Below the pieces are notes generated by a model. It was not told the DNA's origin. It saw only the letters and a program-made list of their open reading frames with translations, and did not search any database. From NCBI GenBank assembly GCA_026708285.1, contig JAPOVF010000376.1, positions 1-38,355 on the forward strand: a stretch of 38,355 nt of DNA, written 5' to 3'. Positions within the stretch are counted from its first letter, which is position 1, and every line of letters begins with the position of its first letter. Positions 1-38,355 of the stretch are shown here, in pieces. Source of the DNA: Acidobacteriota bacterium. GTDB lineage: Bacteria; Acidobacteriota; Thermoanaerobaculia; Multivoradales; Multivoraceae. Both the position numbers and the translations under genes were made by a program.

Positions 1-2
1 GC

Positions 3-53
3 GAGGGCGGCCGTACGGTCGGCGCCGGCACCGTCACCGACATCGTCGAGTAG
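3..53 (+). CDS. tuf: elongation factor Tu, C-terminal end (partial)
   Basis: Only the last 16 codons and a TAG stop are inside the window; the gene begins before base 1. The reading frame ends in GRTVGAGTVTDIVE, the usual C-terminus of bacterial EF-Tu domain 3. EF-Tu carries aminoacyl-tRNA to the ribosome as a GTP complex. Its place just before rpsJ matches the str operon (rpsL-rpsG-fusA-tuf) running into the S10 operon, so a canonical fusA probably lies just upstream, outside this window. Confidence 0.9.
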   Translation, partial: EGGRTVGAGTVTDIVE

Positions 54-113
54 GAAGCGTCGAGTGAGAAGCAAGGTGCGGTACGTATTCGAGGAAGGTT
101 GGGATCAGGCAGC

Positions 114-431
114 ATGGTGAACGAGAAGATCCGTATCCGGCTCAAGGCCTTCGACTACCGCATCCTGGATACGTCGACGCACGAGATCGTCGACACCGCG
201 CGGCGTAGTGGCGCGCGCGTGGTCGGACCGATTCCGTTGCCGACCCACATCGCGCGCTACACGGTGAACCGTTCGCCGCATGTGGACAAGAAATCGCGGG
301 AGCAGTTCGAGATCCGCACCCACAAGCGGTTGCTGGACATCTTCGAACCGACCAGTCAGACGGTCGATGCGCTGATGAAGCTCGAGCTTCCGGCGGGCGT
401 CGATGTCGAGATCAAGGCCTTCGGCAGTTGA
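114..431 (+). CDS. rpsJ: 30S ribosomal protein S10 (NusE)
   Basis: S10 sits in the head of the 30S subunit and, as NusE, pairs with NusB in transcription antitermination. The 105-residue product shows the family hallmarks: the [15 protein letters not shown] start, [20 protein letters not shown] in the middle, and an RTHKRLLDI segment near the C-terminus. An in-frame TTG at 99 would add five residues, but the ATG at 114 gives the conserved [10 protein letters not shown] start and normal length. A GAGGAAGG sequence at 91-98 lies rather far upstream for a Shine-Dalgarno site. It is the first complete gene of the ribosomal cluster. Confidence 0.96.
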
Positions 432-443
432 GCTGGCGTGAGC

Positions 444-450
444 GAGGGAG
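444..450 (+). promoter_or_regulatory. Shine-Dalgarno sequence of rplC
   Basis: GAGGGAG lies directly against the in-frame ATG at 451 (no spacing) but nine bases before the GTG at 460. This favours GTG 460 as the true start of rplC. Confidence 0.5.
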
Positions 451-459
451 ATGAGGGCG

Positions 460-1104
460 GTGAGCGATAGCAAGGGCCAGGCGAAGGGACTGCTCGGGCG
501 CAAGGTCGGCATGACGCAGATCTACGCCGAGGATGGCGCCGTCGTACCGGTCACCGTGCTGGAGCTCGGGCCGTGCCGGGTCGTGCAACGAAAGACGGTG
601 GCGTCCGACGGCTACGAGGCGGTGCAGATCGGCCTGGTCGAGAAGCGGCCGCCGAAGCGGATCACCGAGGCCCGCAGGGGCCACTTCAAGAAGGCGGGCG
701 TTGAAGCGACGCGCCATCTGGCCGAGGTGCGGGTCGACGCGGCGAACGAATCGCAGCCCGGTGACGAGATCGCGGTTTCCGTCTTCGAGGTCGGTTCCCG
801 CGTCGACGTGATCGGCACCGGCAAGGGGAAGGGGTTCCAGGGCGTCATGCGCCGCCACGGCTTCGGTGGCGGCCGAGCCAGCCACGGCTCGATGTTCCAT
901 CGCGCTCCGGGTTCGATCGGACAGTCGGCGAGCCCCTCGCGTGTCTTCCCGGGAATGAGGTTCCCGGGCCGGATGGGCGGCAAGCGGGTCACGACGAAGA
1001 AGCTCGTGGTGGTCAAGGTGGATGAGGAGAACGGCCTTCTCTATGTGCGCGGCGCGGTTCCCGGCGCCCGTAACGGTCTGGTCATGGTTCGGAGTTCGGT
1101 CTGA
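460..1104 (+). CDS. rplC: 50S ribosomal protein L3
   Basis: L3 binds 23S rRNA early in assembly, and its central loop reaches toward the peptidyl-transferase centre. The product shows LLGRKVGMTQIY near the N-terminus, the GKGKGFQGVMRRHGFGGG loop, the SHGSMFHRAPGSIG segment and the MGGKRVTTKKL C-terminal part, all typical of L3. GTG at 460 is preferred because GAGGGAG lies nine bases upstream. The in-frame ATG at 451 would add three residues. The stop overlaps the rplD start by one base, so the two are likely translationally coupled. Length (214 residues) is normal for the family. Confidence 0.95.
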   Translation: MSDSKGQAKGLLGRKVGMTQIYAEDGAVVPVTVLELGPCRVVQRKTVASDGYEAVQIGLVEKRPPKRITEARRGHFKKAGVEATRHLAEVRVDAANESQPGDEIAVSVFEVGSRVDVIGTGKGKGFQGVMRRHGFGGGRASHGSMFHRAPGSIGQSASPSRVFPGMRFPGRMGGKRVTTKKLVVVKVDEENGLLYVRGAVPGARNGLVMVRSSV

Positions 1105-1754
1105 TGCCAAAGGTCGCGATCAGGAGCCTCGACAACGAGGCGGTCGGCAGCCTCGAGCTGCCGGAAGAGGTCTTCACGTATCCGTACAACGAGCACCTGA
1201 TCCACCTGGCGGTGGTGTCGGTCCGGGCCGCCCAGCGGGCGGGCACGCACAGCGTCAAGGGCAGGCACCAGGTACGCGGCGGCGGGGCAAAGCCGTATCG
1301 GCAGAAGGGCACCGGTCGAGCTCGCGCAGGCAGCATCCGTTCGCCGCTCCGGCGCGGCGGCGGCGTCGTCCACGGTCCACATCCGCGCAGTCACCGCAAC
1401 AAGTTGTCGCGCAACGAGAAGCGGAACGCGCTCAAGTCGGCGCTCTCGCGCAAGCTGGCCGAAGAGCGGATCGTCGTGATCGACTCGCTCCAACTCGACA
1501 GCCACAAGACGGCCGCCCTGGCCGCCCGCCTTCGGGACCTGGGGATTGACGAGAAGACGCTGATCGTCGACGACCGGGGCAACCGGAACCTGATCCTGGC
1601 TTCCCGCAACCACCCGAAACTCAAGACGGTCGATGCGCTGGGTGTCAATGTCTACGATGTCGTCGATCGCGGCTACCTGCTGTTCAGCGAGAGTGCGATC
1701 GGCCGCCTGTCCGCGGTGCTGCAGAAGCGGCGGAAGAACGGGAGCCCGTCATGA
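1104..1754 (+). CDS. rplD: 50S ribosomal protein L4
   Basis: L4 lines the polypeptide exit tunnel with L22. In Escherichia coli it also represses the S10 operon, but no such leader can be seen here. The 216-residue protein shows the tunnel-loop signature [20 protein letters not shown] and then [15 protein letters not shown], followed by a C-terminal domain with KTLIVDD and the [12 protein letters not shown] segment. The start codon overlaps the rplC stop by one base, and the gene overlaps the rplW start by four. Both junctions point to coupled translation in one operon. Confidence 0.96.
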
Positions 1755-2038
1755 GAGTGCAGGAGGTGTTGCGCCGGCCGCTGATCACCGAGAAGTCGAC
1801 GGAGCTTCGGGACGAGCGGAACATCATCGCCTTCGTCGTCGACTCCCGGGCCAACAAGATCGAGGTGCGGCGCGCGGTGGAGGCCCAGTTCCAGGGCGTC
1901 AAGGTGGCGGAAGTCCGGATCGTGAACATGCACGGCAAGGTCCGCCGCCAGGGCCGCTACGTCGGCCGCCGTCCCGACTGGAAGAAGGCATACGTACGAC
2001 TGGCCGAAGGCCAGATCGAACTCTTCGACAACGTGTAG
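1751..2038 (+). CDS. rplW: 50S ribosomal protein L23
   Basis: L23 sits at the tunnel exit and is the docking site for trigger factor and SRP. The 95-residue product starts with [13 protein letters not shown], the standard L23 opening, and continues with [17 protein letters not shown] and the [21 protein letters not shown]-terminal part. It overlaps rplD by an ATGA junction. Length is normal. The partner order rplD-rplW-rplB is conserved across bacteria. Confidence 0.96.
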
Positions 2039-2052
2039 CGAGAGCCAGGAAC

Positions 2053-2883
2053 ATGGCGATCAAGAAACTCAAACCGACCAATCCGGCCAGCCGCTTCCAG
2101 GAGTACGCGCAGCGTCTGGAGGTCACGACCGACAAGCCGCACAAGGCCCTCGTCGAGGGCAAGAAGCGGATCAGCGGCCGCGGCAACAAGGGACGGCAGA
2201 CGCTCCGCTTTCGGGGCGGCGGGCACAAGCGCCGCTACCGGCGGATCGACTTCCGGCGCGACAAGATCGGCGTGCCCGCGAAGGTGGCCACGATCGAGTA
2301 CGACCCGAACCGGAGCGCGCTGATCTCCCTTCTGCACTACGCGGATGGGGAGAAGCGGTACATCCTCCATCCCCAGGGCCTGAAGGTGGGTGCGGTGGTT
2401 CAGTCGGGAGAAGGCTCCGAGATCGACGTCGGCAACTGCCTGCCGATCCGGTTCATCCCTCTGGGCACGATGATTCACAACATCGAGCTGAAGATCGGCG
2501 GCGGCGGGCAGATGGTGCGCAGCGCCGGAACGGGCGCCCAGTTGATGGCCAAGGAGGGCGTCTACGCTCAGATCCGCCTTCCGTCGGGCGAGGTTCGCCG
2601 GGTTCACATCGACTGTTCCGCCACGATCGGCCAGGTCAGCAACTCGGAACACTCCAACATTGCGCTCGGCAAGGCCGGCCGCAAGCGCTGGCTGGGCCGC
2701 CGGCCGCACAACCGCGGCGTGTCGATGAATCCGGTCGACCATCCGATGGGCGGCGGCGAGGGCAAGGCCTCTGGCGGACGGCATCCGACCACGCCCTGGG
2801 GCAAACCGACGAAGGGCTACAAGACGCGGAGAAACAAGCGCACGACCGGCATGATCGTACGGCGGCGGGGACGTCGGAAGTAG
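2053..2883 (+). CDS. rplB: 50S ribosomal protein L2
   Basis: L2 is a core 23S-binding protein needed for subunit joining and peptidyl-transferase activity. The 276-residue protein begins [15 protein letters not shown]. It carries the RNA-binding domain ([17 protein letters not shown]) and the late signature [16 protein letters not shown] with the conserved histidine implicated in the peptidyl-transferase region. The ATG at 2053 is chosen because the frame is open far upstream through rplW, while conserved L2 sequence begins exactly here, 14 bases after the rplW stop. Confidence 0.97.
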
Positions 2884-2913
2884 GACCGGCGAAAGCACGA
2901 AACAGAGGTCAAC

Positions 2914-3201
2914 ATGGGACGTTCACTCAAGAAGGGGTTCTTCATCGACAACCACCTCTACGACAAGGTGACGGCGATGAATGCGAGCCACGACCGGAGG
3001 GTCATCAAGACCTGGTCGCGCCGCTCCACGATCATTCCGGACATGGTCGGTCACACGATTGCCGTTCACAACGGCATGAAGTTCATCCCGGTCTTCGTCA
3101 GCGAGAACATGGTCGGGCACAAGCTCGGTGAGTTCGCCCAGACCAGGACGTTCCGCGGTCATGCGGGCGGCAAGAGGGAGCGCCGAGCGCGCCCGCGGTA
3201 G
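2914..3201 (+). CDS. rpsS: 30S ribosomal protein S19
   Basis: S19 forms a complex with S13 in the 30S head and contacts the A-site finger. The 95-residue product shows the full family pattern: [12 protein letters not shown], then [22 protein letters not shown], then [22 protein letters not shown] at 2904-2908 is a suitable ribosome-binding site for the ATG at 2914. It lies between rplB and rplV as in the standard S10 operon. Confidence 0.96.
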
Positions 3202-3219
3202 TTCGAGAGAGACAGAACG

Positions 3220-3576
3220 ATGGAATCAATTGCCCGACTCAGGTACCTGCAGGCGTCGCCGCAGAAGGTGCGCCTGGTGGCGGACCTGATCCGCGGCCGG
3301 GATGTCGAGGAGGCCTCGACGCTGCTGCAGCTTTCCACCAAGGCGGCCGCGCGGCCCCTCGCCAAGCTGCTGCGGTCCGCCGTCGCCAACGCCGAGAACC
3401 GCGACGCGGCGGTCGACGTGGGGCAGCTCTACGTCAAGGAGATCTTCGTGGACGGCGGTCCGACGCTGAAGCGTCTGCGGCCCCAGCCCATGGGCCGGGC
3501 GTTCCGCATCCTGAAGCGGCAGAGCCACGTCACGATCAAGCTCGATTCCCGCGGCGCCGCGGCAGAGCCAAGCTAG
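3220..3576 (+). CDS. rplV: 50S ribosomal protein L22
   Basis: L22 reaches into the exit tunnel opposite L4, and its beta-hairpin is the site of macrolide-resistance changes. The 118-residue product shows [20 protein letters not shown] at the N-terminus and the hairpin region [20 protein letters not shown] followed by [12 protein letters not shown], all standard. It starts 18 bases after rpsS and ends eight bases before rpsC. Confidence 0.96.
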
Positions 3577-3584
3577 GAGCGTTC

Positions 3585-4235
<651 letters not shown>

Positions 4236-4275
4236 ACGTCACGAGGCTATAGGGGAATCGAGGGAGTAGCGAACG

Positions 4276-4695
4276 ATGTTGATGCCGAAGAAGGTCAAGT
4301 TCCGCAAGCATCACCGCGGCCGCCGCCGGGGTCTGGCCAAGGGCGGCAACACGGTGACCTTTGGCGAGTACGGCCTGCAGGCCCAGGAAGCAGGGTGGGT
4401 GACCGCTCGCCAGATCGAAGCTGCGCGGATCGCGATCACGCGCCACATCAAGCGGAGCGGCAAGGTCTGGATCCGGATCTTCCCGGACAAGCCGATCACC
4501 AAGAAGCCTCTGGAAACGCGGATGGGCAAGGGCAAGGGCAACCCGGAGGAGTGGGTCGCGGTCGTCCGGCCGGCCCGCATCCTCTACGAGATCGAGGGCG
4601 TGTCGCCCGAGTTGGCGAAGTCGGCGATGAGGCTGGCTTCCCACAAGCTCGGCATCAAGACCCGCTTCGTCGGGCGCCACGGCGTCCAGGTTTGA
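4276..4695 (+). CDS. rplP: 50S ribosomal protein L16
   Basis: L16 helps position A-site tRNA near the peptidyl-transferase centre and is a late assembly protein. The 139-residue product begins [17 protein letters not shown] and contains [21 protein letters not shown] and the [19 protein letters not shown] loop, both diagnostic. The ATG at 4276 gives the common MLMPKK start; an ATG two codons later (4282) is the only close alternative. Confidence 0.96.
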
Positions 4696-4707
4696 GGGTG
4701 GAAGACG

Positions 4708-4905
4708 ATGAAGGCAAGCGAACTCAGGGAGTTGACCGAAGACGAACTGCGGCAGAAGGAGGAGGAACTGGCTGATCAGTTGTTCGCCCTGCGGCTGCAG
4801 AAGTCGATTGGCCAACTGGAGAAGCCGAGCAGGATCAGGCAGGCCCGGGTCGAGTTGGCGCGGGTGCTGACGGTCCGGCGCGAGAGAGCGACAGGAACGA
4901 CATGA
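4708..4905 (+). CDS. rpmC: 50S ribosomal protein L29
   Basis: L29 is a small helical protein next to L23 at the tunnel exit. The 65-residue product begins MKASELRELTEDELRQKE and has the LADQLFALRLQKSIGQLE helix and an IRQARVELARVLTVRRER end, as in the family. Its stop overlaps the rpsQ start by four bases (ATGA), so the pair is probably translationally coupled. Confidence 0.94.
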   Translation: MKASELRELTEDELRQKEEELADQLFALRLQKSIGQLEKPSRIRQARVELARVLTVRRERATGTT

Positions 4906-5177
4906 GCGTGGAAGAACAGCAAGCCCGGGGGCGCCGCCAGGTTCGGGTGGGCCAGGTGGTCAGCGCCAAGATGGACAAGACAGTCGTCGTGACGGTCGAG
5001 AAGACGGTCATGCACCGGCTCTACCACCGTCTGATGAAGAAGTCGTCGCGGTTCGTCGCGCACGACGAGTCGAACAGTTGCCGTGAGGGAGACGTCGTTT
5101 CCCTGATTTCGACCCGGCCGATGTCGCGCCGCAAGCGCTGGCGCGTACAGCGGATCGTCCAGCGCGCGGAAGGATAG
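4902..5177 (+). CDS. rpsQ: 30S ribosomal protein S17
   Basis: S17 is an OB-fold primary 16S-binding protein in the body of the 30S subunit. The 91-residue product shows [20 protein letters not shown] at the N-terminus, then [19 protein letters not shown], then the [19 protein letters not shown] pattern typical of S17. It overlaps rpmC by four bases and is followed eight bases later by rplN. Confidence 0.96.
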
Positions 5178-5185
5178 GTGCGGCG

Positions 5186-5554
5186 ATGATCCAGATGGGA
5201 ACGGTGCTCGACGTCGCCGACAACTCGGGGGCCAAGCGGATCGCCTGCATTCAACTGCGGGGCGGTTCCACCGGCCAGTACGGCGTGCTTGGGGACGTGA
5301 TCACGGCCTCGGTCAAGGAGGCGGTGCCCGAAGGCACCGTCAAGAAGGGCCAGGTGGTGCGCGCGGTGATCGTGCGAACCCGCAAGGAGCGGCGGCGCCG
5401 CGACGGGAGCTACATCCGCTTCGACAACAATGCCGCGGTCCTGATCAACGAGGCGCGGGAACCGATCGGAACCCGCGTCTTTGGCCCGGTCGCCCGCGAG
5501 CTGCGCGAGCGGCGGTTCATGCGCATCGTGTCGCTGGCGCCGGAGGTGATCTGA
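5186..5554 (+). CDS. rplN: 50S ribosomal protein L14
   Basis: L14 lies on the intersubunit face of the 50S and is the docking site of the silencing factor RsfS. The 122-residue product matches the canonical length. It shows [20 protein letters not shown] at the N-terminus, [20 protein letters not shown] in the middle and the [23 protein letters not shown]-terminal pattern. It opens the spc-type part of the cluster. Confidence 0.97.
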
Positions 5555-5555
5555 C

Positions 5556-5879
5556 ATGCCGAAGGTGAGAATCAAGAAGGGTGACGAGGTGCTGGTCATT
5601 GCCGGCCGGAACCGGGGCGTGCGCAGCAAGGTGCTGCGGGTGCTTCCAGCCGAGAATCGCGCCATCGTCGAGCGCGTGAACCTGGTCAAGAAGCACGAGC
5701 GGCCGAACCCGCAGCGCCAGGTTCAGGGCGGCATCCTGGAGCGGGAGGCACCCATCCATATTTCGAATCTGAAGGTGATCTGCCCGGACACCGGCAAGCC
5801 GACCCGCGTCGGCAAGCGGCGCCTCGAGGACGGCAAGTCCACGCGCTACGCCAAGGTGAGCGGGGCGGTCCTGAGTTGA
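5556..5879 (+). CDS. rplX: 50S ribosomal protein L24
   Basis: L24 is an assembly-initiating 23S-binding protein near the tunnel exit. The 107-residue product begins [20 protein letters not shown], a KOW motif typical of L24. It continues with [35 protein letters not shown] and a [19 protein letters not shown]-terminal region. It starts one base after the rplN stop. Confidence 0.96.
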
Positions 5880-5889
5880 GAAAGTAGTC

Positions 5890-6432
5890 ATGGTTCCCCG
5901 ACTGAAGACACTGTACGAGGAGGAGGTGAAGGCCTCCCTGCAGCAGGAATTCGGCATCTCCAACCCGATGGCCGTGCCGCGGCTGGAGAAGATCGTTCTC
6001 AACATGGGGATCGGTGAAGCGATCCAGAACATCAAGATCCTCGAGAACGCCGTGCCCGAACTGGCCCTGATCGCGGGGCAGCGGCCTGTGATCACCCGTG
6101 CCCGCAAGTCGATCGCTGCGTTCAAGTTGCGCGAGGGCATGCCGATCGGTTGCCGGGTCACGCTGCGCCGCGGCCGGATGTGGTACTTCCTCGATCGCCT
6201 GGTGACCGTCGCACTGCCGCGGGTCCGCGACTTCCGCGGCATCTCGGACCGGAGCTTCGACGGCCGGGGCAGCTACACCCTGGGCATCCGGGACCACCTG
6301 ATCTTCCCGGAGGTCGACTACTCGAAGAGCGATGGTTCCAAGGGCATCAACGTGACCCTCGTGACCTCGGCAGAGTCCGACGCGCAGGCGCTCCATCTGC
6401 TGCGCGGTCTCGGCATGCCGTTCGCGGCCTGA
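5890..6432 (+). CDS. rplE: 50S ribosomal protein L5
   Basis: L5 binds 5S rRNA in the central protuberance and contacts P-site tRNA. The 180-residue product shows [20 protein letters not shown] at the N-terminus, then [16 protein letters not shown], the [15 protein letters not shown] loop and [20 protein letters not shown], all standard. The gene normally next to it, rpsN (S14), is missing: only 45 bases separate this stop from rpsH. Confidence 0.97.
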
Positions 6433-6477
6433 GGTCTGCGGCCCGGTACCGAAATCTCACACCAAGGATTAGCCACG

Positions 6478-6876
6478 ATGACCATGACCGACCCGATCGC
6501 GGATCTGCTGACCACGATTCGCAATGCCCTGATCGTCAAGCACGATCAGACCGAGGCGCCGGCTTCAAAGCAGAAGATCGCGCTGTGCCGCGTGCTGCGG
6601 GACCAGGGCTACATCAGGCACTACGAGGTCTATGACTCGCCGCCTGGTCGAACGCTGCGGGTCTTCCTGGCCTACAACGACCAGGGCGTGCCGGCCATCA
6701 CGAAGGTGCGGAAGATCAGCAAGCCCGGGCGCAGGGTGTACCGGGGCGCCGATGATCTGAAGCCGATTCTGAACGGGTTGGGCGTTGCGATCGTCTCGAC
6801 TTCCGAGGGGTTGCTCACGGACGCCCAGGCGCGGCGCCAGCGGGTCGGCGGCGAAGTCCTCTGTGAAGTGTATTGA
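6478..6876 (+). CDS. rpsH: 30S ribosomal protein S8
   Basis: S8 binds the central domain of 16S rRNA. In Escherichia coli it is the translational repressor of the spc operon. The 132-residue product starts MTMTDPIADLLTTIRNAL and ends with the conserved STSEGLLTDAQARRQRVGGE and VLCEVY. An AAGGA at 6464-6468 fits the ATG at 6478; a second ATG two codons on is possible. It follows rplE directly, without S14 in between. Confidence 0.96.
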   Translation: MTMTDPIADLLTTIRNALIVKHDQTEAPASKQKIALCRVLRDQGYIRHYEVYDSPPGRTLRVFLAYNDQGVPAITKVRKISKPGRRVYRGADDLKPILNGLGVAIVSTSEGLLTDAQARRQRVGGEVLCEVY

Positions 6877-6896
6877 ACCGCGCGAGGTGGAATGAG

Positions 6897-7442
6897 ATGT
6901 CACGCATAGGCAAGGCGCCGATCAGGTTGCCCGACAAGACGAAGGTGGTGACGAACGGCGATACGGTGACCATCGAGGGTCCGAAGGGAAAGCTGGAGCA
7001 ACCGCTCCAGCCGGGCATCGAGGTCCGGGTCGAAGACGGCGTCGTCACCCTGCACCGTTCCGGTTCGAGCGGGCCGGAACGGGCCCTGCACGGGCTGGCG
7101 CGGGCGTTGCTCGCGAACGCCGTCGTGGGGGTCACGGAGGGTTTCCGGCGCGAGCTGGAAATCGTCGGCGTGGGTTACCGGGGAGAGGTCAAGGGACGTG
7201 AAGTCCATCTGGCGCTGGGGTACTCCCACCCCGTGGTCTATCCGATCCCGGAAGGGATCGATGTCAACGTAGACGACCGGGCGAACCGGATCGCCGTCTC
7301 GGGCATCGACAAGCAGCAGGTGGGGCAGGTAGCGGCCGACCTCCGCAGCCTGCGCAAGCCGGATGCGTACAAGGGCAAGGGGATCCGCTACCGCGACGAG
7401 ATCGTCCGGCTGAAGGTCGGCAAGGCGGCGGCGACGGTCTAG
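6897..7442 (+). CDS. rplF: 50S ribosomal protein L6
   Basis: L6 sits near the sarcin-ricin loop and the factor-binding site. The 181-residue product begins MSRIGKAPIRLP, has two L6 repeats, and shows the C-terminal signature GVDKQ-type (SGIDKQQVGQVAADLRSLRK) followed by PDAYKGKGIRYRDEIV. The frame is open upstream to a TTG at 6873, but the ATG at 6897 gives the conserved N-terminus and has GAGGTGG six bases before it. Confidence 0.96.
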   Translation: MSRIGKAPIRLPDKTKVVTNGDTVTIEGPKGKLEQPLQPGIEVRVEDGVVTLHRSGSSGPERALHGLARALLANAVVGVTEGFRRELEIVGVGYRGEVKGREVHLALGYSHPVVYPIPEGIDVNVDDRANRIAVSGIDKQQVGQVAADLRSLRKPDAYKGKGIRYRDEIVRLKVGKAAATV

Positions 7443-7481
7443 ACCGTTCAGGACGAGTTTGGAAACAGGGACATCGAGGCC

Positions 7482-7868
7482 ATGAGCGACCTGCGAAGAA
7501 AGAGAACGTTGGATCGGAGCCGCCGCCGGCGCCGCGCGCGATACCGCGTGCGGAAGAAGCTTCGCGGCTCCCAGGAGAGGCCGCGGCTGGCGGTCCACAA
7601 GAGCCGCCGTCACATCTACGCTCAACTGATCGATGATCGGGCGGGGCACACGATGGCGTTCGCGAGTTCGCTCGAGTCGGAACTCTCGGACGACCTCCAG
7701 GGCTCGACCGGCAGCTGCAGTGCGGCGAAGGCAGTCGGCGCGGCGCTCGCCGCGCGCGCCGCGGAGCAGGGCGTGCAGTCGGTCATCTTCGACCGTGGCG
7801 GTTTCCTGTACCACGGCCGCATCCAGGCGTTGGCGGACAGCGCGCGCGAAGGAGGTCTGAAGTTCTGA
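7482..7868 (+). CDS. rplR: 50S ribosomal protein L18
   Basis: L18 binds 5S rRNA and helps attach it to the 50S subunit. The 128-residue product has a very basic N-terminus rich in arginine, then [37 protein letters not shown], an [18 protein letters not shown] helix and the [20 protein letters not shown] and AREGGLKF end typical of L18. Length is at the upper end of the normal range. Confidence 0.96.
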
Positions 7869-7895
7869 TGCCTCGGAGCAACGAAGGAGACAGCA

Positions 7896-8429
7896 GTGGC
7901 TAGGGACATCGATCTCGACAGCGAGTTTTTCGAGCAGGTTGTCGACATCAACCGCGTGACGAAGGTCGTCAAGGGCGGGAAGAACTTCTCCTTTACCGCC
8001 CTGGTCGTGATCGGCGACGGCGCCGGGCGGGTCGGCTACGGCTCGGGCAAGGCGAAGGAGGTCCCGGCCGCGATTCGCAAGGGGATTCAGATCGCGAAGC
8101 GCAACCTGGTTCGGGTGCCGCTCGCCGGAACGACGATCCCGCACGAAACGGTGGGCGTCTTCAGCGCTGGCCGGGTGATGCTCAAGCCGGCCTCGGAGGG
8201 AACCGGGGTCATCGCCGGCGGCGCGGTGCGTGCGGTGGTCGAGGGCGCCGGCATCCAGGACATCCTGACCAAGTCGCTGGGGACGACGAACCCGCAGAAC
8301 GTGGTCAAGGCGACGTTCGCCGGACTCATGTCCCTGCGCAGCGAGGAGCAGGTCAGGGTACTGCGCGGCCTGGAGTCGCTGGACGGCGCGGCGATGAACG
8401 CCGATCAGGAAGGAGCCGAGAGTGCCTGA
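7896..8429 (+). CDS. rpsE: 30S ribosomal protein S5
   Basis: S5 lies near the decoding region and the mRNA entry channel and affects fidelity. The 177-residue product has the double-stranded RNA-binding N-domain ([20 protein letters not shown], then [20 protein letters not shown]) and a C-domain with [20 protein letters not shown]. It starts at GTG 7896, with AGGAGA a few bases upstream. Its last eight bases overlap the rpmD start. Confidence 0.96.
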
Positions 8430-8607
8430 CGGGACGATACGGATACAGCAGGTGCGTAGCGCAATCGGCCGGCCGAGACCGCAGCGCGAGGTTCTGCGCG
8501 GTCTGGGCTTGAGGCGCATTCGCCACATCGTCGAGCGGGAGGACTCCCAGGCGGTGCGCGGCATGGTGCGAAAGATCCCGCACCTCGTTCGTGTGCTGGA
8601 GGACTGA
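8422..8607 (+). CDS. rpmD: 50S ribosomal protein L30
   Basis: L30 is a small peripheral 50S protein that is absent from some bacterial lineages. The 61-residue product begins [18 protein letters not shown] and continues with [18 protein letters not shown] and a [16 protein letters not shown] end, the L30 pattern. It starts at a GTG inside the end of rpsE (eight-base overlap), with AGGAG upstream, and ends one base before rplO. Confidence 0.94.
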
Positions 8608-8608
8608 C

Positions 8609-9043
8609 ATGAAACTGCATGAACTCAAGCCCGCAAAGGCCAGCCGCCGTCCCCGCAAGCGGGTCGGCCGCGGGCCGGGATCCGGTACGGGAAAGACCGC
8701 CGGGCGAGGCCACAAGGGCCAGCGCTCGCGCGCCGGCTTCTCGCGCCGCGCCGGTTTCGAGGGCGGTCAGATGCCCCTGATCCGGCGGGTTCCGAAGCGC
8801 GGGTTCACGAACATCTTCCGCACCGAGTACACGGTGATCAACGTCGGCGACCTCGAGGGTCTCGGCGATACGGTCGATGTCGAACTCCTCGTTTCCCGCG
8901 GGCGCGTGCGCCGGGGCATGAAGCTGAAGGTGCTCGGCGAGGGCGATGCGCCGGCCGGGTTGACCGTTCGCGCGCACCGTTTCAGCGCGTCCGCGCGCGC
9001 CAAGATCGAAGCCGCGGGCGGAGCCTGCGAAGAGATCGCCTGA
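8609..9043 (+). CDS. rplO: 50S ribosomal protein L15
   Basis: L15 is a late-assembly 50S protein with a long glycine- and arginine-rich N-terminal extension. The 144-residue product begins MKLHELKPAKASRRPRKRVG and shows GRGPGSGTGKTAGRGHKGQR, FEGGQMPLIRRVPKRGFTN and the C-terminal globular domain. The ATG at 8609 is supported by GGAGG at 8598-8602, six bases upstream; an upstream in-frame GTG at 8591 would be inside rpmD. Confidence 0.96.
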   Translation: MKLHELKPAKASRRPRKRVGRGPGSGTGKTAGRGHKGQRSRAGFSRRAGFEGGQMPLIRRVPKRGFTNIFRTEYTVINVGDLEGLGDTVDVELLVSRGRVRRGMKLKVLGEGDAPAGLTVRAHRFSASARAKIEAAGGACEEIA

Positions 9044-9055
9044 GGGAGTTGACAC

Positions 9056-10441
9056 GTGGGCGTCGAGAGCTTCCGCAACATCTTTGCGATTCCGGACCTC
9101 CGGAATCGGGTGTTGTTCATGTTCGGCCTGTTGGCGGTCTACCGGATCGGCTGCATCATTCCGACGCCGGGGATCGATCCCCAGGCCCTGCTCGAGTTCA
9201 TGAACCAGATGCAGGGCACCGTGCTGGGGTTCGTCAACACGTTCACCGGCGGCAGTCTGGGCCGGGTGGCCATCTTCGCTCTCGGCATCATGCCGTACAT
9301 CTCGGCATCCATCATCCTGCAACTGCTGACCGTCGTCTCGCCCCATCTCGAGAAGCTCTCGAAGGAAGGCGAGATGGGCCGGCGGAAGATCACCCAGTAC
9401 ACGCGTTACGGCACCGTGGTCATCTCGATCATCCAGGGCACGAGCATCGCCTTCTTCCTGGAGAACCTGACCTCGCCGGGAGGCGCGCCACTGGTTCTGG
9501 ACCCCGGCCTCGGGTTCAAGTTCATGACGGTACTTACCTTGACCACGGGCTGCGCCTTCGTGATGTGGCTGGGCGAGCAGATCAGCGAGCGCGGCATCGG
9601 CAACGGCATCTCGCTGATCATCTTCGCCGGCATCGTGGTGGGGCTTCCGGGCGCCGTGCTCAACCTCTTCAGCCAGCTTCAGAGCGGCGCGATGTCCCTG
9701 CTCAAGATCCTCTTCCTCTCAGGGTTCATGCTGGTGGTCGTCGCCTTCATCGTCTACATGGAGCGAGCGCAGCGTCGCATTCCGGTGCAGTACGCGAAGC
9801 GGATCGTCGGCCGGCGCCAGTATGGCGGGCAGAGCACCTACCTGCCGCTCCGGGTGAACACCGGCGGCGTGATCCCGGTCATCTTCGCCAGTTCCGTCGT
9901 CACCGTGCCGGCCACGGTGGCGCAGATGATCCAGTACGAGCCGGTGCAGCGCATCGCCGCCGCGCTGCAGTGGGGTCAGCCGATCTACTACCTGCTCTAC
10001 GTGGCGGCGATCATCTTCTTCTGCTACTTCTACGTGTCGATCATCTTCAATCCGAACGATCTCGCCGAGAACATGCGGAAGTACGGGGGGTTCATTCCCG
10101 GCATCCGGTCCGGCAGACGCACGTCGGAGTACATCGACCGCGTGTTGACCCGTCTGACCCTGGTCGGCTCGTTGTACCTGGCCGGCGTCTCCGTGCTACC
10201 CGAGTTCCTGATCGCCGGCTTCAAGGTCGGGGGGCTCCCCTTCATCGGCTCCACCCTGGACAACTACGCGCCCCTGTGGCTGACCGAGGGCATGGGGATC
10301 AACTTCTACTTCGGCGGCACATCGCTCCTGATCGTCGTCAGCGTGGCGATGGACACGCTGCAACAGATCGAGAGCCAGCTCGTCATGCGCAACTACGAGG
10401 GCTTCATGAAGCGGGGCCGGATCAAGGGACGCCGTGGCTGA
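9056..10441 (+). CDS. secY: protein translocase subunit SecY
   Basis: SecY is the central pore subunit of the Sec translocon in the inner membrane, exporting or inserting proteins with SecE, SecG and SecA. The 461-residue protein has about ten hydrophobic segments. It carries the usual SecY patterns: YRIGCIIPTPGID in the first segment, FALGIMPYISASIILQLL in the second, GERGIGNGIS-type sequence (SERGIGNGISLIIFAGIV) and IPVQYAKRIVGRRQYGGQST in the cytosolic loop. GTG 9056 is preceded by GAGGGAG. The end overlaps adk by eight bases, as in the common secY-adk arrangement. Confidence 0.97.
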   Translation: MGVESFRNIFAIPDLRNRVLFMFGLLAVYRIGCIIPTPGIDPQALLEFMNQMQGTVLGFVNTFTGGSLGRVAIFALGIMPYISASIILQLLTVVSPHLEKLSKEGEMGRRKITQYTRYGTVVISIIQGTSIAFFLENLTSPGGAPLVLDPGLGFKFMTVLTLTTGCAFVMWLGEQISERGIGNGISLIIFAGIVVGLPGAVLNLFSQLQSGAMSLLKILFLSGFMLVVVAFIVYMERAQRRIPVQYAKRIVGRRQYGGQSTYLPLRVNTGGVIPVIFASSVVTVPATVAQMIQYEPVQRIAAALQWGQPIYYLLYVAAIIFFCYFYVSIIFNPNDLAENMRKYGGFIPGIRSGRRTSEYIDRVLTRLTLVGSLYLAGVSVLPEFLIAGFKVGGLPFIGSTLDNYAPLWLTEGMGINFYFGGTSLLIVVSVAMDTLQQIESQLVMRNYEGFMKRGRIKGRRG

Positions 10442-11027
10442 CTCCCTTCGCATCGTGATGCTCGGAGCTCCGGGTTGCGGCAAGGGCACGCAGGCAGAGC
10501 GCTTGCAGGCCTCGCTCGGCGTGCCCGCGATCTCGACCGGAGACATGCTGCGGGCGGCCGTCGCGGCCGGCAGCGAGCTCGGCCGGCGGGTCAAGGACGT
10601 GATGGCTTCCGGCGCCCTGGTCGACGACGATCTGATGGCCGACGTGGTGCGTGACCGGCTGAGCCAGGCGGACGCCAGGGGCGGCTTCCTGCTGGACGGC
10701 TACCCCCGCACGGCGCCGCAGGCCGAGACGCTTGGTGATATTCTCGACGGCTACGAACTCGACCACGTGGTGACGATCGACGTTCCGGACGAAGTCCTCA
10801 TCGAACGGATCGTGCTGCGAGGCCGGGGCGTAGACGACCGCGAAGACGTGGTTCGCGAACGGTTGCAAGTCTACGCCGCGCAGACGGAGCCGCTGATCGC
10901 GCACTACGAGGCGCTGGGGCTCCTGCGCAGGGTCCAGGGCAACTTTCCCATCGAACAGGTGACGGCCGCGATCGAAGCGGCGCTTGCCGAAGCGGAAGAG
11001 GGCAACGGAACGAAGGGAACGCTGTGA
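10434..11027 (+). CDS. adk: adenylate kinase
   Basis: Adenylate kinase converts ATP plus AMP to two ADP and keeps adenine nucleotides balanced. The 197-residue product has a P-loop [10 protein letters not shown] at residues 11-20, the AMP-binding STGDMLR and the FLLDGYPRT segment. The LID is short ([13 protein letters not shown]) with no zinc-binding cysteines, so this is the short-lid form. It starts at a GTG inside the end of secY. The map gene that often follows is absent, and infA comes next with a four-base overlap. Confidence 0.95.
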
Positions 11028-11245
11028 AGAAGGAAGAGGCGATCGAGGTCGAGGCAACCGTGGTGGAGACGCTGCCGAATGCGGTCTTCAAGGTCGAACT
11101 GGACAACAAGCACCAGGCCCTGGCCCACATCTCGGGAAAGATGCGCAAGCACTTCATCCGCATTCTCCCGGGAGATCGCGTTCTGGTCGAACTCTCGCCC
11201 TACGACCCCGGCCGTGGCCGGATCGTGTACAGGCTGCGGACCTGA
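11024..11245 (+). CDS. infA: translation initiation factor IF-1
   Basis: IF-1 is a small OB-fold protein that blocks the A site during 30S initiation. The 73-residue product matches the family length and shows [39 protein letters not shown] and [18 protein letters not shown]. It begins at a GTG overlapping the adk stop (GTGA). It lies before rpmJ as in most bacteria. Confidence 0.96.
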
Positions 11246-11275
11246 CGGTCGGTTGGGCACTCGAGGAGAACGAGG

Positions 11276-11389
11276 ATGAAGGTACGAGCATCGGTGAAGA
11301 GGATGTGCGTGAAGTGCAAGGTCGTCCGCCGCCGCGGAGTGATCCGCGTCATCTGTGAGAACCCCAAGCACAAGCAGCGGCAGGGCTGA
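11276..11389 (+). CDS. rpmJ: 50S ribosomal protein L36, zinc-binding form
   Basis: This 37-residue gene encodes [20 protein letters not shown] followed by [17 protein letters not shown]. It is the zinc-ribbon (C+) form: cysteines at 11, 14 and 27 and histidine at 32 give the usual CxxC...C...H ligands. L36 joins the 50S late, near helices of 23S domains II and V. GAGGA just before the ATG and more GAGGAG-type sequence upstream give a strong ribosome-binding site. Its place between infA and rpsM is conserved. Confidence 0.96.
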
Positions 11390-11409
11390 GAAGGACGGGA
11401 GAGACTGGC

Positions 11410-11790
11410 ATGGCGAGAATCGCGGGCATCGATCTACCGCAGAACAAGCAGGTCGGCATCGGCCTTACCTACATCTACGGCATCGGCCGCTCACGGGCGC
11501 TGACGCTGCTCGATCAGGCGGGTGTTGGCGCCGAGATCAAGGTGAGGGACCTGACCGAGGACGAGACCGGACGCATCCGCCGGGTCGTTCAGGAAGCGGG
11601 ATCGGTCGAGGGGGATCTGCGCAAGGAAGTGACCCAGAGCATCAAGCGGCTGATGGAGATCGGCAGTTACCGCGGCGTCCGGCATCGCAAGAGCCTGCCC
11701 GTCAGGGGGCAGCGCACGCACACCAACGCCCGGACCCGCAAGGGACCGCGGCGTGCCACCGTGGCCGGCAAGAAGAAGGTCGGAAAGTAG
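11410..11790 (+). CDS. rpsM: 30S ribosomal protein S13
   Basis: S13 lies in the 30S head, bridges to the 50S and contacts P-site tRNA through its basic tail. The 126-residue product shows [28 protein letters not shown] and the C-terminal [24 protein letters not shown] signature with [11 protein letters not shown]. It opens the alpha-operon part (rpsM-rpsK-rpoA-rplQ) and is followed by rpsK after 19 bases. Confidence 0.97.
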
Positions 11791-11809
11791 GCGAGAAAGG
11801 GCTACCCAG

Positions 11810-12187
11810 ATGGCAAAGGCGAGGAAGAAGGAAAAGCGCGTCGTGCCCCACGCCGTGGCGCACGTCAACGCGACCTTCAACAACACACTGGTCTGCATCA
11901 GCGATCCGGACGGCAACGTTCTGACGTGGTCGTCGTCGGGCCGAAACGGTTTCAAGGGATCGAGGAAGGGAACGCCGTTCGCGGCCCAGGTCGCCGCGCA
12001 GGCGGTCGGCTATCAGGCCAAGGACCTCGGCGTCCGGTCGGTCGACGTGCTGGTCAAGGGTCCGGGAGGCGGCCGCGAATCGGCCGTCAGAGCCCTTCAG
12101 GCCACTGGCATCAGCATCCGATCGATCCGCGACGTGACGCCGATTCCGCACAACGGCTGCCGCCCCCGTAAGCGGCGTCGAGTCTAG
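11810..12187 (+). CDS. rpsK: 30S ribosomal protein S11
   Basis: S11 sits on the 30S platform near the Shine-Dalgarno helix. The 125-residue product begins [20 protein letters not shown] and has [40 protein letters not shown] and the [19 protein letters not shown] end. The frame is open further upstream inside rpsM, but ATG 11810 gives the conserved start, with GAAAGG nine bases before it. Normally rpsD follows, but here the next gene is rpoA after 79 bases. Confidence 0.97.
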
Positions 12188-12256
12188 ACCCGCAACGCTT
12201 CGCCGGTAACCGAACCGAGACATCAACGTTTCAACCTGGAACGCAATCGAGATTGT

Positions 12257-12261
12257 AGGAG
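12257..12261 (+). promoter_or_regulatory. Shine-Dalgarno sequence of rpoA
   Basis: AGGAG ends five bases before ATG 12267 and overlaps the first base of the in-frame GTG at 12261. This decides for the ATG as the rpoA start. Confidence 0.6.
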
Positions 12262-12266
12262 TGAAC

Positions 12267-13253
12267 ATGCTCTGGAAGGGATTCCAACGCCCGAAGCGGG
12301 TCGAAATCGATACCGAGACCCTGACCGATACCTACGGAAAATTCTCGGCTCAGCCGTTCGAACGCGGCTTCGGCGCCACGGTCGGCAACGCGTTGCGCCG
12401 CAGCCTCCTCGCGGCAATCGAGGGCGCGGCGATCACCGCGGTGCGGATCGACGGTGCGCTGCACGAGTTCTCTTCACTCGAAGGGGTCGTGGAGGACACG
12501 ACGGACATCATTCTGAACCTGAAGCAGGTGCCGCTACGCTCGTTCGACGACACGACGCGGGTCATCACGCTGGACGTGACGGGCCCGCGGGAAGTGACGG
12601 CGGGTGACTTCAACGGCGACGCGAGCGTCGAGATTCGCGACCCGAACAGCAGGGTGGCGACGCTGAACGAACGGGGCCGGCTCCGCCTCGAGGCGCAGGT
12701 CAAGAACGGACGCGGCTACGTCGGCGCGGACCGCAACCTGGATGAGTCGATGGGCATCGGCTGGATCCCGCTCGACTCCGTCCACAGCCCGGTGAAGCGC
12801 GTGAACTATCGCGTGGAGGCGGCGCGACTTGGCCGGACCACCGACTTCGAGCGGTTGGTCTTCGAAGTCTGGACAGACGGCACGGTGACGCCGGAAGAGG
12901 CGGTATCCCGCGCCGGCACCCTGCTGCGCGACCACCTGACGATCTTCATCGATGCCGAGGAGAGTCTGGTCGTCGAAGTGGCGGCCGAGGAGGAAGTCGA
13001 TGGCGGCGATATCAGCGCCCTGCTCCTGAAGGAGATCGACGATCTGAACCTGAGTGTTCGCTCGGCGAACTGCCTGAGAAACGCCAATATCAACACGGTT
13101 GGCGACCTCGTCGTGCGGAGCGAGAAGGAGATGCTGGAGACGAAGAACTTCGGCCGCAAGTCGCTCGAAGAGATCCAGAAGGTGCTCGACAGGATGGGAC
13201 TGACCTTCGGCATGGAGCTTCCGGAGAACGCGGAGAGCGGCGTCCAGGCCTGA
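12267..13253 (+). CDS. rpoA: DNA-directed RNA polymerase subunit alpha
   Basis: The alpha subunit dimerises to nucleate RNA polymerase assembly, and its C-terminal domain binds UP elements and activators. The 328-residue product has an N-terminal domain (residues about 1-230) with GFGATVGNALRRSLLAAIEG and EFSSLEGVVEDTTDIILNLK, and, after a linker, a C-terminal helix-hairpin-helix domain with LNLSVRSANCLRNANINTVG and TKNFGRKSLEEI. An AGGAG five bases before ATG 12267 favours it over the GTG at 12261. It lies between rpsK and rplQ; rpsD, usually before it, is absent. Confidence 0.97.
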   Translation: MLWKGFQRPKRVEIDTETLTDTYGKFSAQPFERGFGATVGNALRRSLLAAIEGAAITAVRIDGALHEFSSLEGVVEDTTDIILNLKQVPLRSFDDTTRVITLDVTGPREVTAGDFNGDASVEIRDPNSRVATLNERGRLRLEAQVKNGRGYVGADRNLDESMGIGWIPLDSVHSPVKRVNYRVEAARLGRTTDFERLVFEVWTDGTVTPEEAVSRAGTLLRDHLTIFIDAEESLVVEVAAEEEVDGGDISALLLKEIDDLNLSVRSANCLRNANINTVGDLVVRSEKEMLETKNFGRKSLEEIQKVLDRMGLTFGMELPENAESGVQA

Positions 13254-13295
13254 CGGCCCCTGGACCGCCTTCGAGCTTCCCGCAAAGGAGCGAAG

Positions 13296-13658
13296 ATGCG
13301 TCACGGAATTGGCTACAAGAAACTGGGCCGGACGACGGCCCACCGGCGGGCAATGTTCCGCAACCAGCTCGCCTCCCTGGTGGAGCACGGCAGGATCCAC
13401 ACCACCCTGGCCAAGGCCAAGGCCCTGCGCCCGGTCGCCGAGAAGGTGATCACGCGGAGCCGCGACGACTCTGTCCACGCCCGGCGCCTGGTACGCCGCT
13501 GGCTCCCGAATCGCGACCACGTCAAGAAGCTCTTCGACGAGATCGCCCCCCGCTACGCCGACCGCCCCGGCGGCTACCTCCGCATCACGAAGCTCGGCCC
13601 CCGCCGAGGCGACGCCGCCGAACGCGCCGTCATCGAGTTCGTCGACACCGACGAGTAG
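13296..13658 (+). CDS. rplQ: 50S ribosomal protein L17
   Basis: L17 is a 50S protein next to the tunnel exit. The 120-residue product begins MRHGIGYKKLGRTTAHRRAM, continues FRNQLASLVEHGRIHTTLAK with AKALRPVAEKVITRSR, and ends with the RITKLGPRRGDAAERAVIEF part, all typical. It is the last gene of the ribosomal cluster and is followed by two short hairpins and then by the accessory island. Confidence 0.97.
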   Translation: MRHGIGYKKLGRTTAHRRAMFRNQLASLVEHGRIHTTLAKAKALRPVAEKVITRSRDDSVHARRLVRRWLPNRDHVKKLFDEIAPRYADRPGGYLRITKLGPRRGDAAERAVIEFVDTDE

Positions 13659-13662
13659 CGGT

Positions 13663-13679
13663 GCCGGCCTTCGGCCGGC
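13663..13679 (+). terminator. hairpin after rplQ, possible terminator
   Basis: A fully self-complementary GCCGGCC/GGCCGGC stem with a TTC loop starts five bases after the rplQ stop and is followed by GCGTGTTTCTG, a weak T-rich tail. It is a plausible factor-independent terminator of the ribosomal operon, although the U tract is poor. A second, shorter hairpin of the same type follows at 13691-13705. Confidence 0.5.
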
Positions 13680-13690
13680 GCGTGTTTCTG

Positions 13691-13705
13691 GCCGCCTTCG
13701 GCGGC
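13691..13705 (+). terminator. second hairpin after rplQ
   Basis: A perfect GCCGCC/GGCGGC stem with a TTC loop. It lies 11 bases after the first hairpin and has no T run behind it. It may reinforce termination or protect the 3' end of the message. Confidence 0.35.
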
Positions 13706-13734
13706 AGAGTGGCGCGACGGCGTCGGTTGCACCC

Positions 13735-13909
13735 GCCTGCCGCGGGCCGAAGGAGGGGGTCCCAGCGGACGCTCGCACTTTCTGAGTAGATGAGAGGGGG
13801 GTGCTCGCTTCGGTCGGCTACGCTCCGGTTTGGCGTCGGACGATGAGTGGGCGTCGACCGTCGCTTGCCGACAGCCCGCTGGGACCCCCTCCTTCGGCCC
13901 CCGGCAGGC
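13735..13909. repeat. 34-base inverted repeat with 107-base spacer
   Basis: The arm at 13735-13768 and the arm at 13876-13909 are reverse complements over 34 bases with a single mismatch (position 13743 against its partner). Both contain the block GGGCCGAAGGAGG or its complement. As RNA this would form a long, very stable stem. It could be a miniature mobile element, a transcription end structure or an island boundary site. No flanking target duplication was found by eye. Confidence 0.75.
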
Positions 13910-13918
13910 TGGAGGTCG
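13792..13918 (+). repeat. dispersed intergenic repeat, copy A
   Basis: This stretch aligns, with one 14-base insertion and scattered mismatches, to the complement of 19711-19821. Shared blocks include TGGCGTCGGACGA (13831-13843), CCCTCCTTCGGCCC (13887-13900) and TCGCTTCGGTC. The two copies bracket the accessory island in opposite orientation. Each lies just downstream of the 3' end of the flanking chromosomal gene (rplQ here). Confidence 0.7.
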
Positions 13919-13990
13919 TCTGTCAGCACCACATCGGAGCCAGGCCACTCCTGGACGCCGAAGTTCCCTCCGAGCGAACCTTCGGAGCTT

Positions 13991-14245
13991 CTACGTCGGA
14001 CCGCACGAGCGGGTGTGCTCGTCTTCGCCGCGTTGCCTTCGCACCCAGGCTGCCGGATCCTCGTCCCAGTCGTGGCCCGTATCCGGGATCGACCCGAGCG
14101 CGCTCTCGATGTCCTCCCAGCGTCGCCGATCGTCGGCGAGCCCGAGCCGGATCAGATGCGCGATGTAGGCGCATCGCTGCCGGGGACCGACACGCCGGTC
14201 GAGTTCCGCCACCAGTTCGTCGTCCAATGCGATGTGCAAACGCAT
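13991..14245 (-). CDS. ribbon-helix-helix antitoxin-like protein
   Basis: The 84-residue product begins MRLHIALDDELVAELDRRVG, a beta-strand and helix pattern typical of ribbon-helix-helix proteins. It continues with a helix (RCAYIAHLIRLGLADDRRRW) and an acidic tail containing SIPDTGHDWDEDPAAWVRRQ. From memory this resembles VapB-type antitoxins that precede PIN-domain toxins. RHH antitoxins bind their own promoter and neutralise the toxin. No toxin gene follows: the downstream DNA is the border repeat. A possible five-codon toxin start (GTG at 13932, MVLTD) is cut off at the repeat. The gene is probably an orphan or relic. The RHH fold call is fairly good; the toxin link is inference. Confidence 0.6.
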   Translation of the reverse strand: MRLHIALDDELVAELDRRVGPRQRCAYIAHLIRLGLADDRRRWEDIESALGSIPDTGHDWDEDPAAWVRRQRGEDEHTRSCGPT

Positions 14246-14393
14246 GGGCCGAAGTTAGCACGCACCCGCAGGCCGACAGCGGACTACGGACGACGATAGC
14301 AACCACGCACGCTAGTGCCGAACAGCGTCCCGATGCTACGGCCGGCCCTTACACGGCGCCTAAGTCATGGCGGCGGCGATCCAAGTCGGAAGA

Positions 14394-15395
14394 CTAGGTG
14401 ACCCCCAAGACACACAGAGGTGTCGCTACTTCAGCCCGAATGAACTCCATATGCAAGTCCCTTCTGGGCTCAATCTCCTCGTTCCGGTCCAACGGCACAA
14501 CCACTGTACCTCCGCAGCAAACGCCCTCTGTGCGACCGCGCGCGTAGATCCCACTAAGGTGTTCAATTCTACCTCTACTTGGCAGCACATCTGCACAGTG
14601 TTTGGACAGCTGCGTACACACCACGCGGGCTGCGGGGCTCACTTCCCGGAGCATCTCGACAATCTCGGGTTTGGGATTCTGTCCCTTCTTCCGACCGAAC
14701 GAGAAGACAACAACCGACGGCGACACGGCGGCGAGAAACCGCCTCGCGAACGCCCGCACCGATCCCGAACGCAGCCCGCCGCCGTGGTGCGGGAACACGA
14801 CAATCGCGGCCTCAGTACATTGCGGTGACGCGGCGAGCCAATTGTCGAGGCCAACCTCGTCTAGGTCCCCCGGCAGCAGTGCAACGTGCCGCCCACCGGC
14901 ACTGACTCGTATCACGGCACTCATCGAGTTCGTCCTGAGTTTCCGACCAGAGCGATCGGTGCTGCCTGCACTCTTCGCGGCTAGGTATCGACTCGGCGCC
15001 AACACCTCGATCTCCACGTCGTCGAACACCTCTCGACGGCCAGCCACGAGCTCGACATTGAACTCCAGACGACCTGCCCTGTGCTCTGAGTCCAACTCGT
15101 ACGCGAGATCGTCCCAAACCTCGGTCTTTGAAAGCGCACTCGCGTTGGCCACGACGCGATCCACAGTGACCTTTCTCGAACCGATTAGACTCAAGAGTCC
15201 AGCAATGTGATCTTCATCGGCGTGGGACAAGTAAACGCTCCGAATGCGCGTTAGCCCCTCCTGGAGCAAGAAATCGAGCAAAGAGCTGCCACGCGCCGCG
15301 TCAAAGACCACTACCTCATCCGTGCCAGCGTCCAAGACGGCACAGTTACCGTGACCTACGTCGAGAATACAGAGACGCCTCGAGGATCTCCCCAT
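14394..15395 (-). CDS. ComEC-like metallo-beta-lactamase-fold hydrolase
   Basis: The 333-residue protein begins MGRSSRRLCILDVGHGNCAV, the first strand pair of a ComEC/Rec2-type metallo-beta-lactamase fold. The metal-binding motif is SHADEDH at residues 57-63 (HxDxDH, the ComEC variant of HxHxDH). Later come LLPGDLDE, with the bridging aspartate, and FPHHGGG, with a further histidine ligand. There are no membrane segments, so unlike ComEC it is a soluble stand-alone enzyme. The substrate is unknown; nucleic acid or a phosphodiester signal is plausible. The ATG at 15395 is chosen because GGGAGG lies ten bases upstream and the fold begins there; the open frame runs 36 codons further upstream inside the receiver gene. 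It starts two bases after the receiver gene stop and is last in the four-gene operon. Confidence 0.8.
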   Translation of the reverse strand: MGRSSRRLCILDVGHGNCAVLDAGTDEVVVFDAARGSSLLDFLLQEGLTRIRSVYLSHADEDHIAGLLSLIGSRKVTVDRVVANASALSKTEVWDDLAYELDSEHRAGRLEFNVELVAGRREVFDDVEIEVLAPSRYLAAKSAGSTDRSGRKLRTNSMSAVIRVSAGGRHVALLPGDLDEVGLDNWLAASPQCTEAAIVVFPHHGGGLRSGSVRAFARRFLAAVSPSVVVFSFGRKKGQNPKPEIVEMLREVSPAARVVCTQLSKHCADVLPSRGRIEHLSGIYARGRTEGVCCGGTVVVPLDRNEEIEPRRDLHMEFIRAEVATPLCVLGVT

Positions 15396-15397
15396 GG

Positions 15398-16054
15398 CTA
15401 TGAGTCCTCCCAAGAATCGAAGAACATCTCTTCGTGGCAGTCCGCACCGATGTTCACCTGCGCGTGAAAGCGCCGACCCGGCGAGACGAGAGGCTGTAGC
15501 CAATCTGGAACACTATCTCGATCCAACGGGATCTTCTGGCGCGGATGAAACGCCGGAACGACGACGTAGATGTTACGGGTGCCTGGCTCCACGTCCGCAA
15601 CGCGCACAAGTGCACGCCACGGCCTCCGTTTCGGCTCGAACTCACCCCGCATCTCCAAGATGCAGGTACGCCACGCTTCCACCAAGGCGTCGGCATCAGG
15701 GCGATCGCTTGCAAGTCTTGCCGGTATGCACCGCAGATAGTCGCGTCGGATCTTCCCAAAGACGTCCGCAAGAGCAGAACAGAGCACGCCCGGAATCGCC
15801 TCTTTGAAACAACCATTCAGGAGTTCGTCACCCTCGCATGTGGAGTAGTTTCGTGCGCGTAGATGGTAGTCGCACACGAGGGCATCGGTGGGCCTGAGCT
15901 CTTCGAAGAAGTTGTCAGACTCGACCGGCCCCTCCACGGAGAGCGCCTCTAGCCCGAGGTCCTCGACGGAGTAGCCATAGGCGGTCCTTGCTCGGGGATC
16001 GTCATCAACGATAAGAACTCGCTCGATAGTGCGGCCTTCCACCTGCATCGTCAT
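15398..16054 (-). CDS. receiver-domain protein with unknown C-terminal domain
   Basis: The 218-residue protein has an N-terminal response-regulator receiver domain. LIVDDD at residues 15-19 gives the acidic pocket, CDYHL gives the phospho-acceptor aspartate at residue 62, and CSALAD gives the switch serine near 93. The usual lysine-proline near the end of the domain appears replaced (CIPARL). Residues from about 125 to 218 form a region I do not recognise, with RALVRVADVEPGTRNIYVVV and a DWLQPLVSPGRRFHAQVN segment. It is not a known DNA-binding output domain. GGGAG six bases upstream supports ATG 16054. The gene starts two bases after the kinase gene stop, so it is presumably the phosphotransfer partner of that kinase. 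Confidence 0.75.
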   Translation of the reverse strand: MTMQVEGRTIERVLIVDDDPRARTAYGYSVEDLGLEALSVEGPVESDNFFEELRPTDALVCDYHLRARNYSTCEGDELLNGCFKEAIPGVLCSALADVFGKIRRDYLRCIPARLASDRPDADALVEAWRTCILEMRGEFEPKRRPWRALVRVADVEPGTRNIYVVVPAFHPRQKIPLDRDSVPDWLQPLVSPGRRFHAQVNIGADCHEEMFFDSWEDS

Positions 16055-16056
16055 GT

Positions 16057-18123
16057 TCAACTCCCAAGAATGGGAAGCTCCACACCCAGCACCGCCCCGC
16101 CGAGCTCGCCGTGTGCCACCGCGCTCACGCTTCCGCCTAGATCCCTAGCGGCATCGCGGACAATCGTTAGCCCGAGACCCGTCCCGTTCCTTCGTGTCGA
16201 CCTGCCGGGCAGCCAAATCTCGTCTAGGCCGATCCCCACGATTCCAGGCCCACTGTCTTCAACCCTGAGGATCCACCGGTTGCTCGTGATACTCGTTTCG
16301 ATTCTCAGGACTCTCTTTCGCGTGCCCGCATCCTCGAAGGCAGCAAGACTGTTGGTAAGCAGGTTCGCAACGATCGCTTCGATCGCAGCCTCACTTCCCC
16401 TCAGGTAGGGAGCGCCATCGAACAACGACACGTCCAGATCGACGTCGCGACCGCGTACGAATGGCCCATACAAGGCCACGGAGTCCTCGATCACGCTGTG
16501 CAGATCGACCCGTGCGTACCGCCTCTTCTCATGATTCACTAGGCGAAGAGTCGCGGCCCCGAGTACGGACACGCTCTCTACCGCGGTCCGAATGCTCTCG
16601 ACCGGACCGCGGAGGAACTTGTCGTAGGAATCTCCCACTAGTTGCTTGGCCCGACGCGCGATCGCCTCCACCGAGTGCGAAATCACCTTGATCGAACTGC
16701 CACTTGACTCGTGAGCGAAGGTTACGGCCGTGATCCCCGCAGTACTAAGGGTTCGATAGAGTTGCACCTCTTTCTGCAAAGCCCGCACTTCCCGGTCTCT
16801 AGACTTTTCGTATCGCTGAAAGGCCTTTTCAATGTTTGGCCGCACGTCTCCGGGCGCTCTTCCTATTGCCTGTTCCACTTGAGCTGCCGCAGCGCCGCTC
16901 CGCTTTGGCGCTTCCACACGCTCCTCATCGCGACGCTTCTCAGCCTCGACCAACCGCCTTCTAGCCATCCAGTCAAGCGCATCCTGACCAAAGGCCCTAA
17001 TGTCGAGGAAGACCTCGTCTTCAATGAAACCTGAGCGATCTGTCTTCTGGACGAGAAGGTCACCCGCGTCCCCAACCTCCACGCGCCCAATCGACGTATT
17101 CGTGCTCGGGCGTTCTTCCGGACTTCGCACACGACGTAGGTTCATCTCCAGCCAGTCGTTACCCGGATTGCCATAAGGGCTGACGCGAAGTCCGTTGTAG
17201 TAGAAGTGCACTCCGCCAAACTCCCTCAGCCACTCCCGCACCTCGGAGACACTAGAACGCCTTGTGGAGAACGTCTGTTGGTTCAGAATGAAGACCCACA
17301 GGTTGAATAGCACGGGTGGGCACTCGTACTTCCGCTTGCCACGGGCACGTACGAGGTCCTCGTGGCACGCCGCGAAGAGAGTGTGTCCCTTCCAGTCCTT
17401 GACACTTGCTCGGGCGAGGCCGTTCGAGTCCACTGCTGCTTCCAAGTGGTACTCGGCATCCTGAAAGTAGCGAGCCTGAACGAGTGCCTCAAGATCTCGG
17501 TACTCTTCTGCCTTCAGGTCGGGACGGAAGCCGCTGGGGTCGTCTCCGAAAGGGTCAGCGAGCAAGATCAGTTCACGGGCGAGCCGCTTCACGGACATGC
17601 GCCCGAACCCGGACTTCAGGTTGTCAACCCGGACCTCAGTCCCGTTACGAACTTCGGGGTCACGCTGGCTGGTTTCGATGTGGAGTACGACATCCTCCAC
17701 GACGTCCGCAGCATCGAAACGCGCCCAGTCGATAAGAAGACGATGCTCCTCCCCTTCCCCGATGCGCTCACGAGTCTTCAAGAGTGCTTTGGAGCCCATG
17801 CGGAGAGCCGCCAACCGGCCAAGGCCCTTGCTACCGGCCGGAGTCCTTCCTAAAGGAGTCGTCGCGGCCTCGATCTTCTTTGAGCGACCTAGAACGAGCC
17901 AGCCATTGACTATCTCGTCAACGGACATTCCGTCACCATCGTCCGTGACCACCACCGCTCCGCCTGGGCGTTCTGCCTCTAGGAGCTCGACCACGCAGTG
18001 TCTAGCGTCCGCGTCATAGGCGTTCTTGACAAGCTCGAGAACGCCCTTCTCAAGGCTGGGGTTTAGCTCTTCACCCAGACGCCGGAGGATCTCCGAGGAG
18101 AACCGGAGGTGAGCCCTCTTCAC
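16057..18123 (-). CDS. double-GHKL protein: Hsp90/MORC-like ATPase plus histidine kinase
   Basis: The 688-residue protein has two GHKL ATP-binding modules. The first (residues about 1-200) is Hsp90/MutL/MORC-like: N box ELVKNAYDADA (30-40), G1 box DDGDG (61-65) and G2 box GSKGLGRL (98-105). The middle (about 200-400) resembles the S5-like transducer part of such ATPases only loosely. A charged helix (about 390-455) leads to a dimerisation segment with a candidate phospho-histidine at 471 (TFAHES). It is followed by a standard kinase catalytic domain: N box VANLLTNSLAAFED (586-599), G1 EDSGPG (622-627) and G2 GTGLGL (647-652). No transmembrane segment is seen, so it is cytosolic. It starts at a GTG overlapping the methyltransferase stop by four bases. 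Paired GHKL modules suggest that ATP-driven clamp closure is sensed and passed on by phosphorylation; that is inference. Confidence 0.8.
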   Translation of the reverse strand: MKRAHLRFSSEILRRLGEELNPSLEKGVLELVKNAYDADARHCVVELLEAERPGGAVVVTDDGDGMSVDEIVNGWLVLGRSKKIEAATTPLGRTPAGSKGLGRLAALRMGSKALLKTRERIGEGEEHRLLIDWARFDAADVVEDVVLHIETSQRDPEVRNGTEVRVDNLKSGFGRMSVKRLARELILLADPFGDDPSGFRPDLKAEEYRDLEALVQARYFQDAEYHLEAAVDSNGLARASVKDWKGHTLFAACHEDLVRARGKRKYECPPVLFNLWVFILNQQTFSTRRSSVSEVREWLREFGGVHFYYNGLRVSPYGNPGNDWLEMNLRRVRSPEERPSTNTSIGRVEVGDAGDLLVQKTDRSGFIEDEVFLDIRAFGQDALDWMARRRLVEAEKRRDEERVEAPKRSGAAAAQVEQAIGRAPGDVRPNIEKAFQRYEKSRDREVRALQKEVQLYRTLSTAGITAVTFAHESSGSSIKVISHSVEAIARRAKQLVGDSYDKFLRGPVESIRTAVESVSVLGAATLRLVNHEKRRYARVDLHSVIEDSVALYGPFVRGRDVDLDVSLFDGAPYLRGSEAAIEAIVANLLTNSLAAFEDAGTRKRVLRIETSITSNRWILRVEDSGPGIVGIGLDEIWLPGRSTRRNGTGLGLTIVRDAARDLGGSVSAVAHGELGGAVLGVELPILGS

Positions 18124-19433
18124 GGTTCACGCCACCAGGGCATATCGGCAAGGACTCCGATCGTCAGGTGCCTGCAGCAGAGCCTCCGATTGATCCACCT
18201 GTCAGTCCTTCCAGACTTGAGTCGGGTCATGAGTTCCCGGCAGGTCTCTAGTGACCCGTCCCTGGGCGAGAGGACGATCAGGTGGTTCTCTACGGCGACA
18301 CTCTCTTGGCCAAGGACAATAGTCGCAACAGCACGCTTCTTCTGACTCGGCCGCGAGGTTCTCCGGACGGCGACAAAAGGCGGTTGGAAGAGACGCCCCT
18401 TGAACCTGCGTTGCTCTGGAACCCTTCCACATTCGCCCCAAGCTTCAAGCGAGCGGGCGTGGACGTATGGATGTTCAGGCCCTACCTCGTTGTGACGGTG
18501 GGGAACCACAGGCCCTACGTGCACAGCAAAGCGTGCACGTACCGTTCCCTGATTTCGAGGCGTGCTGGATTCTGATGGCCCTGAAGTTCTTTGAGTCGGG
18601 GCCTTCTTGACTAGGTCCCACTGGTACACATTAACGTCAGCCCACTTATCGAAGAGGCCGAGTAAATGCTCTCCACGGATCGAAGCCATGACCCTTATCG
18701 ACCGACGCCACCGCTCGTACCGACTACCTGAGCGCAGAACGTCAGGCAGAATCGCAGCGACTTGCGTGCCTTCCCGAGATTCGCGAACCGCCTTTTCCAA
18801 GAACAACGCCGCCGCGTTCACTCTCCCAGTGGCCCACGGGCAGCCGTCAGGCGTTTGAGCGTAGGCGAAAGGCGGGTTCATGAGCACGAAGTTGGCGTCA
18901 CGAACGCCTCGACCGCACGCAAGATAGTCTCTTGCTTCGATTCGCGGGAATGCAGAGGCCAGTTCCTCTGCCCGCAGACTTGGGCGCAAGCGGCACCGCT
19001 TCGCTGCAAGTAGAGCGAGTCGTGCCTTCGTGAGGCGCACGAACTCCGGTGAAATGTCGCAGCCCGCGAGCCGCCGGCTCCAGAGCTTCAGAGTCGCGGG
19101 AATCGTCGGGCCGATCGGAAGCGACCTGGCGACAGCGATTAGGAGGTCCCCACCACCGCAGGCAGGGTCGCAGTAAACGCTCGCAGAGGCTGGATCTACC
19201 GGGACACCCTCAACTAGTTTGGAGGCCAGTCTTCGCGTAGTGAAGTAGGCGCCTTGCCTTCTCAACTGCGCTGGCGATTCTTCCTGTCGAAGGACTCGGG
19301 CAGGCTCACCGTCCAGGCACACGCCTAGACGTCGGTCCCACTCGGTAGAGCTCAGAACTTCGCTTCCCTCAACGAGACGCTCAAGGGTCCTGATGTAGCG
19401 GCGGGAGTTCAGAGCCTCCGGAACGGTGCCCAT
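18120..19433 (-). CDS. N6-adenine DNA methyltransferase, gamma type
   Basis: The 437-residue protein has the GAYFTTRRLASKLV entry motif, the SAM-binding motif I CDPACGGGDLL (around residue 90), CDIS (motif II region) and catalytic motif IV MNPPFAYAQ (NPPF). This order marks a gamma-class N6-adenine methyltransferase of the HsdM/Eco57I kind. The C-terminal third (FQPPFVAVRRTSRPSQKKR, then ENHLIVLSP and CCRHLTIGVLADMPWW) resembles the built-in target-recognition part of such enzymes. No nuclease domain is present and none is encoded nearby. No clear Shine-Dalgarno site precedes the ATG, which lies three bases after a small open frame. It is first in the operon and likely provides DNA marking for the module. 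Confidence 0.82.
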   Translation of the reverse strand: MGTVPEALNSRRYIRTLERLVEGSEVLSSTEWDRRLGVCLDGEPARVLRQEESPAQLRRQGAYFTTRRLASKLVEGVPVDPASASVYCDPACGGGDLLIAVARSLPIGPTIPATLKLWSRRLAGCDISPEFVRLTKARLALLAAKRCRLRPSLRAEELASAFPRIEARDYLACGRGVRDANFVLMNPPFAYAQTPDGCPWATGRVNAAALFLEKAVRESREGTQVAAILPDVLRSGSRYERWRRSIRVMASIRGEHLLGLFDKWADVNVYQWDLVKKAPTQRTSGPSESSTPRNQGTVRARFAVHVGPVVPHRHNEVGPEHPYVHARSLEAWGECGRVPEQRRFKGRLFQPPFVAVRRTSRPSQKKRAVATIVLGQESVAVENHLIVLSPRDGSLETCRELMTRLKSGRTDRWINRRLCCRHLTIGVLADMPWWREP

Positions 19434-19859
19434 CGTTCAAGCCACGCAGGGCACAACCACTCGGCCGGTTTCCGGCAGACGTGCCAACGCTTCTGGGGTC
19501 GCCAGACACGGTCCACCCCTCCCGGGAGCGCGCGAGCGGTTGTGACTAGACTCCTTTGGCACAGACATGGCTACTAGCCCATTGATCCACGGACGTAGCA
19601 AGGCAGAGCCTACAAGGTGGGCCAACCGCGACAAAGTCGGCGGTCTACGAGTTCGAGATGGAGTGCAGCCCGCTTCGGGCGGCGTGAAGAACGTGAAGTC
19701 GCTCGTCCGGCGACGTCCAGCCGGCAGTGGGCCGAAGGAGGGTGTTCAAGTGGGCTTCGGGCAAACGAGGCCGATGCCGACTCGTCGTCCGACGCCAGAC
19801 CGAAGCGATCACTCCCTTCCCATCCCACAAGGTGGTAGCCGGCGGGCCGCCCTGGCCGG
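19434..19859. other. intergenic border region, right side of the island
   Basis: No firmly supported gene is seen. On the - strand a 43-codon open frame (19437-19568, starting MSVPKESSHNRSRAP) ends three bases before the methyltransferase ATG and has no clear ribosome-binding site. The rest holds a GCCCG/CGGGC hairpin (19668-19680), repeat copy B (19711-19821) and a hairpin at the end of the EF-G-like gene (19838-19860). A promoter for the methyltransferase operon should lie here, but I could not place one. Confidence 0.7.
19711..19821 (-). repeat. dispersed intergenic repeat, copy B
   Basis: The complement of this stretch aligns with 13792-13918. Identical blocks are 19785-19797 (13 bases) and 19729-19742 (14 bases), plus GACCGAAGCGA near 19798. 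Copy B lacks a 14-base segment present in copy A and lacks the left arm of the 34-base palindrome. Relative to its neighbour it lies downstream of the EF-G-like gene in the same orientation that copy A has to rplQ. Confidence 0.7.
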
Positions 19860-19860
19860 C
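19838..19860 (-). terminator. hairpin at the end of the EF-G-like gene
   Basis: GCCGGC at both ends (19838-19843 and 19855-19860), with an inner GGGC/GCCC pairing, forms a strong stem that begins at the last base of the stop codon. No T run follows on the - strand. It may be a terminator or a 3' end stabiliser. Confidence 0.4.
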
Positions 19861-21956
19861 TAGTCCTCTTCCTCGGCCCGCTTCGCTTCGGCGATGATCT
19901 TCTCCTGGATCTGGCGGGGGACTTCTTCGTAGTGGGAGAAGGCCATCGTGAAGCTGGAGCGGCCCTGGGTCATGGAGCGGAGGGCGGGGGCGTAGGTGAG
20001 CATTTCGGCCATCGGGACGGTGGCCTTGACGATCTGGGCGTTGCCCTTGGCTTCCATGCCCTGGGGGCGGCCGCGGCGGGAGGACAGGTCGCTCATGATG
20101 TCGCCCATGAAGTCTTCGGACGTGTTGATGTCGACCTGCATGATCGGTTCGAGCAGTGTGGGAGCGGCTTTGGCCATGGCGTCCTTGAAGGCGAGGGAGC
20201 CGGCGACCTTGAAGGCCATCTCGGACGAGTCGACGTCGTGGTACTTGCCGTCCTGGAGGCGGACGCGGAAGTTCCCGACCGGGTAGCCGGCGACGTAGCC
20301 ACGTCCGGCTGCCTCGAGGAGGCCCTTCTCGACGGCCGGCCGGTAGTTCTGGGGGATGGAGCCGCCGAAGATCTCGTCGATGAACTCGTACTCGTCCGCG
20401 GTGGCGACCGGTTCCATCGTGATCGTGCAGTCGGCGAACTGTCCCCGGCCGCCGCTCTGTTTCTTGTGCCGGCCGTGACCGACCGCGGTCCTTCTGATCG
20501 TTTCGCGGTAGGGGACCTTGGGCGGGTGCAGGATGACCTCGACCTTCGAGCGGCTCTTCAGCTTGGAGACCGCGATCTCGACGTGGAGCTGGCCGGCGCC
20601 CGAGAGCAGGAACTCCCCGGTCTGGGCGTCGCGGCCGGCGCGAAGGCTCGGGTCCTCCTCGACCAGCCGGTTCACCGCCTCGCCGATCTTCTCCTCGTCG
20701 CCCTTCGTCTTCGGCTCGATAGCGAACGAGATGGCGGCGACCGGCGGGGTGGGGAAGTCGATTCTCAGCGGACGTTCGCGGCTCGTGATCGAGTCGCCGG
20801 TGACGCTGCTCTTGAGCTTCGCGACGCCGCCGATGTCGCCCTCGAGGAGTCGCGGGACGTCACGGCCGGTCTTGCCCTGCATGTGCATCAGGTGGCCGAC
20901 GCGTTCCGCCTCTTCGCGTCGGGGGTTCCAGTAGCCGGTGTCGGAGCTCATGCAGCCCGAGGCGACCCGGAGGAGGGAGATGCGGCCGGTGAACGGGTCG
21001 TTCATCGTCTTGAAGACGATCGCGCTGACCGGTGCGCCGTCCCCGCGGTCGAGTTCCACCGGCTCCCCGCCCAGATCGCTGGCCGGCATCGAGCGGGCGC
21101 CGACCGGCGACGGCAACACCCTGACGATCGTGTCGAGCAGGGCGGAGTTGCCGATCCCGTGGCCGGCCGAGGACATGGTGACCGGGAACAGGGCCCGGTT
21201 CCTGATCGCGTTCTTGAGGCCCTCGACCAACTGGTCCTGGTCGAGGTCGCCCTGGTCGAAGTAGGCCTCCATCAGGTCGTCGTCACTCTCGGCGACGGCC
21301 TCGGTGAGCTGGCCGCGCCACTCGTCGATCTGGTCCTGCAGGTCGGCCGGCGGGTCGGACGGCTGGCTGCGGCCGTTGCCGTCGTGGTCGTAGACGTACG
21401 CCTTGCGGCTCAGCAGATCGACCACGCCGGTGAAGTCCTTGCCCGCTCCGATGGGGATCTGGAGCGGCAGCGCCATGCGGTGGAAGTTCTGTTGCAGTTC
21501 GGCGATGCAGCCTTCGAAGTCGATGTTGTCCCGGTCCATCTTTGTCAGGTGCAGCATCACGGGCTGCTCCAGAGCCTCGGCGATCTCCCACGCCTTCTCG
21601 GCCATGACCTGGGTCGGGGACGCAGCGTTCAGGCACAGCAGGGCGGCGTCGGCCGCGCGCATGCCCGAACTGCTCTCGTGGACGAAGATGCCAGAACCGG
21701 GACAGTCGATCAGATTGACCTTGTGCTCACCGGAACCGTCCGACCAGGGCGTGTAGCAGACGGCGAGGCCGATCGAGATACCGCGACGGATCTCCTCGTC
21801 GTCGAAGTCGGTCACGGTGTTGCCGTCCTCGACCCGGTTCTGCCGGTTGAACACCCCGCCTGTGTAGAGCAGACCCGCGAGCAGAGTCGTCTTGCCGGTG
21901 TCGTTGTGTCCGACGACGGCGAGGTTGCGTATCAGTTCCGAACTTTCGAGTTGCAT
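19860..21956 (-). CDS. elongation factor G-like GTPase (EF-G paralogue)
   Basis: The 698-residue protein has the full EF-G layout: GTP-binding domain, domain II, and domains III to V with LHVEIAVSKLKSRSKVEV and a C-terminal SDLSSRRGRPQGMEAKGNAQ. The GTPase motifs differ from true translocase. The P-loop is GHNDTGKTT (residues 16-24), switch I has RRGISIG, the DTPGH motif is DCPGS (84-88) so the catalytic histidine is serine, and NKxD is TKMD (138-141). This matches the EF-G-like (EF-G2) group, whose members are weaker or specialised GTPases; its exact role is unsettled. The canonical fusA is expected upstream of tuf outside the window. It lies 57 bases after the M16 pair and may be cotranscribed. 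Confidence 0.85.
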   Translation of the reverse strand: MQLESSELIRNLAVVGHNDTGKTTLLAGLLYTGGVFNRQNRVEDGNTVTDFDDEEIRRGISIGLAVCYTPWSDGSGEHKVNLIDCPGSGIFVHESSSGMRAADAALLCLNAASPTQVMAEKAWEIAEALEQPVMLHLTKMDRDNIDFEGCIAELQQNFHRMALPLQIPIGAGKDFTGVVDLLSRKAYVYDHDGNGRSQPSDPPADLQDQIDEWRGQLTEAVAESDDDLMEAYFDQGDLDQDQLVEGLKNAIRNRALFPVTMSSAGHGIGNSALLDTIVRVLPSPVGARSMPASDLGGEPVELDRGDGAPVSAIVFKTMNDPFTGRISLLRVASGCMSSDTGYWNPRREEAERVGHLMHMQGKTGRDVPRLLEGDIGGVAKLKSSVTGDSITSRERPLRIDFPTPPVAAISFAIEPKTKGDEEKIGEAVNRLVEEDPSLRAGRDAQTGEFLLSGAGQLHVEIAVSKLKSRSKVEVILHPPKVPYRETIRRTAVGHGRHKKQSGGRGQFADCTITMEPVATADEYEFIDEIFGGSIPQNYRPAVEKGLLEAAGRGYVAGYPVGNFRVRLQDGKYHDVDSSEMAFKVAGSLAFKDAMAKAAPTLLEPIMQVDINTSEDFMGDIMSDLSSRRGRPQGMEAKGNAQIVKATVPMAEMLTYAPALRSMTQGRSSFTMAFSHYEEVPRQIQEKIIAEAKRAEEED

Positions 21957-22013
21957 CGAGGCTCCCGTTCCTAGCGTTTCGGGTCGCGAAAGATACCACG
22001 CACCCCCGACCCT

Positions 22014-23372
22014 TCAGAGGTCTTCGAGCTGCGATTCGAGCTCGGAAGCGGGGCCGACCGCGGTGATCGTCAGCCGGTCCGGGAAGAGGTGACGGCGGCA
22101 GACCTCGCGGACCTCTTCGCGGGTCGTGGCGCGGATCCGTTCGGGCCAGCGCTCGTACTCGTCGTGGTCCAGGTCGAACGTGGCGAGCGCCTTCAGCCGG
22201 GAAGAGAGATTCTGGATCGTCTGCATCGTGTACGGGAAGACGCCGACCAGGTAGTTGCGGGCGTCGTCGAGTTCGGCTTCGCTCGGCGGTTCGGAGCAGA
22301 GACGCTCGAGTTCGGCGACGATCTCCCGGCAGGCAGCGCCGGCCACTTCGTTGGCCACCGCCGTCCCGACCACGAAAGGGCCTGGCCCCCGGCGGGAACT
22401 GAACCTGCTGGAGACTCCGTAGGTGTAACCGTGCCGTTCCCTGAGATTGAGATTCAGGCGGCTCATGAACTTGCCGCCGAGGATCGAGTTCGCCACCTGG
22501 ATGGGAATGCGGTCGGGATGACGGCGCGGTACTCCGACGTGGCCGATGCGCAACTCGGTCTGCGCCGCGCCGGGGCGGTCGAGGATCACGACCTGGCGCG
22601 TCGGTTTTTCCGGCTGGTTGGGTTCGAGGCGGGCCGGTTCGTCCTCGAACTCTCTGGCGTGGGACTTGAGGGGCCGCTCGATCCTGTCCTCGATCGCTCG
22701 CCGCAGGCGGTCGGGACCCAGGTCGCCGACCGCGATCAGGTGGCAGGAACGCGCGGCGAGGGCCCGGTCGTGGAACGCGGCGATGTCGCTCCTGGTGATT
22801 GCCTGGGTGGACTCGCGATCGCCGATCGTCGGGTTGCCGTAGGGCGTTTCGTCGTAGACGGCGCGCGCGAAGGCGGCCCCGGCGAGACTCGCGGGATCGC
22901 TGCGCCTCCGTTCGATCTCGGCCAGACGGCGCCGGCGCGCGCGTTCGATCTCTTCCGACTCGAATACGGGTTCCAGCGCGGCTTCGGCGACGAGTTCCAG
23001 CCCGGCGGTGACGTCTTCAGAGCGCATCGTGGCGCCGACCCCCGCGATGTCCCAGGAACAGGACGCCGAGACAGCCGTTCCCAGGTCTTCAGCCGCGGCC
23101 GCGAACTCGAGTGCGGTCCGGTGCGTTGTGCCCTTGCCGCGGAGTCCAGCGGTGAACGAAGCGAGCCCCGCCAGGTGCGGTGGGTCGAGTTCGCTGCCGC
23201 CGGGCACGAGGAGGGTCACGGTGACGAGATTGCGGTCGGGAACGTCGAGGGTCCACAGACTGACGCCGGACTCGAGGCGCTCGTGCTCGAAGCGGGGAAA
23301 GGCGCAGGGCCGGCTCGGCGCCGCAGCCGGAGGCTGGCTGCGGTCGAGGGCGGGGGCGGTTGCATCCTTCAC
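22014..23372 (-). CDS. M16-family peptidase homologue lacking the zinc site
   Basis: The 452-residue protein has both halves of an M16B peptidase: ESGVSLWTLDVPDRNLVTVT at the start and a second domain with ANSILGGKFMSRLNLNLRER and GYTYGVSSRFSSRRGPG, which carries the tyrosine-arginine substrate-binding pair. The HxxEH zinc motif is missing: the place where it should be reads LDPPHLAGLASFTAG. It starts at a GTG that overlaps the stop of the active partner (GTGA). Family knowledge says such active/inactive pairs form a heterodimeric clam-shell protease. No signal peptide is obvious. The frame stays open far upstream inside the partner gene, but that part has no M16 sequence. Confidence 0.88.
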   Translation of the reverse strand: MKDATAPALDRSQPPAAAPSRPCAFPRFEHERLESGVSLWTLDVPDRNLVTVTLLVPGGSELDPPHLAGLASFTAGLRGKGTTHRTALEFAAAAEDLGTAVSASCSWDIAGVGATMRSEDVTAGLELVAEAALEPVFESEEIERARRRRLAEIERRRSDPASLAGAAFARAVYDETPYGNPTIGDRESTQAITRSDIAAFHDRALAARSCHLIAVGDLGPDRLRRAIEDRIERPLKSHAREFEDEPARLEPNQPEKPTRQVVILDRPGAAQTELRIGHVGVPRRHPDRIPIQVANSILGGKFMSRLNLNLRERHGYTYGVSSRFSSRRGPGPFVVGTAVANEVAGAACREIVAELERLCSEPPSEAELDDARNYLVGVFPYTMQTIQNLSSRLKALATFDLDHDEYERWPERIRATTREEVREVCRRHLFPDRLTITAVGPASELESQLEDL

Positions 23373-24664
23373 GGTCCGGGCACCACCACAACGGCCGCCC
23401 GCCGCTCCTGGCCGAGTGCGCGCTCGGCCAGGTAGCGAATCTGCTCCCCGTCGACCTGGACCAGACGATCCGGTTCGTTCCAGGCCAGCTCCGGATCGTC
23501 CAGGAACGTCGCCGCGGCCGACAGCCGGTCGGCGCACAGAGCCAGGTCCTGCTCGCTGTCGCGGTAGTCGAGCAGCAGAATCCGCCGCGCCCGCTCGAGT
23601 TCGGACTCGGTGGGACCCTTCGCGCGGATCGCTTCGATGTGTTCGAGCACCGCCTGCTCGAGGATCTCTGCGTTGCCGAGAGCGTCGGGCTCGCGGCTCT
23701 GACAGGTGGCGACGACGGCGAACGTCGCGCAGAGCTCCGTGGGGAGGATCAGCGCGGAGACCGACTGCGCGATCTGGCGCTCGTAGACCAGGTCGCGGTG
23801 GAGCCTGCTCATCATTCCGGCGGAGAGAATGGTCGCCAGCATCGCGCCCGCGTACCAGTCGTCGCTGCCGTACCCGTCGAGGCACCAGGCGGAGTAGGAG
23901 CGGGGCAGCTCGATCGTGTCCTCGAGCACTTCCCGCGCCGTTCCGCGAGGACCGATCTCGGCGACCCCGTCGACTTGCGGCGCCTGCGGCAGTGATCCGG
24001 GCGGGATGTCCTCGAAGTAGCGCCTGATCTGATCGAGAGCTCGGGGACTGTCGAACTCGCCGGCCAGGGTCAGCACCGCGTTGTTCGGCCGGTACCAGGT
24101 GCGGAAGAACTCGCGGACTCCGTCGAGCGTGGCTGCTTCGAGATCCTCCATGTAGCCGATCACGGGCCACGCGTAGGGGTGGCTCCTGCCGTCGCGCTGG
24201 CGGTACAGCAATTCGCTGAGGCGCTCGATCGCCTGACCGTAGGGTTGGTTGTCGACCCGTTGCAGGCGTTCGTTCATGACCACGGAGAGTTGGTTCTCGA
24301 ATTTCTCCTGGGTCAGGGCCTCGAGCAGAAAGCCGAGACGGTCGGACTCGAGCCACAGGCCGAGTTCGAGGTGATTTGAGGGAAGGGTCTCGTAGTAGTT
24401 CGTGCGGTCGTACCAGGTGGAGCCGTTGGCGACGCCGCCGACGCTCTGGATGTGCTCGAAGTGCCCGTTCTCGGAAACGTGGGCGGAGCCCTGGAACAGC
24501 ATGTGCTCGAACAGATGCGCCAGCCCGGTACGGCCCGTCTCCTCGTTCCGCGAACCGACGTGGTACCAGATGTTCAGCGACGCCAGGGGCAGGCGCCGGT
24601 TCTCGTGGAGCACGACGCGCAGACCGTTCGCGAGCTCGTGCTGCTCCAGGTGGTGTTGGGGCAT
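23369..24664 (-). CDS. M16-family zinc peptidase, catalytic subunit
   Basis: The 431-residue protein begins MPQHHLEQHELANGLRVVLH and has the inverted zinc motif HLFEH at residues 50-54, with the third zinc ligand glutamate at about 132 (VVMNERLQ). This identifies an active M16B (pitrilysin/insulinase type) peptidase. No clear signal peptide is seen, so a cytosolic location is likely. It is followed at once by a homologue without the zinc site, with which it probably forms a dimer. It is divergent from lexA, with 57 bases between starts. Confidence 0.9.
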   Translation of the reverse strand: MPQHHLEQHELANGLRVVLHENRRLPLASLNIWYHVGSRNEETGRTGLAHLFEHMLFQGSAHVSENGHFEHIQSVGGVANGSTWYDRTNYYETLPSNHLELGLWLESDRLGFLLEALTQEKFENQLSVVMNERLQRVDNQPYGQAIERLSELLYRQRDGRSHPYAWPVIGYMEDLEAATLDGVREFFRTWYRPNNAVLTLAGEFDSPRALDQIRRYFEDIPPGSLPQAPQVDGVAEIGPRGTAREVLEDTIELPRSYSAWCLDGYGSDDWYAGAMLATILSAGMMSRLHRDLVYERQIAQSVSALILPTELCATFAVVATCQSREPDALGNAEILEQAVLEHIEAIRAKGPTESELERARRILLLDYRDSEQDLALCADRLSAAATFLDDPELAWNEPDRLVQVDGEQIRYLAERALGQERRAAVVVVPGP

Positions 24665-24684
24665 CGGTCGCGTAGTGTATGCGC

Positions 24685-24713
24685 TTGTTTTACGCTCGGT
24701 TTGCGTCTAGTAT
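24685..24713 (+). promoter_or_regulatory. candidate promoter of lexA
   Basis: TTGTTT (24685-24690) and TAGTAT (24708-24713) are separated by 17 bases and resemble the -35 and -10 boxes of a housekeeping promoter. The predicted start site falls within a few bases of GTG 24722, so the transcript would be nearly leaderless. Judged by eye only. A LexA operator could overlap it, but none was recognised. Confidence 0.35.
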
Positions 24714-24721
24714 CCGAGGTC

Positions 24722-25345
24722 GTGGACGACTTCCTGACAGAGCGGCAGAAGCAGATTCTCGACTTCGTGTGCGACTTCGTGTCCGTGCGGGGCGTGGCGC
24801 CCACCCATCTGGAGATTCGACGCCGGTTCGGCTACCGCTCCTACGGCACCGTCCACAAGCACCTGAAGCTCCTGAGGCAGAAGGGTTACCTTCGGGGCGG
24901 CTGGAATCAGAAGCGCGGGCTCGAGCTGACCGAGAAGACCCTCCGTGCGCGCCGTCCGGCGCCCTTCGCCGTGCCCTTCCACGGCCGGATCGCGGCCGGT
25001 CAGCCGATCGAGGCGGTGGCGGGCGTCGACGACCTCGCCGTGCCGGAGCACCTGTTGGCGGGCGGCGCTGCCGGGCGCCACTACGTTCTCGAGGTGGAAG
25101 GCGACTCGATGGTCGACGACGGCATCTGCGACGGCGACCTGGTCGTGGTCGCCCAGCGCGAGGAGGCCCACTCGGGCGAGATGATCGTGGCCCTGGTCGG
25201 CGACGAGGCAACGCTCAAGCGCTACTACCCCGAGGGCGACACGGTTCGCCTGCAGCCGGCCAACCGGCAGATGGATCCGATCTACGTTCCCGCGGACCAG
25301 TTGCGCATTCAGGGCGTCGTGGTCGGTCTGATGCGCCGCTACTGA
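24722..25345 (+). CDS. lexA: LexA repressor
   Basis: LexA represses DNA-damage genes and cleaves itself when RecA filaments form. The 207-residue protein has an N-terminal winged helix-turn-helix (APTHLEIRRRFGYRSYGTVH) and an S24-type protease domain. The cleavage site is Ala92-Gly93 (RIAAGQP), the catalytic serine is 129 (EGDSM) and the lysine is 166 (ATLKRYY), so it should be self-cleaving. GTG 24722 gives the normal length; GAGG lies only two bases upstream, and a TTG at 24701 is an alternative. It diverges from the M16 peptidase genes and converges on the amidase gene with 28 bases between. Confidence 0.93.
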   Translation: MDDFLTERQKQILDFVCDFVSVRGVAPTHLEIRRRFGYRSYGTVHKHLKLLRQKGYLRGGWNQKRGLELTEKTLRARRPAPFAVPFHGRIAAGQPIEAVAGVDDLAVPEHLLAGGAAGRHYVLEVEGDSMVDDGICDGDLVVVAQREEAHSGEMIVALVGDEATLKRYYPEGDTVRLQPANRQMDPIYVPADQLRIQGVVVGLMRRY

Positions 25346-25373
25346 GGGCAAGTGTGGGTCTGGCGCGCCAGGG

Positions 25374-27149
25374 TCAACTGCCTCCGGCGGTGACGGCGCG
25401 GTGCGCGCCGCCTTGCGGAACGCCGTAGTACGACAGGATCCCGTCGACGATGGCCTCGGCCACCCGTTGCCGGTAGGCGCGCGTCTTCATCAACCGGCGG
25501 TCCTGCTCGTTGGCCAGGTTGCCGACCTCGAGCAGGATCTTGGCCGGCACGCGGTTCCATCGGATCTGTGCCGGCACATAGGCCCCCCGGCGGCGGACGA
25601 TCCGATCCCGGATGGGCACGTTGTGATGAACCGCCAGGTCGAAGTTCCGGAAGCTGGCCAGCATGTGCTCCGCCAGGTCGCGGGACAGTCCCTTGCTGGT
25701 GGTCCGTTCGCTGCGCGTGAAGGACACCCGGGGACCTGCTCTGACTTCACGGCGCGAGGAGTACGGCGCGCCGGTCTTGCCGTAGTTGTTCGTGATGCCC
25801 ACCAGACCCGGGATGTAGACCATCGCTCCGCGCAGCGAGGGGTGCAGCGAGTCGGCGTGGATCGAGATGAAGATTACCTGGCCGGCGTCGGCGCCCGCCT
25901 TCCGCCGTTGCTGGTAGATCCAGTTCGCGAGATACCAGCGGAAGTTCGTCGCCACGGTGCCGTCGTCGATCCGGTACGGAGGACTCGTGAGTACGGCGTG
26001 GCCCCGCGACTTCGGCAGCACGTCCAGGTCGTCGATCCGGAACGTCGAGCCCTCGCGGGTCGTCGGCACGACGGTGGCGGCGGTGCGGCTTTCCAGCACC
26101 TTCTTGGTGCGCAGCATGATGTCGTAAACGTAGTTGCTCTCCCAGATGCCACCGACCGGCGCGCCAGTGTCGCGTCCTCCGTGGCCCGCGTCGAGTACCA
26201 CGGTCACGCCGTCGAGGTCGAGCGCCAGCACCTTGTTCTCGATCCCCCCGCCGGCGGCGCGCTGGGCCTCCCACTCCACGCGGCGCGGATCGTCCGCCGG
26301 CAGGTAGCGTGCGGAGAGCAGGTCGAGCGGGATCTTGACTTCGTAGCCGACGGGCAGGTCCCGGACATTGCCGATGCGGTTGCGTTCCTTGATCTCCTTG
26401 ACCAGCTCGTTCACATCGCCGGCGAACAGGCGGCCGGTGAACCGCATCACGACGCTCGAGTAGAGCGCCTCGCCCGCCTTCAGGCGGTAGCTCGCATACT
26501 CCCCCTGCTCGTCCGATCCGTAGCGGATGAAGGGCGTCGGCTCGGTGGCGGTGCGCACGGCCGCCGTTCTGGGCGGCGGTGCCGGCAGCATGGCCGCGAA
26601 GGGTTCGATGAGAAGGCGGCGCGGGACGAGGATCATCTGTCCGGGCCGGATGACGTTGCTGGTCAGGCTGTTCGCCTGCCTCAGGATGCGGTGGTTCTCG
26701 CCGTCGCCGGTGAACCACTCGGCGATGATCCACAGGCTCTCCGCCTTGCGGCCGCGCGCGGAGGACGCGACCCGGTGCCTCCAGCCGTCGGTGGTGGCCT
26801 GGTCCTTCGGCAGCAGGGCGCGAATCGAGGCCTCCTGGCTGCTCCTGGGGAGCAGATCGAAGGGAACCTTGTAGCGGATTCCGCGCTTCAGGCGCCGCAC
26901 GCCGCCGTTGGCCCGGCTGAGCGCGGACGAGTGTCTCGAGTCCCCGCAGAGGCGCTTGGCGAAAGCGAGCAGGCCTTCGTTTACGCGCGGCTTTGCCTCG
27001 ATGTGGATCGTGCCGCTCCCGGTCATCACGGCGACCGGTGTCGGCGAGCCAATCTCCGGCACGGCGACCCGCTTCGTTGCCGCTTGCGTTGCTGCCGGCA
27101 GCAGAACGGCCACAGCGGCGGCGCAGGCGATGGCGCCCTTGCCCCTCAT
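25374..27149 (-). CDS. N-acetylmuramoyl-L-alanine amidase (Amidase_3) with LysM-like part
   Basis: This periplasmic enzyme cleaves the amide bond between MurNAc and the stem peptide. The 591-residue precursor has a signal peptide (MRGKGAIACAAAVAVLLPAA, likely cleaved after TQA) and a LysM-like region at about 138-178 (LWIIAEWFTGDGENHRILRQ, PGQMILVP). The zinc amidase domain starts at about 315 with VLDAGHGGRDTG (His323), Glu337, ISIHADS (His431) and the catalytic LLEVGNLAN (Glu541). The ATG at 27149 is chosen because the signal peptide starts there and it overlaps the gatA stop (ATGA). It is the last gene of the greA-gatC-gatA group. Confidence 0.9.
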   Translation of the reverse strand: MRGKGAIACAAAVAVLLPAATQAATKRVAVPEIGSPTPVAVMTGSGTIHIEAKPRVNEGLLAFAKRLCGDSRHSSALSRANGGVRRLKRGIRYKVPFDLLPRSSQEASIRALLPKDQATTDGWRHRVASSARGRKAESLWIIAEWFTGDGENHRILRQANSLTSNVIRPGQMILVPRRLLIEPFAAMLPAPPPRTAAVRTATEPTPFIRYGSDEQGEYASYRLKAGEALYSSVVMRFTGRLFAGDVNELVKEIKERNRIGNVRDLPVGYEVKIPLDLLSARYLPADDPRRVEWEAQRAAGGGIENKVLALDLDGVTVVLDAGHGGRDTGAPVGGIWESNYVYDIMLRTKKVLESRTAATVVPTTREGSTFRIDDLDVLPKSRGHAVLTSPPYRIDDGTVATNFRWYLANWIYQQRRKAGADAGQVIFISIHADSLHPSLRGAMVYIPGLVGITNNYGKTGAPYSSRREVRAGPRVSFTRSERTTSKGLSRDLAEHMLASFRNFDLAVHHNVPIRDRIVRRRGAYVPAQIRWNRVPAKILLEVGNLANEQDRRLMKTRAYRQRVAEAIVDGILSYYGVPQGGAHRAVTAGGS

Positions 27150-28606
27150 CGAATCGCCTCCGGGCTGCATTCGAAACCGATTGCGAGTTCGACCGCTCTT
27201 GCCGCCCGCAGGGCCATGGCGTCGGCGAACGGTGGGGCCAGGATCTGGAGACCCAGGGGAAGCCCGCGGCTGTCCAGGCCGCACGGTACGGACACGCCAG
27301 GAATCCCGACCAGGCTGGGTGGTGTCGTGAACACGTCCGACAGGTACATGGAGAGCGGATCGTCGACCCGTTCACCGCGGGCGAAGGCGCCGGAAGGACA
27401 CGTTGGAGTTACCAGGAGATCGACGGCATCGAAGGCGCTGGCGAACTGTTGGCGCATGGCTTCGGCAATGTGCGCGGCACGGCCGTAGTAGGCGTCGTAG
27501 TAGCCGGAGGACAGCGCGAAGGTGCCGAGGATGATCCGGCGCTTGACCTCGCTGCCGAAGCCCTCGCTACGGCTGTCGGTGTACATCCTCTGGAGTGAAC
27601 GGGCGCCGGTGGCGCGATGTCCGTACCGGCTGCCGTCAAAACGGGCGAGGTTTGCGCTCGCTTCGCTGTTCGCGAGCACGTAGTAGGTGGCGACCGCGGC
27701 CTCGATCAGTGGAACACTCACCTCGATCAGCTCGGCGCCCGCCGCCTCGAGGGCACGGAGGGCCCACCCATAGCCCTCTGCCGCGTCCTCGTCGAGCGCA
27801 GAGGTTCTGACTTCGCGAATCGTGCCGACCTTCAGGCCTTCGATGCCGTCTTCGATCGACTCGAGGTAGTTCTCGACCGGCAGGTCGCTGCAGGTCGAAT
27901 CGCGGGCGTCGGGGCCGGCGATCGAGCCGAGCGCCAGTGCGGCGTCGCGGACGGTTCGGGTGAGCGGTCCGATCTGGTCGAGCGACGAGGCGAAGGCGAC
28001 CAGGCCGTAACGGGAAACGCGGCCGTAAGTCGGCTTGACGCCGACGACGCCGCAGAAGGCGGCCGGCTGCCGGATCGAGCCACCGGTATCGGAACCCAGG
28101 GCCAGCGGCACCTCGGCGGCCGCGACCGCCGCGGCCGAGCCGCCGCTCGAACCCCCGGGCGCCATGTCGAGATTCCACGGATTACGGGTGACGGCCAGCG
28201 CCGAGTTCTCGCAGGAGGAACCCATCGCGAACTCGTCCATGTTCACGCGGCCGACCGGTACCGCGTCAGCTGCCAGCAGGCGTTCGACTGCCCCGGCCGT
28301 ATAGGGGGCGCGGTAGCCGGACAGGATCTTCGAGCCGCAGTTCAGTTCGTGTCCTGCCAGGGACAGGTTGTCCTTGAGCGCCGTAGGTACGCCGGCCAAG
28401 GGACCCAGGGTTTCGCCGGAATCCCTGCGTCGATCGATCTCGGATGCGCGCTCGATCCCTTCGTCCCGCCAGAGTTCGAGGAAGGCTCCGACCGAAGCGT
28501 CGACTTCCTCGATGCGGGTGAACGCCTGCGCCACGGTGTCGACTGCGGTTCGTTCGCCCGAACGAACGGCGGCCGCGAGTGCTTCAACAGCCACGGTTGC
28601 CCTCAC
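27146..28606 (-). CDS. gatA: Asp-tRNA(Asn)/Glu-tRNA(Gln) amidotransferase subunit A
   Basis: GatA is the glutaminase subunit of GatCAB. It makes ammonia for conversion of mischarged Glu-tRNA(Gln) or Asp-tRNA(Asn). The 486-residue product has the amidase-signature triad region: LKDNLSLAG with the lysine, GGSSGGSAAAVAAA, and GSDTGGSIRQPAAFCGVVG with the nucleophilic serine. SRYGLVAFASSLDQIGPLTR is also diagnostic. It starts at a GTG overlapping the gatC stop and ends overlapping the amidase start. gatB is not in the window and must lie elsewhere. Confidence 0.96.
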   Translation of the reverse strand: MRATVAVEALAAAVRSGERTAVDTVAQAFTRIEEVDASVGAFLELWRDEGIERASEIDRRRDSGETLGPLAGVPTALKDNLSLAGHELNCGSKILSGYRAPYTAGAVERLLAADAVPVGRVNMDEFAMGSSCENSALAVTRNPWNLDMAPGGSSGGSAAAVAAAEVPLALGSDTGGSIRQPAAFCGVVGVKPTYGRVSRYGLVAFASSLDQIGPLTRTVRDAALALGSIAGPDARDSTCSDLPVENYLESIEDGIEGLKVGTIREVRTSALDEDAAEGYGWALRALEAAGAELIEVSVPLIEAAVATYYVLANSEASANLARFDGSRYGHRATGARSLQRMYTDSRSEGFGSEVKRRIILGTFALSSGYYDAYYGRAAHIAEAMRQQFASAFDAVDLLVTPTCPSGAFARGERVDDPLSMYLSDVFTTPPSLVGIPGVSVPCGLDSRGLPLGLQILAPPFADAMALRAARAVELAIGFECSPEAIR

Positions 28607-28908
28607 TCCGCGCCGCCCGGCGTCGCCTTGACCTGGGGCACGAGAAGGAAACGGTCGAGAGATGCCGGTGCGTTGTCGAGGAAATCGTCGAGGAGCGGAC
28701 GGCCTCGAACCGGCACATCGTTGGCCGCCACCTCCCGTTCCGGTTCGGCTCCACCCGATAGCGCGACCCCCGCGTCGAAGGCGCGGAGCTGGTCGATGTA
28801 GTCGACGATCTCCGAAAGCTGGGACGCGAACGTCGCTTCCTCACCGGCCGAGAGCCGCAGTCTCGCCAGTTCGGCAATCCGCCGAACCTCCTCGACATCC
28901 AGAGACAC
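28603..28908 (-). CDS. gatC: Asp-tRNA(Asn)/Glu-tRNA(Gln) amidotransferase subunit C
   Basis: GatC is the small stabilising subunit of GatCAB. The 101-residue product shows DVEEVRRIAELARLRLSAGE, then FASQLSEIVDYIDQLRAFD, and ends with an RFLLVPQV segment, the usual GatC layout. It starts at GTG 28908, 51 bases after the greA-like stop, and overlaps gatA by four bases. Confidence 0.94.
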   Translation of the reverse strand: MSLDVEEVRRIAELARLRLSAGEEATFASQLSEIVDYIDQLRAFDAGVALSGGAEPEREVAANDVPVRGRPLLDDFLDNAPASLDRFLLVPQVKATPGGAE

Positions 28909-28938
28909 TTCGCTATAAGTCTAGCAGTGCCCGCATTT

Positions 28939-28971
28939 GCGCACCCGTGGCGAAGCGCGCTACGGGTGCGC
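28939..28971 (-). terminator. hairpin overlapping the end of the greA-like gene
   Basis: Perfect ten-base arms, GCGCACCCGT (28939-28948) and ACGGGTGCGC (28962-28971), flank a 13-base loop. The structure covers the last codons and the stop of the greA-like gene. No T run follows on the - strand, so it may attenuate rather than end transcription into gatC. Confidence 0.4.
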
Positions 28972-31035
28972 CAGACTGCCGGCTTCCAGGTTCTCGATGG
29001 CCTGCAGGGTGAAGGTCTCGCCGTCCATCTCGACCTCGGCACCCGGCTCGGAGCCGAGCAGCCGGACGGCGAGGTCGGACTCGTACGAGATGATCCCGCG
29101 CTCGGGTGCGCTTTCCCATGGGCCGAGGATGGCCAGACGGCGTTGTTCGCCGCTCTTCGACTGGAAGATCGCGCGGTTGCCGATCCGGAGCTTGTCGCAA
29201 GCCGCGCTGGCGAGGTCGATCGGCGTCGAACGCTGCAGGTCCTGCTGCAGTTCGGTGGCCAGCGAAGTCAGGTACTCGTGGCGCTGGCGCGCGGACTTGT
29301 ACTCGAAGTTCTCGCGCAGGTCGCCAAGGGCGCGTGCTTCCTCGATCGCCCTGCGATTGGCCGGCAACTCCTCCTCGACGAGCTCACGCAGTCTGTCCCG
29401 CTTCGCTGCGATCGAAGCTGGCAAGGCGTAGAGATCGTCCTCAGCGGCGTCCTGGTCGGCCAGAAGATCGGGGAACTTCAAGTGGAGGGCCGCCAGCAGA
29501 GGTTCGCGCCGGTAGTCCTCGAGCGCGGCGTGACGGATCGAAACCTCGGCCTGGCGGGCCTCTTCGAGGGTCAGTTCGGGCAACAGCTTCGGCACGGTGC
29601 CACCCGAGTCGAAGAGGGCCTTCAGGCGGGGCCTGAAGGGGGCGAAGGCGTCTTGTCGGAGCGCCTGGATCAGGAGATTGAGCAGGCGGTTCTGCCGCCC
29701 TGCCCGAAGTGCCGGCTCGGCCGCGGCCTGCTCCGCGAGCCAGGTGAAGGCCGCCGGTGTGCGATGCGGCTGCACGCCCGCGCGAGCGGCGCAGCGACGC
29801 AGCAGTTCCTCGTCGACGATGTCGGCGATCGTACCGATCGCCTTCGTGTCGGTCTCCAGGAGAAAGCGCTTCTCGAGCACCTCGCGCCAGTCGCTGCGAC
29901 TCGCGGGCAGGAGGAGGTATGCCTGCTCCCGTGGACCGCGCTGCTCGATCGACGAGAAGAAGGCCAGCGGATCCTCGAGATCGGCCAGGAGTTCCTCGGC
30001 CGGCCACGAGGGCTCGGCGCCGAAGCGCTCCAGTGCGCATCGAATCTCGAATGCGAGCGCGGGCTGGCGGCTTGCAAGCCGCTGGCTCAACTCGTCCAGT
30101 GCGGCTGCCATTCGATCCCGCAGGTCCTGGGACTGGTTCGCGGCACGCCTTAGAAGCGCGATCTTCGCCGGGTTTGGAGCCTGGTCGAATTCCTGCCAGA
30201 GGGAACTCTCGGCGTCCGACGCCGCGACCCAGCGATAGGTCTGCCGGGATCCGCCCGACGATAGTACCTGCGCCTGCTTCCGGGCGCTGGTCCACCAGCT
30301 CGACCAACGTCGTTCGGGGATGATGCCGACCACGACGGACCGCACCTCAGCCCCGGTCAGCGGGCGGTCGTAGCTCTTGAGCGTCAACTCGAGCAGCTCC
30401 GGCGGCTTCATCTTTGCCAGTTGCTCCCATTCTTCGAGCTTCCGGCGCAGCACATGCTCCGGGGGCAGCAGGGAGAGCATCTTGCCGGCGGCCCGGAAAC
30501 CGACCGCGACTCCCTTCACCGTCTCGAGGTCGACCTTGAACGTCTGGAGCGGCATGTTGACCTGGGAGATGCGGCCGACTCCGCGGCCGGCCATCTCGAC
30601 GATGTCGCCGCACTGGAATGCCATCAGGTTGCGGAGCCGGTCCACCTTGTCCCAGAGCTTGACCGTCTCCTGCCGTCCCCTGTCCAGGCCCAGTTCGCGC
30701 AGTAGCTCGCCGAGGTCCGACTCGCGGTCGCGGTAGAGCTCGTGCAGGGTGTCGAGAACGGTCTCGTAGATCTGGCCGCTTCGCAGGTATCTGCTGCCGG
30801 CGCCGCGGATGAGATCGAGGCGTTCCGCCCACAGACGGCGCTCCTGCAGTTCGTCGTCGAGCAGTTCGAGCAGGGTGCCTACACGCTCGGCTTCACCCAG
30901 TCGAACCAGCCCTCTGGTGATGGCCAGGAATGTATCGACCGCGATCTCTCCCTCGACCGCGGCCAGCCACTCTGCCTCAACTGCGTCGATGTCACCGCTG
31001 GCGAGGCTGTCTTGTATGCGTGGCGGGATCCTCAT
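28960..31035 (-). CDS. GreA-type transcript cleavage factor with long N-terminal extension
   Basis: The C-terminal 150 residues of this 691-residue protein form a GreA factor. The coiled coil (about 535-600) has RALGDLRENFEYKSARQRHE at the tip with the acidic DL-EN residues needed to stimulate RNA polymerase cleavage. The FKBP-like domain (about 610-691) contains IISYESDLAVRLLGSEPGAE. The first 530 residues are helical and mostly unrecognised. Residues about 140-200 (FQCGDIVEMAGRGVGRISQV) look like a small beta-barrel, possibly polymerase- or nucleic-acid-binding. Normal GreA is about 160 residues; very long GreA proteins are known from spirochaetes and some other phyla. It likely leads a transcription unit with gatC, gatA and the amidase. 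Confidence 0.85.
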   Translation of the reverse strand: MRIPPRIQDSLASGDIDAVEAEWLAAVEGEIAVDTFLAITRGLVRLGEAERVGTLLELLDDELQERRLWAERLDLIRGAGSRYLRSGQIYETVLDTLHELYRDRESDLGELLRELGLDRGRQETVKLWDKVDRLRNLMAFQCGDIVEMAGRGVGRISQVNMPLQTFKVDLETVKGVAVGFRAAGKMLSLLPPEHVLRRKLEEWEQLAKMKPPELLELTLKSYDRPLTGAEVRSVVVGIIPERRWSSWWTSARKQAQVLSSGGSRQTYRWVAASDAESSLWQEFDQAPNPAKIALLRRAANQSQDLRDRMAAALDELSQRLASRQPALAFEIRCALERFGAEPSWPAEELLADLEDPLAFFSSIEQRGPREQAYLLLPASRSDWREVLEKRFLLETDTKAIGTIADIVDEELLRRCAARAGVQPHRTPAAFTWLAEQAAAEPALRAGRQNRLLNLLIQALRQDAFAPFRPRLKALFDSGGTVPKLLPELTLEEARQAEVSIRHAALEDYRREPLLAALHLKFPDLLADQDAAEDDLYALPASIAAKRDRLRELVEEELPANRRAIEEARALGDLRENFEYKSARQRHEYLTSLATELQQDLQRSTPIDLASAACDKLRIGNRAIFQSKSGEQRRLAILGPWESAPERGIISYESDLAVRLLGSEPGAEVEMDGETFTLQAIENLEAGSLAHP

Positions 31036-31204
31036 GCGGCGGCGGGCGCGCCCGGTCGGGGTCGCGGCTGAGCCGGGGGGCGCGTGTGCGGGCCGATCAT
31101 CGTATCAGCCCGAGATCGTGTTGGGGACCGCCTCGAAGCGCGTTAAGACTAGAATATGCCCAGCCGAAGTGGGTGACGTGGGTCCTGAGAAACCCGATGG
31201 AGAG

Positions 31205-31951
31205 ATGACCGAAGAGCGTCAGGTCGTACCGTCTCCGGGCGAGGGGGAGTCGTTCGGCTCCTGGCTACGCAGCCAGCGCGAAGTTCGCCAGGTCGAGCTG
31301 GAGACGATCACGCAGTCGAGCAAGATCAACATCCGGTATCTGGAGGCGCTCGAGCGCGATCGGTTCGACCTGCTGCCGGCGACCATCTTCGTCAGGGGTT
31401 TCCTCCGCGAGTACGCGCGGATCGTCGGTCTCGATCCGGACGAAGTGCTCAACTTCTATCTCGCCGCTTCGGCCCGAGATGACCTCGAGGGTGGAATCGA
31501 AGACCTGTCGAGGCGTCCCGCGGCATGGCCGATCGGACGGACGGTTGCGGTTGGAGTGGTCGTCGTGGCGATCCTCCTGTTCCTCGTGTGGCGCCTCTTC
31601 GCCAGTGGGAGTCCCGACGCGGCCGAGGACATGGAGACGATGGCACCGCCGATTGTCGAGGAAGCGCCGGCGCCGCCGCCGCCTGAACCGCTGCCGGAGC
31701 AGGCGCTGCGGGTCACGCTGGAGTTCCGGGCGACGAGCTGGGTTGACGTCCACAGCGACGGCGAGCGTACGGTCAGCGAACTGAGGGTTCAGGGCGAGTC
31801 CCTCACTGTTGCCGCGGACGAGGAGATCCGGCTCAGGCTCCGGAACGTCGGCGCGGCGACGATCGAAGTGAATGGCGAACCGTTCGAGCACGCGGCGGGC
31901 GACGACGAGGAGATCGTGATTTCGGCTCCCGGCACCGCCGGCGCGGCTTGA
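31205..31951 (+). CDS. RodZ-like helix-turn-helix membrane protein
   Basis: The 248-residue protein has an N-terminal Xre-like domain (SFGSWLRSQREVRQVELETI, then YLEALERDRFDLLPATIFVR and GFLREYARIVGLDPDEVL), one transmembrane helix (about 118-138, VAVGVVVVAILLFLVWRLFA), a proline-rich linker and a C-terminal beta domain (LEFRATSWVDVHSDGER) of the DUF4115 type. This is the RodZ layout; RodZ links MreB to the cell-wall machinery. ATG 31205 has GGAG close upstream; in-frame GTGs at 31169 and 31178 would extend it slightly. It diverges from the greA-like gene. Confidence 0.85.
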   Translation: MTEERQVVPSPGEGESFGSWLRSQREVRQVELETITQSSKINIRYLEALERDRFDLLPATIFVRGFLREYARIVGLDPDEVLNFYLAASARDDLEGGIEDLSRRPAAWPIGRTVAVGVVVVAILLFLVWRLFASGSPDAAEDMETMAPPIVEEAPAPPPPEPLPEQALRVTLEFRATSWVDVHSDGERTVSELRVQGESLTVAADEEIRLRLRNVGAATIEVNGEPFEHAAGDDEEIVISAPGTAGAA

Positions 31952-32087
31952 CGCAGGCGCCGCAGGCGAAGGCTGGACTTCCTGACTGGGTGGCCGTATT
32001 CTGCGGCGTGCCATCCGTGCGCCCGATGACGGACGCGCGGACTGGTTCGCGAACGGCGCGGACCGCGCCATTCGGGTACCGGTGCTG

Positions 32088-32164
32088 CGGGGCGTAGCTC
32101 AGCCTGGTAGAGCGCACGGTTCGGGACCGTGAGGCCGGAGGTTCAAATCCTCTCGCCCCGACCA
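32088..32164 (+). tRNA. tRNA-Pro (anticodon CGG)
   Basis: A full 77-base cloverleaf can be folded by hand: acceptor CGGGGCG with CGCCCCG, D stem GCTC/GAGC, anticodon stem CACGG/CCGTG with loop TTCGGGA, and T arm GGAGG-TTCAAAT-CCTCT. The CCA end is encoded. The anticodon is CGG, with G37 as usual in proline tRNAs and the C1-G72 pair typical of bacterial tRNA-Pro. It reads the codon CCG, frequent in this GC-rich genome. Confidence 0.95.
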
Positions 32165-32208
32165 TTCCGCCGGTCATAGGCGGCCCTTCGTCAAGTAGAC
32201 TGTTCGTG

Positions 32209-33549
32209 ATGCGCAGCTCGCCGAAGCTGACACGACCGGGAAGTGTCCCGCGGCCGGCGCTGGCCTTCGTTCTGGCCCTGGCGCCGCTGGTCCTGCTCGC
32301 GAACGAACCCGAATCGGAGGCCGCCCCGGAGGTGATCGTCGCCTCGGTGGACTCCGTGATCCAGGTCGTCGTGGCCGAGTTCATCGAAGAGGTGGTGGCG
32401 GAGGCTGACCGGGTGCGCGCGGAGGCCCTGGTCGTCGAGCTGTCGACGCCGGGCGGCGAGATGCAGGCGATGCGAAGGGTCTTCACGACCTTCCTGGAGG
32501 CCGCAACACCGGTCGTCGTCTACGTTTCCCCGAGCGGCTCCCAGGCCGCGTCGGCCGGCTTCTTCATCCTGCTGGGCGCCGACCTCGCTGCGATGGCGCC
32601 GGGAACGAACACCGGCGCGGCTCACCCCGTCGCCGGAGGCGGCGAGGACATCCCGGGCGCGATGGGCGAGAAGGTGACTCAGGATGCGGCGGCGACGGCC
32701 CGTTCGCTGGCGGCCCGTCGCGGTCGGGACGAGGAGCTGGCGGAATCGGCGGTGCTCGAGAGCAAGTCGTTCACGGCTCAGGAGGCGCTCGAGCTGGGTT
32801 TGGTCGATCTGGTCGCGCCAAGCCTGCAGTCGCTGCTCGTCGATCTCGACGGCCGGGTCGTCGAGAAGGGAGGGCGGGAACTGACGCTTTCGACCCGCGA
32901 GGCGACGGTACGCCGGATGGAGATGTCGGCCTTCCAGCGTGTGCGGTCGATCATCGCGCACCCGAACGTCGCCATTCTCCTGATGTCGCTGGGGTCGATC
33001 GGGCTGATCTTCGAGATCACGCACCCCGGGTCGATCTTCCCGGGGGTCGTCGGGGCCCTCTGTCTGATCCTCGGCTTGTGGGCGATGTCCGTCCTGCCGG
33101 TCAACTACGCGGGTCTGGCCCTGCTCTTTCTGGCGGTCGTGCTCTGGGTGCTGGAGGTCAAGATTCCAAGCTTCGGCATGTTGACGGTGGGCGGCGCGAT
33201 CTCCTTCTGTCTCGGGGCGATGATGCTGTTCAAGGACGCCGACCCGGCGCTTCGCGCGAGCCTGAACCTGATCATCGCGGTCGGCATCACGATCGCGCTC
33301 GTGGCGCTAGCTCTCGCCCGCCTGGCGCTCAAGGCGCAACGCGGCCGCGTGGCGACCGGGCACGAGGGTCTTCTGGACGAACTGGCGCTGGTGAGCGCCG
33401 CCATCGAAGCCGGTTCGCCGGGCAAGGTCCGGCTGCACGGCGAGATCTGGAATGCCGAATCCGACGTGGAGGTCGGGGTTGGCGACCGCGTGAGGGTCCT
33501 GCGGGTCGACGGCATGACCCTGCGCGTGGAACCGGCCGGAGACGGCTGA
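32209..33549 (+). CDS. NfeD-family membrane serine protease (stomatin-operon partner)
   Basis: The 446-residue protein has a signal or anchor segment (about 17-32), then a ClpP-like serine protease domain with the nucleophile at Ser116 (SQAASAGFF) and the general-base lysine at Lys155 (GEKVTQDAA), as in archaeal 1510-N. Next come a hydrophobic region with several membrane segments (about 245-370) and a C-terminal OB-fold NfeD domain (VRLHGEIWNAESDVEVGVGD). Long NfeD proteins of this type cleave the C-terminus of their stomatin partner, and a slipin gene follows 88 bases later. A GTG directly before the ATG is an equally possible start. Confidence 0.9.
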   Translation: MRSSPKLTRPGSVPRPALAFVLALAPLVLLANEPESEAAPEVIVASVDSVIQVVVAEFIEEVVAEADRVRAEALVVELSTPGGEMQAMRRVFTTFLEAATPVVVYVSPSGSQAASAGFFILLGADLAAMAPGTNTGAAHPVAGGGEDIPGAMGEKVTQDAAATARSLAARRGRDEELAESAVLESKSFTAQEALELGLVDLVAPSLQSLLVDLDGRVVEKGGRELTLSTREATVRRMEMSAFQRVRSIIAHPNVAILLMSLGSIGLIFEITHPGSIFPGVVGALCLILGLWAMSVLPVNYAGLALLFLAVVLWVLEVKIPSFGMLTVGGAISFCLGAMMLFKDADPALRASLNLIIAVGITIALVALALARLALKAQRGRVATGHEGLLDELALVSAAIEAGSPGKVRLHGEIWNAESDVEVGVGDRVRVLRVDGMTLRVEPAGDG

Positions 33550-33637
33550 GAGCGGGTGGTGGGAGTCGGTGTCGAAGGCGGCGCGACGTGGCGGCCGCGG
33601 ACTTCCGGGCATATAGAAGAAAGGACCTGAAATCAGT

Positions 33638-34402
33638 ATGAGTTCTCTTCCCTTTATTGGCTTCCTGGTCGTCCTGGGGCTGTTCCTGCTCACGCGGTGG
33701 ATCAACATCATGGCCGAGTACGAGCGCGCCGTCGTGTTTCGGCTGGGTCGCATCCTGGAGCGGCCGAAGGGTCCGGGTCTGGTCCTGATCCTCTGGCCCA
33801 TCGACCGCATGGTGAAGGTCTCGCTGCGCACCGTGGTGCTCGACGTGCCGTCGCAGGACATCATCACGCGCGACAACGTGTCCGTGAAGGTCAACGCGGT
33901 CGTCTACTTCCGGGTGCTTGAGCCGACCAGGGCGATCGTGGAGGTCGAGAACTTCCTGTTCGCCACCAGCCAGTTGGCTCAGACCACGCTGCGCTCGATC
34001 CTGGGCCAGATCGACCTGGACCAACTGCTGAGCGAGCGCGAGCAGTTGAACGATCGCCTGCAGACGGTGATCGATCAGCAGACCGACCCCTGGGGCATCA
34101 AGGTCTCCATGGTGGAGGTGAAGCACGTCGATCTGCCGCAGGAAATGCAGCGAGCGATGGCCAAGCAGGCCGAGGCGGAGCGGGAGAAGCGGGCCAAGGT
34201 GATCCACGCCAGCGGTGAGCTGCAGGCCTCCGAATCACTTGCCGCGGCGGCGAACACGATCAGCGCCAACCCGGTCACGCTGCAACTGCGGTACCTGCAG
34301 ACCCTCTCGGACATCGCCACCGAGCGGAACTCGACCATCCTCTTCCCGTTGCCGCTGGAACTCTTCAGGGCGTTCGCGGCACTCAAGCCGCCCGAAGAGT
34401 GA
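33638..34402 (+). CDS. slipin (stomatin/SPFH-domain membrane protein)
   Basis: The 254-residue protein has one N-terminal membrane helix ([19 protein letters not shown]) and an SPFH domain: [20 protein letters not shown], then [40 protein letters not shown] and [20 protein letters not shown]. It ends with a helical stretch and the [20 protein letters not shown] segment. Slipins form membrane oligomers and microdomains. It is paired with the NfeD protease upstream, the standard nfeD-slipin arrangement. Its last codons overlap the SPOR gene. Confidence 0.94.
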
Positions 34403-34968
34403 AGGGCGACGCCTACGAGCCGTACGAGGTCGCGGTCAGCAACAGTCAGATCGCCGCCTTCGTAGCTCTGCTGGCGCTGGCCCTCGTGGGAGCGTTCGCC
34501 GCCGGCGTGTGGTGGGGCCGGTCGAACGACCTCGACCCTGCCGTGACCGAGGCGGCCGTCGTGCCACCTGAAGTCACGCCTCCGGAGGCGGTCACGAGGC
34601 CGGTGGCTCCCGTCGCGGCTGACGCGGAGAGTGAAGAAGCGCAGGCAGGGGTTGTGCGGTTCTTCGGCGCCGGCGAAGACGGAGCCGGTTCGGACGAGAC
34701 CGCGCGCCCGGTCTCGGCCCCGGGACCGGCCGCCTCTGGCCTGGTCGTCCAGGTCTTCTCCAGCGCGGATGCCCGCCAGGCGGCCTCGGTGGAGCAGAAG
34801 CTGCGCGCGGACGGACACCGTGCCTTCCTGTCCCCCCAGACGCTGGACGGCCAGGTGATGCAACGGGTGCGGGTGGGTCCGTTCGAGGACCAGGATTCCG
34901 CTTCGGCGGCTGCCGAGCTGCTCACGAAACAGTACGGGCTCGAGACCTGGATCACGCCGAACAACTAA
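34399..34968 (+). CDS. SPOR-domain membrane protein
   Basis: The 189-residue protein has a short cytoplasmic start, one membrane helix (about 18-40, [20 protein letters not shown]), an alanine- and proline-rich periplasmic linker and a C-terminal SPOR domain (about 114-186: [20 protein letters not shown], then [20 protein letters not shown]). SPOR domains bind denuded peptidoglycan, usually at the septum. It starts at a GTG overlapping the slipin stop (GTGA). Confidence 0.88.
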
Positions 34969-35024
34969 GCACTCGGCCACGATCGTCGTCGTCGTTCGTT
35001 TCGTCGATCTGGTTCCAGGTCGGT

Positions 35025-36509
35025 GTGGCCTTGGTGGGTGGGGTCTGGTGGGCGTTCTGTTTCGACGAGCGTCCCGGGTTTCTGATTCCGCTGGCCGCCG
35101 CCGTCCCGCTGTGTCTGATCGCGGGTGCTCCCCTTGGGCCGTGGCGCAGGCTGTGGCTCGGGTGGCTTCACGGAGCGGTCGCGTGGCTGATCGCCGTGCC
35201 GTGGCTGTCAACGATGCTGACCGTCTATGGCGGCTTGCCGAGCTGGTTGGCGGCGTGCCTCTTGTCTGTGCTTGCCCTCTACCTGGGGGCCTATCATGGC
35301 TTGTTCTGCTGGCTGGCCGGGCCGGCGCTGGGCCGTCGCGACGTTCTGTCCCTGGTGGTGGCGCCGTCGATCTGGGTTGCCCTGGAACTGGTTCGGGGCG
35401 CGGGTCTCTCGGGATTCCCGTGGAATCTGCTCGCGTACGCGTGGGTCGATGTCCCCGGCGCCCTCGACACGACACGCTGGATCGGCAGCCTGGGCCTGTC
35501 GGGGGTGGTCATGGCGTTCGGCCTGGGCGTGTTACGGCTTGCGGACCGCGGGACTCGCCGCCAGGCGGCAACGGTTCTGGTCGGTGCCGCGGTAGTCCTC
35601 CTGGTCGCCCGCTGGACGAATCTCGACCGGAGGGCTCCCGCCGGGCCGGCGCTCGATGTCCACGTCGTCCAGCCGAACATCGGCATGATGACGGACGAAG
35701 AACTTCGAGACGGCCTGGACTCCGAGTCGATTCGCGCCAACTACAGTCGGCTCTTCGAGTTGAGCCACGAGGCTTGCGTCCCCGGCGCGCTCGTCGTATG
35801 GCCCGAGAGCGCAGGCTGGCCGTACGAGCTGGAACGCGACGCGGGGTTCGCCCGCGACATCGAGGCGCTGGTCGGTCGAGGCTGCTCTCTGCTGTTCAAC
35901 AGTGCGCGCCGCTTCCGTTCGGGCGAGGAGGAGGGTGCGTTCAACTCGGCCTACCTGCTGACGCCCGGCGATACGCGGGCCCTGCGCCAGATCTACGACA
36001 AGATGCACCTGGTTCCGTTCGGCGAGTACGTCCCGTTCGCTCGCTTCCTGCCGGGCGTGCGCCAGTTGGCCCGGAACACGGGGAGCTTCTCGACCGGGGA
36101 CGAGGTGGCGCTGCTCGATGCCGGCGACGCTCGCCTGGGCATCTCGATCTGCTTCGAGATCGTCTTTCCGACGCAGGTCGCAGCCCGTGTCCGGCAGGGG
36201 GCCTCCGTTCTCGTCACGATGGCGAACGATTCCTGGTACGGCGCCACGTGGGCGCCTCATCAGCACTTGCGACCGGCCCGTTTCCGCGCCGCCGAGAATG
36301 GACGGCCGGTCGTGCGGGCGGCGATCACCGGCATCTCCGCGCTGATCGACCGCCGGGGCGCGATTCTGGCGACGCTCGACATCGATCAGGCGGCCGTGCT
36401 GCGGATGCCGGTGGCCGCGATCGATGGGTTCACGCCGTTCACCCGCGCGCCCCTGCTGGTGCCGCTGCTTTGCCTCGCACTGGCGGCCTTTGCCATACTG
36501 CGGCGATGA
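35025..36509 (+). CDS. lnt: apolipoprotein N-acyltransferase
   Basis: Lnt adds the third acyl chain to lipoproteins in the inner membrane, a Gram-negative trait. The 494-residue protein has about six N-terminal membrane helices, a nitrilase-type domain in the periplasm and one C-terminal helix. The catalytic triad is Glu261 (VVWPES), Lys326 (YDKMHLVPFGEYVP) and Cys376 (SICFEIVFP). GTG 35025 is the only start codon between the upstream stop and the first membrane helix; the Shine-Dalgarno match is weak. The stop overlaps the prfB start (ATGA-type). Confidence 0.92.
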   Translation: MALVGGVWWAFCFDERPGFLIPLAAAVPLCLIAGAPLGPWRRLWLGWLHGAVAWLIAVPWLSTMLTVYGGLPSWLAACLLSVLALYLGAYHGLFCWLAGPALGRRDVLSLVVAPSIWVALELVRGAGLSGFPWNLLAYAWVDVPGALDTTRWIGSLGLSGVVMAFGLGVLRLADRGTRRQAATVLVGAAVVLLVARWTNLDRRAPAGPALDVHVVQPNIGMMTDEELRDGLDSESIRANYSRLFELSHEACVPGALVVWPESAGWPYELERDAGFARDIEALVGRGCSLLFNSARRFRSGEEEGAFNSAYLLTPGDTRALRQIYDKMHLVPFGEYVPFARFLPGVRQLARNTGSFSTGDEVALLDAGDARLGISICFEIVFPTQVAARVRQGASVLVTMANDSWYGATWAPHQHLRPARFRAAENGRPVVRAAITGISALIDRRGAILATLDIDQAAVLRMPVAAIDGFTPFTRAPLLVPLLCLALAAFAILRR

Positions 36510-37616
36510 TCGCCGCCGACGCGAACCGCTCGCTGACCGAACTCAGGACCCGTCTGGAGGGTCTGCGGAGGTATCTTTGACCCGGCCGAAGTCCGGGAAC
36601 AGCTAGCCGCGCTCGATCATGAGATGGAGCAGCCTGGGTTCTGGGGTGATCCCAGAAAGAGCGCCCCTCTGCTGCGCCGCCGCCGGACTCTTGAGCGGCG
36701 TCAGAAGACCGTCGACCGGCTGAACGAGGACAGCGACGAGGTCGAGGCCTGGCTCGAGCTGCTCGCGGAGAGCGCTGAGGCGGTCGAGGGAGAGGAGGAA
36801 CTCGCCGAATTCATCGCGCGGGTTCAGCGCGAGACCGAGGCCCTCGATCTGGAGTTGAAGCTCTCGGGTGAAGACGACGATCGGAGTGCCCTGCTCGCCA
36901 TCCACCCCGGTGAGGGGGGCACGGACTCCCAGGACTGGGCCGAGATCCTGCTGCGGATGTACCTGCGGTGGGCCGAGCAGAGCGGGTTCGACGTCACGCT
37001 GCTCGAACGGCTCGACGGCGACGAAGCGGGCCTGAAGAGCGCGACCGTTGCCGTGCGCGGCGACTACGCGTTCGGTCGCCTGCGCGGCGAGAGTGGCGTT
37101 CACCGGCTGGTCAGGATCTCGCCGTTCGACGCGGCGAAGAGGCGCCACACGTCCTTTGCCTCGGTCTACGCCTACCCCGAGATCGACGACGACATCGACG
37201 TCGAGATCGAGGACAAGGACATCCGCATCGACACCTTCCGGTCGTCCGGCGCCGGCGGTCAGCACGTGAACGTGACGGACTCGGCGGTGCGGATCACCCA
37301 TCATCCCTCCGGGATCGTCGTCAGTTGCCAGAACGAGCGCAGCCAGATCAAGAACCGGGCAATGGCGATGAAGATCCTCAAGGCGCGGCTCTACGACCGG
37401 GAACTGCAGAAGCGGCGCGAGGAGCAGGCGGAGCGCGAGGGGCAGAAGATGGAGATCGGCTTCGGCTCACAGATCCGGAGCTACGTGCTGCACCCGTATC
37501 GAATGGTTAAGGACCACCGGACGAAGCTCGAGGTCTCGGCGGTCGAGCGTGTTCTCGACGGCGAGATCGACCCGTTCATCGACGCCTGGCTCGGGCAGCA
37601 GCTCGAGACCGCCTAG
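36506..37616 (+). CDS. prfB: peptide chain release factor 2, programmed +1 frameshift
   Basis: RF2 ends translation at UGA and UAA. The first open frame (36506-36580) has 24 codons, ends RRYL and stops at TGA 36578-36580. The main frame resumes at GAC 36579, so the mature product skips T36578. The joined protein has 369 residues, with the codon-reading SPF motif at 205-207 and the GGQ motif at 250-252, exactly the numbers of Escherichia coli RF2. This confirms the join. Residue 246 is serine. GGQ is in SSGAGGQHVNVTDSAVRITH. The gene overlaps lnt by four bases. RF2 controls its own level: when RF2 is scarce, ribosomes shift rather than stop. Confidence 0.96.
36567..36581 (+). promoter_or_regulatory. 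prfB programmed +1 frameshift signal
   Basis: GGAGG (internal Shine-Dalgarno, 36567-36571), TAT, the slippery CTT codon (36575-36577), the TGA stop and a following C form the classical RF2 autoregulation site (SD-TAT-CTT-TGA-C). Confidence 0.95.
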
Positions 37617-37628
37617 GGCAGGTTCTTC

Positions 37629-38355
37629 GTGGCTGGCCCGGCGGTCGACTACGTTTCGCCGCTGCCTCCGGTGCGGTCGGGGATCGCCGACTACAGCGTC
37701 GACCTGCTGGAGGAACTCGCGCCTCTGTGCGATCTGCGTCTGGTACGCCTGCCCGGTCAGGAGGTGGCGTCCGGCGTGCGCCGCCGCTACGACGTCGTCG
37801 AACCCGCGGCGCTCGATCCGGCGCGGCGCCTTCCCTTCTACCAGTTGGGCAACAACGTTTACCACGAGGGTGTGCGGCGGCTCGCCTTGCAGTCTCCCGG
37901 CGTCGTGACCGTTCATGACCTGCGCTTGCACCACCTTCTCGTCGAAGCCACGCTGGCCAGCGGCGATCTGGACGCCTACGTGGCGGCCCTCGGCGATGAG
38001 CACGGCTGGGAAGGCGCCGCCGCGGCGATTCCCACCCGATGGGGCGCCCACGGCCGGGCGCGGCTGTTCGAGATGCCGGCCCACGGCTCGCTTCTGGTTC
38101 GCCAGCGCGGCCTGCTGGTTCACAGCGAATGGGGCCGGCGTTTTCTCGAGGACGAACTGGAAGAGCGGGCGGCCGGCCATCCCCTGCCGAGGATCCGGTG
38201 CGTACCGATGCCGATGCCCGTGCCCGATCCGCCGAGCCGGCAGGCCGCCGCGGCCTGGCGGCGGCAATTGGGCGTTCCCTCTACGGCGGTGCTTCTCGGT
38301 TCCTTCGGCTTTCAGACGCCGATCAAGCGGACGGACGTGCTGCTGCGGGCGCTGG
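37629..38355 (+). CDS. GT-B glycosyltransferase, N-terminal part (partial)
   Basis: The gene starts at GTG 37629, 12 bases after prfB, with AGGGCAGG just upstream, and stays open to the window end (242 codons). The start MAGPAVDYVSPLPPVRSGIA followed by DYS is typical of family 4 glycosyltransferases (GT-B fold). The middle has GVVTVHDLRLHHLLVE, and VHSEWGRRFLE resembles the end of the acceptor domain. The frame then reads LLGSFGFQTPIKRTDVLLRA, the start of the nucleotide-sugar-binding half. The sugar and acceptor cannot be told. Confidence 0.8.
   Translation, partial: MAGPAVDYVSPLPPVRSGIADYSVDLLEELAPLCDLRLVRLPGQEVASGVRRRYDVVEPAALDPARRLPFYQLGNNVYHEGVRRLALQSPGVVTVHDLRLHHLLVEATLASGDLDAYVAALGDEHGWEGAAAAIPTRWGAHGRARLFEMPAHGSLLVRQRGLLVHSEWGRRFLEDELEERAAGHPLPRIRCVPMPMPVPDPPSRQAAAAWRRQLGVPSTAVLLGSFGFQTPIKRTDVLLRAL

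Follow-up and report, generated by a model that had tools for sequence, protein, structure and literature searches.

Four linked genes in a 38,355-nucleotide stretch of DNA from an Acidobacteriota bacterium (the window) encode a DNA methyltransferase (MTase), a kinase with two GHKL ATPase modules, a receiver protein and a ComEC-like MBL hydrolase. The occurrence of these genes elsewhere supports one co-inherited unit, found together far beyond chance. Computation shows that active-site residues are conserved in all four proteins, except for the receiver Lys, and shows the folds of the receiver and the MBL. The reading that we favour, with a little more confidence than doubt, is that of a mobile restriction-modification (R-M)-type defence cassette whose restriction step is under the control of a His-Asp phosphorelay.

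According to this model, the MTase would mark host DNA, and the kinase, presumably a soluble dimer, would clamp and sense DNA with its N-terminal MORC/MutL-like ATPase. Unmarked or invading DNA would cause the clamp to activate the C-terminal histidine kinase, which would autophosphorylate at His471 and transfer the phosphate to Asp62 of the receiver. Once phosphorylated, the receiver would deliver or activate the ComEC-like MBL nuclease, for which it may use its C-terminal beta domain, and foreign DNA is predicted to be degraded as a result. The direction of signalling, the sensing of DNA by the clamp, the phosphotransfer, DNA as the substrate of the MBL and the protection from phages or plasmids are all predicted.

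Organization of the cassette, the methyltransferase and the kinase

The first-pass annotation had described four - strand genes at 14394..19433, joined by a four-base overlap and two-base gaps, and the ORF list confirms the coordinates, the strand and the junctions, in the order MTase, kinase, receiver and MBL. Gene 1 (18120..19433, - strand) encodes an N6-adenine (gamma-type) DNA MTase of 437 aa. It shares 4 bases with gene 2 (16057..18123, - strand), which starts with GTG and encodes the 688-aa kinase. Gene 3 (15398..16054, - strand) encodes the receiver of 218 aa, with its best start at ATG 16054, and gene 4 (14394..15395, - strand) encodes the MBL of 333 aa, a predicted metal-dependent DNase effector, with its best start at ATG 15395; each start leaves a 2-base gap. 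A longer MBL ORF with a TTG start, which extends to 15503, would share 106 bases with the receiver gene. The Pfam content of the set consists of N6_Mtase barely above its cut-off, HATPase_c_3 plus HATPase_c, and Lactamase_B. A promoter scan of the cassette gave 0 sites. The GC content is 0.59-0.60 across 15001-19000 compared with 0.64-0.70 elsewhere in the window, in line with the earlier remark that the base composition differs from the ribosomal genes next door. The same annotation had noted repeats bordering the set. Repeats are indeed present, but they are members of a ~200-base family found in more than 20 places in the genome, and such a dispersed family was rejected as a specific border of the cassette.

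The MTase contains motif I as DPACGGGDLL and the catalytic NPPF at residues 186-189. Its match to Pfam N6_Mtase is 21.3 bits against a cut-off of 20.4, and its profile matches M.BseCI and EcoKI M. Residues D89, P90, G93, N186, P187 and P188 are invariant in all 27 aligned rows, and the cassette therefore has a DNA MTase with intact catalytic motifs, as type II R-M systems do. Its family and motifs suggest that it marks self.

The kinase begins with a MORC/MutL-like GHKL ATPase (residues 23-127, 17743..18057, - strand; HATPase_c_3, Pfam E 5.5e-18), for which PDB profiles match MORC3, MORC2 and MutL. It ends with a histidine-kinase ATPase (residues 578-683, 16075..16392, - strand; HATPase_c, Pfam E 1.2e-16), and ZraS is the best PDB profile match of that module. 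These profiles agree with the initial description of a two-module GHKL ATPase-kinase and make it a MORC/MutL-like ATPase joined to a histidine kinase. In the N-terminal ATPase, E30, N34, D61, G63, G65, G97 and K99 are present in 41/41 readable rows, and the N and G motifs of the C-terminal ATPase are kept in 40/40. The predicted phospho-acceptor of the H-box (FAHE), assigned by conservation, is His471 (16711..16713, - strand). All 40 readable rows have this His, with Glu as the next residue in 39 and Asp (E472D) in one, and it is also invariant in 17/17 rows of an alignment that takes in two distant kinases. The MORC-like clamp may bind DNA and drive the histidine kinase.

Co-inheritance, spread and the insertion site

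A kinase-profile scan of bacterial and archaeal genome contigs was evaluated for its best 80 loci, in which a gap separates 35 loci at 41% identity or more from the remainder at 34% or less. The strict subfamily (n=42) consists of these 35 genome loci, 3 plasmid loci, 3 viral-contig loci and the window, and represents a sample of a family with at least 42 members. Among the matches listed, the receiver family lies beside 40 of the 42 kinases and the MBL family beside 39, compared with 0/47 loci of distant double-GHKL kinases; the set thus recurs in other genomes, which was the check that the first-pass annotation had proposed. The misses are L040 and L044, which lie at contig ends and were counted against both receiver and MBL, and the Thiomargarita locus L036, in which a PIN-domain gene comes after the receiver. 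The MTase is found in 27/28 non-cyanobacterial loci among the matches listed.

The pairwise distances of the four proteins correlate with r 0.72-0.86 in 23 complete cassettes (L039 and L043 excluded), and 0 of 2000 permutations reach as high a value for each of the six protein pairs. From record titles and tree labels, the hosts belong to Acidobacteriota, Pseudomonadota, Bacteroidota, Rhodothermota, Planctomycetota, Chloroflexota, Actinomycetota and Cyanobacteriota. The strict subfamily forms one clade with 100% SH-aLRT in a tree of 58 kinases. This tree is at odds with the host phyla: the window kinase clusters with an acidobacterial pair, and the next to join are Gammaproteobacteria, Bacteroidota and Rhodothermota. 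Copies of the cassette are also found on plasmids and on IMG/VR contigs.

In the window, the cassette is flanked on one side by the gene at 13296..13658 (+ strand), which we take from its ORF and context to be rplQ (L17), and on the other by the gene at 19860..21956 (- strand), presumably an EF-G-like GTPase gene and placed at the site by locus comparison. From 21 genomes of the host genus, 20 loci were read, namely the window's own and 19 congeneric ones. The EF-G-like gene lies only 0.15-0.9 kb from rplQ in 8 of the 19, too close for a cassette. Across 396 sampled genomes of the phylum, 14 of them congeners, only the window genome has the receiver, MTase or MBL family at the set cut-offs; that search scored few first-look candidates per genome, and a targeted look at congeners found more. 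The congeners G411 and G414 each have a complete cassette adjoining rplQ, on the strand opposite to that of the window cassette. The EF-G-like gene comes after the cassette in G411, and the G414 contig ends before it. Compared with the window, the MTases of this pair are 55% and the MBLs 48-49% identical, whereas their rplQ is ~93% identical and the EF-G-like protein of G411 89%. The divergence of the cassettes relative to these flanking genes points to separate arrivals of the window and G411/G414 cassettes at one site. The congener loci L191 and L194 have BsuBI/PstI-type restriction enzymes near the EF-G-like gene, and G414 has an XcyI-type enzyme and a second methyltransferase beside its cassette. 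The computation shows that the rplQ/EF-G-like site is an insertion site common to the cassette and restriction systems.

Exchange of the nuclease and a branch without methyltransferase

Among the matches listed, 14 of the 47 distant loci have a kinase, a receiver and an HNH endonuclease of ~200-260 aa, one of them truncated at the end of its contig. All 7 that were scanned have a Pfam HNH match, and the others match a profile built from those. An MTase of the cassette family is present in 6 of these 14 (among the matches listed), five times in the same upstream position and once, in L070, convergent. The HNH-type sisters L050, L055, L056, L060 and L065 keep the order of the cassette: MTase of the same family, double-GHKL kinase, receiver and nuclease. 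They differ in that the kinases of HNH-type systems are only 22-30% identical to the window kinase, the receiver keeps its Lys (7/7 seed rows, by eye), the C-terminal part of the receiver looks unlike that of the cassette (by eye) and the nuclease is HNH. A further 62 distant loci on viral contigs include 8 HNH types, 4 of them with the MTase family. A swap of the effector with HNH nucleases is shown by these computations. Together with the restriction enzymes at the insertion site, the HNH sisters bear out the R-M-type setting that had been suggested for the set.

The HNH-linked MTases are 32-40% identical to that of the window, and the MBL-linked ones 32-55%. They fall into three parts of the MTase tree, which needs 3 changes. 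A single origin is compatible with the AU test (p 0.198), and an exchange of MTases between the MBL and HNH kinase lineages is thus unproven. Viral contigs hold 26 loci with MTase relatives, of which 10 are linked to the kinase plus HNH or MBL, 13 are without a kinase in the sequence at hand, 2 end at the gene and 1 is a weak match. The MTase family stands beside a convergent HEPN and GmrSD_N pair in 5/5 of the loci scanned from the 13 kinase-less ones. All 4 plasmid records with the MTase family have the kinase adjoining, in pieces in two of them. The MTase family therefore has several restriction partners, as computation shows. Given these partners and the MBL/HNH swap, both marking and cutting appear to be carried out by interchangeable modules, as is the case in R-M systems.

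In the cyanobacterial loci, the kinase, receiver and MBL genes are present and encode intact active sites. The MTase is found in 0/14 of them among the matches listed, one of which (L028) has almost no upstream sequence. Genome-wide searches of 12 cyanobacterial genomes and Thiomargarita gave generic MTase matches only (best 39.9 bits); the profile used for the locus counts reaches at most 101 bits in those genomes, where 200 are required. Four further cyanobacterial carriers gave a best match of 35 bits and no match at the level of the family. A sample of 339 cyanobacterial genomes searched at E 1e-25 contains the MBL in 7, the MTase in 1 and both in 0, and receiver and kinase are adjacent in all 7 MBL-carrying genomes. 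The MTase is thus dispensable in the cassette, and in cyanobacteria either another mark or another signal serves. The initial proposal that the MTase marks self and the clamp senses unmarked DNA cannot hold for all members because this branch lacks the MTase.

The cyanobacterial cassettes are also what speaks for the foremost alternative, an infection-sensing (abortive) system, since their three genes stay intact without an MTase of the family. Here the kinase-receiver-MBL core would sense infection or DNA ends instead of missing methylation, and the MTase would only protect the host from the nuclease, or be an accessory lost where other protection exists. The near-constant MTase of the non-cyanobacterial loci and the R-M-like character of both the HNH sisters and the insertion site argue against it, and we consider it unlikely. 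The absence of the MTase from cyanobacteria and the loss of the receiver Lys (see below) are the reasons why this alternative keeps some weight and why the full phosphorelay chain is held at no more than the modest confidence given at the outset.

The receiver, the nuclease and the relation to known systems

The receiver comprises a CheY-like domain (residues 1-137) and a C-terminal beta domain (residues 146-216, 15407..15619, - strand, from DSSP of the predicted model). It has no Pfam match at E 0.1 and its profile matches receiver structures weakly (best E 0.004), and its predicted structure has the CheY fold. The acidic residues D17 and D18 and the predicted phospho-acceptor Asp62 (15869..15871, - strand, assigned by conservation) are present in 42/42 rows and T/S93 in 41/42, among the matches listed. 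The column taken as the canonical Lys, after beta-5 and before an invariant Pro, has Ile in 40/42 and Lys in 0/42 of the same rows. Of the features of CheY-like receivers, the fold, the DD, the D and the T/S are therefore kept and the conserved Lys after beta-5 is lost. The suggestion that phosphotransfer to the receiver licenses the hydrolase gains from the conserved Asp62, acidic pair and His471 and loses from the missing Lys. Because of this loss, phospho-licensing from His471 to Asp62 appears plausible but not secure.

A phosphate-independent switch would account for the lost Lys, which the HNH sister receivers by contrast retain. The receiver would then be a pseudo-receiver, and the two GHKL modules would pass DNA to the nuclease by acting as a conformational clamp. 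The fully conserved Asp62 and acidic pair, the nearly invariant T/S and the invariant His471 of the kinase speak against such a switch. Moreover, changes at the DD, T or K of receivers need not completely abolish phosphorylation, as stated in part of a review (PMC12632262). We regard the phosphate-independent switch as improbable.

The strand order of the C-terminal domain of the receiver is compatible with an OB/S1-like barrel, a fold that the model suggests without establishing it. In a Foldseek search of the receiver against a viral library, the matches outside the CheY-like domain were all weak, over 73-78 columns to an S1-motif and an eIF2-alpha protein (E 0.03-0.08), and the matched range is taken to be the C-terminal part. 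According to PMC12455585, an OB fold in the same polypeptide improves the function of the nuclease domain of ComEC, and this, along with the OB-like strand order, makes the beta domain a candidate activator of the MBL in the phosphorelay model.

Gene 4 has the MBL domain of ComEC as its best match, both by sequence and by structure, and the initial naming of a ComEC-like hydrolase holds. Residues 3-315 of 333 align with the ComEC MBL domain alone, and the competence channel part is absent. The metal motif H58-x-D60-x-D62-H63 (15207..15224, - strand) aligns with the ComEC HxDxDH motif of 9ic4, and H58, D60, D62, H63, D177, H203 and H204 are invariant in 32/32 rows of an alignment of a subset of the MBL loci, that does not include the L011 MBL, which an insertion sequence interrupts. 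As in ComEC (BLACT) domains, a second Asp and an HHG motif are present. On the other hand, the cassette MBL is a stand-alone operon protein and not the tail of a membrane channel, has Gly at the place of ComEC Ser728, a putative DNA-binding residue, and has four invariant cysteines of its own family; it works like the ComEC domain and is not a ComEC member. Parts of two sources describe the ComEC MBL domain as a Mn-dependent nuclease (PMC8579336; PMC12455585), and the motifs that align with the MBL ligands were assigned to Mn coordination and mutated (PMC12455585). DNA is the predicted substrate of the cassette MBL. That the MBL is another phosphodiesterase (of RNase, second-messenger or teichoic-acid type) in a signalling or cell-suicide module is very improbable, given its best match to ComEC and the HNH nuclease found as the alternative effector in the same slot.

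In classical restriction there is no signalling step, and the nuclease reads the site itself. We propose tentatively, with doubt slightly ahead of confidence, that the cassette belongs to a class of restriction systems in which cleavage would be licensed by a His-Asp phosphorelay. A MORC-like clamp-kinase would read foreign DNA and a receiver would switch on interchangeable nucleases, either ComEC-like MBL or HNH; the cyanobacterial branch would be a stand-alone phosphorelay nuclease with another self/non-self cue. If true, with sensing, relay and cutting on separate proteins, restriction could be given a threshold, amplified or switched off, and one nuclease could replace another. Bacterial MORC-like ATPases would gain a testable signalling role, a ComEC-type DNase would be placed inside immunity, and the two-component-like R-M pairs of PMC8011034 would have a defined function with an output that can be read. 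Ready-made comparisons exist in nature, namely the swapped effectors and the branch that lost the MTase.

The first-pass annotation knew no named system with this gene set. Searches of PADLOC-DB 2023, NCBIfam and Pfam for a known system did give partial domain matches only, yet a related R-M-linked pair was published in 2021. Among the PMC papers listed by literature searches, none was recognised as a description of the four-gene set; PMC12137116 and PMC7824862 were considered and set aside. No restriction-endonuclease family of type II R-M is above cut-off in any of the four proteins, gene 4 being an MBL, and the PADLOC REase_II matches cover the GHKL part of the kinase only. The BbrUII/HgiDII restriction-enzyme model covers residues 11-185 of the kinase with 65.9 bits, where a full-length match of 550 is needed. 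The MADS component mad2 matches the MTase core partially (E 1.4e-8, 20.8 bits of 720 needed), with no other mad match in the four proteins. Detocs is a phosphorelay defence of kinase, receiver and effector, and the cassette is alike in outline. Its effector and kinase type differ from those of the cassette, which adds a methyltransferase, and the PADLOC-DB 2023 matches of the four proteins include none to Detocs.

The published pair is the two-component-like HEF_HK / Response_reg_2 pair, predicted to be linked to R-M genes (Bellieny-Rabelo et al. 2021, PMC8011034). Passages of that paper describe a kinase of HATPase_c_3, H-box and HATPase_c, an adjoining receiver-like gene and an R-M neighbourhood with HNH genes among the neighbours. 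The cassette likewise has a kinase with N-terminal HATPase_c_3 and C-terminal HATPase_c, an adjacent receiver and R-M genes nearby, and is a variant of this described and so far predicted kind, not free-standing. The differences are a receiver query of 600 aa against 218 aa, MTases that are conspicuously C5 in those passages against adenine-type, and the MBL effector, the terms 'lactamase', 'metallo' and 'ComEC' being absent from the main text of PMC8011034 in a term search. The window kinase does not match HEF_HK (PF19191) at E 0.1, and PF19191.5 weakly matches one distant double-GHKL kinase, L049 (20.8 bits, below the cut-off of 24.1). The window receiver does not match Response_reg_2 (PF19192, model PF19192.6) at E 0.1; as a positive control, 10 distant partner proteins and 2 sister receivers also gave no match, so this absence is to be read from the window scan by itself. 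Passages on paraMORC and MORC ATPases of restriction systems (Iyer et al. 2008, PMC2292703) describe operons that combine MORC/MutL-type GHKL ATPases with methylases and endonucleases, among them HNH together with paraMORC1. Unlike these, the GHKL ATPase of the cassette is fused to a histidine kinase, and the terms 'receiver', 'two-component', 'phosphorelay' and 'metallo' are absent from the main text of that paper.

The neighbour survey covered 81 proteins at 28 of 32 loci considered, with L039 and L059 left out and two loci without a neighbour of the chosen size. PADLOC matches at E 1e-20 near the loci include a CBASS cyclase, a TIR effector, DrmMI and type IIG enzymes, an anecdotal observation, and Pfam assigns many neighbours to housekeeping and TPR genes as well. 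Some copies lie within ~7 kb of annotated anti-phage genes, namely HerA/DUF4297 and, for an HNH-type copy, Ppl.

Methyltransferase family outside the cassette

In five viral contigs (L212, L213, L216, L217, and L218), relatives of the cassette methyltransferase are convergent to HEPN and GmrSD_N genes, as in the HEPN/GmrSD_N/methyltransferase locus of L213 (5899-8935). The HEPN gene of these loci is of the MAE_28990/RiboL-PSP family, and the GmrSD_N gene is of the DUF262 type. The methyltransferase, HEPN, and GmrSD_N genes possibly constitute a separate three-gene system with a restriction or RNA-targeting function.

Among 339 sampled cyanobacterial genomes, the sole methyltransferase of this family is found in genome G437 (L243, 1501-3794). 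A kinase was not found around it within the 4.3 kb examined, and the adjoining protein resembles, as judged by eye, a RelA/SpoT-type enzyme.

Other neighbours of double-GHKL kinases

In Thiomargarita (L036, 12108-13294), a kinase and a receiver, both of the same subfamily as those in the window, are followed by a PIN-domain gene in place of the MBL gene, and this PIN-domain gene may represent a third effector. A C5 methyltransferase on a conjugative plasmid of Campylobacter coli (L013, 7995-12448) is convergent to the genes of a distant double-GHKL kinase and a response regulator of 340 aa, and no nuclease gene adjoining these genes is annotated.

MBL hydrolase and surroundings of the cassette

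Members of the MBL family, represented in the window by the gene at 14394-15395, carry four cysteines towards the C-terminus, C260, C267, C294, and C328, that are invariant in the alignment and suggest a structural metal site or redox control. Just downstream of this gene lies an 84-aa ORF (13991-14245, minus strand) with weak VapB/MazE/NikR-like similarity, none of it above the cut-off. The palindromic repeat family of approximately 200 bases, represented in the window at 13700-13920 and 19711-19807, occurs at more than 20 places across the source genome.

The cassette is inserted between rplQ and an EF-G-like GTPase gene, and the same site carries a different MBL-fold gene (296 aa) together with a partner gene in L191 (12993-14797) and L192 (14033-15642). 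A methyltransferase-like gene is present near the 296-aa gene in both loci, accompanied in L191 by a BsuBI/PstI enzyme.
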